From NCBI GenBank assembly GCA_017893485.1, contig CM030359.1:30074430-30138429 (forward strand): a stretch of 64,000 nucleotides of DNA, read 5' to 3'. The notes beneath the pieces were generated by a model, which worked only from the letters and a program-made list of their open reading frames with translations, did not search any database and was not told where the DNA came from. This document shows, one piece after another, positions 1-64,000 of the stretch. Both the position numbers and the translations under genes were made by a program. This DNA comes from Hemerocallis citrina (Eukaryota; Streptophyta; Magnoliopsida; Asparagales; Asphodelaceae). How positions within the stretch are numbered: the stretch's first letter is position 1; each line of letters begins with the position of its first letter.

Positions 1-2647
1 AGAGAGTCTGAGGATAGTAGATTCCACCACCACTTCATTAGAAATGCTTCGTTAAAGACTTTCAAATCAAGTACACCCAAACCTCCTTGCTCCTTAGGTT
101 GACAGATGGTATGCCAGTTTGTGCAGGCTATGCCTCGTGCATCAGTGTCAGCACCACACCAAAAGAATCTGCTACGGAGTTGGTCGATGCATTTGATCAC
201 CTATAGGGGTAGTCTGAAGAAGGATGCAAAGTAGACGGGGAGAGCACTCAAAACGGCATTGATGAAGATCAACCTTCCTCCTCTAGAGAGCATTTTACCC
301 TTCCATATCGAAAGTCTCCTCTCAATCTTAAGAATGAGTGGTTGCCAATAACGCTTACTCAATTTTCCTTTGGAGAGAGTCATTCCTAGATATGAGAAAG
401 GTAGGCAGTTCTCTTTACATTCGAGGATAGTTGAGAAGGCATGTAGCTTGGCCTGTGACTTACCAAAGTATATAATCGAAGACTTCTTGAAGTTTATAGT
501 CAGCCCAGAGACATTTGAAAAAAGTTGCAGAGTTATCTTGAGGTTTAGAATCTCTTGCTCGTCACCTCTGCAGAAGATCAGGGTGTCATTTGCGAACTGA
601 AGGGCCGAGAGGTTAGATAATTGGCCTCCGATAGGCAGCTGTGAGAAAGTGCCATTCCTTCATCCACAATGGAGCATTTGAGCTAACACATCCACCACCA
701 AGATGAAGAGCATCGGTGATAGTGGATCACCTTGCTTGAGACCACGCTTGGAGTTGATCTGTCTGCCCCTCTCCCCATTGATGATAATAGAAGACTTCGC
801 CATTCGGAGGATCATATCAATCCATCTACACCAAGATGGTCCAAAACCTCTAGCCTTAAGAAGTTGCAGAAGAAAATCCCAACTTACAGTATCAAAGGCT
901 TTAGTAAATTCTATCTTGAAAAGGAGCATGTCGGAACTTCTTCTACAGCATAGATTTATTGTCTCATGCGCCACCAGGAAGTAGTCGACTGTTGATCTGC
1001 CTTTGAGGAATGCACTCTGAGAGGACGATACAAGTGAGTGCAAGATTGGACTAAGTCTGTTGGCAAGGATCTTGGTGAAGATCTTGAGAGAGCAATTTAG
1101 CAAACTAATCAGTCGGTAGTCTGTAACCAAGCTGGCTCCCTCACACTTGGGTATGAAAATGATGTTTGAGCAGTTCATTCTCCCAAGATCTGCATCCCCC
1201 CTATGCACTGAATGCATCATTTCAAGCAAGTCATCCTTGATGATGTCCCAGAAGGTGTGATAAAAGCACATTGAGAAGCCATCGGGGCCAGGGGCTTTGT
1301 CGCTGCTTATGTCAAACACTGCCTTTCGGAGCTCTTCCAAAGTGATGGGGTCATCAAGATGGCTCAAACAAACATCGTTCGAGGGATAAAGGGATTGCCA
1401 GTCAATTTGAAAAACTGAGCTAGTAGCAGTGCCGCAGATATCTTGAAAGTGATTTTCGAAAGCCGTTCTGATAGTTGAGGGGGAGGTTGTGATGTTGTTA
1501 TCAAGAGTAAGGCTATGGATATAGTTTCTCCGTCTTCTGCCATTTGCAAGTGAGTGAAAAAATTTGGAGTTTGCATCTCCTTCTTTGATCCACTGCACTC
1601 TAGATATCTGTCTCCAGTACACAGACTCAGCTTTGATGAGATTCTGAAGCTCGAATTGAGTAGTTCTGAGGGAGTCAGGGGGGGGGGGGTTGTGAGTTGT
1701 TCTGCTTCAATTTCTAGTTGTAGGAGTTGGTCATGGAGCTGCTTCTTGTGGGTGGGGATATGTCCAAAAGTTTCATTCTTCCATTTGCGGATGCACCTTC
1801 TGAGTAGGCCTAGTTTTCTGGCGAAGATGTCGACAGGGTTGCCCTTGCAAGAGAAATGCTGCCACCATCGACTTACTTCATTGATAAAGGAGGGGTGAGT
1901 AAGCCAGGCTTTCTCAAATTTGAAGTAATGAATCTGTCACTGAATGACCTGAGTGTCAAGAACAATGGGGCAGTGATTTGATGAGTATCTTGGCAGGAAA
2001 AACTGAATACAGGCTGGGAAGCAGAGGTCCCATGCAGCGGAGATAAGAAACCTGTCTAGTCTAGCCATCGAGGGGGAAGCTCGGAGATTTGTCCAGGTGA
2101 ATTTCCTCCTTGAAAGTGGGAGGTCAATGAGTGCTAGGTCTTGAATGAAATCACAAAAACATCTCATGTCTCTGGAGGACCCCCTACCCCTTGACCTCTC
2201 CGCATCAGAGATAGTGACGTTGAAGTCCCCGCAGAGAACCCAAGCATCTTTAAGGAGACTATGTCTCTGTTTAATCTCATGGAAGAATACATCTCTGTCA
2301 TCAAGCTTGAAGGGGGCATATACTGAAGTAATCGACCATGACACATCAGAGCAGCGGCTCTTGAAGGATGCCGGAATAGAAAATATATCACAGGCAGAGT
2401 AAGTGCATTCCAAAACATTGTCATTCCATCCGAGAAGTATACCACCACAACTGTTGAGGGAAGCTAACTGGATCCAGTTAGTAATGATGTTTTCTCCAAT
2501 TGAGGAGAGTTTATGAGGTCCGGGGTTGCTCAGTTTAGTTTCTTGCAGGCAGACAACTGAAGGGGAGCAACTCCAGATGCCTTCCTTTATGACCGAGCAT
2601 TTATCAGGGTTGCCCAACCCTCTCACATTCCAGCTTGTAATCTTCAT
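1..2647 (-). pseudogene. LINE ORF2: endonuclease plus reverse transcriptase (broken, partial)
   Basis: The endonuclease begins MKITSWNVRGLGNPDK at 2647 and shows the LQETKL, GDFNV, LDRFLIS and NHCPIVL blocks down to about 1940. A linker follows in another frame past the G-tract near 1685. The reverse transcriptase lies at 1622-660 with DKAPGPDGF, FTKAFDTVSWDFL and GLKQGDPLSP, and continues in a further frame through 600-1 (LSKRYWQPLI, SRGGRLIFINAVLSALP, WHTICQPKEQGGLGV). The polymerase box, normally F/YADD, reads FANDTLIFC at about 599-573, so one catalytic Asp is lost. The C-terminal RNase H or zinc region, if any, is beyond the window. Confidence 0.92.
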
Positions 2648-2727
2648 GAGGAAAAAAATGCATCAAAAAGCACCAAACACTAAAAACACAGCCAGAAATG
2701 ATCCTTAAGCTCCAAGAGCTAATGCAG

Positions 2728-3505
2728 CTAGACAGAGTGTCCTAGTTGATCAGTATGATCAACAAGGGCCTTCTGATTGCTCTTAAGGACTTGCACCGAG
2801 TGTGGCCCCTTACCCTCCACTCTAATTGATTCAGCTACTTCTAAAATGTCCGCATTTGAGAGGAGATCAAATGGATTAAGATGTGCATTTGTGACAGAAT
2901 CAGCTGAAGAGGAGATACCTGAGGTTTTCTTCTGAATTGTAGTTGAGAGATGCTTCATGAACGGCCTTGTGCTCTTAAGCTTGGAAGCTGATCTTGATCA
3001 CTTCTGCCTCTTCTATGGGCCTTCAGAGAAGCCCGGTGGGACTGACACAGAGGAACTTGTAGCTTTTCTTATTGGCTTTCTGGTGAGGGAATGAGTGCGG
3101 AAGCTCTTCGCGCCAAGCTTGCTAGTACCTGCATTAAAAATTCCTTGCTCAGCTGCATTGAATTTGCTCAACTCCTCATGCACTGACTCTATGAGTGTGC
3201 CTTCGACTGCAGACTTGATCTTGGTGAACAATGAAAGTGGCAAGGTGACTAGTTTCCCTTTCCAGAACATTTCCCTCACTTCTTCATTAGAACCTTCTTC
3301 AGTTGAGATTGCCTAATTGTCGGGGGATTTGGTGGGGTAATTGGTGGTTGCTTTATTATTGCTTTTCGAAGATTCGGTAATATTAACAATCTGTTGTGCC
3401 ACCTTGGAGGGATGCGGAATTGGGGGGGGGGGGGGGGGCTTCGCGGATTGTGGGGTCAGATTTTCAGGGATCTCGGGATTTCTTTGTGTTTATTTTTGAA
3501 TCCAT
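2728..3505 (-). pseudogene. LINE ORF1 remnant (gag-like)
   Basis: It lies just upstream of ORF2 in the same orientation. The likely start is the ATG at 3505-3503 (MDSKINTKKSRD), after which a stop and a C-tract of about 15 bases (G on the plus strand, near 3421-3438) break the frame. Readable pieces are 3279-3013 (MREMFWKGKLVTLPLSLF) and 2958-2728. It is only about 260 codons long and I see neither the DUF4283 nor the CCHC knuckle usual for plant LINE ORF1, so internal sequence is probably missing. The assignment rests mainly on position. Confidence 0.65.
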
Positions 3506-3976
3506 AATTAGGGTTTGGATTCCGAAATTTCAATAATTGAAACACCCTAATTAGAAATCAAAAGTAAAAGTGGGTGGTAAATTAGGGTTTCATGAATACA
3601 ATATTATAAAACAAATTAGGAATTCAAAAACCCTAATTTCTCATAGGAGAATTCTTACCGTTTGTGTCATCACCCATGATGGGCCAGCAGCGTCGACGGT
3701 GAGGATTTGAGCGGGCTGGTGAAGGACGATTGTTGAGATTTTGGGGAGGAGGGTTAGAGGAATTTTGGGGAATGGGGAGTTGGGAGAGGAAGAGTTTTAT
3801 TTTATTTTATTTTATTATTTTTTTTAAGTAAAAAAAGTGTGGTGTACACGTGTTAAGGTATGTGAGATTTCCTATTTTTGCTATCCTTTCTCTATTTCAA
3901 AAAATAGAGAAAGAAGAGAGGGAATAGACCTTTTAGCTTAAGATATAATAATATAATATATATATTTTGGAATGCA
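3506..3976. other. Unassigned stretch between LINE and ABP1-like exon
   Basis: It is AT-rich with several copies of the AACCCTAA/TTAGGGTTT motif common in plant promoters and 5' leaders, then a GC-richer block (about 3680-3790) and a T-rich tract at 3798-3835. It could be the LINE 5' leader or flanking host DNA. I see no convincing coding potential. Confidence 0.4.
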
Positions 3977-4181
<205 letters not shown>

Positions 4182-4986
4182 CTATCAAGCACATAGGTTT
4201 ATGATGAACATTAAATTTGTAACCCTACATTGCTTCTTAACAACAAGCAAATAGTGTAACTTCAGAAAACAAGCAAATAGTCACAACTGCAGCTTGCAGT
4301 TAATTATTTGCAAAAAATTTAGGACAAAATTTAAAAATATTTGCAAAAAAAGACAATGACCAAACTATTTGCAACTAAGGGATAGTTTTTAATTAATATT
4401 CTATGCATACTATCATATAGATTTTTCTATAGAATGTGTGATCTGTTTGTAAATTTAAAATTTGTTTTGTAATATTTTCTATTTATCTTATCTAATCAAT
4501 TATTTAACTACTTAAATTGTACCAAATATTTTGAGAAAACCAGATGAGAATTACTAACTTAGAAACAAGGCTCTGATACCAAGTGAGGGTGAATTGTTAC
4601 AGGACTAGTTACAGGACCGAATCGGACACATAAACAAATAAAAGTACATAAAGCAAACTCACAAAACTAACATGACATAAAGAAAGTATTGCAGTACAAC
4701 ATGAAGAAAGTAGCACAACTAGTTTGCTGTCTTGATAGACTAGTATACTCATAAGCCTTCAAGTCACTTTCACCATTATTAGATTTCATCTTCAAGTCAC
4801 TTTCACCATTATTAGGTTCCATGATTAGATTCCCTTTTATTTGTCACCTTCTCCTTTGTTAGATTCCATTTCTTATCTCCCGTACCTTCATTATTTTCAC
4901 AAATTAAATTCATGTACCTTACTTGCTTTCTTATTTATTATTTTCTTCTTACTTGTCTTCTTCTTCTTCATATCTATTTAGTATGC

Positions 4987-4998
4987 TCTGATATAAAA
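4987..4998 (-). other. Degraded tRNA-Met primer-binding site of the EPRV
   Basis: The minus strand reads ...TATATCAGAGCA, sharing TATCAGAGC with the canonical TGGTATCAGAGC complement of initiator tRNA-Met but having lost the first two G residues. A better match (TTGGTATCAGAGCC) sits at about 4582-4569 and could be a second junction copy or an unrelated LTR remnant. Confidence 0.45.
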
Positions 4999-5660
4999 TG
5001 GGGTTGCGAAGCGTGAAATCACCTTCAAGATCTCTCACGGCTTCTGATTCTGTCTCAGATATTTCGCTACTACTGTGTGACTATATTAATAGAGTTGTAA
5101 TTGTCTTCAAAAGAGAACAAAAGAGTATCAAAAAACTTTAAAATGAAATGATGAGTAGGGAGAGATTTCTTAAGGATACCATAAAACCAAAACAAAATGG
5201 CCCATCATGCTTCCGACCTAGTTAAACCTCTTTGAGCTGCTCTATACCAGTTACTACCAGTGGATAAAATACCTCTGGTATGTACTCCGATTTCATTGCT
5301 CGTTTTACGTTACTCCCATCTCAGGACTACTATATTTTTCAAGAGAGCTTCACCCAAGAGATATGTTTAGAACAACTAGTAGCACTTCGGTGCAGACAAC
5401 CACAACCTAGCTCGTTTGCTGCTACTAGGTGTACAGCTCAACTAGAGAAGGTTGCAAATTGGACTTTTTGCAAGATTTTTTAGGCAGAGCCTAACAAAGC
5501 TCTTCCTGAGTGGAAGGGATTAGTTAGTCATTTCTTGGATAAGAAATAACAAGAAAGATAGTTTTTATTGATTCCAACTCTCTTACAGACTCTCCTTACA
5601 ATCTTATATGGATTTTTTTTCTTTTCTAAAATTTTCTGCCTTCTCCCTTACCCAGCGTTT

Positions 5661-5785
5661 CCTTTTATAGAGGAACTGATGTCTTTACATCAGTTATAAT
5701 TATTGTTCTCATTACATCACTGCTTACATCATAGATAAATAATTGAGCATGTTACGTCACTGCTTACGTTAAAATTTTTTTTCTG
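5661..5785 (-). promoter_or_regulatory. 35S-like EPRV promoter with as-1-type repeats
   Basis: On the minus strand a TATA box CTATAAAAGG lies at 5670-5661. Upstream of it are five TGAYGTAA/ATGTAAG-type words between about 5680 and 5775, including GTGACGTAA and CTGATGTAAAGACATCAG. Paired TGACG motifs upstream of a TATA box form the as-1 arrangement bound by TGA bZIP factors in caulimovirus promoters. The leader to the degraded primer-binding site is about 650 nt. Confidence 0.7.
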
Positions 5786-5827
5786 GCCAACATCTTCACG
5801 TGCTTCATATCAGAAATACTCAACCTT

Positions 5828-6822
5828 TTATTGTTCTTTTCCGCATTGTCTGCATTTATATTGTGGTTCCATCCTCATAAGTCTATAGTAGTGGACAGCA
5901 GTCTCTTCTATCATTGTCATGAATCCTTTATGTAGAATTTGATACCAGCTGTCAAAGACTTCTTCCGTTGACTGTGGTTGTTTAATCTTTTCTATGCTGC
6001 AAATCATTAATTTTTGTGGGTCCGGACTATCATAGATCCATATATTACTATCTTTATTTTGTATGTCCTTTAGTTCACAATACATTGTTCTAATTTCCAT
6101 AGCTCTTCTTTCTAGGATCAATTTTTCAAATTGTTCATTTTTATATGGTATAATATTGGTTGCTCCAAACAGGATTTGTGAAGTCATCCCTATCTTTATA
6201 ATATGCTCAACGCTAGTTCTTCATCATATTCAAGGAATTCTGGAATAGCTGAAAATACCTGGACATATATTTTGGAGGCCTTTGTAAGGCCAAAATAACT
6301 CTTAGCAGATTTATATACTTCTCTTGGCAGCTGGCTAAGTTCTTCACATTCTCAGGATGGTTATATGCAGTGGATATGCCCTCTTTCGAATAATACTCTT
6401 ACTGTCTTTGGATCTGCTCTTGGTAATATGATCGCTTTGGTCATATGTTGTTGAGAAAAAGTTTTGATAAATTGATTGACCTAAGTGGTCTAGCATAATT
6501 TCTCAATATATTGTAAAAATAAATCATTCTTGAAATTTTTTGGAGGATCTGAGAGTAAACTCTCTTTATAGGTAGTAGGTTGTATGGATGTGAAGTTTCC
6601 CTCTTGTGTGGCTATTTTTGTGATTTCACTTGTATTTTGTGGGTTAATAGGTTCACTCCCTTCGCTCATTTTTTCAATATGTTCTGAATTTTTATGTTGG
6701 TAAAATATACTTTGAAGACCACATATTTGCAGCTGTAGTTGGTTAAGTGCTCCTTTAATTGCTCCACAATCTCCTTTAGGTAGACTATATCATGTTCTAT
6801 ATGCTGGACTCTATTTTCCATC
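5828..6822 (-). pseudogene. EPRV ORF2, function unknown
   Basis: Readable in three broken pieces. A start-proximal part lies near 6822-6600, a middle part with several stops at 6600-6190, and an open C-terminal 119-codon piece at 6187-5828 ends in a CxxC-type motif. It is downstream of the RNase H and upstream of the promoter. I do not recognise a catalytic motif; a virus-encoded accessory or regulatory protein is the likely class. It cannot be expressed intact. Confidence 0.6.
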
Positions 6823-6836
6823 CTGTAAAAATGAAA

Positions 6837-8180
6837 TTGTTAGTTACTTGATAAAAAATCTGCTAGGATGTTATCTTTTCGTTTTATATTTTCTATTGAG
6901 AATTCGTAATGTGCTAGCTCCATTTGCCATCTTATCAATCTTTTATTTGCTATTGGGTCTATTATTTTGTTAATCCAACTCTTAGCCTGTGTATTATCTG
7001 ACCTTATTATGAATTTCGAATGTATTATGAACAATTCAAACTTTTTTATATCTTTTAAGATTGCTAGTAGTTCTTTTTTATTTATGTGGTAATTTTGTTG
7101 GGTCCGTGTGAATGATCCATTAGTATATCTGGCTAGTCTATCGTCTTTTTCACCTATTTCAATGAATTTTAATACTGTTCCCCAATTATTTTCACATGCA
7201 TCTATTTCTATTATCCATAAACATTCTTTAACAGTTAATTTTAGCTTATTTAATTTTGAAGTTTGTTGTTTTAATATTTTAAGTTTTTCTTCATCCTCAG
7301 GGGTCCATTCTAATTTCTTAAACTTTTTTAGTTTTTGTTGTAACCAATTTTTTTTTGCTGATAAATTTCGTATGTATCATCTTGTTTAATTTAATAGTTC
7401 GATTATATATTGTACTTCTCTTTTTTCTTTTAGCACATGAGGAAATGTCTTTATTTTTTCTGCTATATGTGGTTGTAGTTCTGTTCCTTCATGTGATAAT
7501 TTTGTTCCTAAGAATTCTATCTTAGTCTTGAACAATTTCATTTTCGTTTTTGATAGTATAATACCTGCATTTTTTGACTATTTCTCTGAATTTTAATAAA
7601 TGCTCTTTATGTTGTTCTTCGTTTTCTGATCCTATTAGAATATCATCTATATATACTAATATGAAATTGTTGTATTTTAAAAATATCTTATCCATATATT
7701 CTTAAAATATTTCTCGACTGTTTTTATATCCGAATGGTAATACATTCCATTCATTGAATTGTTGAGGTGTGCTAAATGTTGTTAACTATTTTGAGTCTTC
7801 TGTTAGTTTTACGTGGTAAAATCCTAATTTACAATTGAATTTCGAATATATTTTTCTTGTTCCTATTGTGTTAAGTAATATTTGCATATCTGGTAGTGGA
7901 TACCTAAATATCTTAGTATTTTTATTTAATTCCTTATAATTTATCACCATTTGAGATTTACCTATTTTTTCTTCTGAATGTTTTCTTACTATGAATGCTG
8001 GTGATGAATGTGGACTTTGTGATTTTCGTATGTAATTATTTTTCATTAGTTCTTTTATATGTATTTTGAACTCTTCTAGATTTGTTGGAGTGAGTCTTAT
8101 AGGTTTAATTTTTATTATTTTGTTCTTATCTATTAACTCTATATGTGCTGTAGGTTTACTTAAGTTCCATTTTGCCAAGG
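6837..8180 (-). pseudogene. EPRV reverse transcriptase and RNase H
   Basis: The finger and palm start lies at 8178-7786, with the typical caulimovirid pattern of an RxLTP-like block and an SPxSSPAFIV-like block. The palm continues in other frames through about 7400 with an intact YIDD polymerase box near 7655-7640, and the RNase H C-terminal part sits at 7034-6840 with the HYEF..N.L.DFLS ending. The enzyme copies the pregenomic RNA into DNA. At least three frame changes separate the pieces. Confidence 0.88.
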
Positions 8181-8425
8181 GGTCCTTTCCGCAAAAATCT
8201 TCTAATTATTTTTGTAAAATTATTATTTTTTAGTTATTTCTTGGACTTATTGTATTCTAGTTTTGTTTGGTAAATATTGATATTCACCACGCTGGATTGA
8301 AGAAACTCTGATATGCAGCAGGTCGGTACTAAAATAAGGTTGGGTTATTCTAATTGCTATTGCTTGGTGTCGACAAGATGTTGTAAATATAACAGATTTA
8401 TGTGATATGGTTATAGGATATTATT

Positions 8426-9112
8426 GTTAGAAAAAGTCATTTCCTAATAGCACATCATTATTCAAATTATCAAACTGGTATATTATTGGTATTTTTGATT
8501 CGTAATTTCCTATTTGTATATTAACATTTTATTGATACTTATCAAGTATGATAGTTTGTCCAGCTAATCCAGTTATTGGTTTTTTTTATTATATCCATCT
8601 TGTCTCCATATTGGTAGTATGTTTTCGCGGCATAAGCTAGTGCCTTCTCCGGTATCTATTAGAATATAATAGTTTCTTGATTTGTATCCTTCGTAGACAA
8701 ATTCTGTTAGTATGTATAATGTATTTTTTGTTGCTCTTAATAGATTTATTTACACAATATTCTATTTATTACTATACTTTCATTGTATTTTGTTATCGCG
8801 GTTTTTTCTTCTTGAATTGAGTAAGGTTGTACTGATGTAAGGAAGTCAGTTCCTAATAACATTTCGTTAACATGGTGTTCTGGATCTACATATAAATGTA
8901 ATAGCATTTTATTTCTACCATTTATCCTTAGTGGCAGTATTATTTTATATACAATTGGATGTCTATTATTGTAATAGTTTAGGTAGTAATATGAGTTTTC
9001 TAATGATATTAATTTTGTTTTTTTTATATTTGTTTATTTAATATGTGAATTATTAGCTCATGTATCTACCAGGACTACTTGTTTATTCTATTTTTCACTG
9101 TCATAATATTCT
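8426..9112 (-). pseudogene. EPRV protease region with two retropepsin-like segments
   Basis: Segment 1 (about 9078-8826) has an active-site Asp-Thr followed by a stop at the Gly position, and ends with an LLG-x-DF block. Segment 2 (about 8666-8428) has an intact Asp-Thr-Gly and ends with its own LLG-x-DF block. Each pairing of an Asp-Thr-Gly start with an LLG-x-DF end is the signature of one aspartic protease monomer. A stop and a frame change separate the segments. The reverse transcriptase follows directly downstream. Confidence 0.7.
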
Positions 9113-10213
9113 ATTTCTATTTTAAATTGATTATTGTTCTGATTGTCTAATGTATTTATTATTGGTATTAATTCTAATGCTTGTTGTTTGTTTCTTATTG
9201 ATAGTGATCTCTTTTCGAATATTATTTGTGGTGCTTTTTCTTTTGTAATTTCTTTTGCTTTATTAAAGTTATAATTTGGTATAGTTAATTCAGGGTTTTC
9301 TCTGGCTGGTTTGTATTTTATAATTTCGCTGAATAGTGGTTCTATTTTAAAATTATCTGTATTCATGTTTTTTACTTCATGCTTAATAGTGAAAACATAA
9401 ATATTTCTTATTTGTATACTCATAACTTTGCTTTTCACTATCATTTCTATTCCTGATAATCTGTGGTACATGACTAAACTTTTGTCATTATTTTTTTCAG
9501 CCATATTTATAGAGAAATTAGGCTTCATACAAATTTTATCTTTTGATACATTAGGTTTCCATGTACTATTCTTATTAAGGCATCTTGTGTACTTGATATT
9601 ATTCTATCATCCATTAGGTATATTTCAGGGGTGTATTTATTTCTTCCTTAAAATAAACTTTTATTATTATTTGCATATATCTTAAATGTATGTGTCTTAA
9701 TATTTTTCTGGTTTTCTCAATTATTTTTTTCATCTCTTGTCTTATTATTTTTTCGGTTATTAATGGGATTACAGTTTTTCCTTGTGCATGTTAAATGTCG
9801 ATAGGTTGTTCATTATTCCTGGTTATTATGATGGTATTCTTCTTCCTTTCGAACATTCGTAGTTTAAATATATCTTTTCGATTTATATCTAATTTGGTTG
9901 CTCTTATTTTATCGTATTTTTGTATGTCTAAGCCCATTCATTCCCTTACTTTTTCATTGTTTTCTTCTCTTTCTAATTGTTCTCCTATTTTTGTTATTTT
10001 TGTCATCATGTTTATTTCACATTCTTCTATTTCACCTTCACTACTTCCACTATCTTCTTCCAATACCATTATTTCTTCATCTTCACTAATTTCTGACCAG
10101 TCTTCCTCATATTATATGGGTTCATAATTTGTGTTATTCATTTCTTCAATTTTCTTCTACGTATTTTAAATTTTCTTTTTTCATTCTCTTAGGGCAATTT
10201 GGTGATATATGTC
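9113..10213 (-). pseudogene. EPRV polyprotein linker between coat and protease
   Basis: The minus strand shows an acid-rich stretch near 10100-10000, then a basic helical stretch near 9760-9620, then an open 146-codon piece at 9528-9088 leading straight into protease segment 1. Several stops interrupt it. By position it belongs to the large polyprotein; I cannot assign a specific function. Confidence 0.55.
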
Positions 10214-12480
10214 CTACCTCTCCACATATATAAAAATTACATTTCTTTGAGTTTTTTTTGGATATTGTCTATTTTTATTTACTCTTCTAAAGTATCTTTT
10301 ATAGGATTTTTTATATCTCTTAAAAGTTTTTCTATATTTTGATTTATATTTTTGGAATTTTTGTTTACTCTTCTTTGTATAATTATAGTTATTATTACAT
10401 TCCCAGTGATTCGGTCTTGCATCTTCACAATAAATTCTTTGTTTATATGTTCTATAGTATTTCATTGTTGCTGCAGCATCTTGGCACACTTTATCCCTAT
10501 AATCTATATAATAAATTACAAAGAAAGCTATCAAGTGGCTCTCATTCAATCTCCTTAAAACCAATGGTCTAGATTGATTCTTACAAAACATATTTTCCCG
10601 CCCAAAATTTCAAACCCAAAATTAAATTTTTCCCCCCAAAACAAAAAAACTCATTACTTTTTGACTCTCTTTTCTCTCTTCAATTTTTCATGTTTTTCTC
10701 TTTCTCTCTCTCTCCCTCTCTCTCCCATTCTTTCTTTATTTACTTACAATTTTAGATTTTAAGATTTCAGGTTTGTAAAATTTTCAGAATTTTAATATTT
10801 TTTTATTGCACATGTTATATTGAAAATAGCAAATATCTCTTCAACAGTTAAATTTCATCATTTTCCATCCTTAAAGTTCTAAGAAGTTGGATTTTACATC
10901 TTCATTTATAATTATTTTTCAACATATACTAATAGAAACATGGACTTTTATTTACAACTAATTATTGTCATACTATTCAAACTCGAACTACATAATTGTT
11001 GTTTCACTATTTATAGGGCTTTTCGTGTGTTATATCGTTCCAAAGACGTGCCGTAGGCACGTGCCCACGGGCAAATCTAGTCTATTATAAATTGTGTTCT
11101 ATACCCTAAAATATCTACTTTTTGGTTTTACTTTCTCACCTATGTATGCACTATATATGTTTATACTCCCTGGATTAGGTAGTTTTAAAAAGAACGAGTC
11201 CAAGATTGGACTCCGTTCTTCTTTTGTATAATAACTATCTTGAAAATATTCTCGGAATTCACAAGTATAGTTGTCAAAATAACACATATTGTATATTTCT
11301 AAATTTCTTTGTCTCCATCGTGCTTGATTCTTTTTGTATATAGTGTGTATTTCTCCTTTACCGTAGACACTGAACTTTGTTCTTATTGCTATTTCGTAAT
11401 TTGTAATTATTTCTTTCAGACCTAAGGTTCGTTTTGCTGAGCTTTCTTCAGTTCCTTTATCATTAATTGGTCTTGATTTTCTGATAGTATTTCTTTCTTC
11501 TTCCTTTAACCCATTCCACAATTTTGCTACTACTCCTATAAAGGTTACTTCTATAAATTTCTCAAATGAGTTTCCTGAAAGATTTTTTCTAAATCCTACT
11601 ATTAGTGAGGCCTCTACCCATTCTTCTATTGTTCTATCTACGTCTTTTATGCAGTCTAGATCTAGTCATTCTCCATTTTCTACTATTCCTTTTTCGTAGT
11701 GTTCTGTAGGTTCATATTTTGGGAATTTTTTTTATTTGTCTCTTCCTAACTTATTATATTTTTTGTTTTGCCATTTTTATGATAAGTGATAAGGTCTTTT
11801 GTTAGGTGGCGGCCTTAAGATTTCGTACATGTCAATATGAATTTCTATGGGTTTTGCTATAATCTTTTCTTTATCTTGATCCATTTTTATTTCTTCATTC
11901 GTTATATCTATATTGTAACCAAACTGAATTTATGTAGGTTTTGCTATAATCTTTTCTAAATAGAAGATTTCTGTAGGCTTCCTCTACTTCCAATGAATTG
12001 TGATTTGCTATTAAATCTTCTATTTCTAAAATGGCTAATTCTTCTTCTATGTCTCGGTTATATATCTACCTAGTTATTTTATATTCTTATTTATAATTTT
12101 TAAATCTTTTCTTATAGTTCCTACAAACTCTGGACCATTGTAATTTCTTCCAACTCTTGTATATTTATCATATAAATTTTGGTTCTATTTTTGAATTTAA
12201 TATTGCTACTTTATTAGCCATACTTAACCTAATATTTTATATGTTAGCAGGTGTTGGTAACACCAACTTGCTTCTTCATTTCTATAATCTAATACCTTGT
12301 ATGCTATCTCTTTTTGTATTTCCTTATGTAGTTTTTTTAGTTATTTTACTTGTTATTAACAAGTATTCTGATATTTCCCTATCAGTTATATGTTTTCTTT
12401 TTGTTAATCTTCTATCAATGTATCTAATTTTAAATTTTAAGAGATTTTTTAATCTTAATTTCTTTATTTACTATGAAATA
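10214..12480 (-). pseudogene. EPRV coat-protein region, split by a Helitron
   Basis: The upstream part is at 12100-11099, with a block near 11600-11500 (FEKFIEVTFIG) resembling the gag/coat core of plant pararetroviruses. The downstream part is at 10502-10214: a Lys/Tyr/Arg-rich basic domain ending in a CCHC-like knuckle in which one Cys of the usual pattern is replaced. The Helitron at 10503-11080 sits between them; removing it brings the two halves next to each other. Stops occur in both halves. Confidence 0.75.
10503..11080 (+). mobile_element. Non-autonomous Helitron inserted in the EPRV
   Basis: It begins TCTATATAATAAATTACAAA and ends GGGCAAATCTAG, with the host A before and T after, the Helitron A^T target rule. 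A perfect 7-bp stem (ACGTGCC-GTA-GGCACGT) lies just upstream of the CTAG end. There is no terminal inverted repeat, target duplication or RepHel coding. It holds a CT-rich tract near 10680-10735. About 578 bp. Confidence 0.82.
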
Positions 12481-12734
12481 TCCAATTTTTAAATAGGGCA
12501 GTGAGCTATGTAAATATTTAGTTTTAATGATGTGTAAATATCTCCAAAGGTAGGATCTTTCTTAGAAAAATACTTCCAACTGCTATTTTTATAAATAGTT
12601 TGGAGGGTGTCCTATATTTGCAAACATTTTCTAAAAAAATCATATTTTTAAAATTGACTCTGCAGCTTGAGTGAAGACGTACAACAACAAAACTGAAGTT
12701 TAGTCAAAATTCCTTCTAAATCAAGTTTAGGTAT

Positions 12735-13382
12735 TGATGATGGTAAAAATCGCAGCAGATCAGAGCTGTACGATTCCTGCACAGATCTCAAAGCATCCAC
12801 AGGAAGATTAGCCATCACAGGCATCTTTTACAGGTCTGAGCCCACTACAAGACATGAGCTTCTTCCAAGCCCATAAAAAGTGACAGACTAGGCCACTAGG
12901 AGAGACACCCAGCCCATGCAGGCTAGGAGTCAAATCTCTTATCCCCTAACAAGGATATCTAATCTCTTGAGGGGGAGAGTCATGAAAGAGATAAGGTAGT
13001 TAAATCGATCCAACAGACATAAATTAATCTCTTGAAATATCTCTCAGGCCTATAAATACCCCTTCCCCTCTACAGTTAGAAGGGAAGGTAATCAACAATT
13101 TGCCAGTTTTGACTCACTTATTCTCTCTCTTTTTCTGGTTCTGACTTGAGCATCGAAGGGTCTGTCGCTGGGGCCACCCCCGGTGTTTCAGGCTTTTTGC
13201 AGGGTCATCGGCCGCATCAGTAATCGTTGAATTCAGATCGCGGTGGTCAATCAACGATCCAGATTCATTCTCAGGAGCTCTAACCGTCTTTAACGGCCAG
13301 GGTCACAGGTTTGACTTCTAGTAGTTTCCTTCAACTATTAACTTACTATCTGTTTGCTTCCCCACCGAAATAAGCAGCAACA
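12735..13382 (+). repeat. 5' LTR of the Tat-type element
   Basis: It starts TGATGATGGTAAAAATC and ends AAGCAGCAACA. It aligns throughout with 30832-31475, by eye with roughly 10 percent substitutions and small indels, so the insertion is not recent. A TATAAATACC-type TATA box lies near 13051. Confidence 0.9.
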
Positions 13383-13384
13383 GA

Positions 13385-13402
13385 TTGGCGCCGACTGTGG
13401 AA
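13385..13402 (+). other. Primer-binding site of the Tat-type element
   Basis: TTGGCGCCGACTGTGG two bases after the LTR end. The TTGGCGCC core is the site typical of Tat/Athila gypsy elements and differs from the tRNA-iMet site used by the other LTR elements in this window. Confidence 0.85.
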
Positions 13403-15319
13403 AATACAACACAAATCAAGCTTGTCTCCATGCCACAAAGACTAAGAGGTAAAGGGGCTGCCTCTAGCCGTCGCACTCTCTTCGTCAAACAGCTCCTCCT
13501 ATGGATGATCAGATTCCTCCTCAGCAGTCACCTCGGCAACCTAATCACGCTCCTTCCAACGAAGAAGCACCGGGGGGGCTCCCAACATGAACAACATTCT
13601 CAGTACGACCGCATCTCAGTCCATAATACCTCAGCTGATTCAATGGCCTCACGAGGTCCACGGGAGTCTAGAGATCTTCGCCAGATCATCAGTAACAGGC
13701 AACCAGAAACCGACTTGTGAATTAGGTTTGATGAGAGGTGCACCCGTTCTAAGGCCTCGCGTTCGGGACATCCGGTGAGCCAGATAATACATTTTCCTAG
13801 ACAACAATCAAGGAAATCCTCCTCTCACTGGGGGTGTCTAATAATGAGAAGCCCAACTCCTGAGAGTCAAAGACTTCCTGTGCAGAACAGAGGGCAAAAT
13901 GCCCCAGTTACTAGGGCTGAATTGGATAGGTTCAAGCTCGAATCCTCCATTCTATCCAAGGGAGTCATGATCTGGGCCTACCCCCTAACAAAGGATCCGC
14001 CAACTCAACTGGATCCCAAAGGAAGGACAACCAAGTCCTCCACCGTATCCAACAAGTAGAAGATCACTTAGAATAAATGAAGAATGAGGGAAACCCCTCC
14101 AACAGGGCCTACCGCCAAAGTCGACCTCCTTTCAGCAGAGCCATCCTCGATGTGCCCATCCCAAGGGACTTCAAGGCTCCTCATTTCGAATTCTATAATG
14201 GGGAATCAGACCCGACATACCATATTGAGAGCTTTAAAACACTAATAATGGTCTATTACGCCATCGATGCACTCATGTGTTGAACATTTCCCGCAACACT
14301 GAAAGGATCAGTAAGGGAATGGTATTCACGTCTGACTCTCGAATCCATATTTTCTTTCGATCAGCTCGAAGAACTCTTCATTGCACACTTCGTTACTAGC
14401 CGAAGAGTTGAAAAGACCAGTGTCTCCCTGCTAGAACTGAAGTAAAAAGATGGAGAACTGCTGAAAGACTTTTTCAAATGCTTTATAACTAAATCAAGGT
14501 CAATTTCTGCCTTGAACACTTCAGTCGCAGCTACAGCTTTCCGCCACAACAATAAAGATCTGAAAGCCTCCATCGCCAAAAAGCCACCCAAAAGTTTCAC
14601 TGAGCTCCTGGAAAGGAGTGAAAAGTATATTAGGGTCGAGGAAGCTCTCTATCCACAAGGCAAGGATGATTCATCATCCGGGAACAAACGGAAGAATGCA
14701 AGCGAGGACGAACTCAGGAAGTTTCAGAAAAACGGTGCAAGTTCACGCAGTCCAACTAAAGCGCCACGCTTCGACGAGTTCACTCCTCTCAATACAAGTG
14801 CATCAGCCATCCTCATGGAGGTTTAGAAGGATGGAATAATCCGCCCCCCCCCCCCTCCCATGATGTCAAAATCTAGCAGGAGAAGAGATAGAAATAAGTT
14901 GTGCACATTTTACCGAGATCATGGACACACTACTGACAACTGTCAAGCCCTTAAAGAAGAACTGGAAGCCCTGATTCACAGGGGCTATCTCTCCAACTTC
15001 GTTCAAAAAGATAACGATGCCGAAAATCCAATGCCCCGGGGCTAGTAAGCATCAAAAGAGGCCACGAGCTGCAAGACTCTCAACACATGGCTGTCCTCCA
15101 CTCCATTCAGGAGATCCGATGGGGGGAGATTCCAACTCCTCCCGTAAAGCCTTCGTCAGGGCAGTAGTAAACCTGAATCCCATGCTCGAAGCCACTCCGC
15201 TCATTCAACGAAGACAAATAGCCATGCCTAAACACATTGATGCATCAGAAAATTTCTCTTTCTCTATGCAAAACAATGGATGGTTCCTTCCAAAACAGGC
15301 AAGTCCAAGCAAGGTCTAG
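13385..15319 (+). pseudogene. Tat-type gag polyprotein with zinc-knuckle-like region, broken
   Basis: Readable segments in shifting frames are 14077-14283 (PRDFKAPHFEFYNGESDP, the start of the capsid core), 14290-14500 (REWYSRL, FDQLEELFIAHF), 14512-14826, then 14860-15045 with a CTFYRDHGHTTDNC knuckle-like motif followed by LKEELEALIHRGYL. After it, 15017-15319 resembles the pre-protease spacer (SNSSRKAFVRAVV). In-frame stops occur near 14281 and 14444 and a C-tract interrupts at 14843. The coding ends there with no protease active site. Confidence 0.85.
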
Positions 15320-16142
15320 CAAGTTATTCGCCTAATAGTTCATCAACTTGAAGACTCAGGGGGAAAGAAGATATTAGAAAGGACTTGGAAAGTAGAACAC
15401 TTTGCGAAGGTGAACGAGGGCGCCTCAAACATCCTCTCTTAATAGTAGTAGCAAATTCTTTCAATTTGTAGTAACCGTCAGCCACTAGAGCAGCCGCTTA
15501 GTTATATTTTCCAGCAATTTTTTCAATTTGTAATAACGGCCGGCCACTTGAGCAGCCGCTTAGTTTTATTTTCCAATAAAATATACTACATTTTTTTGCA
15601 AAATTCTTATACAACTCTACGGATGCATACAATGAGTTGAGTGCCAAACTTCTACACGAAAATGACACCAAAAACTCGTTAAAAGCTTCCTACAAGACGG
15701 GTTCGGAGTCCATACCCATGGTTTGAAGTTATTCCAGTAATTTTCAATGAAGCAAGTTCAAAGAGCGCTTCACCATTCGATTAGCTCCTGCAACCTGTTA
15801 ATTCATTAAAGCAAACAATGAGATAAATGCCCAACTTACACTTAAAGCAGCGCTAAACACTTATTATAAGCTTTCCACAGCACAAGTTTAGAATCCAGAT
15901 CCAAGACTCGGGGGTTACTCTCGCAACATGCAATCCTGCACATTAAAAGCACAACTCACCGATCTATCTGTTCCTAAAACTAGTTAAAGTTCCTTGGAGA
16001 CTTATACAACAAGTTAAGTGCCAAACTTATACACATAAACGACACCAATCACTCGTTACAAGTCTTCTCTTAAGGCGGATTTAGAGTCTATACCCATGAC
16101 TTGAAGATACTCTAACAATTTGCAATAAATCAAGTTCACGGT
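15320..16142 (+). repeat. Start of Tat 3' untranslated region with diverged repeats
   Basis: Two copies of TCAATTTGTARTAACSG followed by GCCACT..GCAGCCGCTTAG (about 15460-15570), then loosely repeated units of about 110-180 bp carrying GAGTTGAGTGCCAAACTT/TAAGTGCCAAACTTATAC and CAAGTTCA..GCGCTTCACCATTCGAT words. The same words resume at 25604 after the nested element, proving continuity. No coding. Confidence 0.75.
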
Positions 16143-19100
16143 TGTCACGCCCCACTTCCCAAAATACGAGAATATGAGCACGTAACGAAGGCCCAGCGAA
16201 TGGTTATACATCATCCATAAGTTGTACCAGTCTCACTCAACAATATACAAGAGAAAAAAACCATGCCGGAAGAACATAATCACATAAACAAAGAATAAAC
16301 TTCAAAATAATCATGAAATAAATTCACCAAATAATAATCCAACATCTTGAATAAAAAAATACTCCGGGTCATAAAGCCCAAAAAAATACAATGTTATAAC
16401 AATGTTCAAAATAAATAATCTAACAATAAATAAACTAAGCTGTGCAATCCAGTTCTTTCTTTAGGATCGTTGCTCACCAATTTCTTCAGGGATTGATCCT
16501 TCAGTGCCTGTAAGTTTCTGATCTAAAAAGTGATAAAAGAGTGACCTTAGAGCAAGTCGTGGGCAGCAAGTAGAGTAAACAGAGAATAAGGGAAGCATGT
16601 ATATCAAAGAAAAAGGACAAGGTTAAAGTCAAAGAACAAAGCAAAGACAGGCAACAATATCAAAGGTCTACAATTAATCACGCATGTAATGAGTGATGTC
16701 AAGTCAAGTTCTATACAAGATCAAGCATGAGATGTCAAATGTAGGTTATTAATCATTTTATTAATCTATCTAGTGCACTTACTACTGCATCCCACTCCAC
16801 AGGTTCGGTGCAAGCACACAGTGAACGTTTTAGACTGATGGTGAATTTACGGATCGTGTACTCGGTAACAAGATGACAATAATTTACAATCAAGAATTAA
16901 CAATCAATAATTTGCAATCAATCTTCTCCTTCCAATCAAGATTTCTCCTCCTTCCATGTCAAGTGTTCAAGTGAGCAAGAAGGCATTTACCAAGTACATT
17001 TTTCGATCGTTCACTACCAAGTCTATCCATAATACCCCGACTTGTTAGTAGTTTATTTTCATCCTATGTGAGCATGCAAGAAAGTGTCAATGTTATATGA
17101 TACTAAGTGTGTCTAATTCTACTCGTTACAGGCAAAGCAAGAAGCAAACATATCAAATAAGCACAATTCATATAATCAGGACAACATGACGTTGCTATAC
17201 TAAAACACAGATTATCATTACTACAAAATAGCAAATCTGGATCCGTCAAAAGTTCTAGAAACTAGACTCTCTGTCAGTCCAACGAATATATAAAAGACAT
17301 ATGAAAGCTACAGAAACTAGGGTGTCAATCCTATTCTTTTCAGGTTTTATGTTCAAGAAGCATGTTATAAATTGTGTTCACCTATTTGTTCCAGGTCAGA
17401 AAGTTCATTAATTAAATCTATAAAAATTCAAGGTAGTTCCTATACATTTCTAGTCTCAGCCCAATTTATTTTAGATTTTTATTTTATTGTTAACATGCTC
17501 AAATAAATTACGGAATGGCAAGATGCGCATACATTTGTGAATCTGGAAATTCTAACATAGCTGTACTAAAATGCTGATATCTAACAGGTTATAAATTGGA
17601 ATTTAGATCCATCAAAAGGGTTTTAAACTAGACATCTGAGGCAAAATTTCATATTCAGAAAGTTATTTCAAATTATGACAGCAACATGGTCGAAAATCTT
17701 TTTCAAAAAGCAACAACTAGCCGTCCAAAATTTATTTTGACATGAAAAGGCAACAATTAAATCATGCAATCATGTATTTCATGCAAATTAGTGATCAAAG
17801 TGATCTTCGGTATTTAACATGCATATTTCTAGCTTTAAGATACAATTTCACAGACATGGGATTAATTCGTCATATCACATTCAATCTAACATGTCCATTT
17901 CATCAAATAATGTCTACGGCATGGATCTAGTTGTGTTCATGTAAATGTGCATATGCAATGAAACAATAGGGACTAGATTTTAGATCAAAGAAAGAGGCAC
18001 GATGTTAAGAATATATCGGGTTAGCTCGTGTAAACCCTCAATTTAATTAACGGAATTTCAATAGCAGTACGATAAGGAAAATGACTGGATCTACTTGCAA
18101 AGATCAAATAATCTTGAACAAAACAAAATACTAGTTCAAGAAGAGACTTGCATATTAATTGGTTAATTCGAATGATTTAGAATAACGGGATAAGAATTCT
18201 GGGCGACGATCCAAAACACGTGTTAGCGATGTGCAAAAACAGCGAATAACAAACACAAGACGGCAACCAAGCAGCAGATCCAAGATCAGAATCCCCAACA
18301 ACAAACACAGCAATCAACCACTCAATTTCCTCCCCTCCACAAAATAGCAAACACAGGTTTCGGGTCCCCTACACCCAAACACCAAATAGCGAAGTCCACC
18401 ACTATTTCTTCTTCTCCTTCCCCACTTCACGGAGAGGGAGAGAGAGCGCGGGAGAGACCACGGCGGCGACTACGGCGATGGCGAATGCAGCGGCATCTAG
18501 CGAGAGAAGCGACGAGGGCGGCGATGATCGGCGGTGGTGTTGCGGTTGGGAAGCGATAGCAGAGGCAAAGAACGGCAACACGAAGACGCTCTGTTTTCGC
18601 TTTCGAAAATAGGGGAGACGAGCGACGGGGTGTGCTTGGGGCTTGGACGATGACGAAGAGGACGGAGGGGATCTGCGGTGGTTGCGGGGGTGAACGGAGA
18701 GGGCCGACGAGGCGATGGCGAGAATTGCGACGATGGATGGATGGGTTAATGGCGAAGGCGAAGTTGGGTTCAAGCGGGAGTGAAGAAGACGGAGGGAGGG
18801 ATGGTGATGGGTATGAACGGAGGGGCGACGGGATGGCAAGGAGAGGGTGAGGGGTCGACGTTAGCGATTGGAGAGGACGGGGAGGAGCAACGGAGAGGTG
18901 GCGGGATGGGATGGTGGCGATGAGGAGAGGGTGGTGATGATGATGGAGGTGGTGGTCGGAGTGGCTTGGGCGAGCGACCGGAGTTTGGGCTTCGGTTTGG
19001 GTTTGAAATGGAAACAGAGAGAGGGAGATGAGAGATCGGGAAGAGAGAGAGGGTAGCACAGTAGGGGTTAAGGTTATTGACGGCTAGGGTTAGGGTATTA

Positions 19101-19756
19101 ATTAGGGGTAGGGTTATAATAAAAGATTAGTATTTATAGGGAAAAAGTGAGATATAAGGTTAATGGGTAAATTGGGTATAGATCCAATAAATAAAACAGA
19201 TTGTACATGAATATAATGGATCAATGTAAACCCAAATACAAAAGAATAAGATATCCGATAAAATATGATTCATAACAAAAATATAATTTATATCACATCA
19301 CATAAATTATTTAAAACAATTAAAAACACAATTATTAAATAAAAATTGATTTTTTTTAATAATCAATATTAATAATAAATAATCATAAGAACAATAAGCA
19401 TAGAAATAATAACCATGACAGTAAAATAATAACACTAATAATAACATTAATAATAATAATGACAATAAGAATAAAAATACTAACAATAATAATAGCAATC
19501 ATTAGAATAATATCAGTATATAAAAAATAGGAAATTGTTGAAATAGTCCAATCGGTAATAATATTTTTTATTTGAGTTTAAATGTGAATAGTTGATCAAG
19601 TAGAAATGGAACAAAGTTTACACAAAATAATTATAACTATTGTTTAGGAAAATACTTTAACATAAAATTCAAAACGAATTTAACAAATAACGAGTTTATA
19701 AATAATGAAATATAGGAAATACTCAGAAAATACATATTTGCAAAAATGGGGGTTAC
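16143..19756 (-). repeat. Long LTR (3.6 kb) of the Tekay/Del-like element
   Basis: AT-rich apart from a GC-rich CGG/GA-rich block at 18410-19040, which in minus orientation lies in the upstream half of the LTR and yields only low-complexity Pro/Ser/His frames. Short ATA/ACA-rich runs at 19370-19500 look like young microsatellites. No internal gene. Confidence 0.7.
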
Positions 19757-20215
19757 AATCCTACCCACCTTACAAAAAGAATTTCGTCATCGAAATTCAT
19801 TCTGACAGGCAGTAGGACAAAAACAAAGCAAAACTTAAGAAATAACAAGGCAGGAAAATTAGAAAAAGAGGACTCGAGTGGTGCAAGCACAGGAATAAGA
19901 AAGAACGCAAACAAGAATGGAGTGATCAAGAATGACGTTGAGATAAAGATTCAATGAAAGTTGACAAATGCAAGCGAGTGGATAAGGGAGCAAACAATGC
20001 AAGGAAGGAGAAACAACAAGAGAATCCTGGGACGTGTGGATTATGGGCCCACCACGCTTCCGTTGCGCTACTCCGATGGTGATTTTCCAGAATGCAGACA
20101 TGTCACTGTAGACCACATGATGCCAATCGACGAACCGAGCAGGAAGAAAAGAATGGGACACCAGGATCAAATAGAGTATAGGAAGGAGGATTTGGGTTAT
20201 AAATCAATAGGAAAA
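19757..20215 (-). pseudogene. 3' internal remnant of the Tekay/Del-like element
   Basis: Next to the LTR the minus strand gives a polypurine-type GGTGGG and a few codons resembling the end of a chromoviral integrase. The rest (to 20215) has no recognisable pol motif; plus-strand frames here are not homologous to anything I know. Confidence 0.4.
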
Positions 20216-21854
<1,639 letters not shown>

Positions 21855-24800
21855 TGTAACACCTCGAATTGTACGATACCTGAATATATATGTATGTATA
21901 TATATTGTCCGTATGCGTGCACATGATTGCAGTGTTTTGGATTGATTTTGCTATCATGGTGTGTGGTTAGGGTTTCGGGGCGGTTCATGGGAGGATTGCG
22001 TTCTAAAAGATGCACGAGAACGAGGAGGACCGATACTAGTATAAACACTAGTTTTGGTACGACGCATATGCAAATATAACACTGTATGATACTACGGTGG
22101 GTATATCTTGCGTACACTCGATAAACCCCTCGACTCACATTCAAAGGGACCCATTTAAGAATAAAATGGGTAGCCAACACATCCCACCACAAAACCATGG
22201 CTTTAGCCTTCAAAACCACCCTACCACCCTATCCTACCCCCTCTAGAAACCGGCCCATCTTCTCCCCCTCTTTCCTCCTTCATTTCTCCATCAAATACTC
22301 CCCCATTCCACCTCTCTTGCTCTGGAATTTCAGAACTCAACTAAGGAAAAAAAAGAAGAGAAAGAGAGAAAGAAGGGAGATTGAAGAAGGGACTCTAGGA
22401 AGGATTCTCAAGGAAGGAAGCTCCAAGAAATCAATTCCTCTACAGCAATTAAGGGTGGAGAGTTACTCTAAACCTTTCTTCATGTCTCTTAATTGATTTT
22501 CTTGCATGCACGTGTGGTAGGAAGTGCTAGGATGAATGTCTAAGAAGTTGAAAGATGAAATCAGAAACTAAAACTAGAAACTTGATCTGAATGCTAATTT
22601 CTAGATTTGTTCGAGAGCTAACCACAAGGAATTAGACCATGAAATTTTTAGAGATTGTTACTATATAGGTTTAGATGGTTCATGATTTATTTCGGATTTT
22701 TTTGAGAAGTTTTGATATTTTAATAAAATCTAATTGGAGAACTGTGTCGTAAGACAGAATCAGTAGTTGGTTAACAGGATGACTGATGTTGTTGGAATTT
22801 TCCTAATTTATTGGAGCATGTTATTAATCTGAAGTTTTTATCCTGTATTTCCACATGCATCTAGACTCTCTAAAAAAATCAGGAAAATGTTTGGATGAAT
22901 TTATAGGCTTGATAAAAAATTGATCTTTAACAGTAGCTGGAGTGAACTGAAGAACATGATGATTTTCTGTGCTAAATTGAATTATGTAGAACTCAGTGTA
23001 TACTTGGATTTTTGACATGAGACCTTTTGCATGTTGTTTATTATGATCTATAGTTTCATCACTGTGAACTTTGTGTCATTTGAATGAGTATGGAATTTAA
23101 GATGATTTTATTAGCATGTACTGTGCTGGTTTCAGCCAATTTTGATACCCTGTAGAGATTGTACATTTGAGGCTCCTTAAGAGCAAAATTTGAGGAGCTG
23201 TTTTATTATAGATTTATAGTAGACATCAAGAACTTTCCAACAAGACCTATTTGAGGCATCTCCAGTAAGTGGTTGATTTACTGTGATTTTTGTAATACTG
23301 GACAAAGACCAAGAATGGATCTGAGTGCTCTGATTTAGAAAGACCTAGTGTGTGACTTGGTGCATTTGTAAGAGATGTGTGTATTAGGGTGATCTATTGG
23401 TGGATTTTGGACTCATGACCAACTAGAGAGTTTTTGAGGACACCCACACCCTTCTATAGAACTTGGTTTGGTGACATTCTGATGAGTGAGTAGTATTTTG
23501 TGCTACCGGTAAGGTGCAGCCCGTGTACAGGAAGTACACAGACTGAGGCTTGAGAGGCTGTTTTGGGGATCTAGGTGATGGGAATTGAGTTTATGATCAA
23601 CTAGAAAGTTGTAGCCTAGGATCTTACATTTTCGAATTGGGCTCGTACACTCCAATCGGAGTTGTATCGAGGAAGTTATGACCATTTTAAGATTCGGGCA
23701 GAAACCCCGTAGGTTGCTTAGTTTGGATTGTTGACTATGTATTGTAAGGACTCGTTCCCCGATGTAATACAGTGTTGGTAATTCTGGAATGGGGACGTTT
23801 GGTATCTATTTTTGGTGTTGTTGAATCCCATAGTGGGATGCGTGACTCAGGTTAGTCACTAGGGTAAGGGATACCCTGCACCTGTCGACCCTAAGTTATA
23901 AACTTCCGCCGAAGTGTAGAACTTCCGAGCCATGCCATTGAGATAAGTTCATAGCCCGGGTTAGGGGTGAACATACATTCACAGCCGGGGTAACGGCGAA
24001 TGTAGGCCGTAATGCTGGACAATTCCAAGCCGGGGAAGTGGCGAACCGGACCGGTATCGCCAGGGCCAGAGGTCGATAAACAAGTGGAAAGCAATCTTAT
24101 CTTTTACCCAAAGTGAGTAGAGTAAGGCTAGGATTAGAATGACATATTAAGGGGTTGGGTAATTGTATTAGTCCTAGCAGACCATAGTCGGTGTTGTACC
24201 TTCCAGTCGTAAGAATACGTTTTCAGCACTCATGAGTGAGTCCTCGGCTAGTATCTCGATCTGTTGATTCCCAAAGTTTTGCCGGAGTAAGGTACGGGAG
24301 GCTAGGGGGATTTGACCCCCGAGGCGCTCACGTCCCTATGCACGCGGGTTTTTTTGTTTTGGTATTTATAAGTTCATAACCCGGAGTAGGGGTGAACACG
24401 CATGCGTCAGTCCATAGCCCGGGTTAGGGGTGGACATGGGAATCACACGGCCTTGCGGCCGAATTCAATGCGGCTTTCTAAAGAGGTCTGTCCGCGGGTA
24501 CGAAATGGCCAACACGACCACCACTTAGGCACTGCAGTGGCGGAACTAGACCGACCAACTGCAACCTCCTTGGGCGACGGACAATCTATTGGGAACTGGT
24601 TGAGTACAAGAGTAGGATGCATGGCGAGAGTTCGAATCCCTAAATTGTGGAGAAAGATGGCTAGATTTGGGGGCGTATGAAGTATGGGATGCATTCGTGC
24701 TCCAAAGTCTTGCTTGCATTAGAATCATGCTTACTGCATCTAGTCATAAGGTCATGGCATATCACTGCACTAGAACCCGAATCCATTAAACCCTTGTTTT

Positions 24801-25162
24801 GACACATCACTTTTCTCTTTTGCATAAAATTATAGTTGTGATTGAATTTTAGAGGATTGTTGTTATCACCAACTTTGCGTCAGTCGAAGTACTGACGTTC
24901 CTCACCTTGTAGGTATCCGGAGTCGATCTACAGGTACTACAGAGCTCGAGTTGGTCCAAGGATCCAAGGGACATATGCAAGTGCCGTTATATTGTTGTAA
25001 ATCTTGTAATTTTTATTTGGACATTGTAACACTTATAAATGTAACATTTATATGGAATAAAAGTTTTAAATTTTCCTGTACTTTCTGTGATTGTGGCTAT
25101 TTTGAAGTTCGACTCCTGGAGTAGGGTCTTAGGTTCCCGGTATGGAGATTTGGGGCGCTACA
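21855..25162 (+). repeat. Plus-strand chromovirus-like LTR (3.3 kb)
   Basis: It begins TGTAACACCTCGAATTG and ends GGGGCGCTACA, followed by a tRNA-iMet-like primer site (TTGGTATCAAAGC at 25167-25179, one mismatch), so it is the 5' LTR of a plus-strand gypsy element. From 23930 to 24440 it holds a diverged direct repeat built on CCCGGGTTAGGGGTGAAC at least five times. No 3' LTR or pol is present. Confidence 0.75.
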
Positions 25163-25368
25163 GAAGTTGGTATCAAAGCATACTTCAATTATTAGTCCAA
25201 CACAGCAGGAAAATTTGACTTAGATGCATTGCGAGAATTGGGTTTAGTCAGATAGATGATGATTATAATTCATAATGTTGCTTTTACAACTTATGCCTTA
25301 TAATTTTTCTGTATCTGGACTAATTCCCAAATTTTCTCTTGCAGATGCCAAGCTTGGACAATGGACAA
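25163..25368 (+). pseudogene. Truncated leader of the plus-strand gypsy element
   Basis: A primer-binding site, then about 190 nt of leader ending TTCTCTTGCAG and ATGCCAAGC, which looks like an intron acceptor or leader end directly before a gag start. After about 20 further bases it is cut and joined to the LTR fragment at 25369. The rest of the element is absent. Confidence 0.5.
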
Positions 25369-25598
25369 TAGGAATTTGTTGAAATAGTCCAATCGCTAAT
25401 AATATTTTTGATTTGAGTTTAAATGTGAATAGTTGATCGGGTAGAAATGGAACAAAGTTCATTCAAAATAATTATAACTATTGTTTAGGAAAATGCTTTA
25501 ACATAAAATTCAAAACGAATTTAACAAATAACGAGTTTATAAATATCGGAATATAGAAAATACTCAGAAAATACGTATACGCGGAAATGGGGGTTACA
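25369..25598 (-). repeat. Residual 5' LTR end of the Tekay/Del-like element
   Basis: Aligns with 19530-19756 (GTTGAAATAGTCCAATCG, then TTTAGGAAAATRCTTTAAC, then AATGGGGGTTACA) at high identity and ends where the Tat 3' region resumes. Confidence 0.8.
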
Positions 25599-26989
25599 GG
25601 GGTGCACTTTGCCATTCGATCTGCTCCTGCAATCTGCTAGTGCCTCCACAACCGGTTTAGAGTCCATACCCATGGATCGACAGAGACTCGCAATTTGCAA
25701 AGAAGCAAGTTCAGAGTGCGCTTCACCATTCGATCTGCTCCTGCAACCTGTTAACACTCAAACTAAAAAGTTCGGAATCCATACCCATGGCTCAGAGTTA
25801 CTTTCGCAACCTGCAATTACACACGTTCAGAGTTCAACTTTCCATTCGATCTGTTCCTGCAACTAGTTTAATTCCTCAACGAAAGATTAAGAGGTCCAAA
25901 ATCGTGGATCGCAGTTACACTAGCAACACTTGTAAAAAGCAACACTTAGAGTTCAACTCTTCACTCGATGTGACTCTCACAATTTGTTAGAGGGCCCATA
26001 TAGCAAGTTTGGAAAAAAAAACTCTCCTTCAGAGTTGTCCCTACAACTACCTAAGTTTAAGATGAAGCAATGCCAAACTCCGTCATACACCATCGGCAGT
26101 TCGTTAGCTATACACGACAGACTTGAGGCCATGTTATTTAGCTACAAAGAACCCAGTCAATGACACCTCAAATGACAGCAAGGATCAAGTATATGAAAGG
26201 AATTCTTCAAATCATAGAACTATCACAAACTCATATGTTCAGATCTAGTACTACCACAGACATCTACAGATACAAAATGGCAAGTCCATAGTCTAACTCT
26301 CCCCAAGATCAGCTCATACGACTAGCCAACTCCTAAGACGATGAATCACATGACAAGACACCGGCAGGCAGAAGACTTCTTATTCCACAAACTACAAGTC
26401 TCATTACAACAGGAGAATTACAATGAGTCTACGTTTCACGTCTAGGAATCGCTACCAAAAGTCCTGCGAACACTGTACGACAAACTGTCATGTAAGATGC
26501 TCTTCCAGCTATATACTGGAGAGATGCTCTACCTAAGAGAAACGAACCTCCCCACCGGCCTCCTACCAACTAACAGCTCCATAGGGCCACCTCAACTCTT
26601 GATGATGAAATTCAAGACAAGTATTTCTTAGAAAGCAAGCTCTAGGTTTATCTGACCACCTTCACTTGAGCAAGCTCCAACTTCGTCTCGCTTAAAGCAC
26701 CGTGAGAACGAGAGAGTTCCAACTCTGTTAAGCATAGTGTATCGCGAAGGAGAAAAAACTCTATGTTCCAAGGACCTCGTTCAATGTACGCAGCTACTTG
26801 TCAGCATAGAGAAGAATGGAATCACCTCAACGCTTAACAAGCACAAAGTGGCTTCACTTCAATATTAAGAAGGTTCACAGTACCCACAACTCATTCGCTC
26901 TAAAAATGAGTTCGGCACTACGCACGCCACTTGGGTTCCTCCGGCCAACTACTCGTCAACATCGAGCAACGGGTCCAACGCCCTGATCT
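25599..26989 (+). repeat. Tat 3' untranslated region, proximal part
   Basis: Loosely repeated units with CACCATTCGATCTGCTCCTGC (three times between 25609 and 25860) and AAGTTCAGAGT-type words, then single-copy-looking noncoding sequence to about 26890. No coding signal on either strand. Confidence 0.65.
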
Positions 26990-28985
26990 TCGCTTAGGCT
27001 CAATGAATAACTTGTTGGCTCCGAACAATGAGTTCAACGCTCTGCTCTCCGCATGAGCTCTGTCTACAACTTGTTGGCCCCAAACAACGAGTTCAACACC
27101 ATGCTCTCTGCACAAGCTTTGCCAATAACTCATTCAATACCATTCTCTCCACACAAGCTTTGCCAATAACTCATTGGCTCCAAACCACAAGTTTAACACC
27201 TTTGTCTTCGCTTGAGCTCCATCAACAATTCGTTAGCTTCAAACAACGAGTTCAACGCCTTTCTTTTGCTCAGGCTTCATCAACAACTTGTTGGCCTCGT
27301 ACAACGATTTCAATGCTCTGATCTCCGCTTGAGCTCTGTGTACAAATCGTTGGCCCCAAACAACGAGTTCAACACCATGCTCTCCGCACAAGCTTTACCA
27401 AGAACTTGTTGGCTCCAAACCACGAGTTCAACACCTTTGTCTTCGCTCGAGCTCCATCAACAGCTCGTTGGCTCCAAACCACGAGTTCTATGCTCTGGTT
27501 GCCACTTGAGCACCGTCAATTACTTGTTGGCTCTACATAACGACTTCGATGCCTTGGTCGTCACCCAAGTTCTCCCAAACAACTCATTGGCTCCAAACAA
27601 CGATTTCAACGACGTGCTTTTCGTACGAGCTCCATCAACAACTCGTTCACTTCAAACAGCAAGTACAGTGCCCCTACTTCTTGCTCGAGTCTTTCTAAAC
27701 AACCCCCATCTTCGTGCAATGGGCTTGGCATCCAACACCAGCCTAAAATTGTCCTTACAAAACTTGCTGGATGCAACAACAAGTTCCAACTCCGTCTTCA
27801 AGTTTGTCTCTACAAAACTCACTGGGCACAAACAACGAGTTCAACGATAAACTTCGGGAGCTCTACGACCAACTTTGTCTCATGATTGTCACTATTAACT
27901 TGCCGGGCACAAATGGCAACCTCTGCACACAACTCTGTCACTGAGTTTTCCCTCCAAACTCGTTGGGCTCAAAGAGCAAGCTCTACGTCAACTCAGTCAA
28001 AGAGTTGTATCCCTAAACTTTTCGAGCGCAAACAACAAGCTCAGATATCCGACTTCATCAAAGAGTTGTCTCGCAAAGCTTGCTGGGCACAAACGGCAAG
28101 ATTAATACACAACTCTATTACAGAGTTCTCTCCAAACTTGTCGGGCGCAAACGGCGAGTTTAACGACTAACCCCGTCACAAAGTTTTTTCTCAACAAAAC
28201 CTGCTGAGCGAAAATAGCAAGTCCAAACATCTAACTCCATCGCAGAATCCTCTAAACTTGCTGGGAACAAACAGAAAGCTTTATGCCAACTTAGTCAAAA
28301 AGTTGCCTCACTAAACTTGCTGGGATCAAGCAGCAACCTGCAACTCAACTCCACCACGAGTTCCCTCCACAAACTCACCGGGATAAAATGGAAGTTTCCG
28401 CACCAACTCTATCTTAGAGTCATCTCTAAACTCACCGGGGTCGAACGGAAGTCTCTATATCAACTCTATCTCAGAGTTACCTCAAAACTCGCCAGGCGCA
28501 AATGGCAGACTCAGACGTTCAACTCTGTCACGGAGTTGCCTCTACAAACTTGTTGGGGGAAAAACAACAAGTTCAACGACCAGCTCCACTACGAGTTGTC
28601 TCTCTAAACTCGTCGGGATCAAACGGCAGTCTATAAATCAACTCGATCAAGGAATAACCTCTACAAACTTGCTGGGTCCAAACAATAAGTTCAAGCTCAA
28701 GTTTATCTCATAGCTCTCCCTACAAACTCGTCGGGATCAAACGATAGTTTCTGAACCAACTCCTCATACTAGTTGTCTATGAACTTGTCGGGATCAAACG
28801 AAAGTCTCTGCATCGAATCTATCTCAAAGTTGTCTCCAAACTCGCCGGGATCAAACAGCAGTCTCTACACCAACTCAGTCGAAGAATTGTCTCTACAATC
28901 TTGTTGGGGCCAAACAACAAGTTCAATGCTCAATTTAGTCGTAGAGCTTTCTCCACAAACTTGCTGGGTCAAATGACAAGTCCAA
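26990..28985 (+). repeat. Tandem array, about 60-bp period, in the Tat 3' region
   Basis: Roughly 33 diverged units. The first half is built on ACTYGTTGGCTCCAAACAAC followed by GAGTTCAACRCC and a CTC-rich stretch (starts at about 27008, 27068, 27169, 27228). The second half drifts to AAACTTGCTGGGCACAAAC followed by GGCAAGTTC and a GTCACRGAGTTG end. Phase is kept although sequence drifts gradually, typical of local unequal exchange. Several frames stay open by chance because the period is close to a multiple of three. Tandem repeats in 3' regions of Tat elements are known seeds of satellite DNA. Confidence 0.9.
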
Positions 28986-29599
28986 AATAGCTCTCCTAGC
29001 ATAGCTATATATTTACAAGATCCACCAATCAAGGGTTATGAATTAAAAAGCTGGGTATACATGTATAAATAATTATATATACATATATGTTGTTGTATAT
29101 ACACAAAAATATATCTATATAATTATTATATGCAAATCCAAGTCCAAAAAGCTTTGAAAATCCCCGATAAGTGCTCACAGCTCAATGGAAGGGAAGAAAA
29201 AGAAAACAAGTTCGAATGCGGGTCCAAACCCGAAGCCTATTCCACTCAACATAAGAGCAAAAGGGTTTCGGGTCGGATCCAAACCCGGTTCCTCTACCAA
29301 ACCCGCAACCCTTCACCATCTCTTCTCTTCATCTTCTTCTTCAAATTTTGGGCACCAAAATCAGAGCCCCGCCGTCGTCCACCTTCGACCGCAGCTCCAC
29401 TCTGCCAGGCACCAGCTCATCACCACGCTCACCCAATACAAGGGCTCGACTAAGCTTCAAAAACCCAAGGGCTGCCACTTCTACCGAAATCCAATGACTC
29501 AAACACCATTAAACTTTCGATGGCTCAAAAGCTCAGCTGAGCTAGCCCAACTTCAACTGCGGCGAGGAGCTCAACTCTGCAGCATGACTACACTGTAGT
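28986..29599 (+). other. Tat 3' region, unassigned
   Basis: A TATATACATATATG-rich low-complexity stretch (29040-29135), then a purine-rich block and a GC-richer block with repeated GGGTCSGATCCAAACCC-type words. The short open frames (29130-29598) have no recognisable domains and I regard them as chance. Confidence 0.4.
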
Positions 29600-30130
29600 A
29601 ACTTGACGAAGAACTTTAAGCTCGACCATTCGTAGCTCGACAACGAGGAGACAGGGGAGCTCTCATGGCTCGGCAACAAGTCGAAGCGTGTAGGTTGTAG
29701 CTTAGCGAAACTTCAAAGCCTCCCTAGCTCAGCAAGACTTTCAGATTTTCCATAGCTTGGCCATAGCAAGCTATCGCCATAACTCTGCCCAAAATAGAGT
29801 AGTCGCCTCACAGCTCCACGGCGCAATCCTCGAACCCATAACTCGACCGAAACAGAGTTAGCTCCGATAACAAAGCTCATAGCTTGAGCACATATGAGAG
29901 GCCTCATAGCTGAGCACCCCATAGCTCGGGCAAAGTGAGCTATCCCCATAGCTCAGCCGAAAACGGAGCTTCATAGCTCGGTGAAGGAGATAAGTCGATG
30001 AGGGTGGTGGTTCGACGTCGTGGTAGCTCAACGAAGGCAAAAGCTTGTAGCTCTGCGAATACACGGGTCCTCGTAGCTCAGCAAAGCCCTCAGAACCGAA
30101 ACAAATGGCCATAGCTCGGCCAAATGGTCG
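29600..30130 (+). repeat. Second short-repeat array built on CATAGCTCGGC
   Basis: About 15 copies of TAGCTCRGCNAA / CATAGCTCGGC at irregular 25-50-bp spacing on the plus strand. It is more diverged than the 60-bp array. Frames through it are chance products. Confidence 0.7.
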
Positions 30131-30831
30131 ATCGACCTAGGGGGTCTCCGCATCGATTCTTGACCCTTTGATCTCTCAGATTATCGAGCTCAAGTGCGAG
30201 GGACGGCTTAGATGCGTCCACATCGCTTGCCTTCGTCCCTAGTGATCTTCTGGCTCCTCGATCGTTCGATTTCCCTCAATGCGCGACCGATCCCCCACGG
30301 ACATCCCTGATTTGTCCACGTCGCCCTCCATCACAGACGTTTGAATCACACCCGTTCGATCTTTCCAACGTGCAAGCCACCACCTAATGAGCGATCCAGA
30401 TCGCGTCAAGATCCGTGCACTGATTGATTTCTTACAAAAAACTCCCTAATTTCATTTTTAATTCGAAATAGAAATTAAAAAAATTCAGAAATAATTATTT
30501 TAATTCAGAAAATTAATTTAGAAATTAAAAAAAATAAAATTGAATTTATTAATATAAAATTTGAAAAAATAATTTTAAAATTGGGAAAAATTCCAGAAAA
30601 TTAGGAAAAATCCGAAGAACTATGGAAAAATTCCAAAAAATTCCAAAAAATTCAGAAAAATCCAAAGAGCTACGAAAAAATCTAGGAAAATATTCACTGC
30701 CTTTAGAAGCCACATATCAGTTCCAGGTATCTCCGAACACTCTGACTACTAAGATTATACACCAAATTCTAAAAATAAGACATACTACTTCCTGAAACCT
30801 AAGAAAATTGCCTTCTGGGAGTGGGGGCTTA
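30131..30831 (+). other. End of Tat 3' region with A-rich block and polypurine tract
   Basis: 30440-30700 is AT-rich with at least six near copies of GAAAAATTCCA / AAAATCCGAAGA-CTA. The GGGAGTGGGGGCTT polypurine tract lies immediately before the LTR at 30832 and would prime plus-strand DNA. No coding. Confidence 0.75.
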
Positions 30832-31475
30832 TGATGATAGTAAAAATTACACCAGATCAGAACCATACAATTCCTGCACAGATCTTAAAGGATCCACAGA
30901 CATATTAGCCATCACAGACATCTTTTACAGGTCTGGGCCCACTCTAAGACATGGGCTTCTTCTAAGCCCATAAAAGTGACAGACTATGCCCACTAGAAGA
31001 GACACCTAGCCCATGCAGACTAGGAGTCAAATCACTTATCCCCTAACAAGGATATGTTATCTCTCGAGGAGGAGAGACATTAAAGAGATAAGACAGTTAA
31101 ATTGATCTAACAGACACAAATCAATCTCTTGAAATATCTCTCAGGCCTATAAATATCCCTCCCCCTCTACAGTCAGAAGGTAATCAACAATTTGCCAATT
31201 TTCACTCTCTTACTCTTTCTCTCTTTCTGGTTCTCGCTTAAGCGTCAGAGGGTCTGTCGCCGGGGCCACCCCCCGGTGTTTCAGGCTTTTTGCAAGTTCA
31301 TTGACCGCATTAGCAACCGTTGAATTCAGATCACGGTGGTCAATCAATGATCCAGATTCATTCTCAGGAGCTCTAACCGTTTTCAACGGTCAGGGTCACA
31401 GGTTCGACTTTTAGTAGTTTCCTTCAATTATTAACTCACTATCTGTTTTCTCCCACACAGAAATAAGTAGCAACA
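30832..31475 (+). repeat. 3' LTR of the Tat-type element
   Basis: Starts TGATGATAGTAAAAATT, ends AAGTAGCAACA, and is followed by the GGTAT duplication. Aligns end to end with the 5' LTR. Confidence 0.9.
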
Positions 31476-31480
31476 GGTAT

Positions 31481-31740
31481 CGAGCCAAAAAAAATTCCCT
31501 ATCGATAAATGTTACTATAATCCAAAAGGATGAACCATCAAGTCAACCTAGATTAGATGGGACAATGCATAGTAACAGGGGTTGCATTCTAATTTGGCTC
31601 TAGGCTTTATCTATGCACGTAACGCTCGAATCCTGGAATAAGGTATTCATGCGCATAATCCCTAAGATCGAGCTTTTAAGTACAACACATGTTATACAAC
31701 TGTGCGATTTTTTTTTATTATTTTCTTTTGGGTATCAGAG
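31481..31740 (-). other. Continuation of the left ABP1-like intron
   Basis: Sequence from 31481 to about 31622 (GAGCCAAAAAAAATTCCC, then GAATGAACCATC-like and TTTGGCTCTAGG blocks) aligns with 55355-55475 of the right ABP1-like locus, and 12670-12734 aligns with the piece just before it. This places the Tat insertion inside the intron upstream of exon 3. Beyond 31622 similarity fades. Confidence 0.7.
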
Positions 31741-31749
31741 CCAAGACGA

Positions 31750-32640
31750 ATTTTTTTCCGTACTGACCAATTTTTTTGAAAATATTCACCGAATTGGCTC
31801 ACTTTCAAAAATATTTACCCAACTGATTCAGTTTTGGATACGTCAGCATAACACGTTCTTGAAAAAAACGACATAGGCTAATTCCATATCGTTCTTCCAA
31901 AATGCGGCATCAGTTTAATTTTTTTTATAGCATGCCACTGTTTGGAAAATTGCATCAGTACATTTCTTATACAAGTGTTGAACCTTCCGACTTGGAAAAA
32001 TTTTCAACTACTGAAACAACTTATAAATGATGACAATATCCCCAAGAACCGCATTCGCATTACTGATGTCGTTGTTGGAGATAACAACATTAGTTATAAT
32101 ACTCATTAAACTCTCTGCCTCCACAGTCGTTCCTCCATAGTCGTTCTTTTAAACAACGACATGAGATAATTGTTGCCGTTCTTAAAAACATTGGCAACAA
32201 TTCATAGAAATAGATTAGCCATATAAAAATAATAAAATGAACTGTTATCGTTGTTCCAAACAACGACATTAGTTATCCCTAACAGTGAATATTATAGCTG
32301 ATGCAGCTATTCCTACAAAAGACATCTTTAATGCGAATGCCGTTGTTCGGAATAACGGTATCAGTTATAGAATTTTTTCACACTTGCAATTTTTTTCAAG
32401 TAAGAGAGAGTACAAGATTAGGAATAGGTTAATTGATGTCGTTACTCCAAATAGCAGAATGCGAATTTTTTTTAACTGATGCCGCTATTGAAAACAATGG
32501 CATATAAATGACCTATGCCGTTATTTCCAATAGCGGTTAATACTGACGTGTCCAAAACTGGATCATCTAGGTAAATATTTTTGAAAGCGGGTCAGATTGG
32601 TCAATATTTTCAAAAAGTGGGTTAGTACGGAAAACAATTT
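31750..32640. mobile_element. MULE/MITE with about 95-bp terminal inverted repeats
   Basis: The left end (TTTTTTTCCGTACTGACC, then CTTTCAAAAATATTTACC and CAGTTTTGGA-ACGTCAG) is the diverged reverse complement of 32530-32640. CCAAGAC occurs directly outside both ends (about 31741 and 32643), consistent with a degraded 9-bp duplication. The interior carries repeated small palindromic words such as CGTTGTTCGGAATAACGG and GTTCCAAACAACGACAT. No transposase. Confidence 0.7.
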
Positions 32641-33156
32641 AACCAAGACACAGTGGGCGTAGGGCCGAGGACAGTATATTGGTGGGAACTGTAGTGGCAT
32701 CTATGTGGTAAACCACACTGATAGAGAGAAAGGCCTTAGTTAACTGCGGGTCCAAGCTTAGTATAGTTGCTTAGTCCATAATGAGGGTAAATGTAATACC
32801 TCTCGATGAGCTTAGAATTAACTGGTGGGTTCGTAGTAATTATTAGTGGCGCTCGGCTTGTCGGATAGTTTAGATAATATTGTATAGTATAGCATGTGAG
32901 TGTAAGATTATGAATGAAAGTTTAGTCCCATATTGAAAATGAGATTATGTTGGAATTTGTTTAAATAGAGTTAGTTGCCTATGAATTTAAGAGTACCAAC
33001 ATAAACTAGCATTTGTGGCGAAGGCCTAAGGTGGGGTGAAGTTCAGTTCGTAACTGCGAGTTTGTCTTGCTTTACAAACTGGAACTAGTTGGTCTTTTGG
33101 GGTTGAGACTTTTATGTCTATGGTGGAGGAATGACAATACATGGTAGTGACTACAA
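32641..33156. other. Unassigned, retroelement-like flank
   Basis: Contains AGTCCCATATTGAAAATGAG, a phrase frequent in short plant LTRs, and a GGGTATCAGAGCC primer-site-like word just outside at 31733. It may be the remnant of a small LTR element but I cannot define its ends. No coding. Confidence 0.3.
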
Positions 33157-34731
33157 GAATAACTCAAGGACAACTTGGGATTCTTAGATGAGTAGGTCAG
33201 TGTTTGCTTTCAGTTTTTTGTTTTTTTTTTTTGTTTTTTTAATTTTATTTTGTAGAAACTATCCCTCCGTTTAAGTTCCATTAGTGCGCCGTGCTGTTAG
33301 TAACGAAAATACTTGTCCGCCTATTTCCCCCTCTTTTCCACTTTTTCAATCATTTCCCCCACATTCTTAACTACTCTATCTTCTTCCCCCAAATTTAACC
33401 AAACCCTAATTTTTCCTGAAACCCATTTTCTTTCAAAATTGAGAACCCCATCTCACCTTGTCCTCTTTGTCGTAAACTCGGAAGCTAGGGCACCGTGAAT
33501 TGGTAACATTAGAGGAAGGCTAAATTAGAAAAAAAAACCTCACTGAACTATAACACTGGTGAAGAAAAAAAAAATTGTCGTGAACTTTTTTTTGCGCAAA
33601 AAACCTCCGTGAACTATGTTTTCAAAAAACCCATGGCGATGACATCAGCTTCCATTAACTTTTTGACACATGCACCGCACGTGACATATTTTTGGACATT
33701 GCCCTTGTCTAAACATTATCACAAAATCTCACTTATCTATTCAGATTGTACTAAAAAACCTCATTCGTTTTTTCAAGATTTTTCACAAAATATCACTTAT
33801 CTACTCAAGTGTTTTAAAAAAACCTTATAGACTAATGCTTTTATTTAGAAACCTCACCCAATCAGGTTATGATTAATTTCACACTCATCATACATAGTAT
33901 GACCTGCTATCAAAATCCAACAATAAATCAACAAATTCAACATGAATAACTCAGGGACAAATTGGGATTCTTAGATGAGTAGATCAGTGTTTGCTTTCTG
34001 TTTTTTTATTATAAATTTTATTTTCCAGAAACTATCCCTCCGTTTAAGTTCCATTAGTGCGCCGTGTTGTTAATGACGAAAATACTTTTCCGCCTATTTC
34101 CCCCTCTTTCCCACTTTTTCAATCATTTCCCCACATTCTTAACTACTCTCTCTTCTTCCCCCAAATTTAACCAAACCCTAATTTTTCCTCAAAGCCATTT
34201 TCTTTCAAAATTGAGAACCCCATCTCACCTTGTCCTCTTTGTCGTCGACTCAGAAGCTAGGGCACCGTGAATTGGTAACATTAGAGGAAGGCTAAATTAG
34301 AAAAAAAAAACCTCACTGAACTATAACACTCGTGAAAAAAGAAGTTGACACTCCGTGAACTATGTTTTCGCGCAAAATACCTCTGTGAACTATGTTTTCA
34401 AAAAACCCATGGCGATGACATCAGCTTCCGTTAACTTTTTTACACATGCACCGCACGTGACATATTTTTGGACATTGCCCTTGTCTAAACATTTTCACAA
34501 AATTTCACCTATCTACTCAGATTGTACTAAAAAATCTCATTCGTTTTTTCAAGATTTATCACAAAATATCACTTATCTACTCAGCTTGTTTAAAAAAACC
34601 ATATAGACTAATGCTTTTATTCAGAAACCTCACCCAATCAGATTATGATTAATTTCACACTCATCATACATAGTATGACCTGCTATCAACATCCAACAAT
34701 AAATCAACAAATTCAACATCCACCACATTGA
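33157..34731 (+). repeat. 787-bp tandem duplication (host exon plus MULE terminal repeat)
   Basis: Unit 1 (about 33157-33946) and unit 2 (about 33947-34731) align with a constant offset of 787 bp. Both start with AACTC(A)AGGACAA and contain the same putative first exon, the TTAGAGGAA target sequence and the left terminal inverted repeat of the MULE. They end near AAATCAACAAATTCAACAT. The duplication therefore happened after the MULE inserted. Confidence 0.88.
34073..34280 (+). pseudogene. Putative first exon of an unrecognised plastid-targeted host gene
   Basis: From the ATG at 34073 the frame is rich in Ser/Thr/Leu/Phe with a transit-peptide look (FLTTLSSSPKFNQT, KLRTPSHLVLFVVDSEARAP) and then meets TGA. 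Past that stop the same frame continues across the MULE target site into 36444-36481 (TARVWQEFINLK) and a GTGAGT donor. A second copy sits at 33304-33508 in the duplicated unit. Its two CCCTAA/TTTCC-rich flanks look like a plant 5' leader. I do not recognise the protein. The TGA shared by both copies suggests either a pseudogene or a wrong frame. Confidence 0.35.
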
Positions 34732-36434
34732 ACGCATTCTCCCCAAAATTATCAAAATATATAACATTCTCACCATTGAACATGCACAATATATAACATT
34801 CTCACATCATTTCATCAACAAATATAACATCCAACAAATTCAACACATTCACATCAAAAATCAACATCAGATATATGGAACAAACAAAAAAAATATCATG
34901 TGCCAAACTAGTTCTTATACAAAAATCTGTCACAAATACACAATTCCCTCTATATCAGTTTCAAAATCAGACCCCCCCCCCCATATCAGTAACCTACACT
35001 AGTGTTATGATGAGCTTCAAAAGTACCAAAATGGCACATATACAAAATCAGTGCACCTTAGTGATCATAAAAAAATATCCCCTCTATACAAACCACTCTA
35101 ACATCTTCAACAGTACTAAAATAACACATGCCAGTATAACCTAAAAAGTAAGATGAATAAGTAAATATAGTTGCTTATCAGATATTTCATAGAAAATAAA
35201 AACATAATACTAAAATAGAAACCTAGCTCTGATACCATGAAAATGGTATGTTATTTCTCATTCATTCACTTGACTGGATATAATGTCTAGTGTAAATACA
35301 AGATATATAAGCATGGATTCTACCTGAAATATAACAAGTAATACAACTACAACAATATATCTATTAAATTAATACAAAACAAATTAATACAGTTTATAAT
35401 ATTTAAAAAGCACATTAAGAATTTGCTCCAAGTAACTCTTGGCTTCAGGTGTACCTTAGAATCAAATCATGTAATCCCTATATCAAATCTATCATCTTTC
35501 ACCTTCTAGAATTTTAAAAACCTTTCCAAAGTTGTCATCCCAAGTCCATACTATACAACCTTGTACTTAGTATTTGGTCCTTCTTTAAAAACGATGATGA
35601 TGAATCTCCAAACCCAGTAAACAGAAATAATCAATAATATCATCTAAAAAGATACAAGATTTTATGTTTTTTTATTAAATTAACTAATTTCTTTCATAAT
35701 CACCAAACCCAAAATCATTCCCATCAAATTCCCAATATAGTCTACAATCTAACATGCCAACAGAATCTAAATAACCCATCTAGACTAACCACAATCAGAT
35801 AACCAAAGTCACTCCCCACAAACGAAATGAGCCCAAAAAAGATAATATCCCTTTAACCAAATTCCAAATCGAAACATGAGTTGAATACGAAACACAGAAA
35901 GCAAGTACCTTTGAGCTGGGTTTTTCTGAATGGAGTGGGGAAACTAGTGAGTCCTACTTGCCTGAGAGAAGAAGAAGAAGAAGAAGAAGAAGAAGAAGAA
36001 GAAGAAGAAGAAGATGATGATGATGAGGAAAGGGAAATGGGGAAGCGATTGTTTGATGTTGAGTGTACTGATGAGAATAGGAATTGAGCGGAAGCCATGA
36101 GGTTTTTTAATAAAAGCATCAGTTATATGAAGTTTTTTTTTAAACAACCTGAGTAGTTAAGTGAGGTTTTGTGAAAAAAAATTAGAATGATGAATGAGAT
36201 TTTTTAGTACAACCTGAGTAGATGAGTGAGATTTTGTGATAATATTAAGACAAGGACAATTTTGTCCAAAAATATATCACGTGCGGTGCACGTGTTAAAA
36301 AAGCTAATAGAAGCTGACGTCATTGTCTTGAATTTTTTGAAAATGTAGTTCACGAACAATTTTGTGCTCAAACAAATTTTACGGCAATTTTTTTCACAAG
36401 GGTACAGTTCAGCAATGATTTTTCTAATTTAGCC
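34290..36434. mobile_element. Pack-MULE-like element with about 340-bp terminal inverted repeats
   Basis: The left repeat (34290 to about 34640; GGCTAAATTAGAAAAAA, CCTCACTGAACTATAAC) is the inverse of 36105-36434. Outside the ends are TTAGAGGAA (34281-34289) and TTAGAGGAG (36435-36443), a 9-bp duplication with one change, typical of Mutator-like elements. It encodes no transposase and contains host-derived sequence (transit-peptide exon at 35909-36098), the definition of a Pack-MULE. A second left repeat at 33518 results from the tandem duplication. Confidence 0.82.
35909..36098 (-). pseudogene. Captured first exon with chloroplast transit-peptide-like sequence
   Basis: On the minus strand an ATG at 36098 opens MASAQFLFSSVHSTSNNRF followed by a run of Ser codons (TCT repeat, plus-strand AGA/GAA at 35970-36012) and LRQVGLTSFPTPFRKTQLK, ending at AAAG before GTACTTGC, a plausible donor. 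Composition (no acids; Ser, Thr and Arg) is that of a plastid transit peptide. It lies wholly inside the MULE terminal repeats. The parent gene is not recognised; downstream MULE sequence may contain more exons near 35440-35600 that I cannot confirm. Confidence 0.6.
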
Positions 36435-36443
36435 TTAGAGGAG

Positions 36444-36481
36444 GGACCGCAAGGGTCTGGCAAGAGTTTATAAATCTCAAA
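36444..36481 (+). pseudogene. Putative end of host exon 1 with splice donor
   Basis: Directly after the right MULE target duplication the sequence reads ACCGCAAGGGTCTGGCAAG and ends TCTCAAAG before GTGAGT, a strong donor. The intron phase (1) matches the exon at 41440-41496, which supports both being parts of one gene split by the retrotransposon in its intron. Confidence 0.35.
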
Positions 36482-36573
36482 GGTGAGTCCTTTTTTTTTG
36501 AAGCTCTCACTAATTTAATTTATATACTTCAAAAGCTAATGGGAATGGATGTAAGACAAGTATCTTGGGTTTG

Positions 36574-37014
36574 TGTCAGGGACTTGGATTCTGACCAGCT
36601 ACAGATCTCGCCATTAATGGAGAACAAGAAGGTTAGGGAATGAGAGGGATTGAGAAGAGATCTGAGATTGGGGAAGAAGAAGAGAGGATTGGGGATTGAG
36701 AGAGAGAGAGATGAGAGAGATTGGAGAAGAGTTGAGAACTTTCTATTACTTGAATCAAAGAAATGGAATACAATCTCCTTATATAGCAGGAAGAGAGTTT
36801 GTTACAACAAACTCAGCTACGTGCGATACGCACCCCTCTTCCCGCCCTATTACAGTTTAAAAACACGTGCTCTCTATGTGAACTCCAGATACAATTGAAA
36901 CTATCTGCTGATCACCATCTGCTTCCTTCTTCAGTAAACCATAGTTTCCCAATGGCTTCGGCGACTACTCCGGTGATGGTTGGAACTCCGGTGGCAGCTC
37001 CGGCGTCCCTAACA
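36574..37014 (-). repeat. 3' LTR of the gene-capturing element
   Basis: On the plus strand it runs TGTCAGGGACTTGG to CGTCCCTAACA. Contains a TTATATAG word near 36779 and GA-rich microsatellite variation, the main difference from its partner. Confidence 0.93.
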
Positions 37015-37069
37015 ACTCCACCACCCTTAAAAAATGAGCTTGTCCCCAAGCTCACACTCAGGAAATTTC

Positions 37070-37185
37070 TTCCAGCACCAAATCCTCCAATTGCATAGAG
37101 TTTCTCATTTAGAACGGCCATTGAGTGGCATTTCCTTCTTGATTTCATGTCTGGTACCTACCCTGGAATCAAATATTTCAACATC
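37070..37185 (-). other. Captured kelch-repeat fragment across a frame change
   Basis: The main ORF ends with VEIFDSRVGT then stops at 37105. A second frame from 37148 continues the kelch pattern MKSRRKCHSMAVLNEKLYAI followed by GGFGAG. Together they form one kelch blade of the VEIFDPR-GTW / M---R-CHS-AVLN-KLYAIGG type, with a frameshift and a few codons missing between them. Confidence 0.75.
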
Positions 37186-39633
37186 TGAGAAACTCTCAAA
37201 TTCCTTCCCTTTGTATACTCTGGTAGTCTGATATATCCATGAATTGATCTGCTGATGCACTTCATCTAATATTGGTCCTCTTATAATTGTTAAAGAAACC
37301 TGCCCTCCGGACATGACGGGAAATGAACCATTTGGGCGAAAAATGTATGCTCCAGATGCCTGAGGATCAAACCCACTTCCATCATCTCCCGCATAATAAC
37401 TGAAGGACTGTCCAAAAGAAGCTTTCACCAGACTTCTACTGTTAGCATAAAAAGAAATTTTCCCTTCATGTGCTTTATAGTACAGCTTCAATTTTCCTGG
37501 GCCAACTTCAATACTGCTCTTCTTACTCCTTTGTGATGAATACATGGATGACATCGTAGCAGAGCCTGTCTGCTTTCCACTAGAGATGAAATATGAAGTG
37601 AAACCAAGAGGTGGTACAGATACTGGGAAGGCGAGCAAAAATTGTGGGGTGACACTAGGAGATATGCCTAAGTACGCCTTGACGTACTGACTTCTTAGGT
37701 CTACTGAGGCATTGTTCTTGGGTACAAGCTGAGATTCTATTTCTTTCCCATCAGAACCATAGACAACAATAGATCCGCTTACAACAGGTATACGGATCAC
37801 ATCCTCCCTCTTCCACCCAAGTGCATTGTAGACAAGAACAACCAAGCTTTTCCGATTTGAAAACTCGACTTCAGTTGGAGGACAGTAACTTATATTCAGA
37901 AGAGGACACGGTTCAAACTGTGTTTTTGTATTTGTACAGTCTGAACTGGACCCTAACTCGCTTAAGCAAGCAAATGACAATTCGACCAATTTCTCAGCCT
38001 CTTTATAACCTATATATAGTCTTTTGGCATAATCATCAGCTACATGTTGTTTTGAAGTTCCACTGACAGCATCATGGTGTTGAGCTATGGCTAGAGCATC
38101 AGCCAAACTGTCTGTTGCGGGGCCAGCACTATTCCTTCCTCTGAAAAATTCCAACTGCCTAGCAGCCAGGTAATAAGCACTCATCAATCTGACATAGCCT
38201 TTCAAAGCAGGCCGACTTGTGAAGTATCCAGTCCAATATCCATTTGCATGATCTGCATACGGGAAGAAGTCATCCTTGAGCTCAAAATTCCATATTGAGC
38301 TCCAACTCCCATTGCAGAAATTCTGTGGACTAAATCTTGATGCAGATATCACCACCGCATACTCAAAGTTAGCTTCAGGCCCTTCCACTTCTTTTCCTCC
38401 TGTGTAATAGATAGAACAGGTTCCTTTTGGATTAGCTTCACCATCCCGACGATGCTCTTGCAATCCTAGATTAAGTGGTTCTAATGTATAACAGAAGATT
38501 ACAAGCTCTGCCTCAAAAGCAGCAATGGTTTGTCGCAGCTGAGCTCTAGTCATGTTTGCATAATCAACCTTTTTCATATAAATCTCAAGACATTCATGTT
38601 CTACCTCAAGCAGCATTCCATCCCTTTCAACATCAGGTTCTCCAAATTTATTTGTTCCATTGCTCTCATCTACAAGCTCACACTTATTACTCTTAAACAC
38701 AAGTATATCAGACTTCAAGAACTGCAAAAAAAATGATTGAACAAAATTTTCTCGCATAGGAGGGGGCCATCCATTGAGCACTACTTTGTCATGATTAGGT
38801 ATTAGAACTTCCAATTTCGTCTTCTTGACATTTCGTCGAACATACAATAGACGCTGAAGATAAAGCAGTTGTACCTTTGAAGCATTGTCACGTACACTTG
38901 GTAGCTGATCAACAAGTGTTGTTCGAGCTCTTTTAACTCCTTTTGTAGGTTCTTCATTGATGAAAAACTTGGTGCTTCCACTCGGAGTAGACTTTTTATG
39001 CTGAACTTCCTCTAGTTTCTCCACCTTAACTACCGATTCAACCACTCCAACACTCTCTACATTACTAACAGCAACTGCATCCTCATGAAAGTCATTCTTC
39101 TCAAGAACTGTGCTCACCTCATTCTGACTCAACTCTGACAAAACTCCTCTGCGGTCTTTAATTTCAGTAGGGGCAAATCGGACAATCAACTCTTCCAAGA
39201 ATACTGGCCACAAGATGTCATGAATGCGGGGTTTAATATGCTTATGATACCACAAAGTTGCACTCCCACTTAAACCCAACCAAGCATATTTCAATTTCTC
39301 TGCATCAGGAATTCCGTAAAATTCAAAGAAGTGTTCGGCTCCAAGTATCCAATTTGTTGGATCTCCTCCTTTAAAATTCGGTAACTTCACCTCTTTAAAA
39401 TTCGGAAACTTCATCTTAATTGGAGCTCTATACATGGTTCCACCACCACCACACACTTTCGAATTAATAAAGACAAGATTAGGGTTAGTTACCTCCTTGA
39501 TTGGAATTTGAGGATGACCGATCGGGTACAAAGGAACATTGAGCGGTTGGGAATAGGGTTGCCGTAACTTCACTATCATCGCATCTATTCTTGACAACGC
39601 TGCCTCAAACTTCCCTTCCATTTTGATCGACAT
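37105..39633 (-). CDS. Chimeric gag-MAP65-capping protein-alpha-mannosidase ORF (842 codons)
   Basis: Start chosen at ATG 39633 (MSIKMEGKFEAAL), because the longer frame from 39744 only reads through a later solo LTR. Order by residue: 1-165 gypsy-type gag (FPNFKEVKLPNFKGGDPTNW, LSGSATLWYH, VRFAPTEI); about 165-330 unassigned Lys/Val-rich region; 331-378 microtubule-associated MAP65 N-terminal helix (GEPDVERDGMLLEVEHECLE); 402-453 F-actin capping protein alpha (FEYAVVISASRFSPQNFCNG); 454-813 GH38 alpha-mannosidase; about 817-826 start of a kelch blade (VEIFDSRVGT). The mannosidase part lacks the N-terminal catalytic region, so it cannot be an active glycosidase. No stop or frameshift over 2.5 kb suggests youth or constraint. 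Expression is unknown; the LTR would be the promoter. Confidence 0.88.
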   Translation of the reverse strand: MSIKMEGKFEAALSRIDAMIVKLRQPYSQPLNVPLYPIGHPQIPIKEVTNPNLVFINSKVCGGGGTMYRAPIKMKFPNFKEVKLPNFKGGDPTNWILGAEHFFEFYGIPDAEKLKYAWLGLSGSATLWYHKHIKPRIHDILWPVFLEELIVRFAPTEIKDRRGVLSELSQNEVSTVLEKNDFHEDAVAVSNVESVGVVESVVKVEKLEEVQHKKSTPSGSTKFFINEEPTKGVKRARTTLVDQLPSVRDNASKVQLLYLQRLLYVRRNVKKTKLEVLIPNHDKVVLNGWPPPMRENFVQSFFLQFLKSDILVFKSNKCELVDESNGTNKFGEPDVERDGMLLEVEHECLEIYMKKVDYANMTRAQLRQTIAAFEAELVIFCYTLEPLNLGLQEHRRDGEANPKGTCSIYYTGGKEVEGPEANFEYAVVISASRFSPQNFCNGSWSSIWNFELKDDFFPYADHANGYWTGYFTSRPALKGYVRLMSAYYLAARQLEFFRGRNSAGPATDSLADALAIAQHHDAVSGTSKQHVADDYAKRLYIGYKEAEKLVELSFACLSELGSSSDCTNTKTQFEPCPLLNISYCPPTEVEFSNRKSLVVLVYNALGWKREDVIRIPVVSGSIVVYGSDGKEIESQLVPKNNASVDLRSQYVKAYLGISPSVTPQFLLAFPVSVPPLGFTSYFISSGKQTGSATMSSMYSSQRSKKSSIEVGPGKLKLYYKAHEGKISFYANSRSLVKASFGQSFSYYAGDDGSGFDPQASGAYIFRPNGSFPVMSGGQVSLTIIRGPILDEVHQQINSWIYQTTRVYKGKEFESFSDVEIFDSRVGTRHEIKKEMPLNGRSK
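37195..38274 (-). other. Captured GH38 alpha-mannosidase segment (intron-free)
   Basis: About 360 codons beginning DDFFPYADHANGYWTGYFTS and running through AIAQHHDAVSGTSKQHVADD, LVVLVYNALGWKREDVIRIP, SGAYIFRPNGSFPV and IRGPILDEVHQQINSWIYQ. These are the middle domain and the first part of the C-terminal beta domain of plant vacuolar/apoplastic alpha-mannosidase. The His of QHHD, one metal ligand, is kept, but the N-terminal barrel with the other ligands and the Asp nucleophile is missing. Native plant genes are split by many introns; none remain, so capture was from spliced RNA. Confidence 0.93.
38275..38430 (-). other. Captured F-actin capping protein alpha fragment
   Basis: About 52 codons: PKGTCSIYYTGGKEVEGPEA, then FEYAVVISASRFSPQNFCNG and SWSSIWNFEL. 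SPQNFCNGSWRS-W is the signature of capping-protein alpha. The C-terminal actin-binding tail is not included; the sequence switches to mannosidase within two codons. Confidence 0.85.
38500..38643 (-). other. Captured MAP65 (microtubule-bundling protein) fragment
   Basis: About 48 codons: GEPDVERDGMLLEVEHECLE, then YMKKVDYANMTRAQLRQTIA and AAFEAELV. Plant MAP65/PRC1-type proteins begin with this pattern (IW-E-GES--ERDKMLL-LE-ECL-VYRRKVD). Only the first predicted coiled-coil segment is present and similarity stops abruptly. Assignment is from pattern memory and needs a search. Confidence 0.7.
39130..39633 (-). other. Gag-like domain of the chimeric ORF
   Basis: FKGGDPTNWILGAEHFFEFY, then KLKYAWLGLSGSATLWYH and FLEELIVRFAPTEIKDRRG form the capsid core of Ty3/gypsy gag (Retrotrans_gag). 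It is followed by LSELSQNEV where gag normally goes on to a zinc knuckle; no CCHC motif is present, so gag is C-terminally truncated and replaced by captured sequence. Confidence 0.8.
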
Positions 39634-40880
39634 TGATGGAACTGAGATGATTCCCAGGACTACAGATTGGTGTGCGTATCGATCGTTAAATATAAATAGA
39701 TTAAAAATGTGATCTAACCCTATATAGCAGAATCTAGGGTTCACAAATTATACCTGCGGTGAGAAGAAGACGACAGCGACCCCAAGATCTTCTGCACGTA
39801 TTCCTTCCTCGGGTTGGACGTCGTGTGGGCGACGATCTCCCAACCTTTCTTCTCCTTGGCTGACCTCTCTTTCTCTCCTTACGTGAATCACGAGTTTTGA
39901 GAAAAAAATCTTATATTTCAGATTGTGAATGACAGCCAGAGAATAGAGGATATATATAAGGCTACGGCAGGGACCATGAGGAGAAATTAGGGTTAGGTCT
40001 CCTAACGAATCTGGGTATCCCGTGTTCAGCCCGAACACACAACCCAGGCCCATTAACAATAGCTCGGTCCACTAAGGAGCTATTGTTGCACTACCTTCCT
40101 AATCCCAAATTATATTTATGGGCTCCTTTTATTATATGCTGGTTCAACTCCCCATGTTAAGATATCGAATGTCCGTCGATCAAATTAAGTTACTGATAAC
40201 TATATTGATCAACATCTTTTATCCTTAAGTAGTACCACTCAACTTTATTTGTCATGTCGGATGTAATCCACCTGCAGGGTTTACATGACAATCCTTATGA
40301 GCTCCTTAAGGGGACATCATCAACCCGACGTATCGGGACATGGATTTCTTTTACAATCAACAGCCCATCATACATACAATGCTATTACCCAATTCATAGA
40401 GGTTGTTGATCCATAATGAATCTCACTCTTTTATGAGTCAAAGTAATGCACACTGCATATACATGTCTGTTATTATATCTGGATTAAGAGCATAAGCATC
40501 CATAATAACAGAGGTGTTTGTTCTCTTTTGTAGTCAGTACAAAGAGAACAACCTCAAGTGGTCCTGTTCAATACACACAAAGTGTACTAGTATAAACCTA
40601 TAGTCAAGACAGACTAATACCAGATTACACTACAACCTTTCCAATGGATTGTCCAAGTCCGTCTAGGTTGTGAACTATTTATATATTCCATAGGGAAACT
40701 GATAATATGATCATCTGTGTGTCACCTCACACCATATTATCAACCTTATAGAATATCAGACACTTGCATTAATATTATAATAAACACAATATGCAAACAT
40801 ATGCCCATATGATTCTCATTCAAAAAAATAAGGAAATAAAGTTAATACAAAAGTGATGCTTTCAGTATATAACCCTAACA
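39634..40880 (-). mobile_element. Solo LTR nested at the chimeric ORF start
   Basis: A 1247-bp unit with TG...CA ends (minus strand begins TGTTAGGGTTATATACTG) flanked by a perfect GACAT duplication at 39629-39633 and 40881-40885. It has no primer site or coding. The lower duplication supplies the ATGTC that starts the chimeric ORF. A 37-codon extension of that ORF into this LTR is read-through. Probably copia type from its ends; family not certain. Confidence 0.85.
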
Positions 40881-40929
40881 GACATTGCTTGGATCTTCGT
40901 CGTCGATGAGAATGGTGGGAGAATCGACG

Positions 40930-40941
40930 GCTCTGATACCA
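40930..40941 (-). other. tRNA-iMet primer-binding site of the gene-capturing element
   Basis: The minus strand reads TGGTATCAGAGC, a perfect 12-base match to the site complementary to plant initiator tRNA-Met, two bases inside the 5' LTR. Confidence 0.9.
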
Positions 40942-40943
40942 CT

Positions 40944-41390
40944 TGTCAGGGACTTGGATTCTGACCAGCTACAGATCTCGCCATTAATGGAGAATAAGGA
41001 GGTTAGGGAATGAGAGGGATTGAGAAGAGATCTGAGATTGGGGAAGAAGAAGAGAGGATTGGGGATTGAGAGAGAGAGATGAGAATAGATCTGAGATTGG
41101 AGAAGAGTTGAGAACTTTCTATTACTTGAATCAAAGAAATGGAATACAATCTCCTTATATAGCAGGAAGAGAGTTTGTTACAACAAACTCAGCTACGTGC
41201 GATACGCACCCCTCTTCCCGCCCTATTACAGTTTAAAAACACGTGCTCTCTATGTAAACTCCAGATACAATTGAAACTATCTGCTGATCACCATCTGCTT
41301 CCTTCTTCAGTATACTATAGTTCCCCAATGGCTTTGGCGACTACTCCGGTGATGGTTGGAACTCCGGTGGCAGCTCCGGCGTCCCTAACA
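40944..41390 (-). repeat. 5' LTR of the gene-capturing element
   Basis: Partner of 36574-37014 with the same ends; 6 bp longer because of a GA-rich indel near 41070-41095. Followed on its inner side by the primer-binding site. Confidence 0.93.
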
Positions 41391-41439
41391 GTTTGAGTTT
41401 GAAGCGGTCCCTAGGGTTTGTTTGTTTGGTTGTTTTCAG

Positions 41440-41496
41440 GGCTTGGAAAGGCTTATGAGGATGGGATCGAGATGTACCCCATGTTACTCACCAGAA
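41440..41496 (+). pseudogene. Putative exon 2 of the same host gene
   Basis: Flanked by TGTTTTCAG and GTAAAT. In the phase set by the donor at 36481 it reads GLGKAYEDGIEMYPMLLTR without a stop. Function unknown. No further exon could be traced before the copia element at 42085. Confidence 0.35.
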
Positions 41497-41696
41497 GTAA
41501 ATAATGGTGATGAAGGTTAAAAAATTGGTGATGTGGGTGATGTAACCAAAAAAATGTTTCTTTTATTAAGTAGGGAAGTAAATGGGTGGGATGGGTAGTC
41601 AAGCTTGTTGGTGATGGATTAAGGACAACTAATTTGTGTGAGCCTCATACAATACCAAACATAGATATTCTTCTGGCTAAATTTGAAGAGAAAAAA

Positions 41697-42070
41697 ACAT
41701 CTTGAATGAGGGTCTTTATGCAGAAAATTCTCATGACCTTTTTTAATGCAGAAAACCCTAATGAAGTATGGTTATTGCAACCTCCCCCGGGCGAAGTATT
41801 TCAAAAAACCACATCTAACTTTTCTACTTGTATCAGATAACCTCATTCATCTTTGCATGTTGTTTCAAAACAAATCATATATCTTTCGCATTATTGTCAA
41901 AAACCTCCTTCAACTTTAGCAGAAGTCTTACGTTGGCAAGGTGAGTTTTTTGCAACAATAGTTCAGAAACGGTTTGCTGCATAAAAAAAAGTCAGGGAGG
42001 TTTTCTGCATAAAGGCCATAATTCAAGGGTTTTTTTTACAAATTTAGCCTATTCGTCTCTTCGCTTAGTA
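41697..42070. repeat. Possible small MULE/MITE remnant
   Basis: Left GAGGGTCTTTATGCAGAAAA and right GGTTTTCTGCATAAAGGCC are inverted relative to each other, and GGCTAAATTTGTAAAAAAAA on the minus strand near 42045 resembles the MULE ends at 34290. Target duplication not identified. Confidence 0.4.
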
Positions 42071-42084
42071 ATTGATGAGAGAAG

Positions 42085-42351
42085 TGTTAGATTAAGATGA
42101 GTAATTAGGGTTAGTTTATCTCATAGCCGCTTAAGATATTATACCTTACTTATCAGTATTGGAATATCACAGAGCACTACCTCTAGACCAGCTTTTATAT
42201 GAGATAAACTGGGTTTAGGGTACTGGGATTTATGCCCAGTCGACCCGGTCCAACAATTAAACATATAACACGTGCAAAGCACGTGTTCCCCCATAGAACA
42301 TTATACACAATAATATTCTATTATATTGAGAATATACCTATATATCCAACA
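42085..42351 (-). repeat. 3' LTR of the degenerate copia element
   Basis: Contains a perfect hairpin AACACGTGC-AAA-GCACGTGTT at 42268-42288, present also in the partner LTR. Ends TG...CA. Confidence 0.9.
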
Positions 42352-45300
42352 ATCTCCTCCTATATTCTCAATATATTAGGCAATGCCCCGTTAAATTATT
42401 GGCTCACAAAAATAATATAGTTCACAGACTAAATTAATTATAACTCGAATAGTTCAAATGAGACTAAACCAAAATAATCAAATAGTTCAAAGACCATATC
42501 AAAACAGAATAGTTCACAATGACTAAACCAACTAGAGAAACCTGTCATAGTTTCAAAATCAACTAAAGCAAATAAACTTCAAGAACAAAATATGATTTTT
42601 AAGCTCATGAGCACAGGAGTCTTAAACCCAACAGAAGTTTTATCAAGCAAGTGACAAGTTTATTCTTTAGATAAATAAACCAAAACTATATCCTTGCAAA
42701 CTGCTTTATGTTTACTCCTCCATTTTGAGCAAATCATTATTCTGAAATCTATGTTGACAGATTCAACTCCTCCATCTTTGCTAGCTTATTGAAAACAAGA
42801 ATATCAAGAGATACGTCTCTAAGAATTCTAGTGAATTTCATAAAGTATCTAGTTCTACTAAAGAACTTAGTACAATTCAACGATAGCTTAGCAAGATGTT
42901 ACGCAAGCATCACAATCAAGTTTCTTTAACAAGATAAAGAACAAGAACTATTATAGTTTCTGCACAAGAACTATACTATGTTTCATATTGGAATGATAGA
43001 ATAGTCAAATCAATTATGGTTAATTCTGAATCATCAAAATTGGAATGAAACATGAATCCATAAAAGAGTTATATCATCAAAATTGGAATGGTATAACAAC
43101 CATTCTAAACATCGGAAACACATCGATAAGTTTTCATGCTTTCTTTTGGAATAATGAGATGATTCGAAGTAAATTATGAAAATATATAGCATCATCAGAA
43201 TTGGAATGAAATTATATATTAACAGAATTTATATAGAACTTTTCAAATTATCTAAAGCATGCCAACTGCCTAAAATTGATGCTTCAGTTTGAACTTCTCT
43301 ACGGCTCCAATTGGATTCTAAATCTCAAAACAACTTGGATGTTAAAGCTTTTGAATCAATAGCTTTTAACTCCATTTTTCCCACCGTTTTGATAATTAGA
43401 TTACTTTCAAGTCTCTTAGCAAGAGCATTAGCCATACTTGTCGCAATTGCACTTTATCTATGAGAAAGTTTAACTAGGCTTCTTTCAGCCTTAATATGCT
43501 CCTCTTACTATTGTAGAGTGAGTTATGAGCTACAATGTATTATAGCTTGATAGTCGCATAACAGAATAGAAAATTTACATAGAACTTCTCAAATGGATGA
43601 TTAGCAATAAGTCATTCAATCCACTCAGCCTCTTTCCCTGCAGAGGATAACACATAGAGGTCTGATTTCTTGGATGAGAATGCAACGCTTGTTTGCCTAT
43701 TAATCTCCATAATTTTTTCTGCTCCTAATGTGAACACATATCCACTAGTTGTTGACTTTCACTAAACTTTGAGTAGCACAAAGCAAACTCTTGAGTATCA
43801 CTCAGGTATCTCATTAGCCTCTTAAGGGCACTCAAATGTGTATAGGATTATTAGTGAATCTGCAGATCATATCTACCTCAAAGGCTATATCGATTCTAGT
43901 GCAGATCTTTGTATACACGAGACTTTCAATTCTTTTAGAATGATTTACCTGTCTCATAGTTGCACCATCATAAGGTGTCAACCTTTTATCATAATCATAA
44001 GGTGTTTCAAAACACACTTTCAATCACTATATCCCCACTTTTGAAACACATTATTGATTTATCGAGTTTGACTAAAGGTTATCCCTTGCCAACCAAAACT
44101 CATCCTTATACATAATATGGTGTACACACCACTTAGGTGCTAAATTTATTTAGATAGCACAATTTTAACTCCATTTATAATATAGATGTCACTTCCAATC
44201 AACAAGCATGTCAATAATAGCCATTATATTCGACATACCACAAAATTAAAGGCACTGATCTGAATTATTTAATTCATATACTAGGCTCTTTGAGAAATTT
44301 GTCAAAATATTGATACGATAGCTATATTACATGTTTTAAAGTATACGATGATTTTACTAAATTGTAAATCTTGTTCACTAAACATATTAGTTCAAAACTT
44401 TCCAGTACAAAATTGTTTAAATATCTTTTGTGAATGACAAAATTTTCAATAGATGTAAGGGTAAGAAGAATACTTATTGTAGCAATATGACAAATATGTG
44501 AGTAGACATCAAATAAATCTACCTCATTTTTCTCAGTCAATCTGTTAGCTACTAGAAGTGGATTAAAATTGATACTGAACAATCAAAATTAAGTTTCTTC
44601 TACAAAACCCCACTTACTTACTATAGTTTTAGCCCATTTCGACAGATCAACTAATTTAAAGTATTATTGTATGACACAAAATCATCTCATTGTCTACTAA
44701 AGACTCTTCTTGGCTCATTTGTCATTCAAGTTTAAGTGTCAGTAGGACTAGTTCTTGATTCAAGCTGTAAATCATTGACCGTGATAGTAGGACTGATAAT
44801 TTCATAGATTTGTCTTTGATGAACACATCGTCAAAGAACTTTGCAAGTCCAGATTCTACTAATCCAAATTAGGTCGATCCAAAACTGTCCATAGAACCAC
44901 ATTCTGCACTTTCTAAACACACAAATATTTGTTGTAGATCCTACTTTAGGCCTTTTAAAGTCATGTACTCTAACAGATGTATCACAACACAAAATATTCA
45001 CTTTAAAAAAATTATTTGTATTTTCATGCCATGATTTACAAGGTGTATTCAATTTAGAGTATAGTAACACATTAGAGATATGATTAACAACACAATACTC
45101 ATAATTACACAAGATAAACAACAGTCAATAATATAGAATTCAACATTTCACTATGTGTTTGATTCTAACATTTATCAATATCGTTTAACTGTTATAAGTA
45201 GAGTGCAGTGGAGATTATGCCAAATGCAAACTTCTCTTAAATTGTTAAAACATGTTCACCACCTCTATCATCTGAACCTTGATTTTTAGCATTTAACTAG

Positions 45301-46250
45301 ATTTTAGTTCATCAAAATAGTGAGTGCTACATCCTCCATATATGTATGACAAACATTCAATAATATCTATATAGGTGATTAAATACTACTGACCAATTAT
45401 CGTCTCATATAGTCACAAAGCTACTGAGATCACAAATATCAGAATGTATTGACTCAAGAAGTTGTGTGCTCCTAGATACCATACTAAATGATTTTCTAGT
45501 GATCATAATCTGAGCACAACTGGCATATTTGTCATATTTAATGGAGTGTCATTTAGCAGAGTTATGAGTTTTAACAAGAACAAACAATTTAATATATAGT
45601 TCTCAAATCCTGGCCAATTTGCTATGTTCAGGAACAATACACAATTAGAACTATTATTATTAATTGTCTCATTTGTTAAACTCAACTTATACATGCAGTT
45701 GACAATATATGCACATTATAAGAGTTAAAATAAAATTACTCTATCACATTTTACAAAATTGTTTGCTTTCTCTAGTGATTCTAACAATGTCCACTTGCTC
45801 AAACACATTGAGCTATATTTTTCTTTATTCGTTCTTCATCATCTTCGAAACGCTAAACGAGATAATGGCCAATATTTTATAATTCAACTTTGCACACACA
45901 GTACAATGAACGAGAAAGAACAAAACGTAACTAATAGAGTCATATCCTACATTAAGAGATGCTCTCTCCTAAGTTACAGACATTTGTTATGCATCTTATA
46001 CATCAAAAAAATTTATTTTATTTTATTAGAGAAGCAAATATATGATCTCACATAAACTGAAAATAATGGATTTGTTAAAATATCTATACACATAGTATAA
46101 TAAAGCACTTAACAACCCTAAACATGCTAGTTTCCAAAGCGAGAATAACTATGATCTAAAAACTCTCAATCATGTGATCAAACGCACAAAACGTTAACAC
46201 ATTTATCACATGAAAATACTAAGAAAGTTTAGAGTAGATCATACCGACAC
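42352..46250 (-). pseudogene. Decayed copia pol
   Basis: Only the RNase H end is recognisable (near 44023-43832 and 43600-43400, in several frames). Upstream of it the minus strand is AT-rich with no open frame over 100 codons and no readable YVDD or integrase core. Much more decayed than the LTRs would suggest. Confidence 0.5.
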
Positions 46251-46799
46251 TTCAAGTTAGAAGTGTTTTCCAAATTCGATGGAGAAGCCTGCGAGTGCAG
46301 ACTTATCATACCATGATGCAAATCCATCGTCTCCAATAAACACAATTTGTAAGTAACTTTAAAGTTCCTACATTCATCAAATTGTTAAAGATTAGCTAAT
46401 TAAACAAATTATTAGCACTATCTAATTCTAAGAACAATTTAATTGGAGATACAGTGTTGTAATCAAAACTTATAATTTAACTATCAAAATAAATATTTGA
46501 TCCTTAGCACATAGCCAAAACAGTTATTCAGACTTGTATTTAATTAACCAATGACCAACATGGTTTTAAAACTTTAGCACTTAGCAACAACATTCAAACA
46601 AATAAATGAATGGCAATTTAAATTTGGTGAAGAACTTATCTTTACTTTAGATCTAATCCAGTCCACACATATTTAGATCTAGTCTAAACAGCATCCTTAT
46701 CTCTTATTGTGCTTTCATCTTCCAAAAGATGAAAGCTTCTGAGAACCAAAAAACATATATTCTCTTCCTCCACCTTATTTCATTGCTTCAATAATCTAT

Positions 46800-47412
46800 G
46801 TGATTGGCCTCCACCCTGGACTTCATCAATAAAGCCAAATCATCAACATGGTTGGATCACAGCAGTCCAAACCCATTTCATGACCAAGAAACGCGATGGA
46901 AGAAGGTTGGGGCGGGTCCCACGGGTTCCTATCTCTCAGCTTCCAGATCAGCCTCAGATTGCTCTGATAAAGAGCCGGGTCGGGATCGGAATCTATTAGA
47001 TGAGATGATGGAAAATCATCGGAAAGACCCTGATCGGGAAGAGAAGTGGGCAGGGGTTTCCGGTGGTCTGCGGCGGCAATGGCCAGTGAAGTCGGTGCCC
47101 AGCGGTGGCGCCCAGAGGTGGCGGTCAGCGGTGGCCCCCAGCGATGGTGCCCAGAGGTGGTGCTCAGCGACGACGCTATCGACGGCAGTGGTCGGGACAA
47201 CAGCTCTCGCAACGGCAGTGGTCGGGACAACAGTGCTCGCGATGGCAGCGCTCACGACGGCGCAGCTCGTGACGGCAGCGACGGGGGCGGGTGTCGGCGA
47301 CGGTGTCGACGGCTACGGAGCAAGCAGCGTCGACCCCTCTGGTGAGATCCGACGAACCCTCTCTCTCTCTCTCTCAATCTCAAATTTTTTGATTTCTATA
47401 ATATCTTAAGAT
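46800..47412 (-). other. GC-rich leader of the degenerate copia element with short tandem repeats
   Basis: Between the 5' LTR and pol there is a GC-rich block with repeats of GGCAGTGGTCGGGACAAC (twice near 47190-47230) and CCCAGMGRTGGYG words, then a (CT)n run at 47360-47380. Frames across it on both strands are Pro/Arg/Ser- or Ala/Thr/Val-rich without domains, so I do not call a gene. Confidence 0.55.
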
Positions 47413-47683
47413 TGTTAGATTAAGATGAGTAATTAGGATTAGGGTTTTTATCTCATAGCCGCTTAAGATATTATACCCTGCTTATCAGTATTGGAATATC
47501 ACAGAGCACTACCTCTAGACCAGCTTTTATATGAGATGAACTGGATTTAGGGTACTGGACTTTATGCCCAGTCGACCCGGTCCAACAATTAAATATATAA
47601 CACGTGCAAAGCACGTGTTGCCCCATAGAACATTATACACAATAATATTCTATTATATTGAGAATATACCTATATATCCAACA
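47413..47683 (-). repeat. 5' LTR of the degenerate copia element
   Basis: Partner of 42085-42351 with the same CACGTG hairpin near 47600. Followed outside by AGAAG. Confidence 0.9.
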
Positions 47684-47780
47684 AGAAGCAGGCTCACAAT
47701 AGTGATGATATGAGCAAGTTTCTAAATCATCTACTTGATCAGTTTTTTTAAAAATTAACATGATCTACATTAATCTTTAA
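47684..47780. other. Short unassigned flank
   Basis: Host DNA resuming after the copia target duplication. Too short and AT-rich to assign. Confidence 0.4.
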
Positions 47781-48165
47781 TCTCTAATATTATAATGGGA
47801 GAATTGGGGTTGTCATTTGTCAACATACAAACCCGTGTGTTGCACGTGCAACTCCAACTTTCCCATTAATTACAACAAAAACAAACAAATAAAAAAAATT
47901 CCACCTATTTAAAACGTGCAACGCATGTGCAAAACAATTTTATAATATTTTTTTAGCACTAAACATACACATATGTTGCACGTACAACTTAAATTCTACT
48001 TATAAACACGTACATTGCACGTACAAATGTAGCTTTTTCTTCAAAATATTTTTCCCAATTACGTGCAACGAACGTCCAACTCCAAAATTATTTCTTAACA
48101 CACATATCGCACGTGAAAATCCTCCAACTCTTATCGAAATGTGCATCGCACGTGAAAAATACTAG
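47781..48165 (+). mobile_element. Small Helitron with repeated hairpin-like ends
   Basis: Starts TCTCTAATATTATAATGG after a host A and ends GCACGTGAAAAATACTAG before a host T. The terminal TGTGCATCGCACGTG stem is about 12 nt from the CTAG end. The interior holds at least six further variants of the TTGCACGTGCAA word at roughly 40-60-bp spacing. No coding. Confidence 0.72.
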
Positions 48166-49184
48166 TTATAGTTAAATTTACGTAGTATTATAATATTAGT
48201 GTTAATTAAAAACATTTAATTCTATTTAATTATAGTTAGTTTGAGTTAAGTAGTTAGTTTCTTACCGTAGAATCTTGATGCAGTGTTTAGTTTTTGAAGG
48301 CATGAATATGACATGTTATTTGTTTAGCTAATTTCATGTTTAGTTGTTAGCTTTTTACTTACTTCTTTTATTCATGTACAGATTGGGGAATAATTACACA
48401 ATGTACTTATTAATTAGTTGTTTAGTTAAGTAATCACTGTTTAATTAGCTGTCTAGTTAATTTCTTAATCAGTTAATTTATGTACTGGACATTGACATAT
48501 AGGAAAAAGAAGAGGTATGCTGGTTGTAAGAAGAACAAGGTTTTCATCCCCAATTTGGATCATGGTCATGGTGGTGGCGAAGGTCCAGTACAGGGTGGTG
48601 CCGTGGTGGTGATGGAGCTGTTACAGAAACAGGAGGGCGTACAAGCCATAGAGGAAGGCCAAGACCTAGGAATCCTAACAACATAACAAGAAGGCCAAGG
48701 TCAATTTTTTTATAAAAAAAATTGACTTTTTTGTCTACTAACCTGTTTAAACTCCCTCACAAACTTGTAGAAAAATATTTTGTTGTGTAAAATAGGTGGG
48801 GTGGTGGTGGTGATCAAGAGAGAAACAGGAGTGGGAATCATGGAGGAGGGGGACCATCCACTCTTCACTGAGTAAAATGAACCTGCATTTGAAATTTAAA
48901 AAAAAAAAGAAAAAAGAAATTTGAAACAATGAAATTGCATTTGTTCGTAAGGTAAGAGAGTTAATTGTATGTTCTTGACATTTTAAAATTTGCATCAGCT
49001 AGATATTTGTTTTGAGTTCTTAAGTATTGTCAACTACTTGTATGAATAGAATTTTTTTTTCTAAACTTGTTTAAATAGAATATGAAAATTAATTTTGTAC
49101 CCGAGTTACCGAGTTATTGAAAAAAGGAATACCACTTCAGATATTTCAGAAATTGCTGCCAGTCGGTCTAGAAAGATGGAATAA
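48166..49184. other. Unassigned region between Helitron and copia
   Basis: AT-rich. An open 68-codon plus-strand frame at 48480-48686, Lys- then Gly-rich, sits in a locally GC-richer patch (48540-48680); another frame there is Gly/Arg/Pro-rich. It could be a host exon remnant but splice sites and homology are unclear. TTAGTTAG-type simple repeats occur at 48180-48480. I see nothing else. Confidence 0.3.
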
Positions 49185-49378
49185 TGAAGAAAATAATTTT
49201 GGGAAAAATAATTCTTATTCTTCTTGTTATTATATTTCTTTACTGTATACATCTATATATAAGGATTACATTCTTGGAGAAAAAGAAAAGGGATTGAGAG
49301 AAGATTGGGAAGATGAGGGATTTGGGGAATATGTTTCCTATATTAGGAAACAGAATATACAATTACTATATTTCAACA
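49185..49378 (-). repeat. 3' LTR of the young copia element
   Basis: 194 bp, plus strand TGAAGAAAATAATTTT to TATTTCAACA. Short LTR with a TATATATAAGG TATA-like word near 49254. Confidence 0.95.
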
Positions 49379-49385
49379 CTCCCCC

Positions 49386-52300
49386 TCAAGTTGGTGCATA
49401 GATATCGAGCATGCCCAACTTGTCAACAAATTTCAAGAAGAGCTGAGTCGAAACGGCTTTGGTTAGGATATCTGCGAGTTGATCTTCTGACTTCACTTTA
49501 GATATCTCAATAACTTTCTCATCTAATTTTTCTTTGATGAAGAATCTGTCCACCTCTACATATTTCGTCCTATCATGCTGAACTGGATTAGCCGCAATAT
49601 CACACACCGCTTGACTGTCACAATAGACCTTCATAGGTTCCTTTGGACCATAGCATAAGTCCTGCAACATGAGTTTTAGCCATAAAACTTCTGTTATACT
49701 TAAAGCTATTCCGCGATACTCAGCCTCTGCACTAGAGCGTGCAACAACATTTTGCTTCTTGCTCCTCCATGTAACTAAATTTCCTCCAATAAAGGTGAAA
49801 TATCCTGAAGTGGAGCGCCTATCGATTGTAGATCCTGCCCAATCAGCATCAGTATATGCCTCAACCTTCAAGTGACCATGTTTCGGAAATAAGACTCCTT
49901 TTCCTAGGGCTAACTTAATGTATCTCATAATTCTCATTACCGTGTCCATATGTTGTTCTCGAGGTGTATGCATAAATTGACTTACCACACTTAAAGCATA
50001 TGACAAATCTGGCCGTGTATGTGCAAGATACATTAGTCGTCCAACCAATCTCTGATATCTTTCCTTATCACAAGGCACTTGATCAGCTTCGTTGCATAGT
50101 TTCAGTCCTTCTTCCAATGGTGTACTAATCGGTTGACAAGTGGACATTCCAGTTTCCTTCAATAAATTCAGAGCATATTTTCTTTGAGAAAGAAATATTC
50201 CTTTTCTTAAGCGAAAAACTTCAATACCAAGGAATTATCTCAAAAGACCAAGATCTTTCATTTCGAACTCTTGTGACAAGTAGTTCTTTAATGCCTTCAT
50301 CTCCTCAGGATCATCTCCAGTTACTATCATATCATCAACATAAATAATAAGAGCAGTAATTTTACCTTCTTTCCTTTTTAGGAATAGAGTATGATCAGAA
50401 TTACTCTGGTCGTATCCGAATGTCCTCATTGATTTTGTAAATCTTCCAAACCAGGCTCTTGGCGACTGCTTCAGTCCATACAATACTTTCTTCAGATGAC
50501 ATACTTTGTTGTTGTGTTGGACTGGTCTGTTCGACCCTGGTGGAAGATCCATATAGACTTCTTCTGTCAATTCCCCATGCCAATGTATTCTTCACATCAA
50601 ATTGCTCTAACGGCCAGTCAAGATTTGCAGCAAGTGACAGTAGAACTCGAATAGTGTTGAACTTTGCCACAGGTGCAAATGTTTCGTCATAATCAATTCC
50701 ATAAGTTTGAGTGTACCCTTTGGCAACCAGCCTTGCCTTGTACTGCTCTATCGAACCATCTGATTTATATTTCACTGTATAAATCCATCTGCATCCTACT
50801 GGCTTCTTCCCTGCTGGCAGCTCGACTATCTCCCAAGTCTCATTCTTCTTCAAGGACTTCATCTCCTCATCCATAGCTGCTTTCTACCTTGGATCGGCTA
50901 AGGCTTCCTGCACACTGTTAGGAATAGATACAGCAGATAATTGATTCACAAATGACTTATTTGATTCAGACAATCGGTGAGTGGACACATAATGACTCAT
51001 GGGATACTTGACTATACTAGTGGGATTAGGCTCGTAAGTGGGTTTTGGGATACCTCTAGTAGTACGGTTTGGGAGTTCTCTTCTTGGAGCTTCGGACAGC
51101 GATGACGATTGATTTTGGGGTTCTGCTGGGAGTAGAGATAGATCTGATGGTACTGGTGGTGGAGATGGTTCAGATGGTGCTGGTGGTGGAGATGGCTCAT
51201 CTTCATGGAGGTTCGGCACTGACTGCAGATCTTCGTGGAAATTTTCTTCCTCAACCAAGTCTTCATTCGAGTGATCGTCATTACTCACACCCTGATTTTC
51301 TCCTCTTATATCTGATTGTTCAGTTTGAATAGTAACAACTTCATCATAGGCAAGAGTTTGAACTTCACTTCGGTACTCCCCCTGAAGTTCAACCTCAGAG
51401 GAAAAATACATATCATCTTCATGGAACACAACATCCATAGTCACAAACATCTTTTGAGTTGGTGGGTGATAGCACCGATACCCTTTCTTATTCTGTGCAT
51501 ATCCCACGAAAACACAGCGGACAGCTCGAGGAGTTAACTTATTGCGTTCATGTTGATGAAGATGAACAAATGCAACACACTCAAACACACGAGGTGGCAA
51601 GTTGACGACTTTTGGTGCATTCACAGCTTCAGTTAATGCTTGAAATGGTGTGAGGAAGTTTAGGATATTAGAGGGAACTCGGTTGATTAAGTATGCAGCA
51701 GAAGCAAGGGCTTCTCATCAATAAATGAATGGCATATTTCCATGGATAAGAGAAGCACAGACCACTTCGAGCAAGTGTCTATTTTTTCTTTCTGCAATCC
51801 CATTCTGTTGAGGTGTATACGAGCATGTAGTTTGATGAACAATTCCGTGTTCCACCAAATATTGTTGCAGATTTGAACTCAGGTATTTTCTGCCATTATC
51901 ACTCCTAAGAACTTGAATCTGTGATTTATACTGAATCATAACATGCTTGTGAAATTTCTGAAACAAACCACTAACTCCACTTTTCGACTTCATCAAACAA
52001 ATCCAGGTCATACGGGTACAGTCATCAATAAAGGTCACAAACCATTTGGCTCCTCCAAATATAGTGGTTTTGGATGGACCCCAAACATCAGAATGAATAA
52101 TCATAAAAGGTAGGGAGCTTTTACTTGGACTTGGAGGAAAAGAGACACGATGACCTTTTGCTAGTTCACACACATCACACCGAACGACAGATATATAAAC
52201 TTCAAAAATAAACTTGGAAATAATTTCTTTAAATAACCAAAAGAAGCATGCCCTAGACGTCGATGCCATAGCCAAATATCTGATTTCTTATTCTCATCTT

Positions 52301-52865
52301 CGGATCCTTCCACACTTAGAGCTTGAGTCAACTTGCTCGAACATTCAGATTCTAAATCCAGGTAATAAAGCTTCCCGTGCTTAACCCCATAACCAATCGT
52401 CTTGCAAGTCCGAATATCCTTAAACACACAATAGGAAGGCCAAAAGACTACAATACAATGTAAGGCAGTAGTTATTTGAGCAACAGATAATATGTTGAAA
52501 TTCAAGGATGGCACAACTAGGGCAGTATCTAAGGTTAGGTTGTTTGTGAGATGTATGGTACCCTCACCAGTAACAGTGGCAGGATCACCATTGGCAGTGG
52601 ACACAGTCGATTTAGTGGATGGTTGAAAATTTTGAACTTGTTTAGAATTAAAAGTCATATGGTCGGTAGCACCCGAATCAATTATCCATGCACTATTCAT
52701 AACGGAAGCAGAAATATTAAATACCTTACCATCATTACCTGCAGCTGTGACTAATGTAGAGGCAAGTCCAATACTCTTCTCAGGCCTATCAGTTTGTCCC
52801 ATGGTAGCGGCACAAAAGGGAAAAAACAAAGGATCTGATCTTCGGCAACCAATAGCACACAACAC
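49386..52865 (-). pseudogene. Copia pol: protease, integrase, RT, RNase H (broken)
   Basis: 52865-52161 holds the protease (IIDSGATDHMT) and the gag-pre-integrase motif (LWHRRLGHASFGYL). 52275-51718 holds the integrase (CDVCELAKGHR zinc part, SDVWGP, DDCTRMTW, RSDNGRKY, NGIAERKNRHLLE). 51624-50884 is the integrase C-terminus and linker. 50874-50235 is the reverse transcriptase (WIYTVKYKSDGS, DYDETFAPVAK, YGLKQSPRAWF, LIIYVDDMIVTGDD with the YVDD box intact). 50162-49386 is RNase H (YTDADWAGSTIDRRSTSGY, SSAEAEYRG, HDRTKYVEVDRFFIKE). Breaks: frame change near 50590, stop near 50232, stop near 51716, frame change near 52200. Confidence 0.94.
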
Positions 52866-53699
52866 AACTTGATCAAGAACAGCTCCAAGTCTTCAACAAG
52901 CAGCAAAACAGCAACAATCCAATACCCAAACAGCAACTCCACAGCAGATCAGAACACCAAACACCGAGATCCAAACGCCAAACACAAGATCAAGATCCCT
53001 CCTTCACAAAAGCACCAAACACCAGTCCAAATCAACCCTTCATCTTCACCCCCAACAGCAAACTGAGAGAGACACAGCAACAACAGTAGAAGAAGGGAGA
53101 GAGGGCAAGAGGGAGGACAACGATGGCAGCAGCGACGGCCAAGGGGCGGCGGTGTCGACGCTGGCAACCGGAGGAGACGGCGTCGGCAGCGAGGTCAAGC
53201 GGCGTCGGGGTGAGGAACGGCAACAGCAGCACCGGTTGATGGGTTTCTTGGTGGGTTGTCGATCGATCAGAGGACAGGAAGTTCGAGTTTGGGTGGTTCA
53301 CGCGGCGGTTGAGGCGTCGAAACGCGGCGCCGAAGGTGGAAGAGGATGATCGGAGGTGCGACGAAGGACGAAGGCTCGAGGTTGCAGGGGCCCGGGGAGC
53401 GGCAATGGAGTCGGAGGTTGATGGCGACTGGGTCGATGGACACAAGGGCACGACGATGAGAAGTGTGGAGGATGATGGTCGACTGGCACAGGGATAAGCG
53501 GAGAGAAGATGAAGAAGAAGATGGGGTTCAACAGTCGATGGGAGTGTGATCGGGGATGGGTTCGGCGAGGTCGATGATGGTGGTGGGATCTGATGGGATC
53601 AAGGTAAAAGATCGGTGACGGGATCAACAACGGGATCAGATCAAGATGGAGGTGATCAGCCTCCTCTTCTTCTTCTTCAGTTGGCCTAGATCTGATTAG
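52866..53699 (-). other. GC-rich leader where gag should be
   Basis: About 830 bp between primer site and protease. 53030-53640 is GC-rich with Pro/Ser/Arg/His frames on both strands and no capsid core or CCHC knuckle. Copia gag normally occupies this position. Either gag was deleted and replaced by foreign sequence, or it decayed past recognition, which is unlikely next to such a well-preserved pol. Confidence 0.6.
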
Positions 53700-53711
53700 G
53701 CTCAGATACCA

Positions 53712-53904
53712 TGAAGAAAATAATTTTCGGGAAAATAATTCTTATTCTTCTTGTTATTATATTTCTTTACTGTATACATCTATATATAAGGATTACATTC
53801 TTGGAGAAGAAGAAAAGGGATTGAGAGAAGATTGGGAAGATGAGGGATTTGGGGAATCTGTTTCTATATTAGGAAACAGAATATACAATTACTATATTTC
53901 AACA
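53712..53904 (-). repeat. 5' LTR of the young copia element
   Basis: 193 bp, nearly identical to 49185-49378. Confidence 0.95.
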
Positions 53905-53909
53905 AATAA

Positions 53910-54099
53910 CACTTTTGAAGAAGAACACGGACGCACTTTTACTTGCTAAAAGATAAGAAAATGAGTAATAAATCCTCTACAAATGAAATAGTTTGTCAAA
54001 CCTAATGAAATTTACTTTAATAGCGATAGTTATGCATCAACTGATGGATGAGAACTATTCTGTCAAATGGAGAAACTACATAGGAGAAAAACTACGTAC
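53910..54099. other. Flank of the right ABP1-like locus, 3' side
   Basis: Follows exon 4 in the gene direction (minus strand), so it is intron 4 sequence interrupted by the copia element. The last ABP1 exon, with the C-terminal KDEL-type signal, was not found here or on the other side of the copia. Confidence 0.5.
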
Positions 54100-54167
54100 G
54101 GTTTGACTGGTGACCGAGATACTACAACAAGCGCATGCAAATCCTCTTTATTATCTGCATTCGAGAC
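54100..54167 (-). pseudogene. ABP1-like gene, exon 4 (right locus)
   Basis: 68 nt between a TCCTGCAG acceptor and a GTACGTAG donor. It reads VSNADNKEDLHALVVVSRSP then VK, matching the V-N---HEDLQVLV-ISRPP-K block of ABP1. No stop. The phase agrees with exon 3. Confidence 0.82.
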
Positions 54168-55041
54168 CTGCAGGAGGTAAACAATAATGTGACGTCCATG
54201 GGCTGAAGTTCATTCAATGTAGAAAAGCAATTTAAAATGTCTGTGGCTTCCAAATTTTTGCACTTAAACTGCAGTTTATTATCAGAAAAACTATGCGATG
54301 TTGCATTTGGAGCGGAATTATCCATTCAAAATTGCAGATTAACATCGTCAAACCACATATTGTATCTTAAAATTATGTTCAAATTTCTTTTCTAGCAAAA
54401 ATAACCATCCTTTCTAGTAAAACTGTAAACCAATGCTGCAGGAAGAAGAATTCTTCATGAACTCAAAAGAAAAACAATATGCTGAAAGTGCTCTTTGTTA
54501 CAAATCACTTGACCCAAGTCTTGACCCAATTTTATCTCCAAGGATGTGGTTTTCGACATATGAGCATGGCATCTTTACGCCATAATATGTGTAAAACAGG
54601 CATGCTTTTCAGCATAATTTTTAAGCATAACCAGAATTTGTGAAAGTTCATGAACTATTCATGGATTAGAAGGGTATATGGAGAGGGAAAAAACACTAAA
54701 GGATATTGACAAAGATGAGCGACATTAAGTCATCAAAACCAAAATAAAAAGGCTATGTTGTATAGGCATTAACACGATATCAAGTTAACTAAAGCCATCA
54801 TCTCCGTACTTATGACTAGCTCCACTAACAAATGTAACACACCACAAAATTCTTCTTAAATCAATATTACAAGACAAATTCAATAGACGGTGACTAGCAA
54901 TTAAATTAGAATCTATGATTCTAAATAACTGAATAAGCATATAATTTCTCGAACCTTTATTTTCTCAACAAACTTGAACATATCATGGCACAAAAAATGT
55001 GATTTGCATGCATTTGGAATATCCAAAGATCTTGCAGTTGC
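54168..55041 (-). other. Intron 3 of the right ABP1-like locus
   Basis: Noncoding, AT-rich. At the exon 3 side the expected GT donor is absent; CAT is followed by GCAACT, so the donor may be a GC type or lost. Confidence 0.6.
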
Positions 55042-55238
55042 ATGCGGAATATCCACAGGAACGGTGAATGTGCTATTTTCATACATTTGGAACTCCTGAG
55101 ATGTTCCAGGGTGTGTCGAAGAGCTGGAGCCTAATAAAATAGTCCCTTTTCCTTTTAATATGATAAATACTTCTTCACAGGCGTGGCGGTGGATTGGTGA
55201 TCCACTTCCTGGGCAATTGTCTGAAGCCAAATTTCAAC
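55042..55238 (-). pseudogene. ABP1-like gene, exon 3 (right locus), one-base deletion
   Basis: After a TTGACAG acceptor it reads VEIWLQTIA, then, one base short, PGSGSPIHRHACEEVFIILK, GKGTILLGSSSSTHPGTSQE and STFTVPVDIPH. The His-x-His...Glu set and the later His are the metal ligands of the ABP1 cupin; all four are kept. The exon is 197 nt, where 198 would keep frame, so the deletion near 55216 destroys the product. Family role: auxin binding at the ER lumen and cell surface. Confidence 0.92.
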
Positions 55239-56028
55239 CTGTCAAGTACGTAGATTTATGATCTGAGTTCTACTCATTTTACTACGATACTTCTGCACAA
55301 CAAGCAGAGAGTCAAAACAGCAGCTTGAGTGAAGGATAGTCGTGACTAAATTTATGTTTAGATATTAAGCCAAATTTCCCTACCAATGAACACTTTACTA
55401 TTTCCCTGAAGACATGTAAATGGGAAGAATGAACCATCTGGTTTGGCTCTAGGTGGTTATCTATGCGTCACAGTTGCAATGTGGTTTTCCCTTAATTCTT
55501 CTAAGTGTTTTGTTCGAGCTTAGGCGAATCTGAAAGAAACCAACTGATCGATTATGAAAATGGCAGGTTTCTCCTCTGTCAATAGTGGTCTTGGATAAGA
55601 ATTATGCATTGTAGGAGAGGATTTAAGCAATTGGTCGTAAAATTTGTCTTTTCCTTTGTGGATCATGATCATATGGACGCGTTTTACCGTACAAATCATA
55701 ACAAACCAAACTAAATCAGTGGGTTTTTTGGGATTCAGAATTTCAGAATCATCTCAAAGGCCGTTATCAAATTGCTGAAGCACCTTAAACTGCATCACCA
55801 AATATGCTATGCCTATGTATGCAAGTACCATAACTAGGTATCGAAGATAAATGGCACATCATTAACTTGTTCGGAGTTGGCTTCACTAAGGAATATGGCA
55901 CCAACCTTGATCAAAATTTGATTGGAGCTAATTACCTTACTCAAACAACAATAAACTGTTAGTGATACTTATCCTCTTCATTTCTAAATTTCTTCAGCTA
56001 AACATGCTTAATCTCTTCATGATTATAG
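55239..56028 (-). other. Intron 2 of the right ABP1-like locus, part 1
   Basis: Noncoding. Its 55239-55480 part aligns with the left locus pieces 4182-4296, 12670-12734 and 31481-31622. It ends at the TATAG target site of the copia at 56029. Confidence 0.75.
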
Positions 56029-56682
56029 TGTTGGATTTATAACTTGCATACTAGGTTCGATGTGAAGAGAATAGGGCGAAGCGAAGAAGGGAGATGAAGA
56101 TGATTATTGTTTCTGACTGAGAAGAGGATGACAGACGACTGTTTTGTGTAGGAGTCGACTGCAACCAGAGGGTTGGTACAGTCAACTACTCTTTTGAGCA
56201 GTCGATTGCAAGTAGCAACGGAAGCAGTTTGGGTGGAGTACTTGGGGAATCTGATTGAACCCAACTTTTTCTCCAAGTTAGAGCATACGGCTCCTATTGT
56301 GCGCCTTGCTCTTCAGGATATATCAGACAGTGAAGGATCAAGACTACAACCTAGGGTTCATCTAGATCTCTATAAAATAATGCAGTTGCCTCCATTGAGA
56401 GGTAGTACTTCATCTGAGAGTTTTTCATTGTAAACAACAGAGTATCTTCTAGTGAGGCTTGAGAGATAGATATATTCTTGGTGAGGGTATTGTAACTCTT
56501 GTATCTTCTCTAGTTGAATAATATCTCAGTTATTTCTTACCTAGATTAGGTTCATCGAACCGGGACAAAATTGTGTGCTTCTTTGGTTTGGTCTACGTTG
56601 CTTAGTTGTTCATTGTGATTTGCTGTCGCCTTTCACTCCACCCCCCCCCCCCCCCCCCCCGCTGTGCTTAAATTCCCTAACA
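56029..56682 (+). repeat. 5' LTR of the intron-2 copia element
   Basis: 654 bp. Contains AGTCGACTGCAACC/CAGTCGATTGCAAG words shared with the nested copia LTR and a C-tract of about 20 at 56641-56660. Confidence 0.88.
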
Positions 56683-56724
56683 ACTGGTATCAGAGCAAAG
56701 GTTGGTGGAGTTCCTTGGTGAAGC

Positions 56725-57357
56725 TGACAGATCATGGTTTTTCGAAGATCAAGCAATTTGATGGTAATATCAAGTTTAATATCTGGAAGGTGGACATATA
56801 CGACGTATTGGTTCAACAGGGCTTACACCTTGCCCTAGAATGAGATAAAGAGAAGCCATCCAGCATGAAGCAGAAGAAGTTAGATGAGATTTGTTTAAAA
56901 GCTTTCAGTTTAATCCGGCTGTCATTGGTGGAAGATGTTGAGGAAACAAGGCAAAACTGTGGGTGATACTCGTAATTGACTATTTGGGATCGTCGTTACT
57001 GGATCGAATGTACTAGAAGATAAGACTGTTTCTTTTCTAAATGAAGGAAGGTATCGCTCTTCATGATCAAATTGTGGAATTTAATAAGGTGTTATCCAAA
57101 TTGAAGGTGATAAATGCATATGATCTAAGCAAAAAGGATAAAGCTTTCAACTTGATATATTCACTATCATATTCGTACGAGCATTTGATAACTACCCTGC
57201 TACACGGAAAAGCCACCAAGGAGAAGCTCTTAATGGCTGGTGTAATCAAGGGATTGAAGGAGGACCGACTAAGGAAGGAAACTCATAAATCAGAGTCTAC
57301 TTCTATGAGTTGCATGGCGGTGAAGGGAACTTCAATTGAAAGGGGTAGTGCGCGTGA
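56725..57357 (+). pseudogene. Copia gag (UBN2 type), partial
   Basis: Reads KFDGNIKFNIWKVDIYDVLV near 56750, a stop near 56838, then open from 57041: LHDQIVEFNKVLSKLKVI, KAFNLIYSLSYSYEHLITTL, SMSCMAVKGTSIERG. The zinc knuckle that should follow is missing where the frame is cut at about 57358. Confidence 0.85.
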
Positions 57358-59070
57358 TGTGTCTAATTTTTATATAAATATCTGTACTCATTTACCCATA
57401 AAAATTGCTTGTATTCATCTATCTTGTTAATAAATTATCTTATTTCCATAGATTTCAGTTAATTAATTGTTTTTTAAGAAATAATATTTTTTGATGCAAA
57501 AGTGAATATTTTCAGTAAAAATCAACAAAGAAAACAAGGATAATGATTGTTAAATTTTTATTGATTTATTGAATTTTGAATTTTACATTTTGGTCCTCAA
57601 AAAAGTTAATAGAAAATATTATTATCAATTTATATTTAATCCATAAACATAGACCACTTCACCAAATTTATAATCCATTCAACAAAAATTGAAGCTCCAA
57701 ATCATCAATAAACTGAAACATATTTCTCTATAAAATCTGAAACTTGCAACTCTAGAATTGATCAACAAAATCACTTAAAACTTCACATTCTTGCCAAATA
57801 TAATCATACATACATACCCATATCCACCCTACGGTTGCCACCCCCCCACAAAAAAAAAAAATAAATAAATAAATAAAATAAAAAATCCACCCACAATGAT
57901 GGCCGAAACCAGCACTGTGCAAAACAGCAAACCTGGGTATGCACAGTGCTCTGGTTGGCACTGTGCAACCCTGGGTACTGTTCAACCCCAAACCCCAACC
58001 CCTAGAGTTAGTGGTCAAACCCTAACCCTAGTTGCCGAACCCTTAACATTCAAAATCTAATTTTTATTCAAAGACACTATTTCATGCTCCAATACATGGA
58101 ATTTAATTTATAAAATTCTACTCAATAAAAACAGTGAATTCAACATAAGGATTTCATCTTTAATTGATCAACATGAATTTTAAGAACATATGATAAGTTC
58201 TAATCATTTACAATAATATATGGGTTCATTAAATCAATTTCCATTAATAAAAACATGATCTTTCATGCACAATGATATTCATTACTCAAGAAAAAACCAA
58301 ATAAGATCATCATGCATTTAAGAATTAATTTTTATCTCATGTTATCAATCAAACCTCACTAACAATCAGTCACTACCATATTTCTTAGGAAACATCACAT
58401 TCATGCTAGATCACAATCATAGATTAATAAAAATAAACCATAGCATGGTACTACAACATTCATGAAGAAAATAAATATACAAGAGAGTTAGAGAGACGCC
58501 CACTTCTTGAAGAAATTGATGCAAAGTTGTAGTCTTCTTCTCCAAGCAATATATCACTTCTCAAAGCCACCAAAAAACTCCAAAATAGAAAAAATTAGAG
58601 GAAGGCTGAAACCTCTGTTCATGCCCTCTCTTATATGACCAGGTTCTGGGAAATTATGGTTTTAATCGCAGTTTTGTAATTAAGTCCCCCCACAATCCCA
58701 TAATTGCATAATTAGTTATTTACTCCAAATCCAATTCATTCAAATATGGATATAAATCCACCCACAAATTCCTCTAACTTACCCCAAATTGCAGCTAACA
58801 AAATTTTGAAATTAATTTTTAGCTCCAAACAACTTTTTACACAAAAGTCCCCCTCTTTCAAAATATTTACAAAAGCAGTTTCTCTTATTCAGAAAATCAC
58901 AAAAATTAGAATATATCCAATTATAAATGAGAGAATTAATTTAGCAACTCAAAATTTTAAATTTTCATTTCAAAAAATATTTACACGTGCAAAATAACAA
59001 TTTCACAAAATTTTAAGAAAATTAAATTACATATTTAGAAAAGTATTTATTAATCCAAATAGCATACGTT
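57358..59070. other. AT-rich insertion-like block, possibly an LTR
   Basis: Starts abruptly after gag with TGTGTCTAATTTTTATATAA and ends near CACTGTGTTACA at 59070. No coding, a TAAA run at 57861-57880, and a CACTGTGCA/TGCACAGTGC repeat at 57915-57970. TG...CA ends suggest a solo or truncated LTR, but no target duplication was found. Confidence 0.4.
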
Positions 59071-59436
59071 ACACTGTGTTACAAGACTCCCCAACTCCCA
59101 CAATCTCCATTAACACCAGACATGGATTAAAGCCTCTCAACACACTCTCTGCACTAGAAGTCTCCGTGGACGACACCATACACAGAGACTGTTCAACCCC
59201 TAAAGTCTCATTTCAGTTACCCTCATCGACATCACCCCGCATATTCTCTACCTCACAAGAACGACTTGAAGCTTCCACTACCATATTGCAAAGTACCCTC
59301 ACCGTAACAATGTCTTGCTCTCGAGGATCACTCTCATGGGCAGCAACTTCCACTAAATTAGTAACCTCCCATGAATTTCCACAACTAAAAGAACTTGGTT
59401 GCACTCCACACAACCTACTACTCGATCCCGGCTGAG

Positions 59437-60690
59437 TCAACTACAGGCGAAAATGCTCATAATGTCTCTAAGCAAATACAAAATTTCCTCACGCTTCCCT
59501 TTTGCATTCATCTTTGAACCTGTAGCTATACGCCACTTCTCACTACCAACTGTAGTAGAAAACCCCTCTTTTTCTAGCCTTCCAATCGAGATAAGATTTT
59601 CCTTCAAGTCTGGAACATGTCTTGTTTTCCGCAAGACAACACTCTGATCATCATTGGCTTTCACGCGAACAATACTAATTCCTCGTACGGAACACCTCTG
59701 ACCGTTCCCCATGATCACATCGCCAAAAGAACCCTCGTTGTAGTCATCAAACACATCTCTCCTCGGAGTGCAATGAAAAGAAGCTTCCGAATCAATGCAC
59801 CAATCTTGCATGCCCAACTCCTTCCTAGCGGATAAGCATAACTCTTCAATTTTAGACACCACATTGGCTTCCTTTGATTTGTCTTCCTTCAGTTTCTTCT
59901 GCTTCCTCTTCATATAGGCCTTACAACTACGCATCATGTGACCCCTCTTATGACAATACCAATACTCAGGTCTATGTCCCTCATCGCTGTCATCAGACCC
60001 ACTCTCAGATGAACCACTCTCATCCTTTCTTCTTCGACACCTTTTAGACCTCCCGCATCTCTTCTCAATTGAAATTGCGAAAATCCTTAGAAAATGATGA
60101 TGGAAATCCCCTGTTTCTCACCTTTCTCACATCCTCTTTCAGAATGCTACTCACCATATCCTGTAGAGTAGTTGAATCTGTCATAGTGCATGTAATAGTC
60201 TGTTCCACCGTACCATAACTATCAGGTAAAGTAGATAGAAGTAACAATAATTGTCCCTATCTGAAAACTTCAATCCTGTAGCTTCCATCTGGTTGTAAAC
60301 CATACAATAATTGTTCACATGTTCTGCTACTGAACCCCTTTCCCTTAACTTCTTATTAACCAATTTGTTCAAGTGAAGAATTTGATTAGATGTTGATGAT
60401 TTCTCATACATATCTATGAGAATCTTCATAGCCTCCTTTGTCGTCTTTGTCTTCGAGATATGAAATAACACCTACCTACTCAGTCCCAACTGAATCTGCC
60501 CTAGTGCTTTCTGATCCAAACAATTCTACTCTGCCAAGACCTTCACATCCTTGTCCCCACCTTCCGACTTCTGATCAAACAATGGACCATCTAGATCTTT
60601 TTAACGAAGATACGCTATCATCTGAATCTTCCACATCGCGAAGTCACTCCCATCGAACCTCTTGATCTTCGACTTGCTATCAGCCATTCC
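59437..60690 (-). pseudogene. Nested copia gag and protease
   Basis: Gag pieces at 60690-60600, 60471-60181 and 60247-60065 are in different frames. The knuckle region around 59990-59930 is followed by an open 166-codon piece (59937-59437). The protease motif reads DSEASFHCT where copia has DSGA(S/T), so the active-site Gly is changed to Glu. Confidence 0.8.
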
Positions 60691-60713
60691 GAACCCAGTG
60701 CTCTGATACCACT

Positions 60714-61399
60714 TGTTGCAGAAACTACCACAACTCGTAGTGTTAATAATGAAACTCACACACCATAAGTAATATAAACTTCCCAAGATCTAGATGAACC
60801 AAGAACATGCCACCACAATAATCGCAAGATCTCACAAGAACACAATAATATTCAGAGATAACTAATACTTTTTATTTCCCAAGAATTACAAAGATTGCAA
60901 AAAGAGATCACAACTCTCAATCTCTCTCCTTCACCTTTGAAACACTCGGCACAATCTCCTCTTGAAGTTGAACAATGATAATGGCTCACCCTTGATATGA
61001 GTTGCACACCTTAGAGTTCACATCTACTGCTATATATATAGCCCTCAAGTAAACTCTAAAAGACAAACACAAATATAGCTTATTGGGCCCAAAATTCGAA
61101 AGTCCGAATAACATACAATGCCGAAGTCGGTCGACTGTACTTTGGGTCGATCGACCGCAACGTGTCAAGTACACTTGAAGCATGACCGGTTGACTACACG
61201 GTTGACTGTTTCGTTCTCTGTTGAACTCTGTACACTCGAAAAACTTCTTTTAGCCTAGGTCGGTCGACCGCACTCCTGGTCGGTTGACCGCAACCCCTCC
61301 AGCTGCATTTGCTACCTACTACTGTCTTCTCTTGCTATGTTCTTCTCTTCTTCTTCCCCAACTTCAAGTACGCCGTGCCTACGTGTATTTGAGGCCACA
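60714..61399 (-). repeat. 5' LTR of the nested copia element
   Basis: 686 bp with TG...CA ends. Contains at least five GGTCGACCGCA-like words between 61125 and 61305, several of them palindromic GGTCGACC. Confidence 0.8.
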
Positions 61400-61760
61400 A
61401 TCCTAATATATCTGACAGCCTAGGGTTTCTTTAGATCTCTATAAAAATAATGTAATAACATTCATTGAGAGGTAATACTTCATCTAAGAGTTTTCCATTG
61501 TAAACAACAGAGTATTTTCTAGTGAGGCTTGAGAGATAGATAGGTTCTTGGTGATAGTATACTAACTCTTGTTTCTTCTTTAGTGGAATAATATATCTGT
61601 TATTCCCCCCCCCCCCCCCCCCCCCCCTCCAGATTAGGCTCGCCGAACCGGGACAAAAATGTGTGCTTCTATGTTTGATTTAGTCTACATTGCTTGATTG
61701 TTCATTGTAATCGATTGTTGTGTCTCGCCACAACCCCCGCTGCACTTAAATTTCCTAACA
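61400..61760 (+). repeat. Truncated 3' LTR of the intron-2 copia element
   Basis: Aligns with 56317-56682 of the 5' LTR (CCTAGGGTTTC, GAGTATTTTCTAGTGAGGC, GAACCGGGACAAAAATGTG). An independent C-tract of about 20 lies at 61607-61626, at a different LTR position from the one at 56641. Confidence 0.85.
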
Positions 61761-61945
61761 TACAGAATATAGCTCGACTAAAAACTACATCTAGAGTTTA
61801 TTAACTATCCTTACAGAAAAAAAGTAAAAAAATATCTAACTATGTTAAGGCGAGAACTAAATGGTTAACCTGTTTCTCAACTAACATTATTCCGAGATCA
61901 AATAATCAAGGTATACATCTGCATTATTCTGCTTAGACTGCGTAC

Positions 61946-62038
61946 CTCTTTTAATCCATGCAAACGAGCACTTGTGACGGTCATATGTGTTACATCATCT
62001 CTGTCAAAATTAGGTCGAGCATCACTTACATTCCTCAC
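61946..62038 (-). pseudogene. ABP1-like gene, exon 2 copy A
   Basis: 93 nt, 31 codons, with clean CTGCAG acceptor and GTACGC donor. Reads VRNVSDARPNFDRDDVTHMT, then VTSARLHGLKE. Joined to exon 3 it gives LHGLKE-VEIWLQT, the conserved LHGMKEVEVWLQT of ABP1. No stop. The first exon (signal peptide) was not found. Confidence 0.88.
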
Positions 62039-62124
62039 CTGCAGAGAACCTATAAAGAAAAATCCAAGATAGAAAATGTGAAAACTATTTTTATACAACA
62101 ACAACAACAAAAATAACATAGCCT

Positions 62125-62189
62125 AAATTTGACAGAGATGATGTAACACATCATCTCTGTCAACCCCCGCTGCAACCTCTCGCTACAAC
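62125..62189. repeat. Inverted exon-2 scrap forming a hairpin at the duplication junction
   Basis: GACAGAGATGATGT-AAC-ACATCATCTCTGTC is a perfect 14-bp stem with a 3-nt loop. Its first arm on the plus strand equals the coding strand of exon 2, the reverse of the nearby exon. A short CCCCGCTGC repeat follows. Confidence 0.9.
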
Positions 62190-62400
62190 CCCCGCTGCGC
62201 TTAAATTTCCTAACATATAGAATATAGCTCGACTAAAAACGACATCTAAAGTTTATTAACTATCCTTACAGAAAACAAGTAAAAAAATATCTAACTATGT
62301 TAAGGCGAGAACTAAATGGTTAACCTGTTTCTCAACTAACATTATTCCGAGATCAAATAATCAAGGTATACATCTGCATTATTCTGCTTAGACTGCGTAC

Positions 62401-62493
62401 CTCTTTTAATCCATGCAAACGAGCACTTGTGACGGTCATATATGTTACATCATCTCTGTCAAAATTAGGTCGAGCATCACTTACATTCCTCAC
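62401..62493 (-). pseudogene. ABP1-like gene, exon 2 copy B
   Basis: Same exon and splice sites as copy A with one visible change (His to Tyr before the MTV motif). In the gene direction it precedes copy A; a transcript splicing both would repeat 31 residues in frame. Confidence 0.88.
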
Positions 62494-62580
62494 CTGCAGA
62501 GAACCTATAAAGAAAAATCGAAGATAGAAAAATGTGAAAACTATTTTTATACAACAACAACAACAAAAATAACATAGCCT

Positions 62581-62803
62581 TTATCCCAAAATGTTAGGGG
62601 GTCGACAATACGAATCATTCTTCTCCACCCAACTCTACTGAGGCACACATCTCTTGTAAAAAAGAACCCATTCCACGTATAGCTTCAACCCAAGGTTGTT
62701 TGGGTCTACCCCTACTCCTTTTGCTCTGCTAACTTCCATCCACTTAATTTTTGTACGTGAGGTGGTTATCGATCTTTACTGTATGTATCCAGACCACCTA
62801 ATA
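62581..62803. repeat. Retroposon-like fragment
   Basis: (ACA)n followed by ATCCCAAAATGTTAGGGGGTCG and TTCTCCACCCAACTCTACTG, wording I associate with a widespread plant retroposon tail. Partial; name uncertain. The minus strand would read ...PKQPWVEAIRGMG, possibly a LINE 3' end. Confidence 0.4.
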
Positions 62804-63276
62804 CTCCCTCCATTTCACTTTAAGTGATATTTAGAATTTTTTTCTTGTTTCACTTTAAGTGATATTATCCAATTTTTTTCCTAATTTTTTTCCCTTTTTT
62901 TTCCCCAAGAAAACCCTAATTTATGTGGAAATTTTGTCTTAATTACTCATCTTAATCCTATCAAATATTCTTAGAAAATTGTAGTTTCAACTTTCTAGAT
63001 TTTATTTTCTCCAAAAATTTAATGCCAACTGTATTGGAAGAAGAATTAGTAATTCTATTTTCTCTGTTTTATTCTATTTTCTCTTGAAAATAGAATTTGT
63101 ATTGAGAAAATATTAATTACAATTTCTTGAAATCAGAATCTGTATTGGAAAAAAAATTAGTAATTAAATCATGGAGACTTATAAATAAGGACGTGGAGGG
63201 AAACACATGTTTATCTCACCCTTCCTTAATCTGTGTATAATACTCCTGAATATCACTTAAAGTGAAACGGAGGAAG
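62804..63276. mobile_element. Stowaway-like MITE
   Basis: Terminal inverted repeat CTCCCTCCATTTCACTTTAA with GTGATATT inside; the other end differs at two positions in 28. Flanked by TA at 62802-62803 and 63277-63278. About 473 bp, AT-rich, with an internal extra copy of TTTCACTTTAAGTGATATT at 62848-62866. CTCCCTCC plus TA duplication is diagnostic of Stowaway (Tc1/mariner). Confidence 0.9.
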
Positions 63277-63278
63277 TA

Positions 63279-64000
63279 GATTTTTTGCATTTTATCTTCT
63301 GTTTGGGGAACATCAACTCTTGTGTGCGTGCAATCTTTTCTTATTTAATTTGTCTGTTAGCTTGTTTCCCATCATCCACCGTAGCATCATCTTATGGTTA
63401 CACTAATTTTTTGAACATGCTTCTTAAACTGCGTACAACTCTCATTTATAAGCATGGTATCCTCCAGTTGTACATTTTTCTCTTCAATTTAAAATGTATC
63501 CTCCAATCGTACAATTATTCCTAATGCATTTCGCTATTTAACAAAACCGCTTTAATCCTATGGAATGATTAATTTCTTCAATTACCCCTTCCCCGTGAAT
63601 GATCGATCATAAATGACGAAATTGATTAATTCTTGGTCCTCAATGTCTATTATATTTTTGTCATTTCTCTTAATCTTGCTAAACTTATAATAAATACTCT
63701 ATTTTACTCCTACTAATCATAAAATTCCTAGATTCTAAGGTGTGTCTCATTCTCTCTAATTTTGAAGCTATGTATTCTCTAGTTTTGTCATGGGTTTCGT
63801 AATTCGTTGGTAACCCTCACGAATTGTGTTCTGCTTCACGCGATCCTGTTCGAAAGGTGTTCACTATCTAGACCATGGTGGATGTAAACATGTACAAAAG
63901 TTTGATTGGAAATCTAAAATACTTGACTTGTACTAGACCCGACATTTAGAAATTTTGATCTATATACATGAAAATATGTTGCAATAGTTCAAACATTATG
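63279..64000. other. Unassigned right end
   Basis: AT-rich. I see no coding exon, including no signal-peptide exon for the ABP1-like gene on the minus strand. Near 63900 a short phrase (GGATGTAAACATGTACAAAAG, then TGACTTGTACTAGACC) might be a copia RNase H scrap but is too short to call. Confidence 0.35.

Follow-up and report, generated by a model that had tools for sequence, protein, structure and literature searches.

Among the closest described counterparts of the element studied here is Bs1 of maize, in which pieces of three host genes form a hybrid ORF (PMC13317346). Capture of a single host gene is not rare in plants, contrary to what the original prediction held for host-gene transduction as a whole: host gene fragments are described in 425 maize LTR elements (PMC2774510), and the captured genes are put at 672 in rice and 1,343 in sorghum (PMC3726574). 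Capture of several genes is rare; in its accessible part, the maize survey gives, under its conditions, no element that combines fragments from two or more standard nuclear genes (PMC2774510). TR-GAG is the name of a class of LTR elements that are short and non-autonomous and have a gag domain (PMC10025401), and the chimeric LTR elements Veju and BARE-2 are attributed to a switch from one RNA to another inside the same particle (PMC13317346). How does the present locus compare with these? With Bs1 it shares the LTR structure, the pieces of several host genes and the hybrid ORF, a likeness at the level of description, as far as the available text on Bs1 goes. From TR-GAG elements, as their accessible description has them, it differs in that its interior is mostly fused host pieces and its gag stays below the cut-off. 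In Veju and BARE-2, according to the same partial text, element is joined to element or to unknown sequence, whereas here pieces of many host mRNAs are joined.

The window, that is, the whole stretch of 64,000 nucleotides analysed, contains on its minus strand an element bounded by two LTRs with TG...CA ends (Table 1). The LTRs differ by 12 mismatches in 441 aligned bases and a 6-base gap (K2P 0.028), and the target-site duplication GTTTG is found on both flanks. The primer binding site GTGGTATCAGAGCC, which we take to be of the initiator-Met (iMet) type, lies one base past the 5' LTR, and the purine-rich tract TAAGGGTGGTGGAGT adjoins the 3' LTR. The predicted LTRs, target duplication, primer site and polypurine tract are thus all present. 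The predicted lack of pol was confirmed as well: Pfam scans of the window element and of the scanned sister segments gave no pol domain, and a simple motif scan gave no YxDD-like motif in 30 sister interiors and no pol-bearing partner. The element is not an autonomous LTR retrotransposon with its own reverse transcriptase and integrase.

Table 1. Features of the window element (positions in the window)
Feature	Position	Strand
Target-site duplication GTTTG, left copy	36569..36573	
3' LTR, 441 bp	36574..37014	-
Purine-rich tract beside 3' LTR	37015..37029	-
Kelch gene piece	37079..37211	-
Chimeric ORF, 842 aa, family's ATG to stop	37105..39633	-
GH38 alpha-mannosidase cDNA piece	37228..38274	-
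8 shared bases, capping protein / mannosidase switch, in frame	38267..38274	-
Capping protein alpha piece	38267..38443	-
MAP65-like piece, below Pfam cut-off (source unproven)	38483..38618	-
Family module (weak gag and GWPPP-containing stretch)	38658..39633	-
ATGTC, one copy, duplication of nested solo LTR	39629..39633	
Solo LTR of a different element, nested, 1,247 bp	39634..40880	-
ATGTC, other copy, duplication of nested solo LTR	40881..40885	
Primer binding site	40929..40942	-
5' LTR, 447 bp	40944..41390	-
Target-site duplication GTTTG, right copy	41391..41395	

What does the interior encode? The frame 37105-39744 (minus strand) is open for 879 aa, or 842 aa when counted from the family's ATG. 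The pieces in it follow in the order weak gag, family module, possible MAP65, capping protein alpha, GH38 alpha-mannosidase and kelch. Four host families had been named beforehand, and three of them exceed the Pfam cut-off in the window element: mannosidase (Alpha-mann_mid 3.9e-21, Glyco_hydro_38C 1.7e-9, Laman-like 4.7e-8), capping protein (F-actin_cap_A 5e-7) and kelch (Kelch_1 4.9e-6, at the 3' end and in a frame other than the main ORF). A match to jack bean alpha-mannosidase in the PDB (1.1e-106) extends over residues 481-849. The mannosidase piece matches ten exon blocks of a donor gene on C4 (L041), spanning 37228-38260, and nine of nine introns are exactly removed (8 GT-AG and 1 GC-AG). 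The capping-protein piece spans an exon junction whose sides lie about 2.0 kb and 6.4 kb apart in two donor loci (C10 and C8). The two pieces meet in frame at GATGACTT, 8 bases shared by otherwise unrelated stretches, and this is the only junction with fully seen microhomology. Both parent lines of the switch are present: L044-L047 continue in capping protein, and L043 and L023 arrive from upstream mannosidase. The lost introns, the crossed exon junction and the 8-base switch bear out the prediction of a pol-less element in which spliced fragments from several host mRNAs are joined to an element ORF, in the manner of a Bs1-like element.

Could the pieces have been captured as DNA, by Helitrons, Pack-type transposons or break repair? 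Partial, intron-bearing copies of the mannosidase gene lie at five further places, which is in favour of this route, but exact intron loss effectively refutes it for the mannosidase piece, and LTRs with target duplications are found in 24 of the 31 family members described below. We regard it as very improbable. A Helitron or Pack-type origin, in which introns are kept, was rejected for the mannosidase piece on the same ground. An ordinary fused host gene lying between LTRs by chance, or an assembly artefact, would account for real domains in a long open frame, but the pieces trace back to different donor loci, which rules out the ordinary fused gene, and L042, another LTR unit with its own target duplication, has the fused interior too; the chance of this explanation is negligible. 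Among 40 scored of 330 candidates, the capping-mannosidase join was found only twice, in the window element and in L042, which is flanked by LTRs, and never as an intron-bearing gene. The conditions named beforehand as refuting the prediction thus did not overturn it.

The kelch piece also occurs in L009, L042, L043 and L026 contexts; a short deletion, absent from L009 and L042, shifts its frame in the window copy. The putative MAP65 piece reaches 16.2 bits, below the cut-off of 26.9 (sister L045: 19.4); a protein search with this stretch gave none of 21 candidates at E 10, and it matches C4:212439995-212440130, outside the fetched family copies, at 89%. MAP65 as its source is unproven. The predicted gag is present only as a sub-cut-off match (14.2 against 24.1, and at most 21.6 in sisters) at 39118-39288, within the module common to L048-L052; a search for protein relatives of the gag and GWPPP stretch gave none among 3012 candidates at E 0.001. 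As for TR-GAG features, gag is below the cut-off in every member scanned, with no pol. Ty3_capsid and Retrotrans_gag matches below the cut-off appear in several sisters, again with no pol for placement in the Ty3/gypsy superfamily.

Is the window element a single case? The 3'-end junction motif of the family has 317 sites in the 3.78-Gb genome and none in a reversed control. Forty regions were fetched, from which we excluded L041 (the donor gene), L057 and L058 (exon-intron copies), L024, L025, L028, L047, L055 and L059 (no direct LTR pair) and L027 (its LTR pair was judged to be a neighbour's). This left 31 LTR-paired members, the window element and 30 sisters, which were picked by similarity and not at random. 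Pfam was run on 134 of 135 sense segments of at least 60 aa (L022:1552-1812 was left out). Two or more host families were identified in each of at least 14 of the 31 members, 24 host families exceed the cut-off over the whole set, and modules are exchanged, whereas Bs1 is described in the text available as one case. The maize, rice and sorghum captures are likewise host gene fragments in LTR elements, and the maize survey, in its accessible part, has none with several genes, unlike the present family. In antisense, no Pfam match was found in the 70 longest of 242 open segments, and no interior segment is common to members. L054 joins ten exon blocks from a kinase locus of 15 kb, as judged from coordinates only. 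The original prediction pointed to two cytoskeletal sources, but a cytoskeletal theme does not extend to the sisters, whose host genes include kinase, LepA, HSP90, metabolic and RNA-decay genes. A literature search by titles and the first parts of abstracts, with subscription papers mostly outside it, gave no description of such a family that we recognised.

What mechanism might produce these fusions? It is probable that this is a pol-less LTR family in which spliced host fusions likely arise by template switching and open-frame fusions likely spread. We infer packaging, template switching as the joining step and an open-frame filter. Element RNA and cellular mRNAs would be packaged together in the particles of a presumed autonomous partner, and reverse transcriptase would switch templates between element RNA and host mRNA as well as between element RNAs. 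Modules common to members with unlike LTRs agree at 94-98%; L042, for instance, resembles the window element at 95-98% in the interior and at 73% in the LTRs. This sharing would also suit a few old captures for which DNA recombination or gene conversion among copies, rather than reverse transcriptase, did most of the reshuffling, but the 8-base switch unites otherwise unrelated stretches, and at least 24 host families demand many captures. We consider that explanation unlikely, although DNA-level recombination between copies could be a partial source of module sharing. Since modules circulate among members, the window copy need not be the builder of chimeras it had been taken for; the element is real, but as a member of a large family.

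Template switching would explain the joining; is there also a filter for open frames among the fusions? Five sisters have one frame across 97.8-100% of the interior, which was matched in 1.0-2.3% of 300 random-phase trials each. In a hand-made list of neighbouring host pairs, 16 of 19 share a frame (p 7e-6 for an expectation of one third) and 3 are out of frame; in L042 mannosidase and kelch are in different frames. One explanation is mRNA capture by template switching with no such filter, the long frames being coding pieces in young copies. A decay of openness with LTR age was sought among the members and openness was independent of age (rho -0.19, p 0.31), the young members L009 and L020 have broken frames, and the window copy shows little sign of protein constraint, all in keeping with this explanation. 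However, it predicts one third of joins in frame, far fewer than listed, and it has to meet the five interiors open almost throughout; it deserves some weight, though clearly the smaller share. If a filter operates, RNAs with early stops might be degraded ahead of packaging, or gag-linked translation might help the RNA. The mannosidase of the window copy shows little sign of preservation (dN/dS 0.87); what such a filter selects would therefore be an open frame rather than a working enzyme. The ratio is lower in L043 (0.43) and L023 (0.57), and constraint in some lineages may therefore still exist.

Exon shuffling is thought to give rise to new multi-domain genes, and natural sources that produce in-frame fusions in large number within a single genome are hard to come by. 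There is perhaps an even chance that the family is a standing exon-shuffling machine, in which new pieces of host mRNA are fused to the gag start, modules are traded as RNA, and a translation-dependent filter passes mainly chimeras whose single frame stays open all the way between gag and the 3' LTR, with the result that the genome is continually seeded with Gag-tethered multi-domain ORFs. The family offers many datable, related chimeras with the donor genes in the same genome, and questions which the single case Bs1 could not settle thus become testable: how often reverse transcriptase joins unrelated mRNAs and at what homologies, which mRNAs get packaged, and whether translation filters the products.

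One more feature, overlooked in the original prediction, is a solo LTR of another element nested in the window element, with its own 5-bp duplication ATGTC. The part of the open frame upstream of the family's ATG, to 39744, lies within it, and it is missing from the corresponding place in L013, L014, L023 and L042.

The original prediction of an LTR retrotransposon is borne out: the element lies on the minus strand, is bounded by TG...CA and flanked on either side by GTTTG, and has a purine-rich tract and a primer binding site that we take to be of the initiator-Met type. A 6-base gap and 12 mismatches in an alignment of 441 bases separate its LTRs of 441 and 447 bp (K2P 0.028), and the insertion is about 1.1 or 2.0 million years old, depending on whether an LTR substitution rate of 1.3e-8 or 7e-9 is used. 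What does it carry? From the family's ATG at 39633 the frame encodes 842 aa. Pfam recovered alpha-mannosidase domains, capping protein alpha and kelch, the last in a different frame at the 3' end, while the predicted MAP65 and gag stayed below cut-off; the scan found no pol domain, as had been expected. A PDB search matched jack bean alpha-mannosidase over residues 481-849 (1.1e-106). Between the primer site and the gag ATG sits a nested insertion, which is missing at the corresponding place in four sister elements fetched from the same genome (L013, L014, L023, L042) and is read as the solo LTR of another element.

Coordinates of features in the window and of loci elsewhere in the assembly
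Feature	Coordinates	Observation
LTR retrotransposon	36574-41390	minus strand
Frame without stop	39744 to 37105	minus strand
Nested insertion	39634-40880	1,247 bp; TG start and CA end in minus sense; ATGTC on both sides
Tandem repeat	33153-33943, 33940-34719	91%
Inverted partner of the tandem repeat	36098-36436	78-79%; directly left of the element
Direct repeat	61723-62124, 62178-62580	97.8%; possibly another mobile element
Direct repeat	12735-13383, 30832-31476	87.6%; possibly another mobile element
Donor alpha-mannosidase gene (L041)	C4:306134921-306139797	matches exon by exon (40 scored of 330 candidates)
Partial mannosidase copies	C2:372032435, C9:208661742, C3:90324300, C2:154841958, C7:56390377	separate exon blocks; introns apparently kept (40 scored of 330 candidates)
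Match to the MAP65-like stretch	C4:212439995-212440130	89%
Locus matching the kinase piece of sister L054	C5:54270228-54285644	15 kb; ten exon blocks, 90-100% (40 scored of 101 candidates)
Unnamed locus matching the interior of sister L045	C1:40235022-40235650	four blocks (40 scored of 75 candidates)
Region L024	C7:271322000-271327000	two family LTR pieces, inverted orientation, ~2.3 kb apart

The donors were sought by searching the chimera against the H. citrina genome (3.78 Gb, 701 contigs). Ten blocks of L041 match the mannosidase piece, and all nine introns lying between these blocks, 77 to 1877 bp long with eight GT-AG and one GC-AG ends, are exactly absent from the window element. The five partial copies are apparently DNA-level duplicates of the same donor, and since they contain introns, DNA-level copying also occurs; as the origin of the window element's mannosidase piece it is ruled out by the exact removal of nine introns. 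The capping protein piece matches two loci, both split at one common exon junction, by ~2.0 kb on C10 and ~6.4 kb on C8 (12 of 12 candidates scored). For L054 and L045 the introns are deduced from match coordinates: the L054 kinase piece also matches a second locus, on C4 (40 scored of 101 candidates), and in L045 the 3-beta-HSD stretch matches one C5 locus in four blocks spanning 45 kb and the deacetylase stretch matches blocks at six loci (40 scored of 75 candidates). Against the donor, dN/dS is 0.87 in the window element, so there seems to be little sign that its mannosidase sequence is preserved; the value is 1.07 in L042, and the case is less clear in L043 (0.43) and L023 (0.57). Among 120 proteins listed, the closest to the donor mannosidase are those of Iris pallida (76%) and Asparagus (74%), together with an unnamed entry (77%), an indication of a monocot.

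The switch from capping protein to mannosidase in the window element is an in-frame join at GATGACTT. L044-L047 have the same bases followed by further capping protein, L043 and L023 have the mannosidase side and extend upstream within mannosidase, and in L059 these bases follow a left side that is different again. A second microhomology is suggested at the mannosidase-kelch join, where the shared bases AGGGAAGGAA belong to continuous kelch sequence in L009; the donor stretch examined for this join did not show the next mannosidase exon. In the kelch part of the window element, a short deletion relative to L009 and L042 shifts the frame.

How large is the family? The genome-wide LTR search for the predicted sister copies gave at least 44 matches (40 scored of 768 candidates). 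With at most one mismatch allowed, the motif at which the purine tract meets the 3' LTR occurs at 143 + 174 = 317 places, which are motif sites rather than verified full copies, and the reversed control motif at none in the same genome. From 40 regions examined, we kept the 30 sisters that have an LTR pair of their own (2.7-4.2 kb long, with a median of 3.7 kb), giving 31 members with the window element; the sisters were picked because they matched the LTR or the interior best, and are therefore a non-random sample. Of the 31 members, 24 show a 5-bp target duplication and 29 the primer site TGGTATCA; LTR K lies between 0.002 and 0.094. L053 and L054 on C11 are near-identical, and their common target duplication GTTAT and spacing of ~85 kb indicate that they are probably one insertion copied by local duplication.

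By a hand count with related models merged, the members carry 24 host protein families at or above the Pfam curated cut-off: GH38 mannosidase, capping protein alpha, kelch, ribosomal P0, malectin, XRN exonuclease, RCC1, phosphoglucose isomerase, IBR/RING, CMAS, ZZ, BTB-ankyrin, aminotransferase, CDC45, Fe-superoxide dismutase, HSP90, PAPS-reductase/MoCF (FAD synthase type), PPR, protein kinase, cation efflux, 3-beta-HSD, enolase, LepA and radical SAM. Scores below it were obtained for MAP65, diphthamide synthase, FHA and MCM7. Further pieces, identified by PDB matches, are from a vacuolar sorting receptor (L023), HscB (L010) and histone deacetylase (L045). At least 14 of 31 members, a lower bound as their ORFs were tabulated in part, have two or more families: the window element, L009, L010, L011, L017 (ZZ exactly at cut-off), L020, L022, L023, L026, L043, L045, L048, L052 and L054. 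The scanned ORF of L060 gave no host family.

From these results we read the family as a multi-gene transducing LTR family that continues to produce fusions. A 2026 review (PMC13317346) gives three host genes for Bs1 and ascribes Veju and BARE-2 to abnormal template switching. A maize survey (PMC2774510) counts 425 LTR elements with gene fragments, which go back to at least 189 captures; under the conditions it used, none of the elements contained fragments of two or more standard nuclear genes. Captures number 672 in rice and 1,343 in sorghum (PMC3726574); PMC10025401 names TR-GAG as a class, and PMC11963269 treats Retand elements.

Captured pieces are common to units with unlike LTRs. L042 has the interior of the window element in two blocks (98.1% and 94.9%) with the MAP65-like stretch between them absent, and the LTRs of the two are 73% identical. 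The mannosidase stretch shared with L043 is 96% identical, the stretch from gag to capping protein in L044-L046 92-94%, and that from gag to the family module in L048-L054 and L056 91-98%; the LTRs of all these sisters match those of the window element over short stretches or not at all. The pieces are spliced and in sense orientation, with at least one in-frame join at microhomology, and lie within LTR units with target duplications. We propose that pol would come from a partner element, host mRNAs would be co-packaged with element RNA, and reverse transcriptase would jump between templates. Chimeras with an open frame may then persist better, for which decay of early-stop RNAs or a requirement for gag-linked translation is a candidate filter.

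Two observations count against such a filter: no fall of open fraction with LTR age was found (rho -0.19, p 0.31), and the young L009 and L020 are broken. In five sisters (L011, L023, L048, L052, L054) a single frame spans 97.8-100% of the interior; in random-phase trials with four joins each, a number chosen by the analyst, 95% open was reached in 1.0-2.3% of 300 trials per element. The 72 long sense segments gave 73 Pfam models, overlapping and element models counted, and 1 of 63 shorter ones a match, a 60S acidic ribosomal piece. None of the 70 longest (at least 86 aa) of 242 antisense open segments matched Pfam, a limited control since antisense segments are shorter than sense ones, and no antisense sharing of interior segments between members was found. 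Among types of neighbouring host pairs, which unnamed pieces may separate, 16 of 19 lie in one open frame (p 7e-6 vs one third), the others being IBR-kelch (L009), BTB-CDC45 (L020) and HSP90-kelch (L026); without the three ZZ pairs it is 13 of 16 (p 1e-4). Note that the pair list is hand-made, with three sub-threshold names included and three pairs known from PDB matches alone left out, and that one member suffices for a type to count as in frame (mannosidase-kelch: L043 yes, L042 no). Of the columns in shared segments, 94% are in phase, in part a reflection of common descent.
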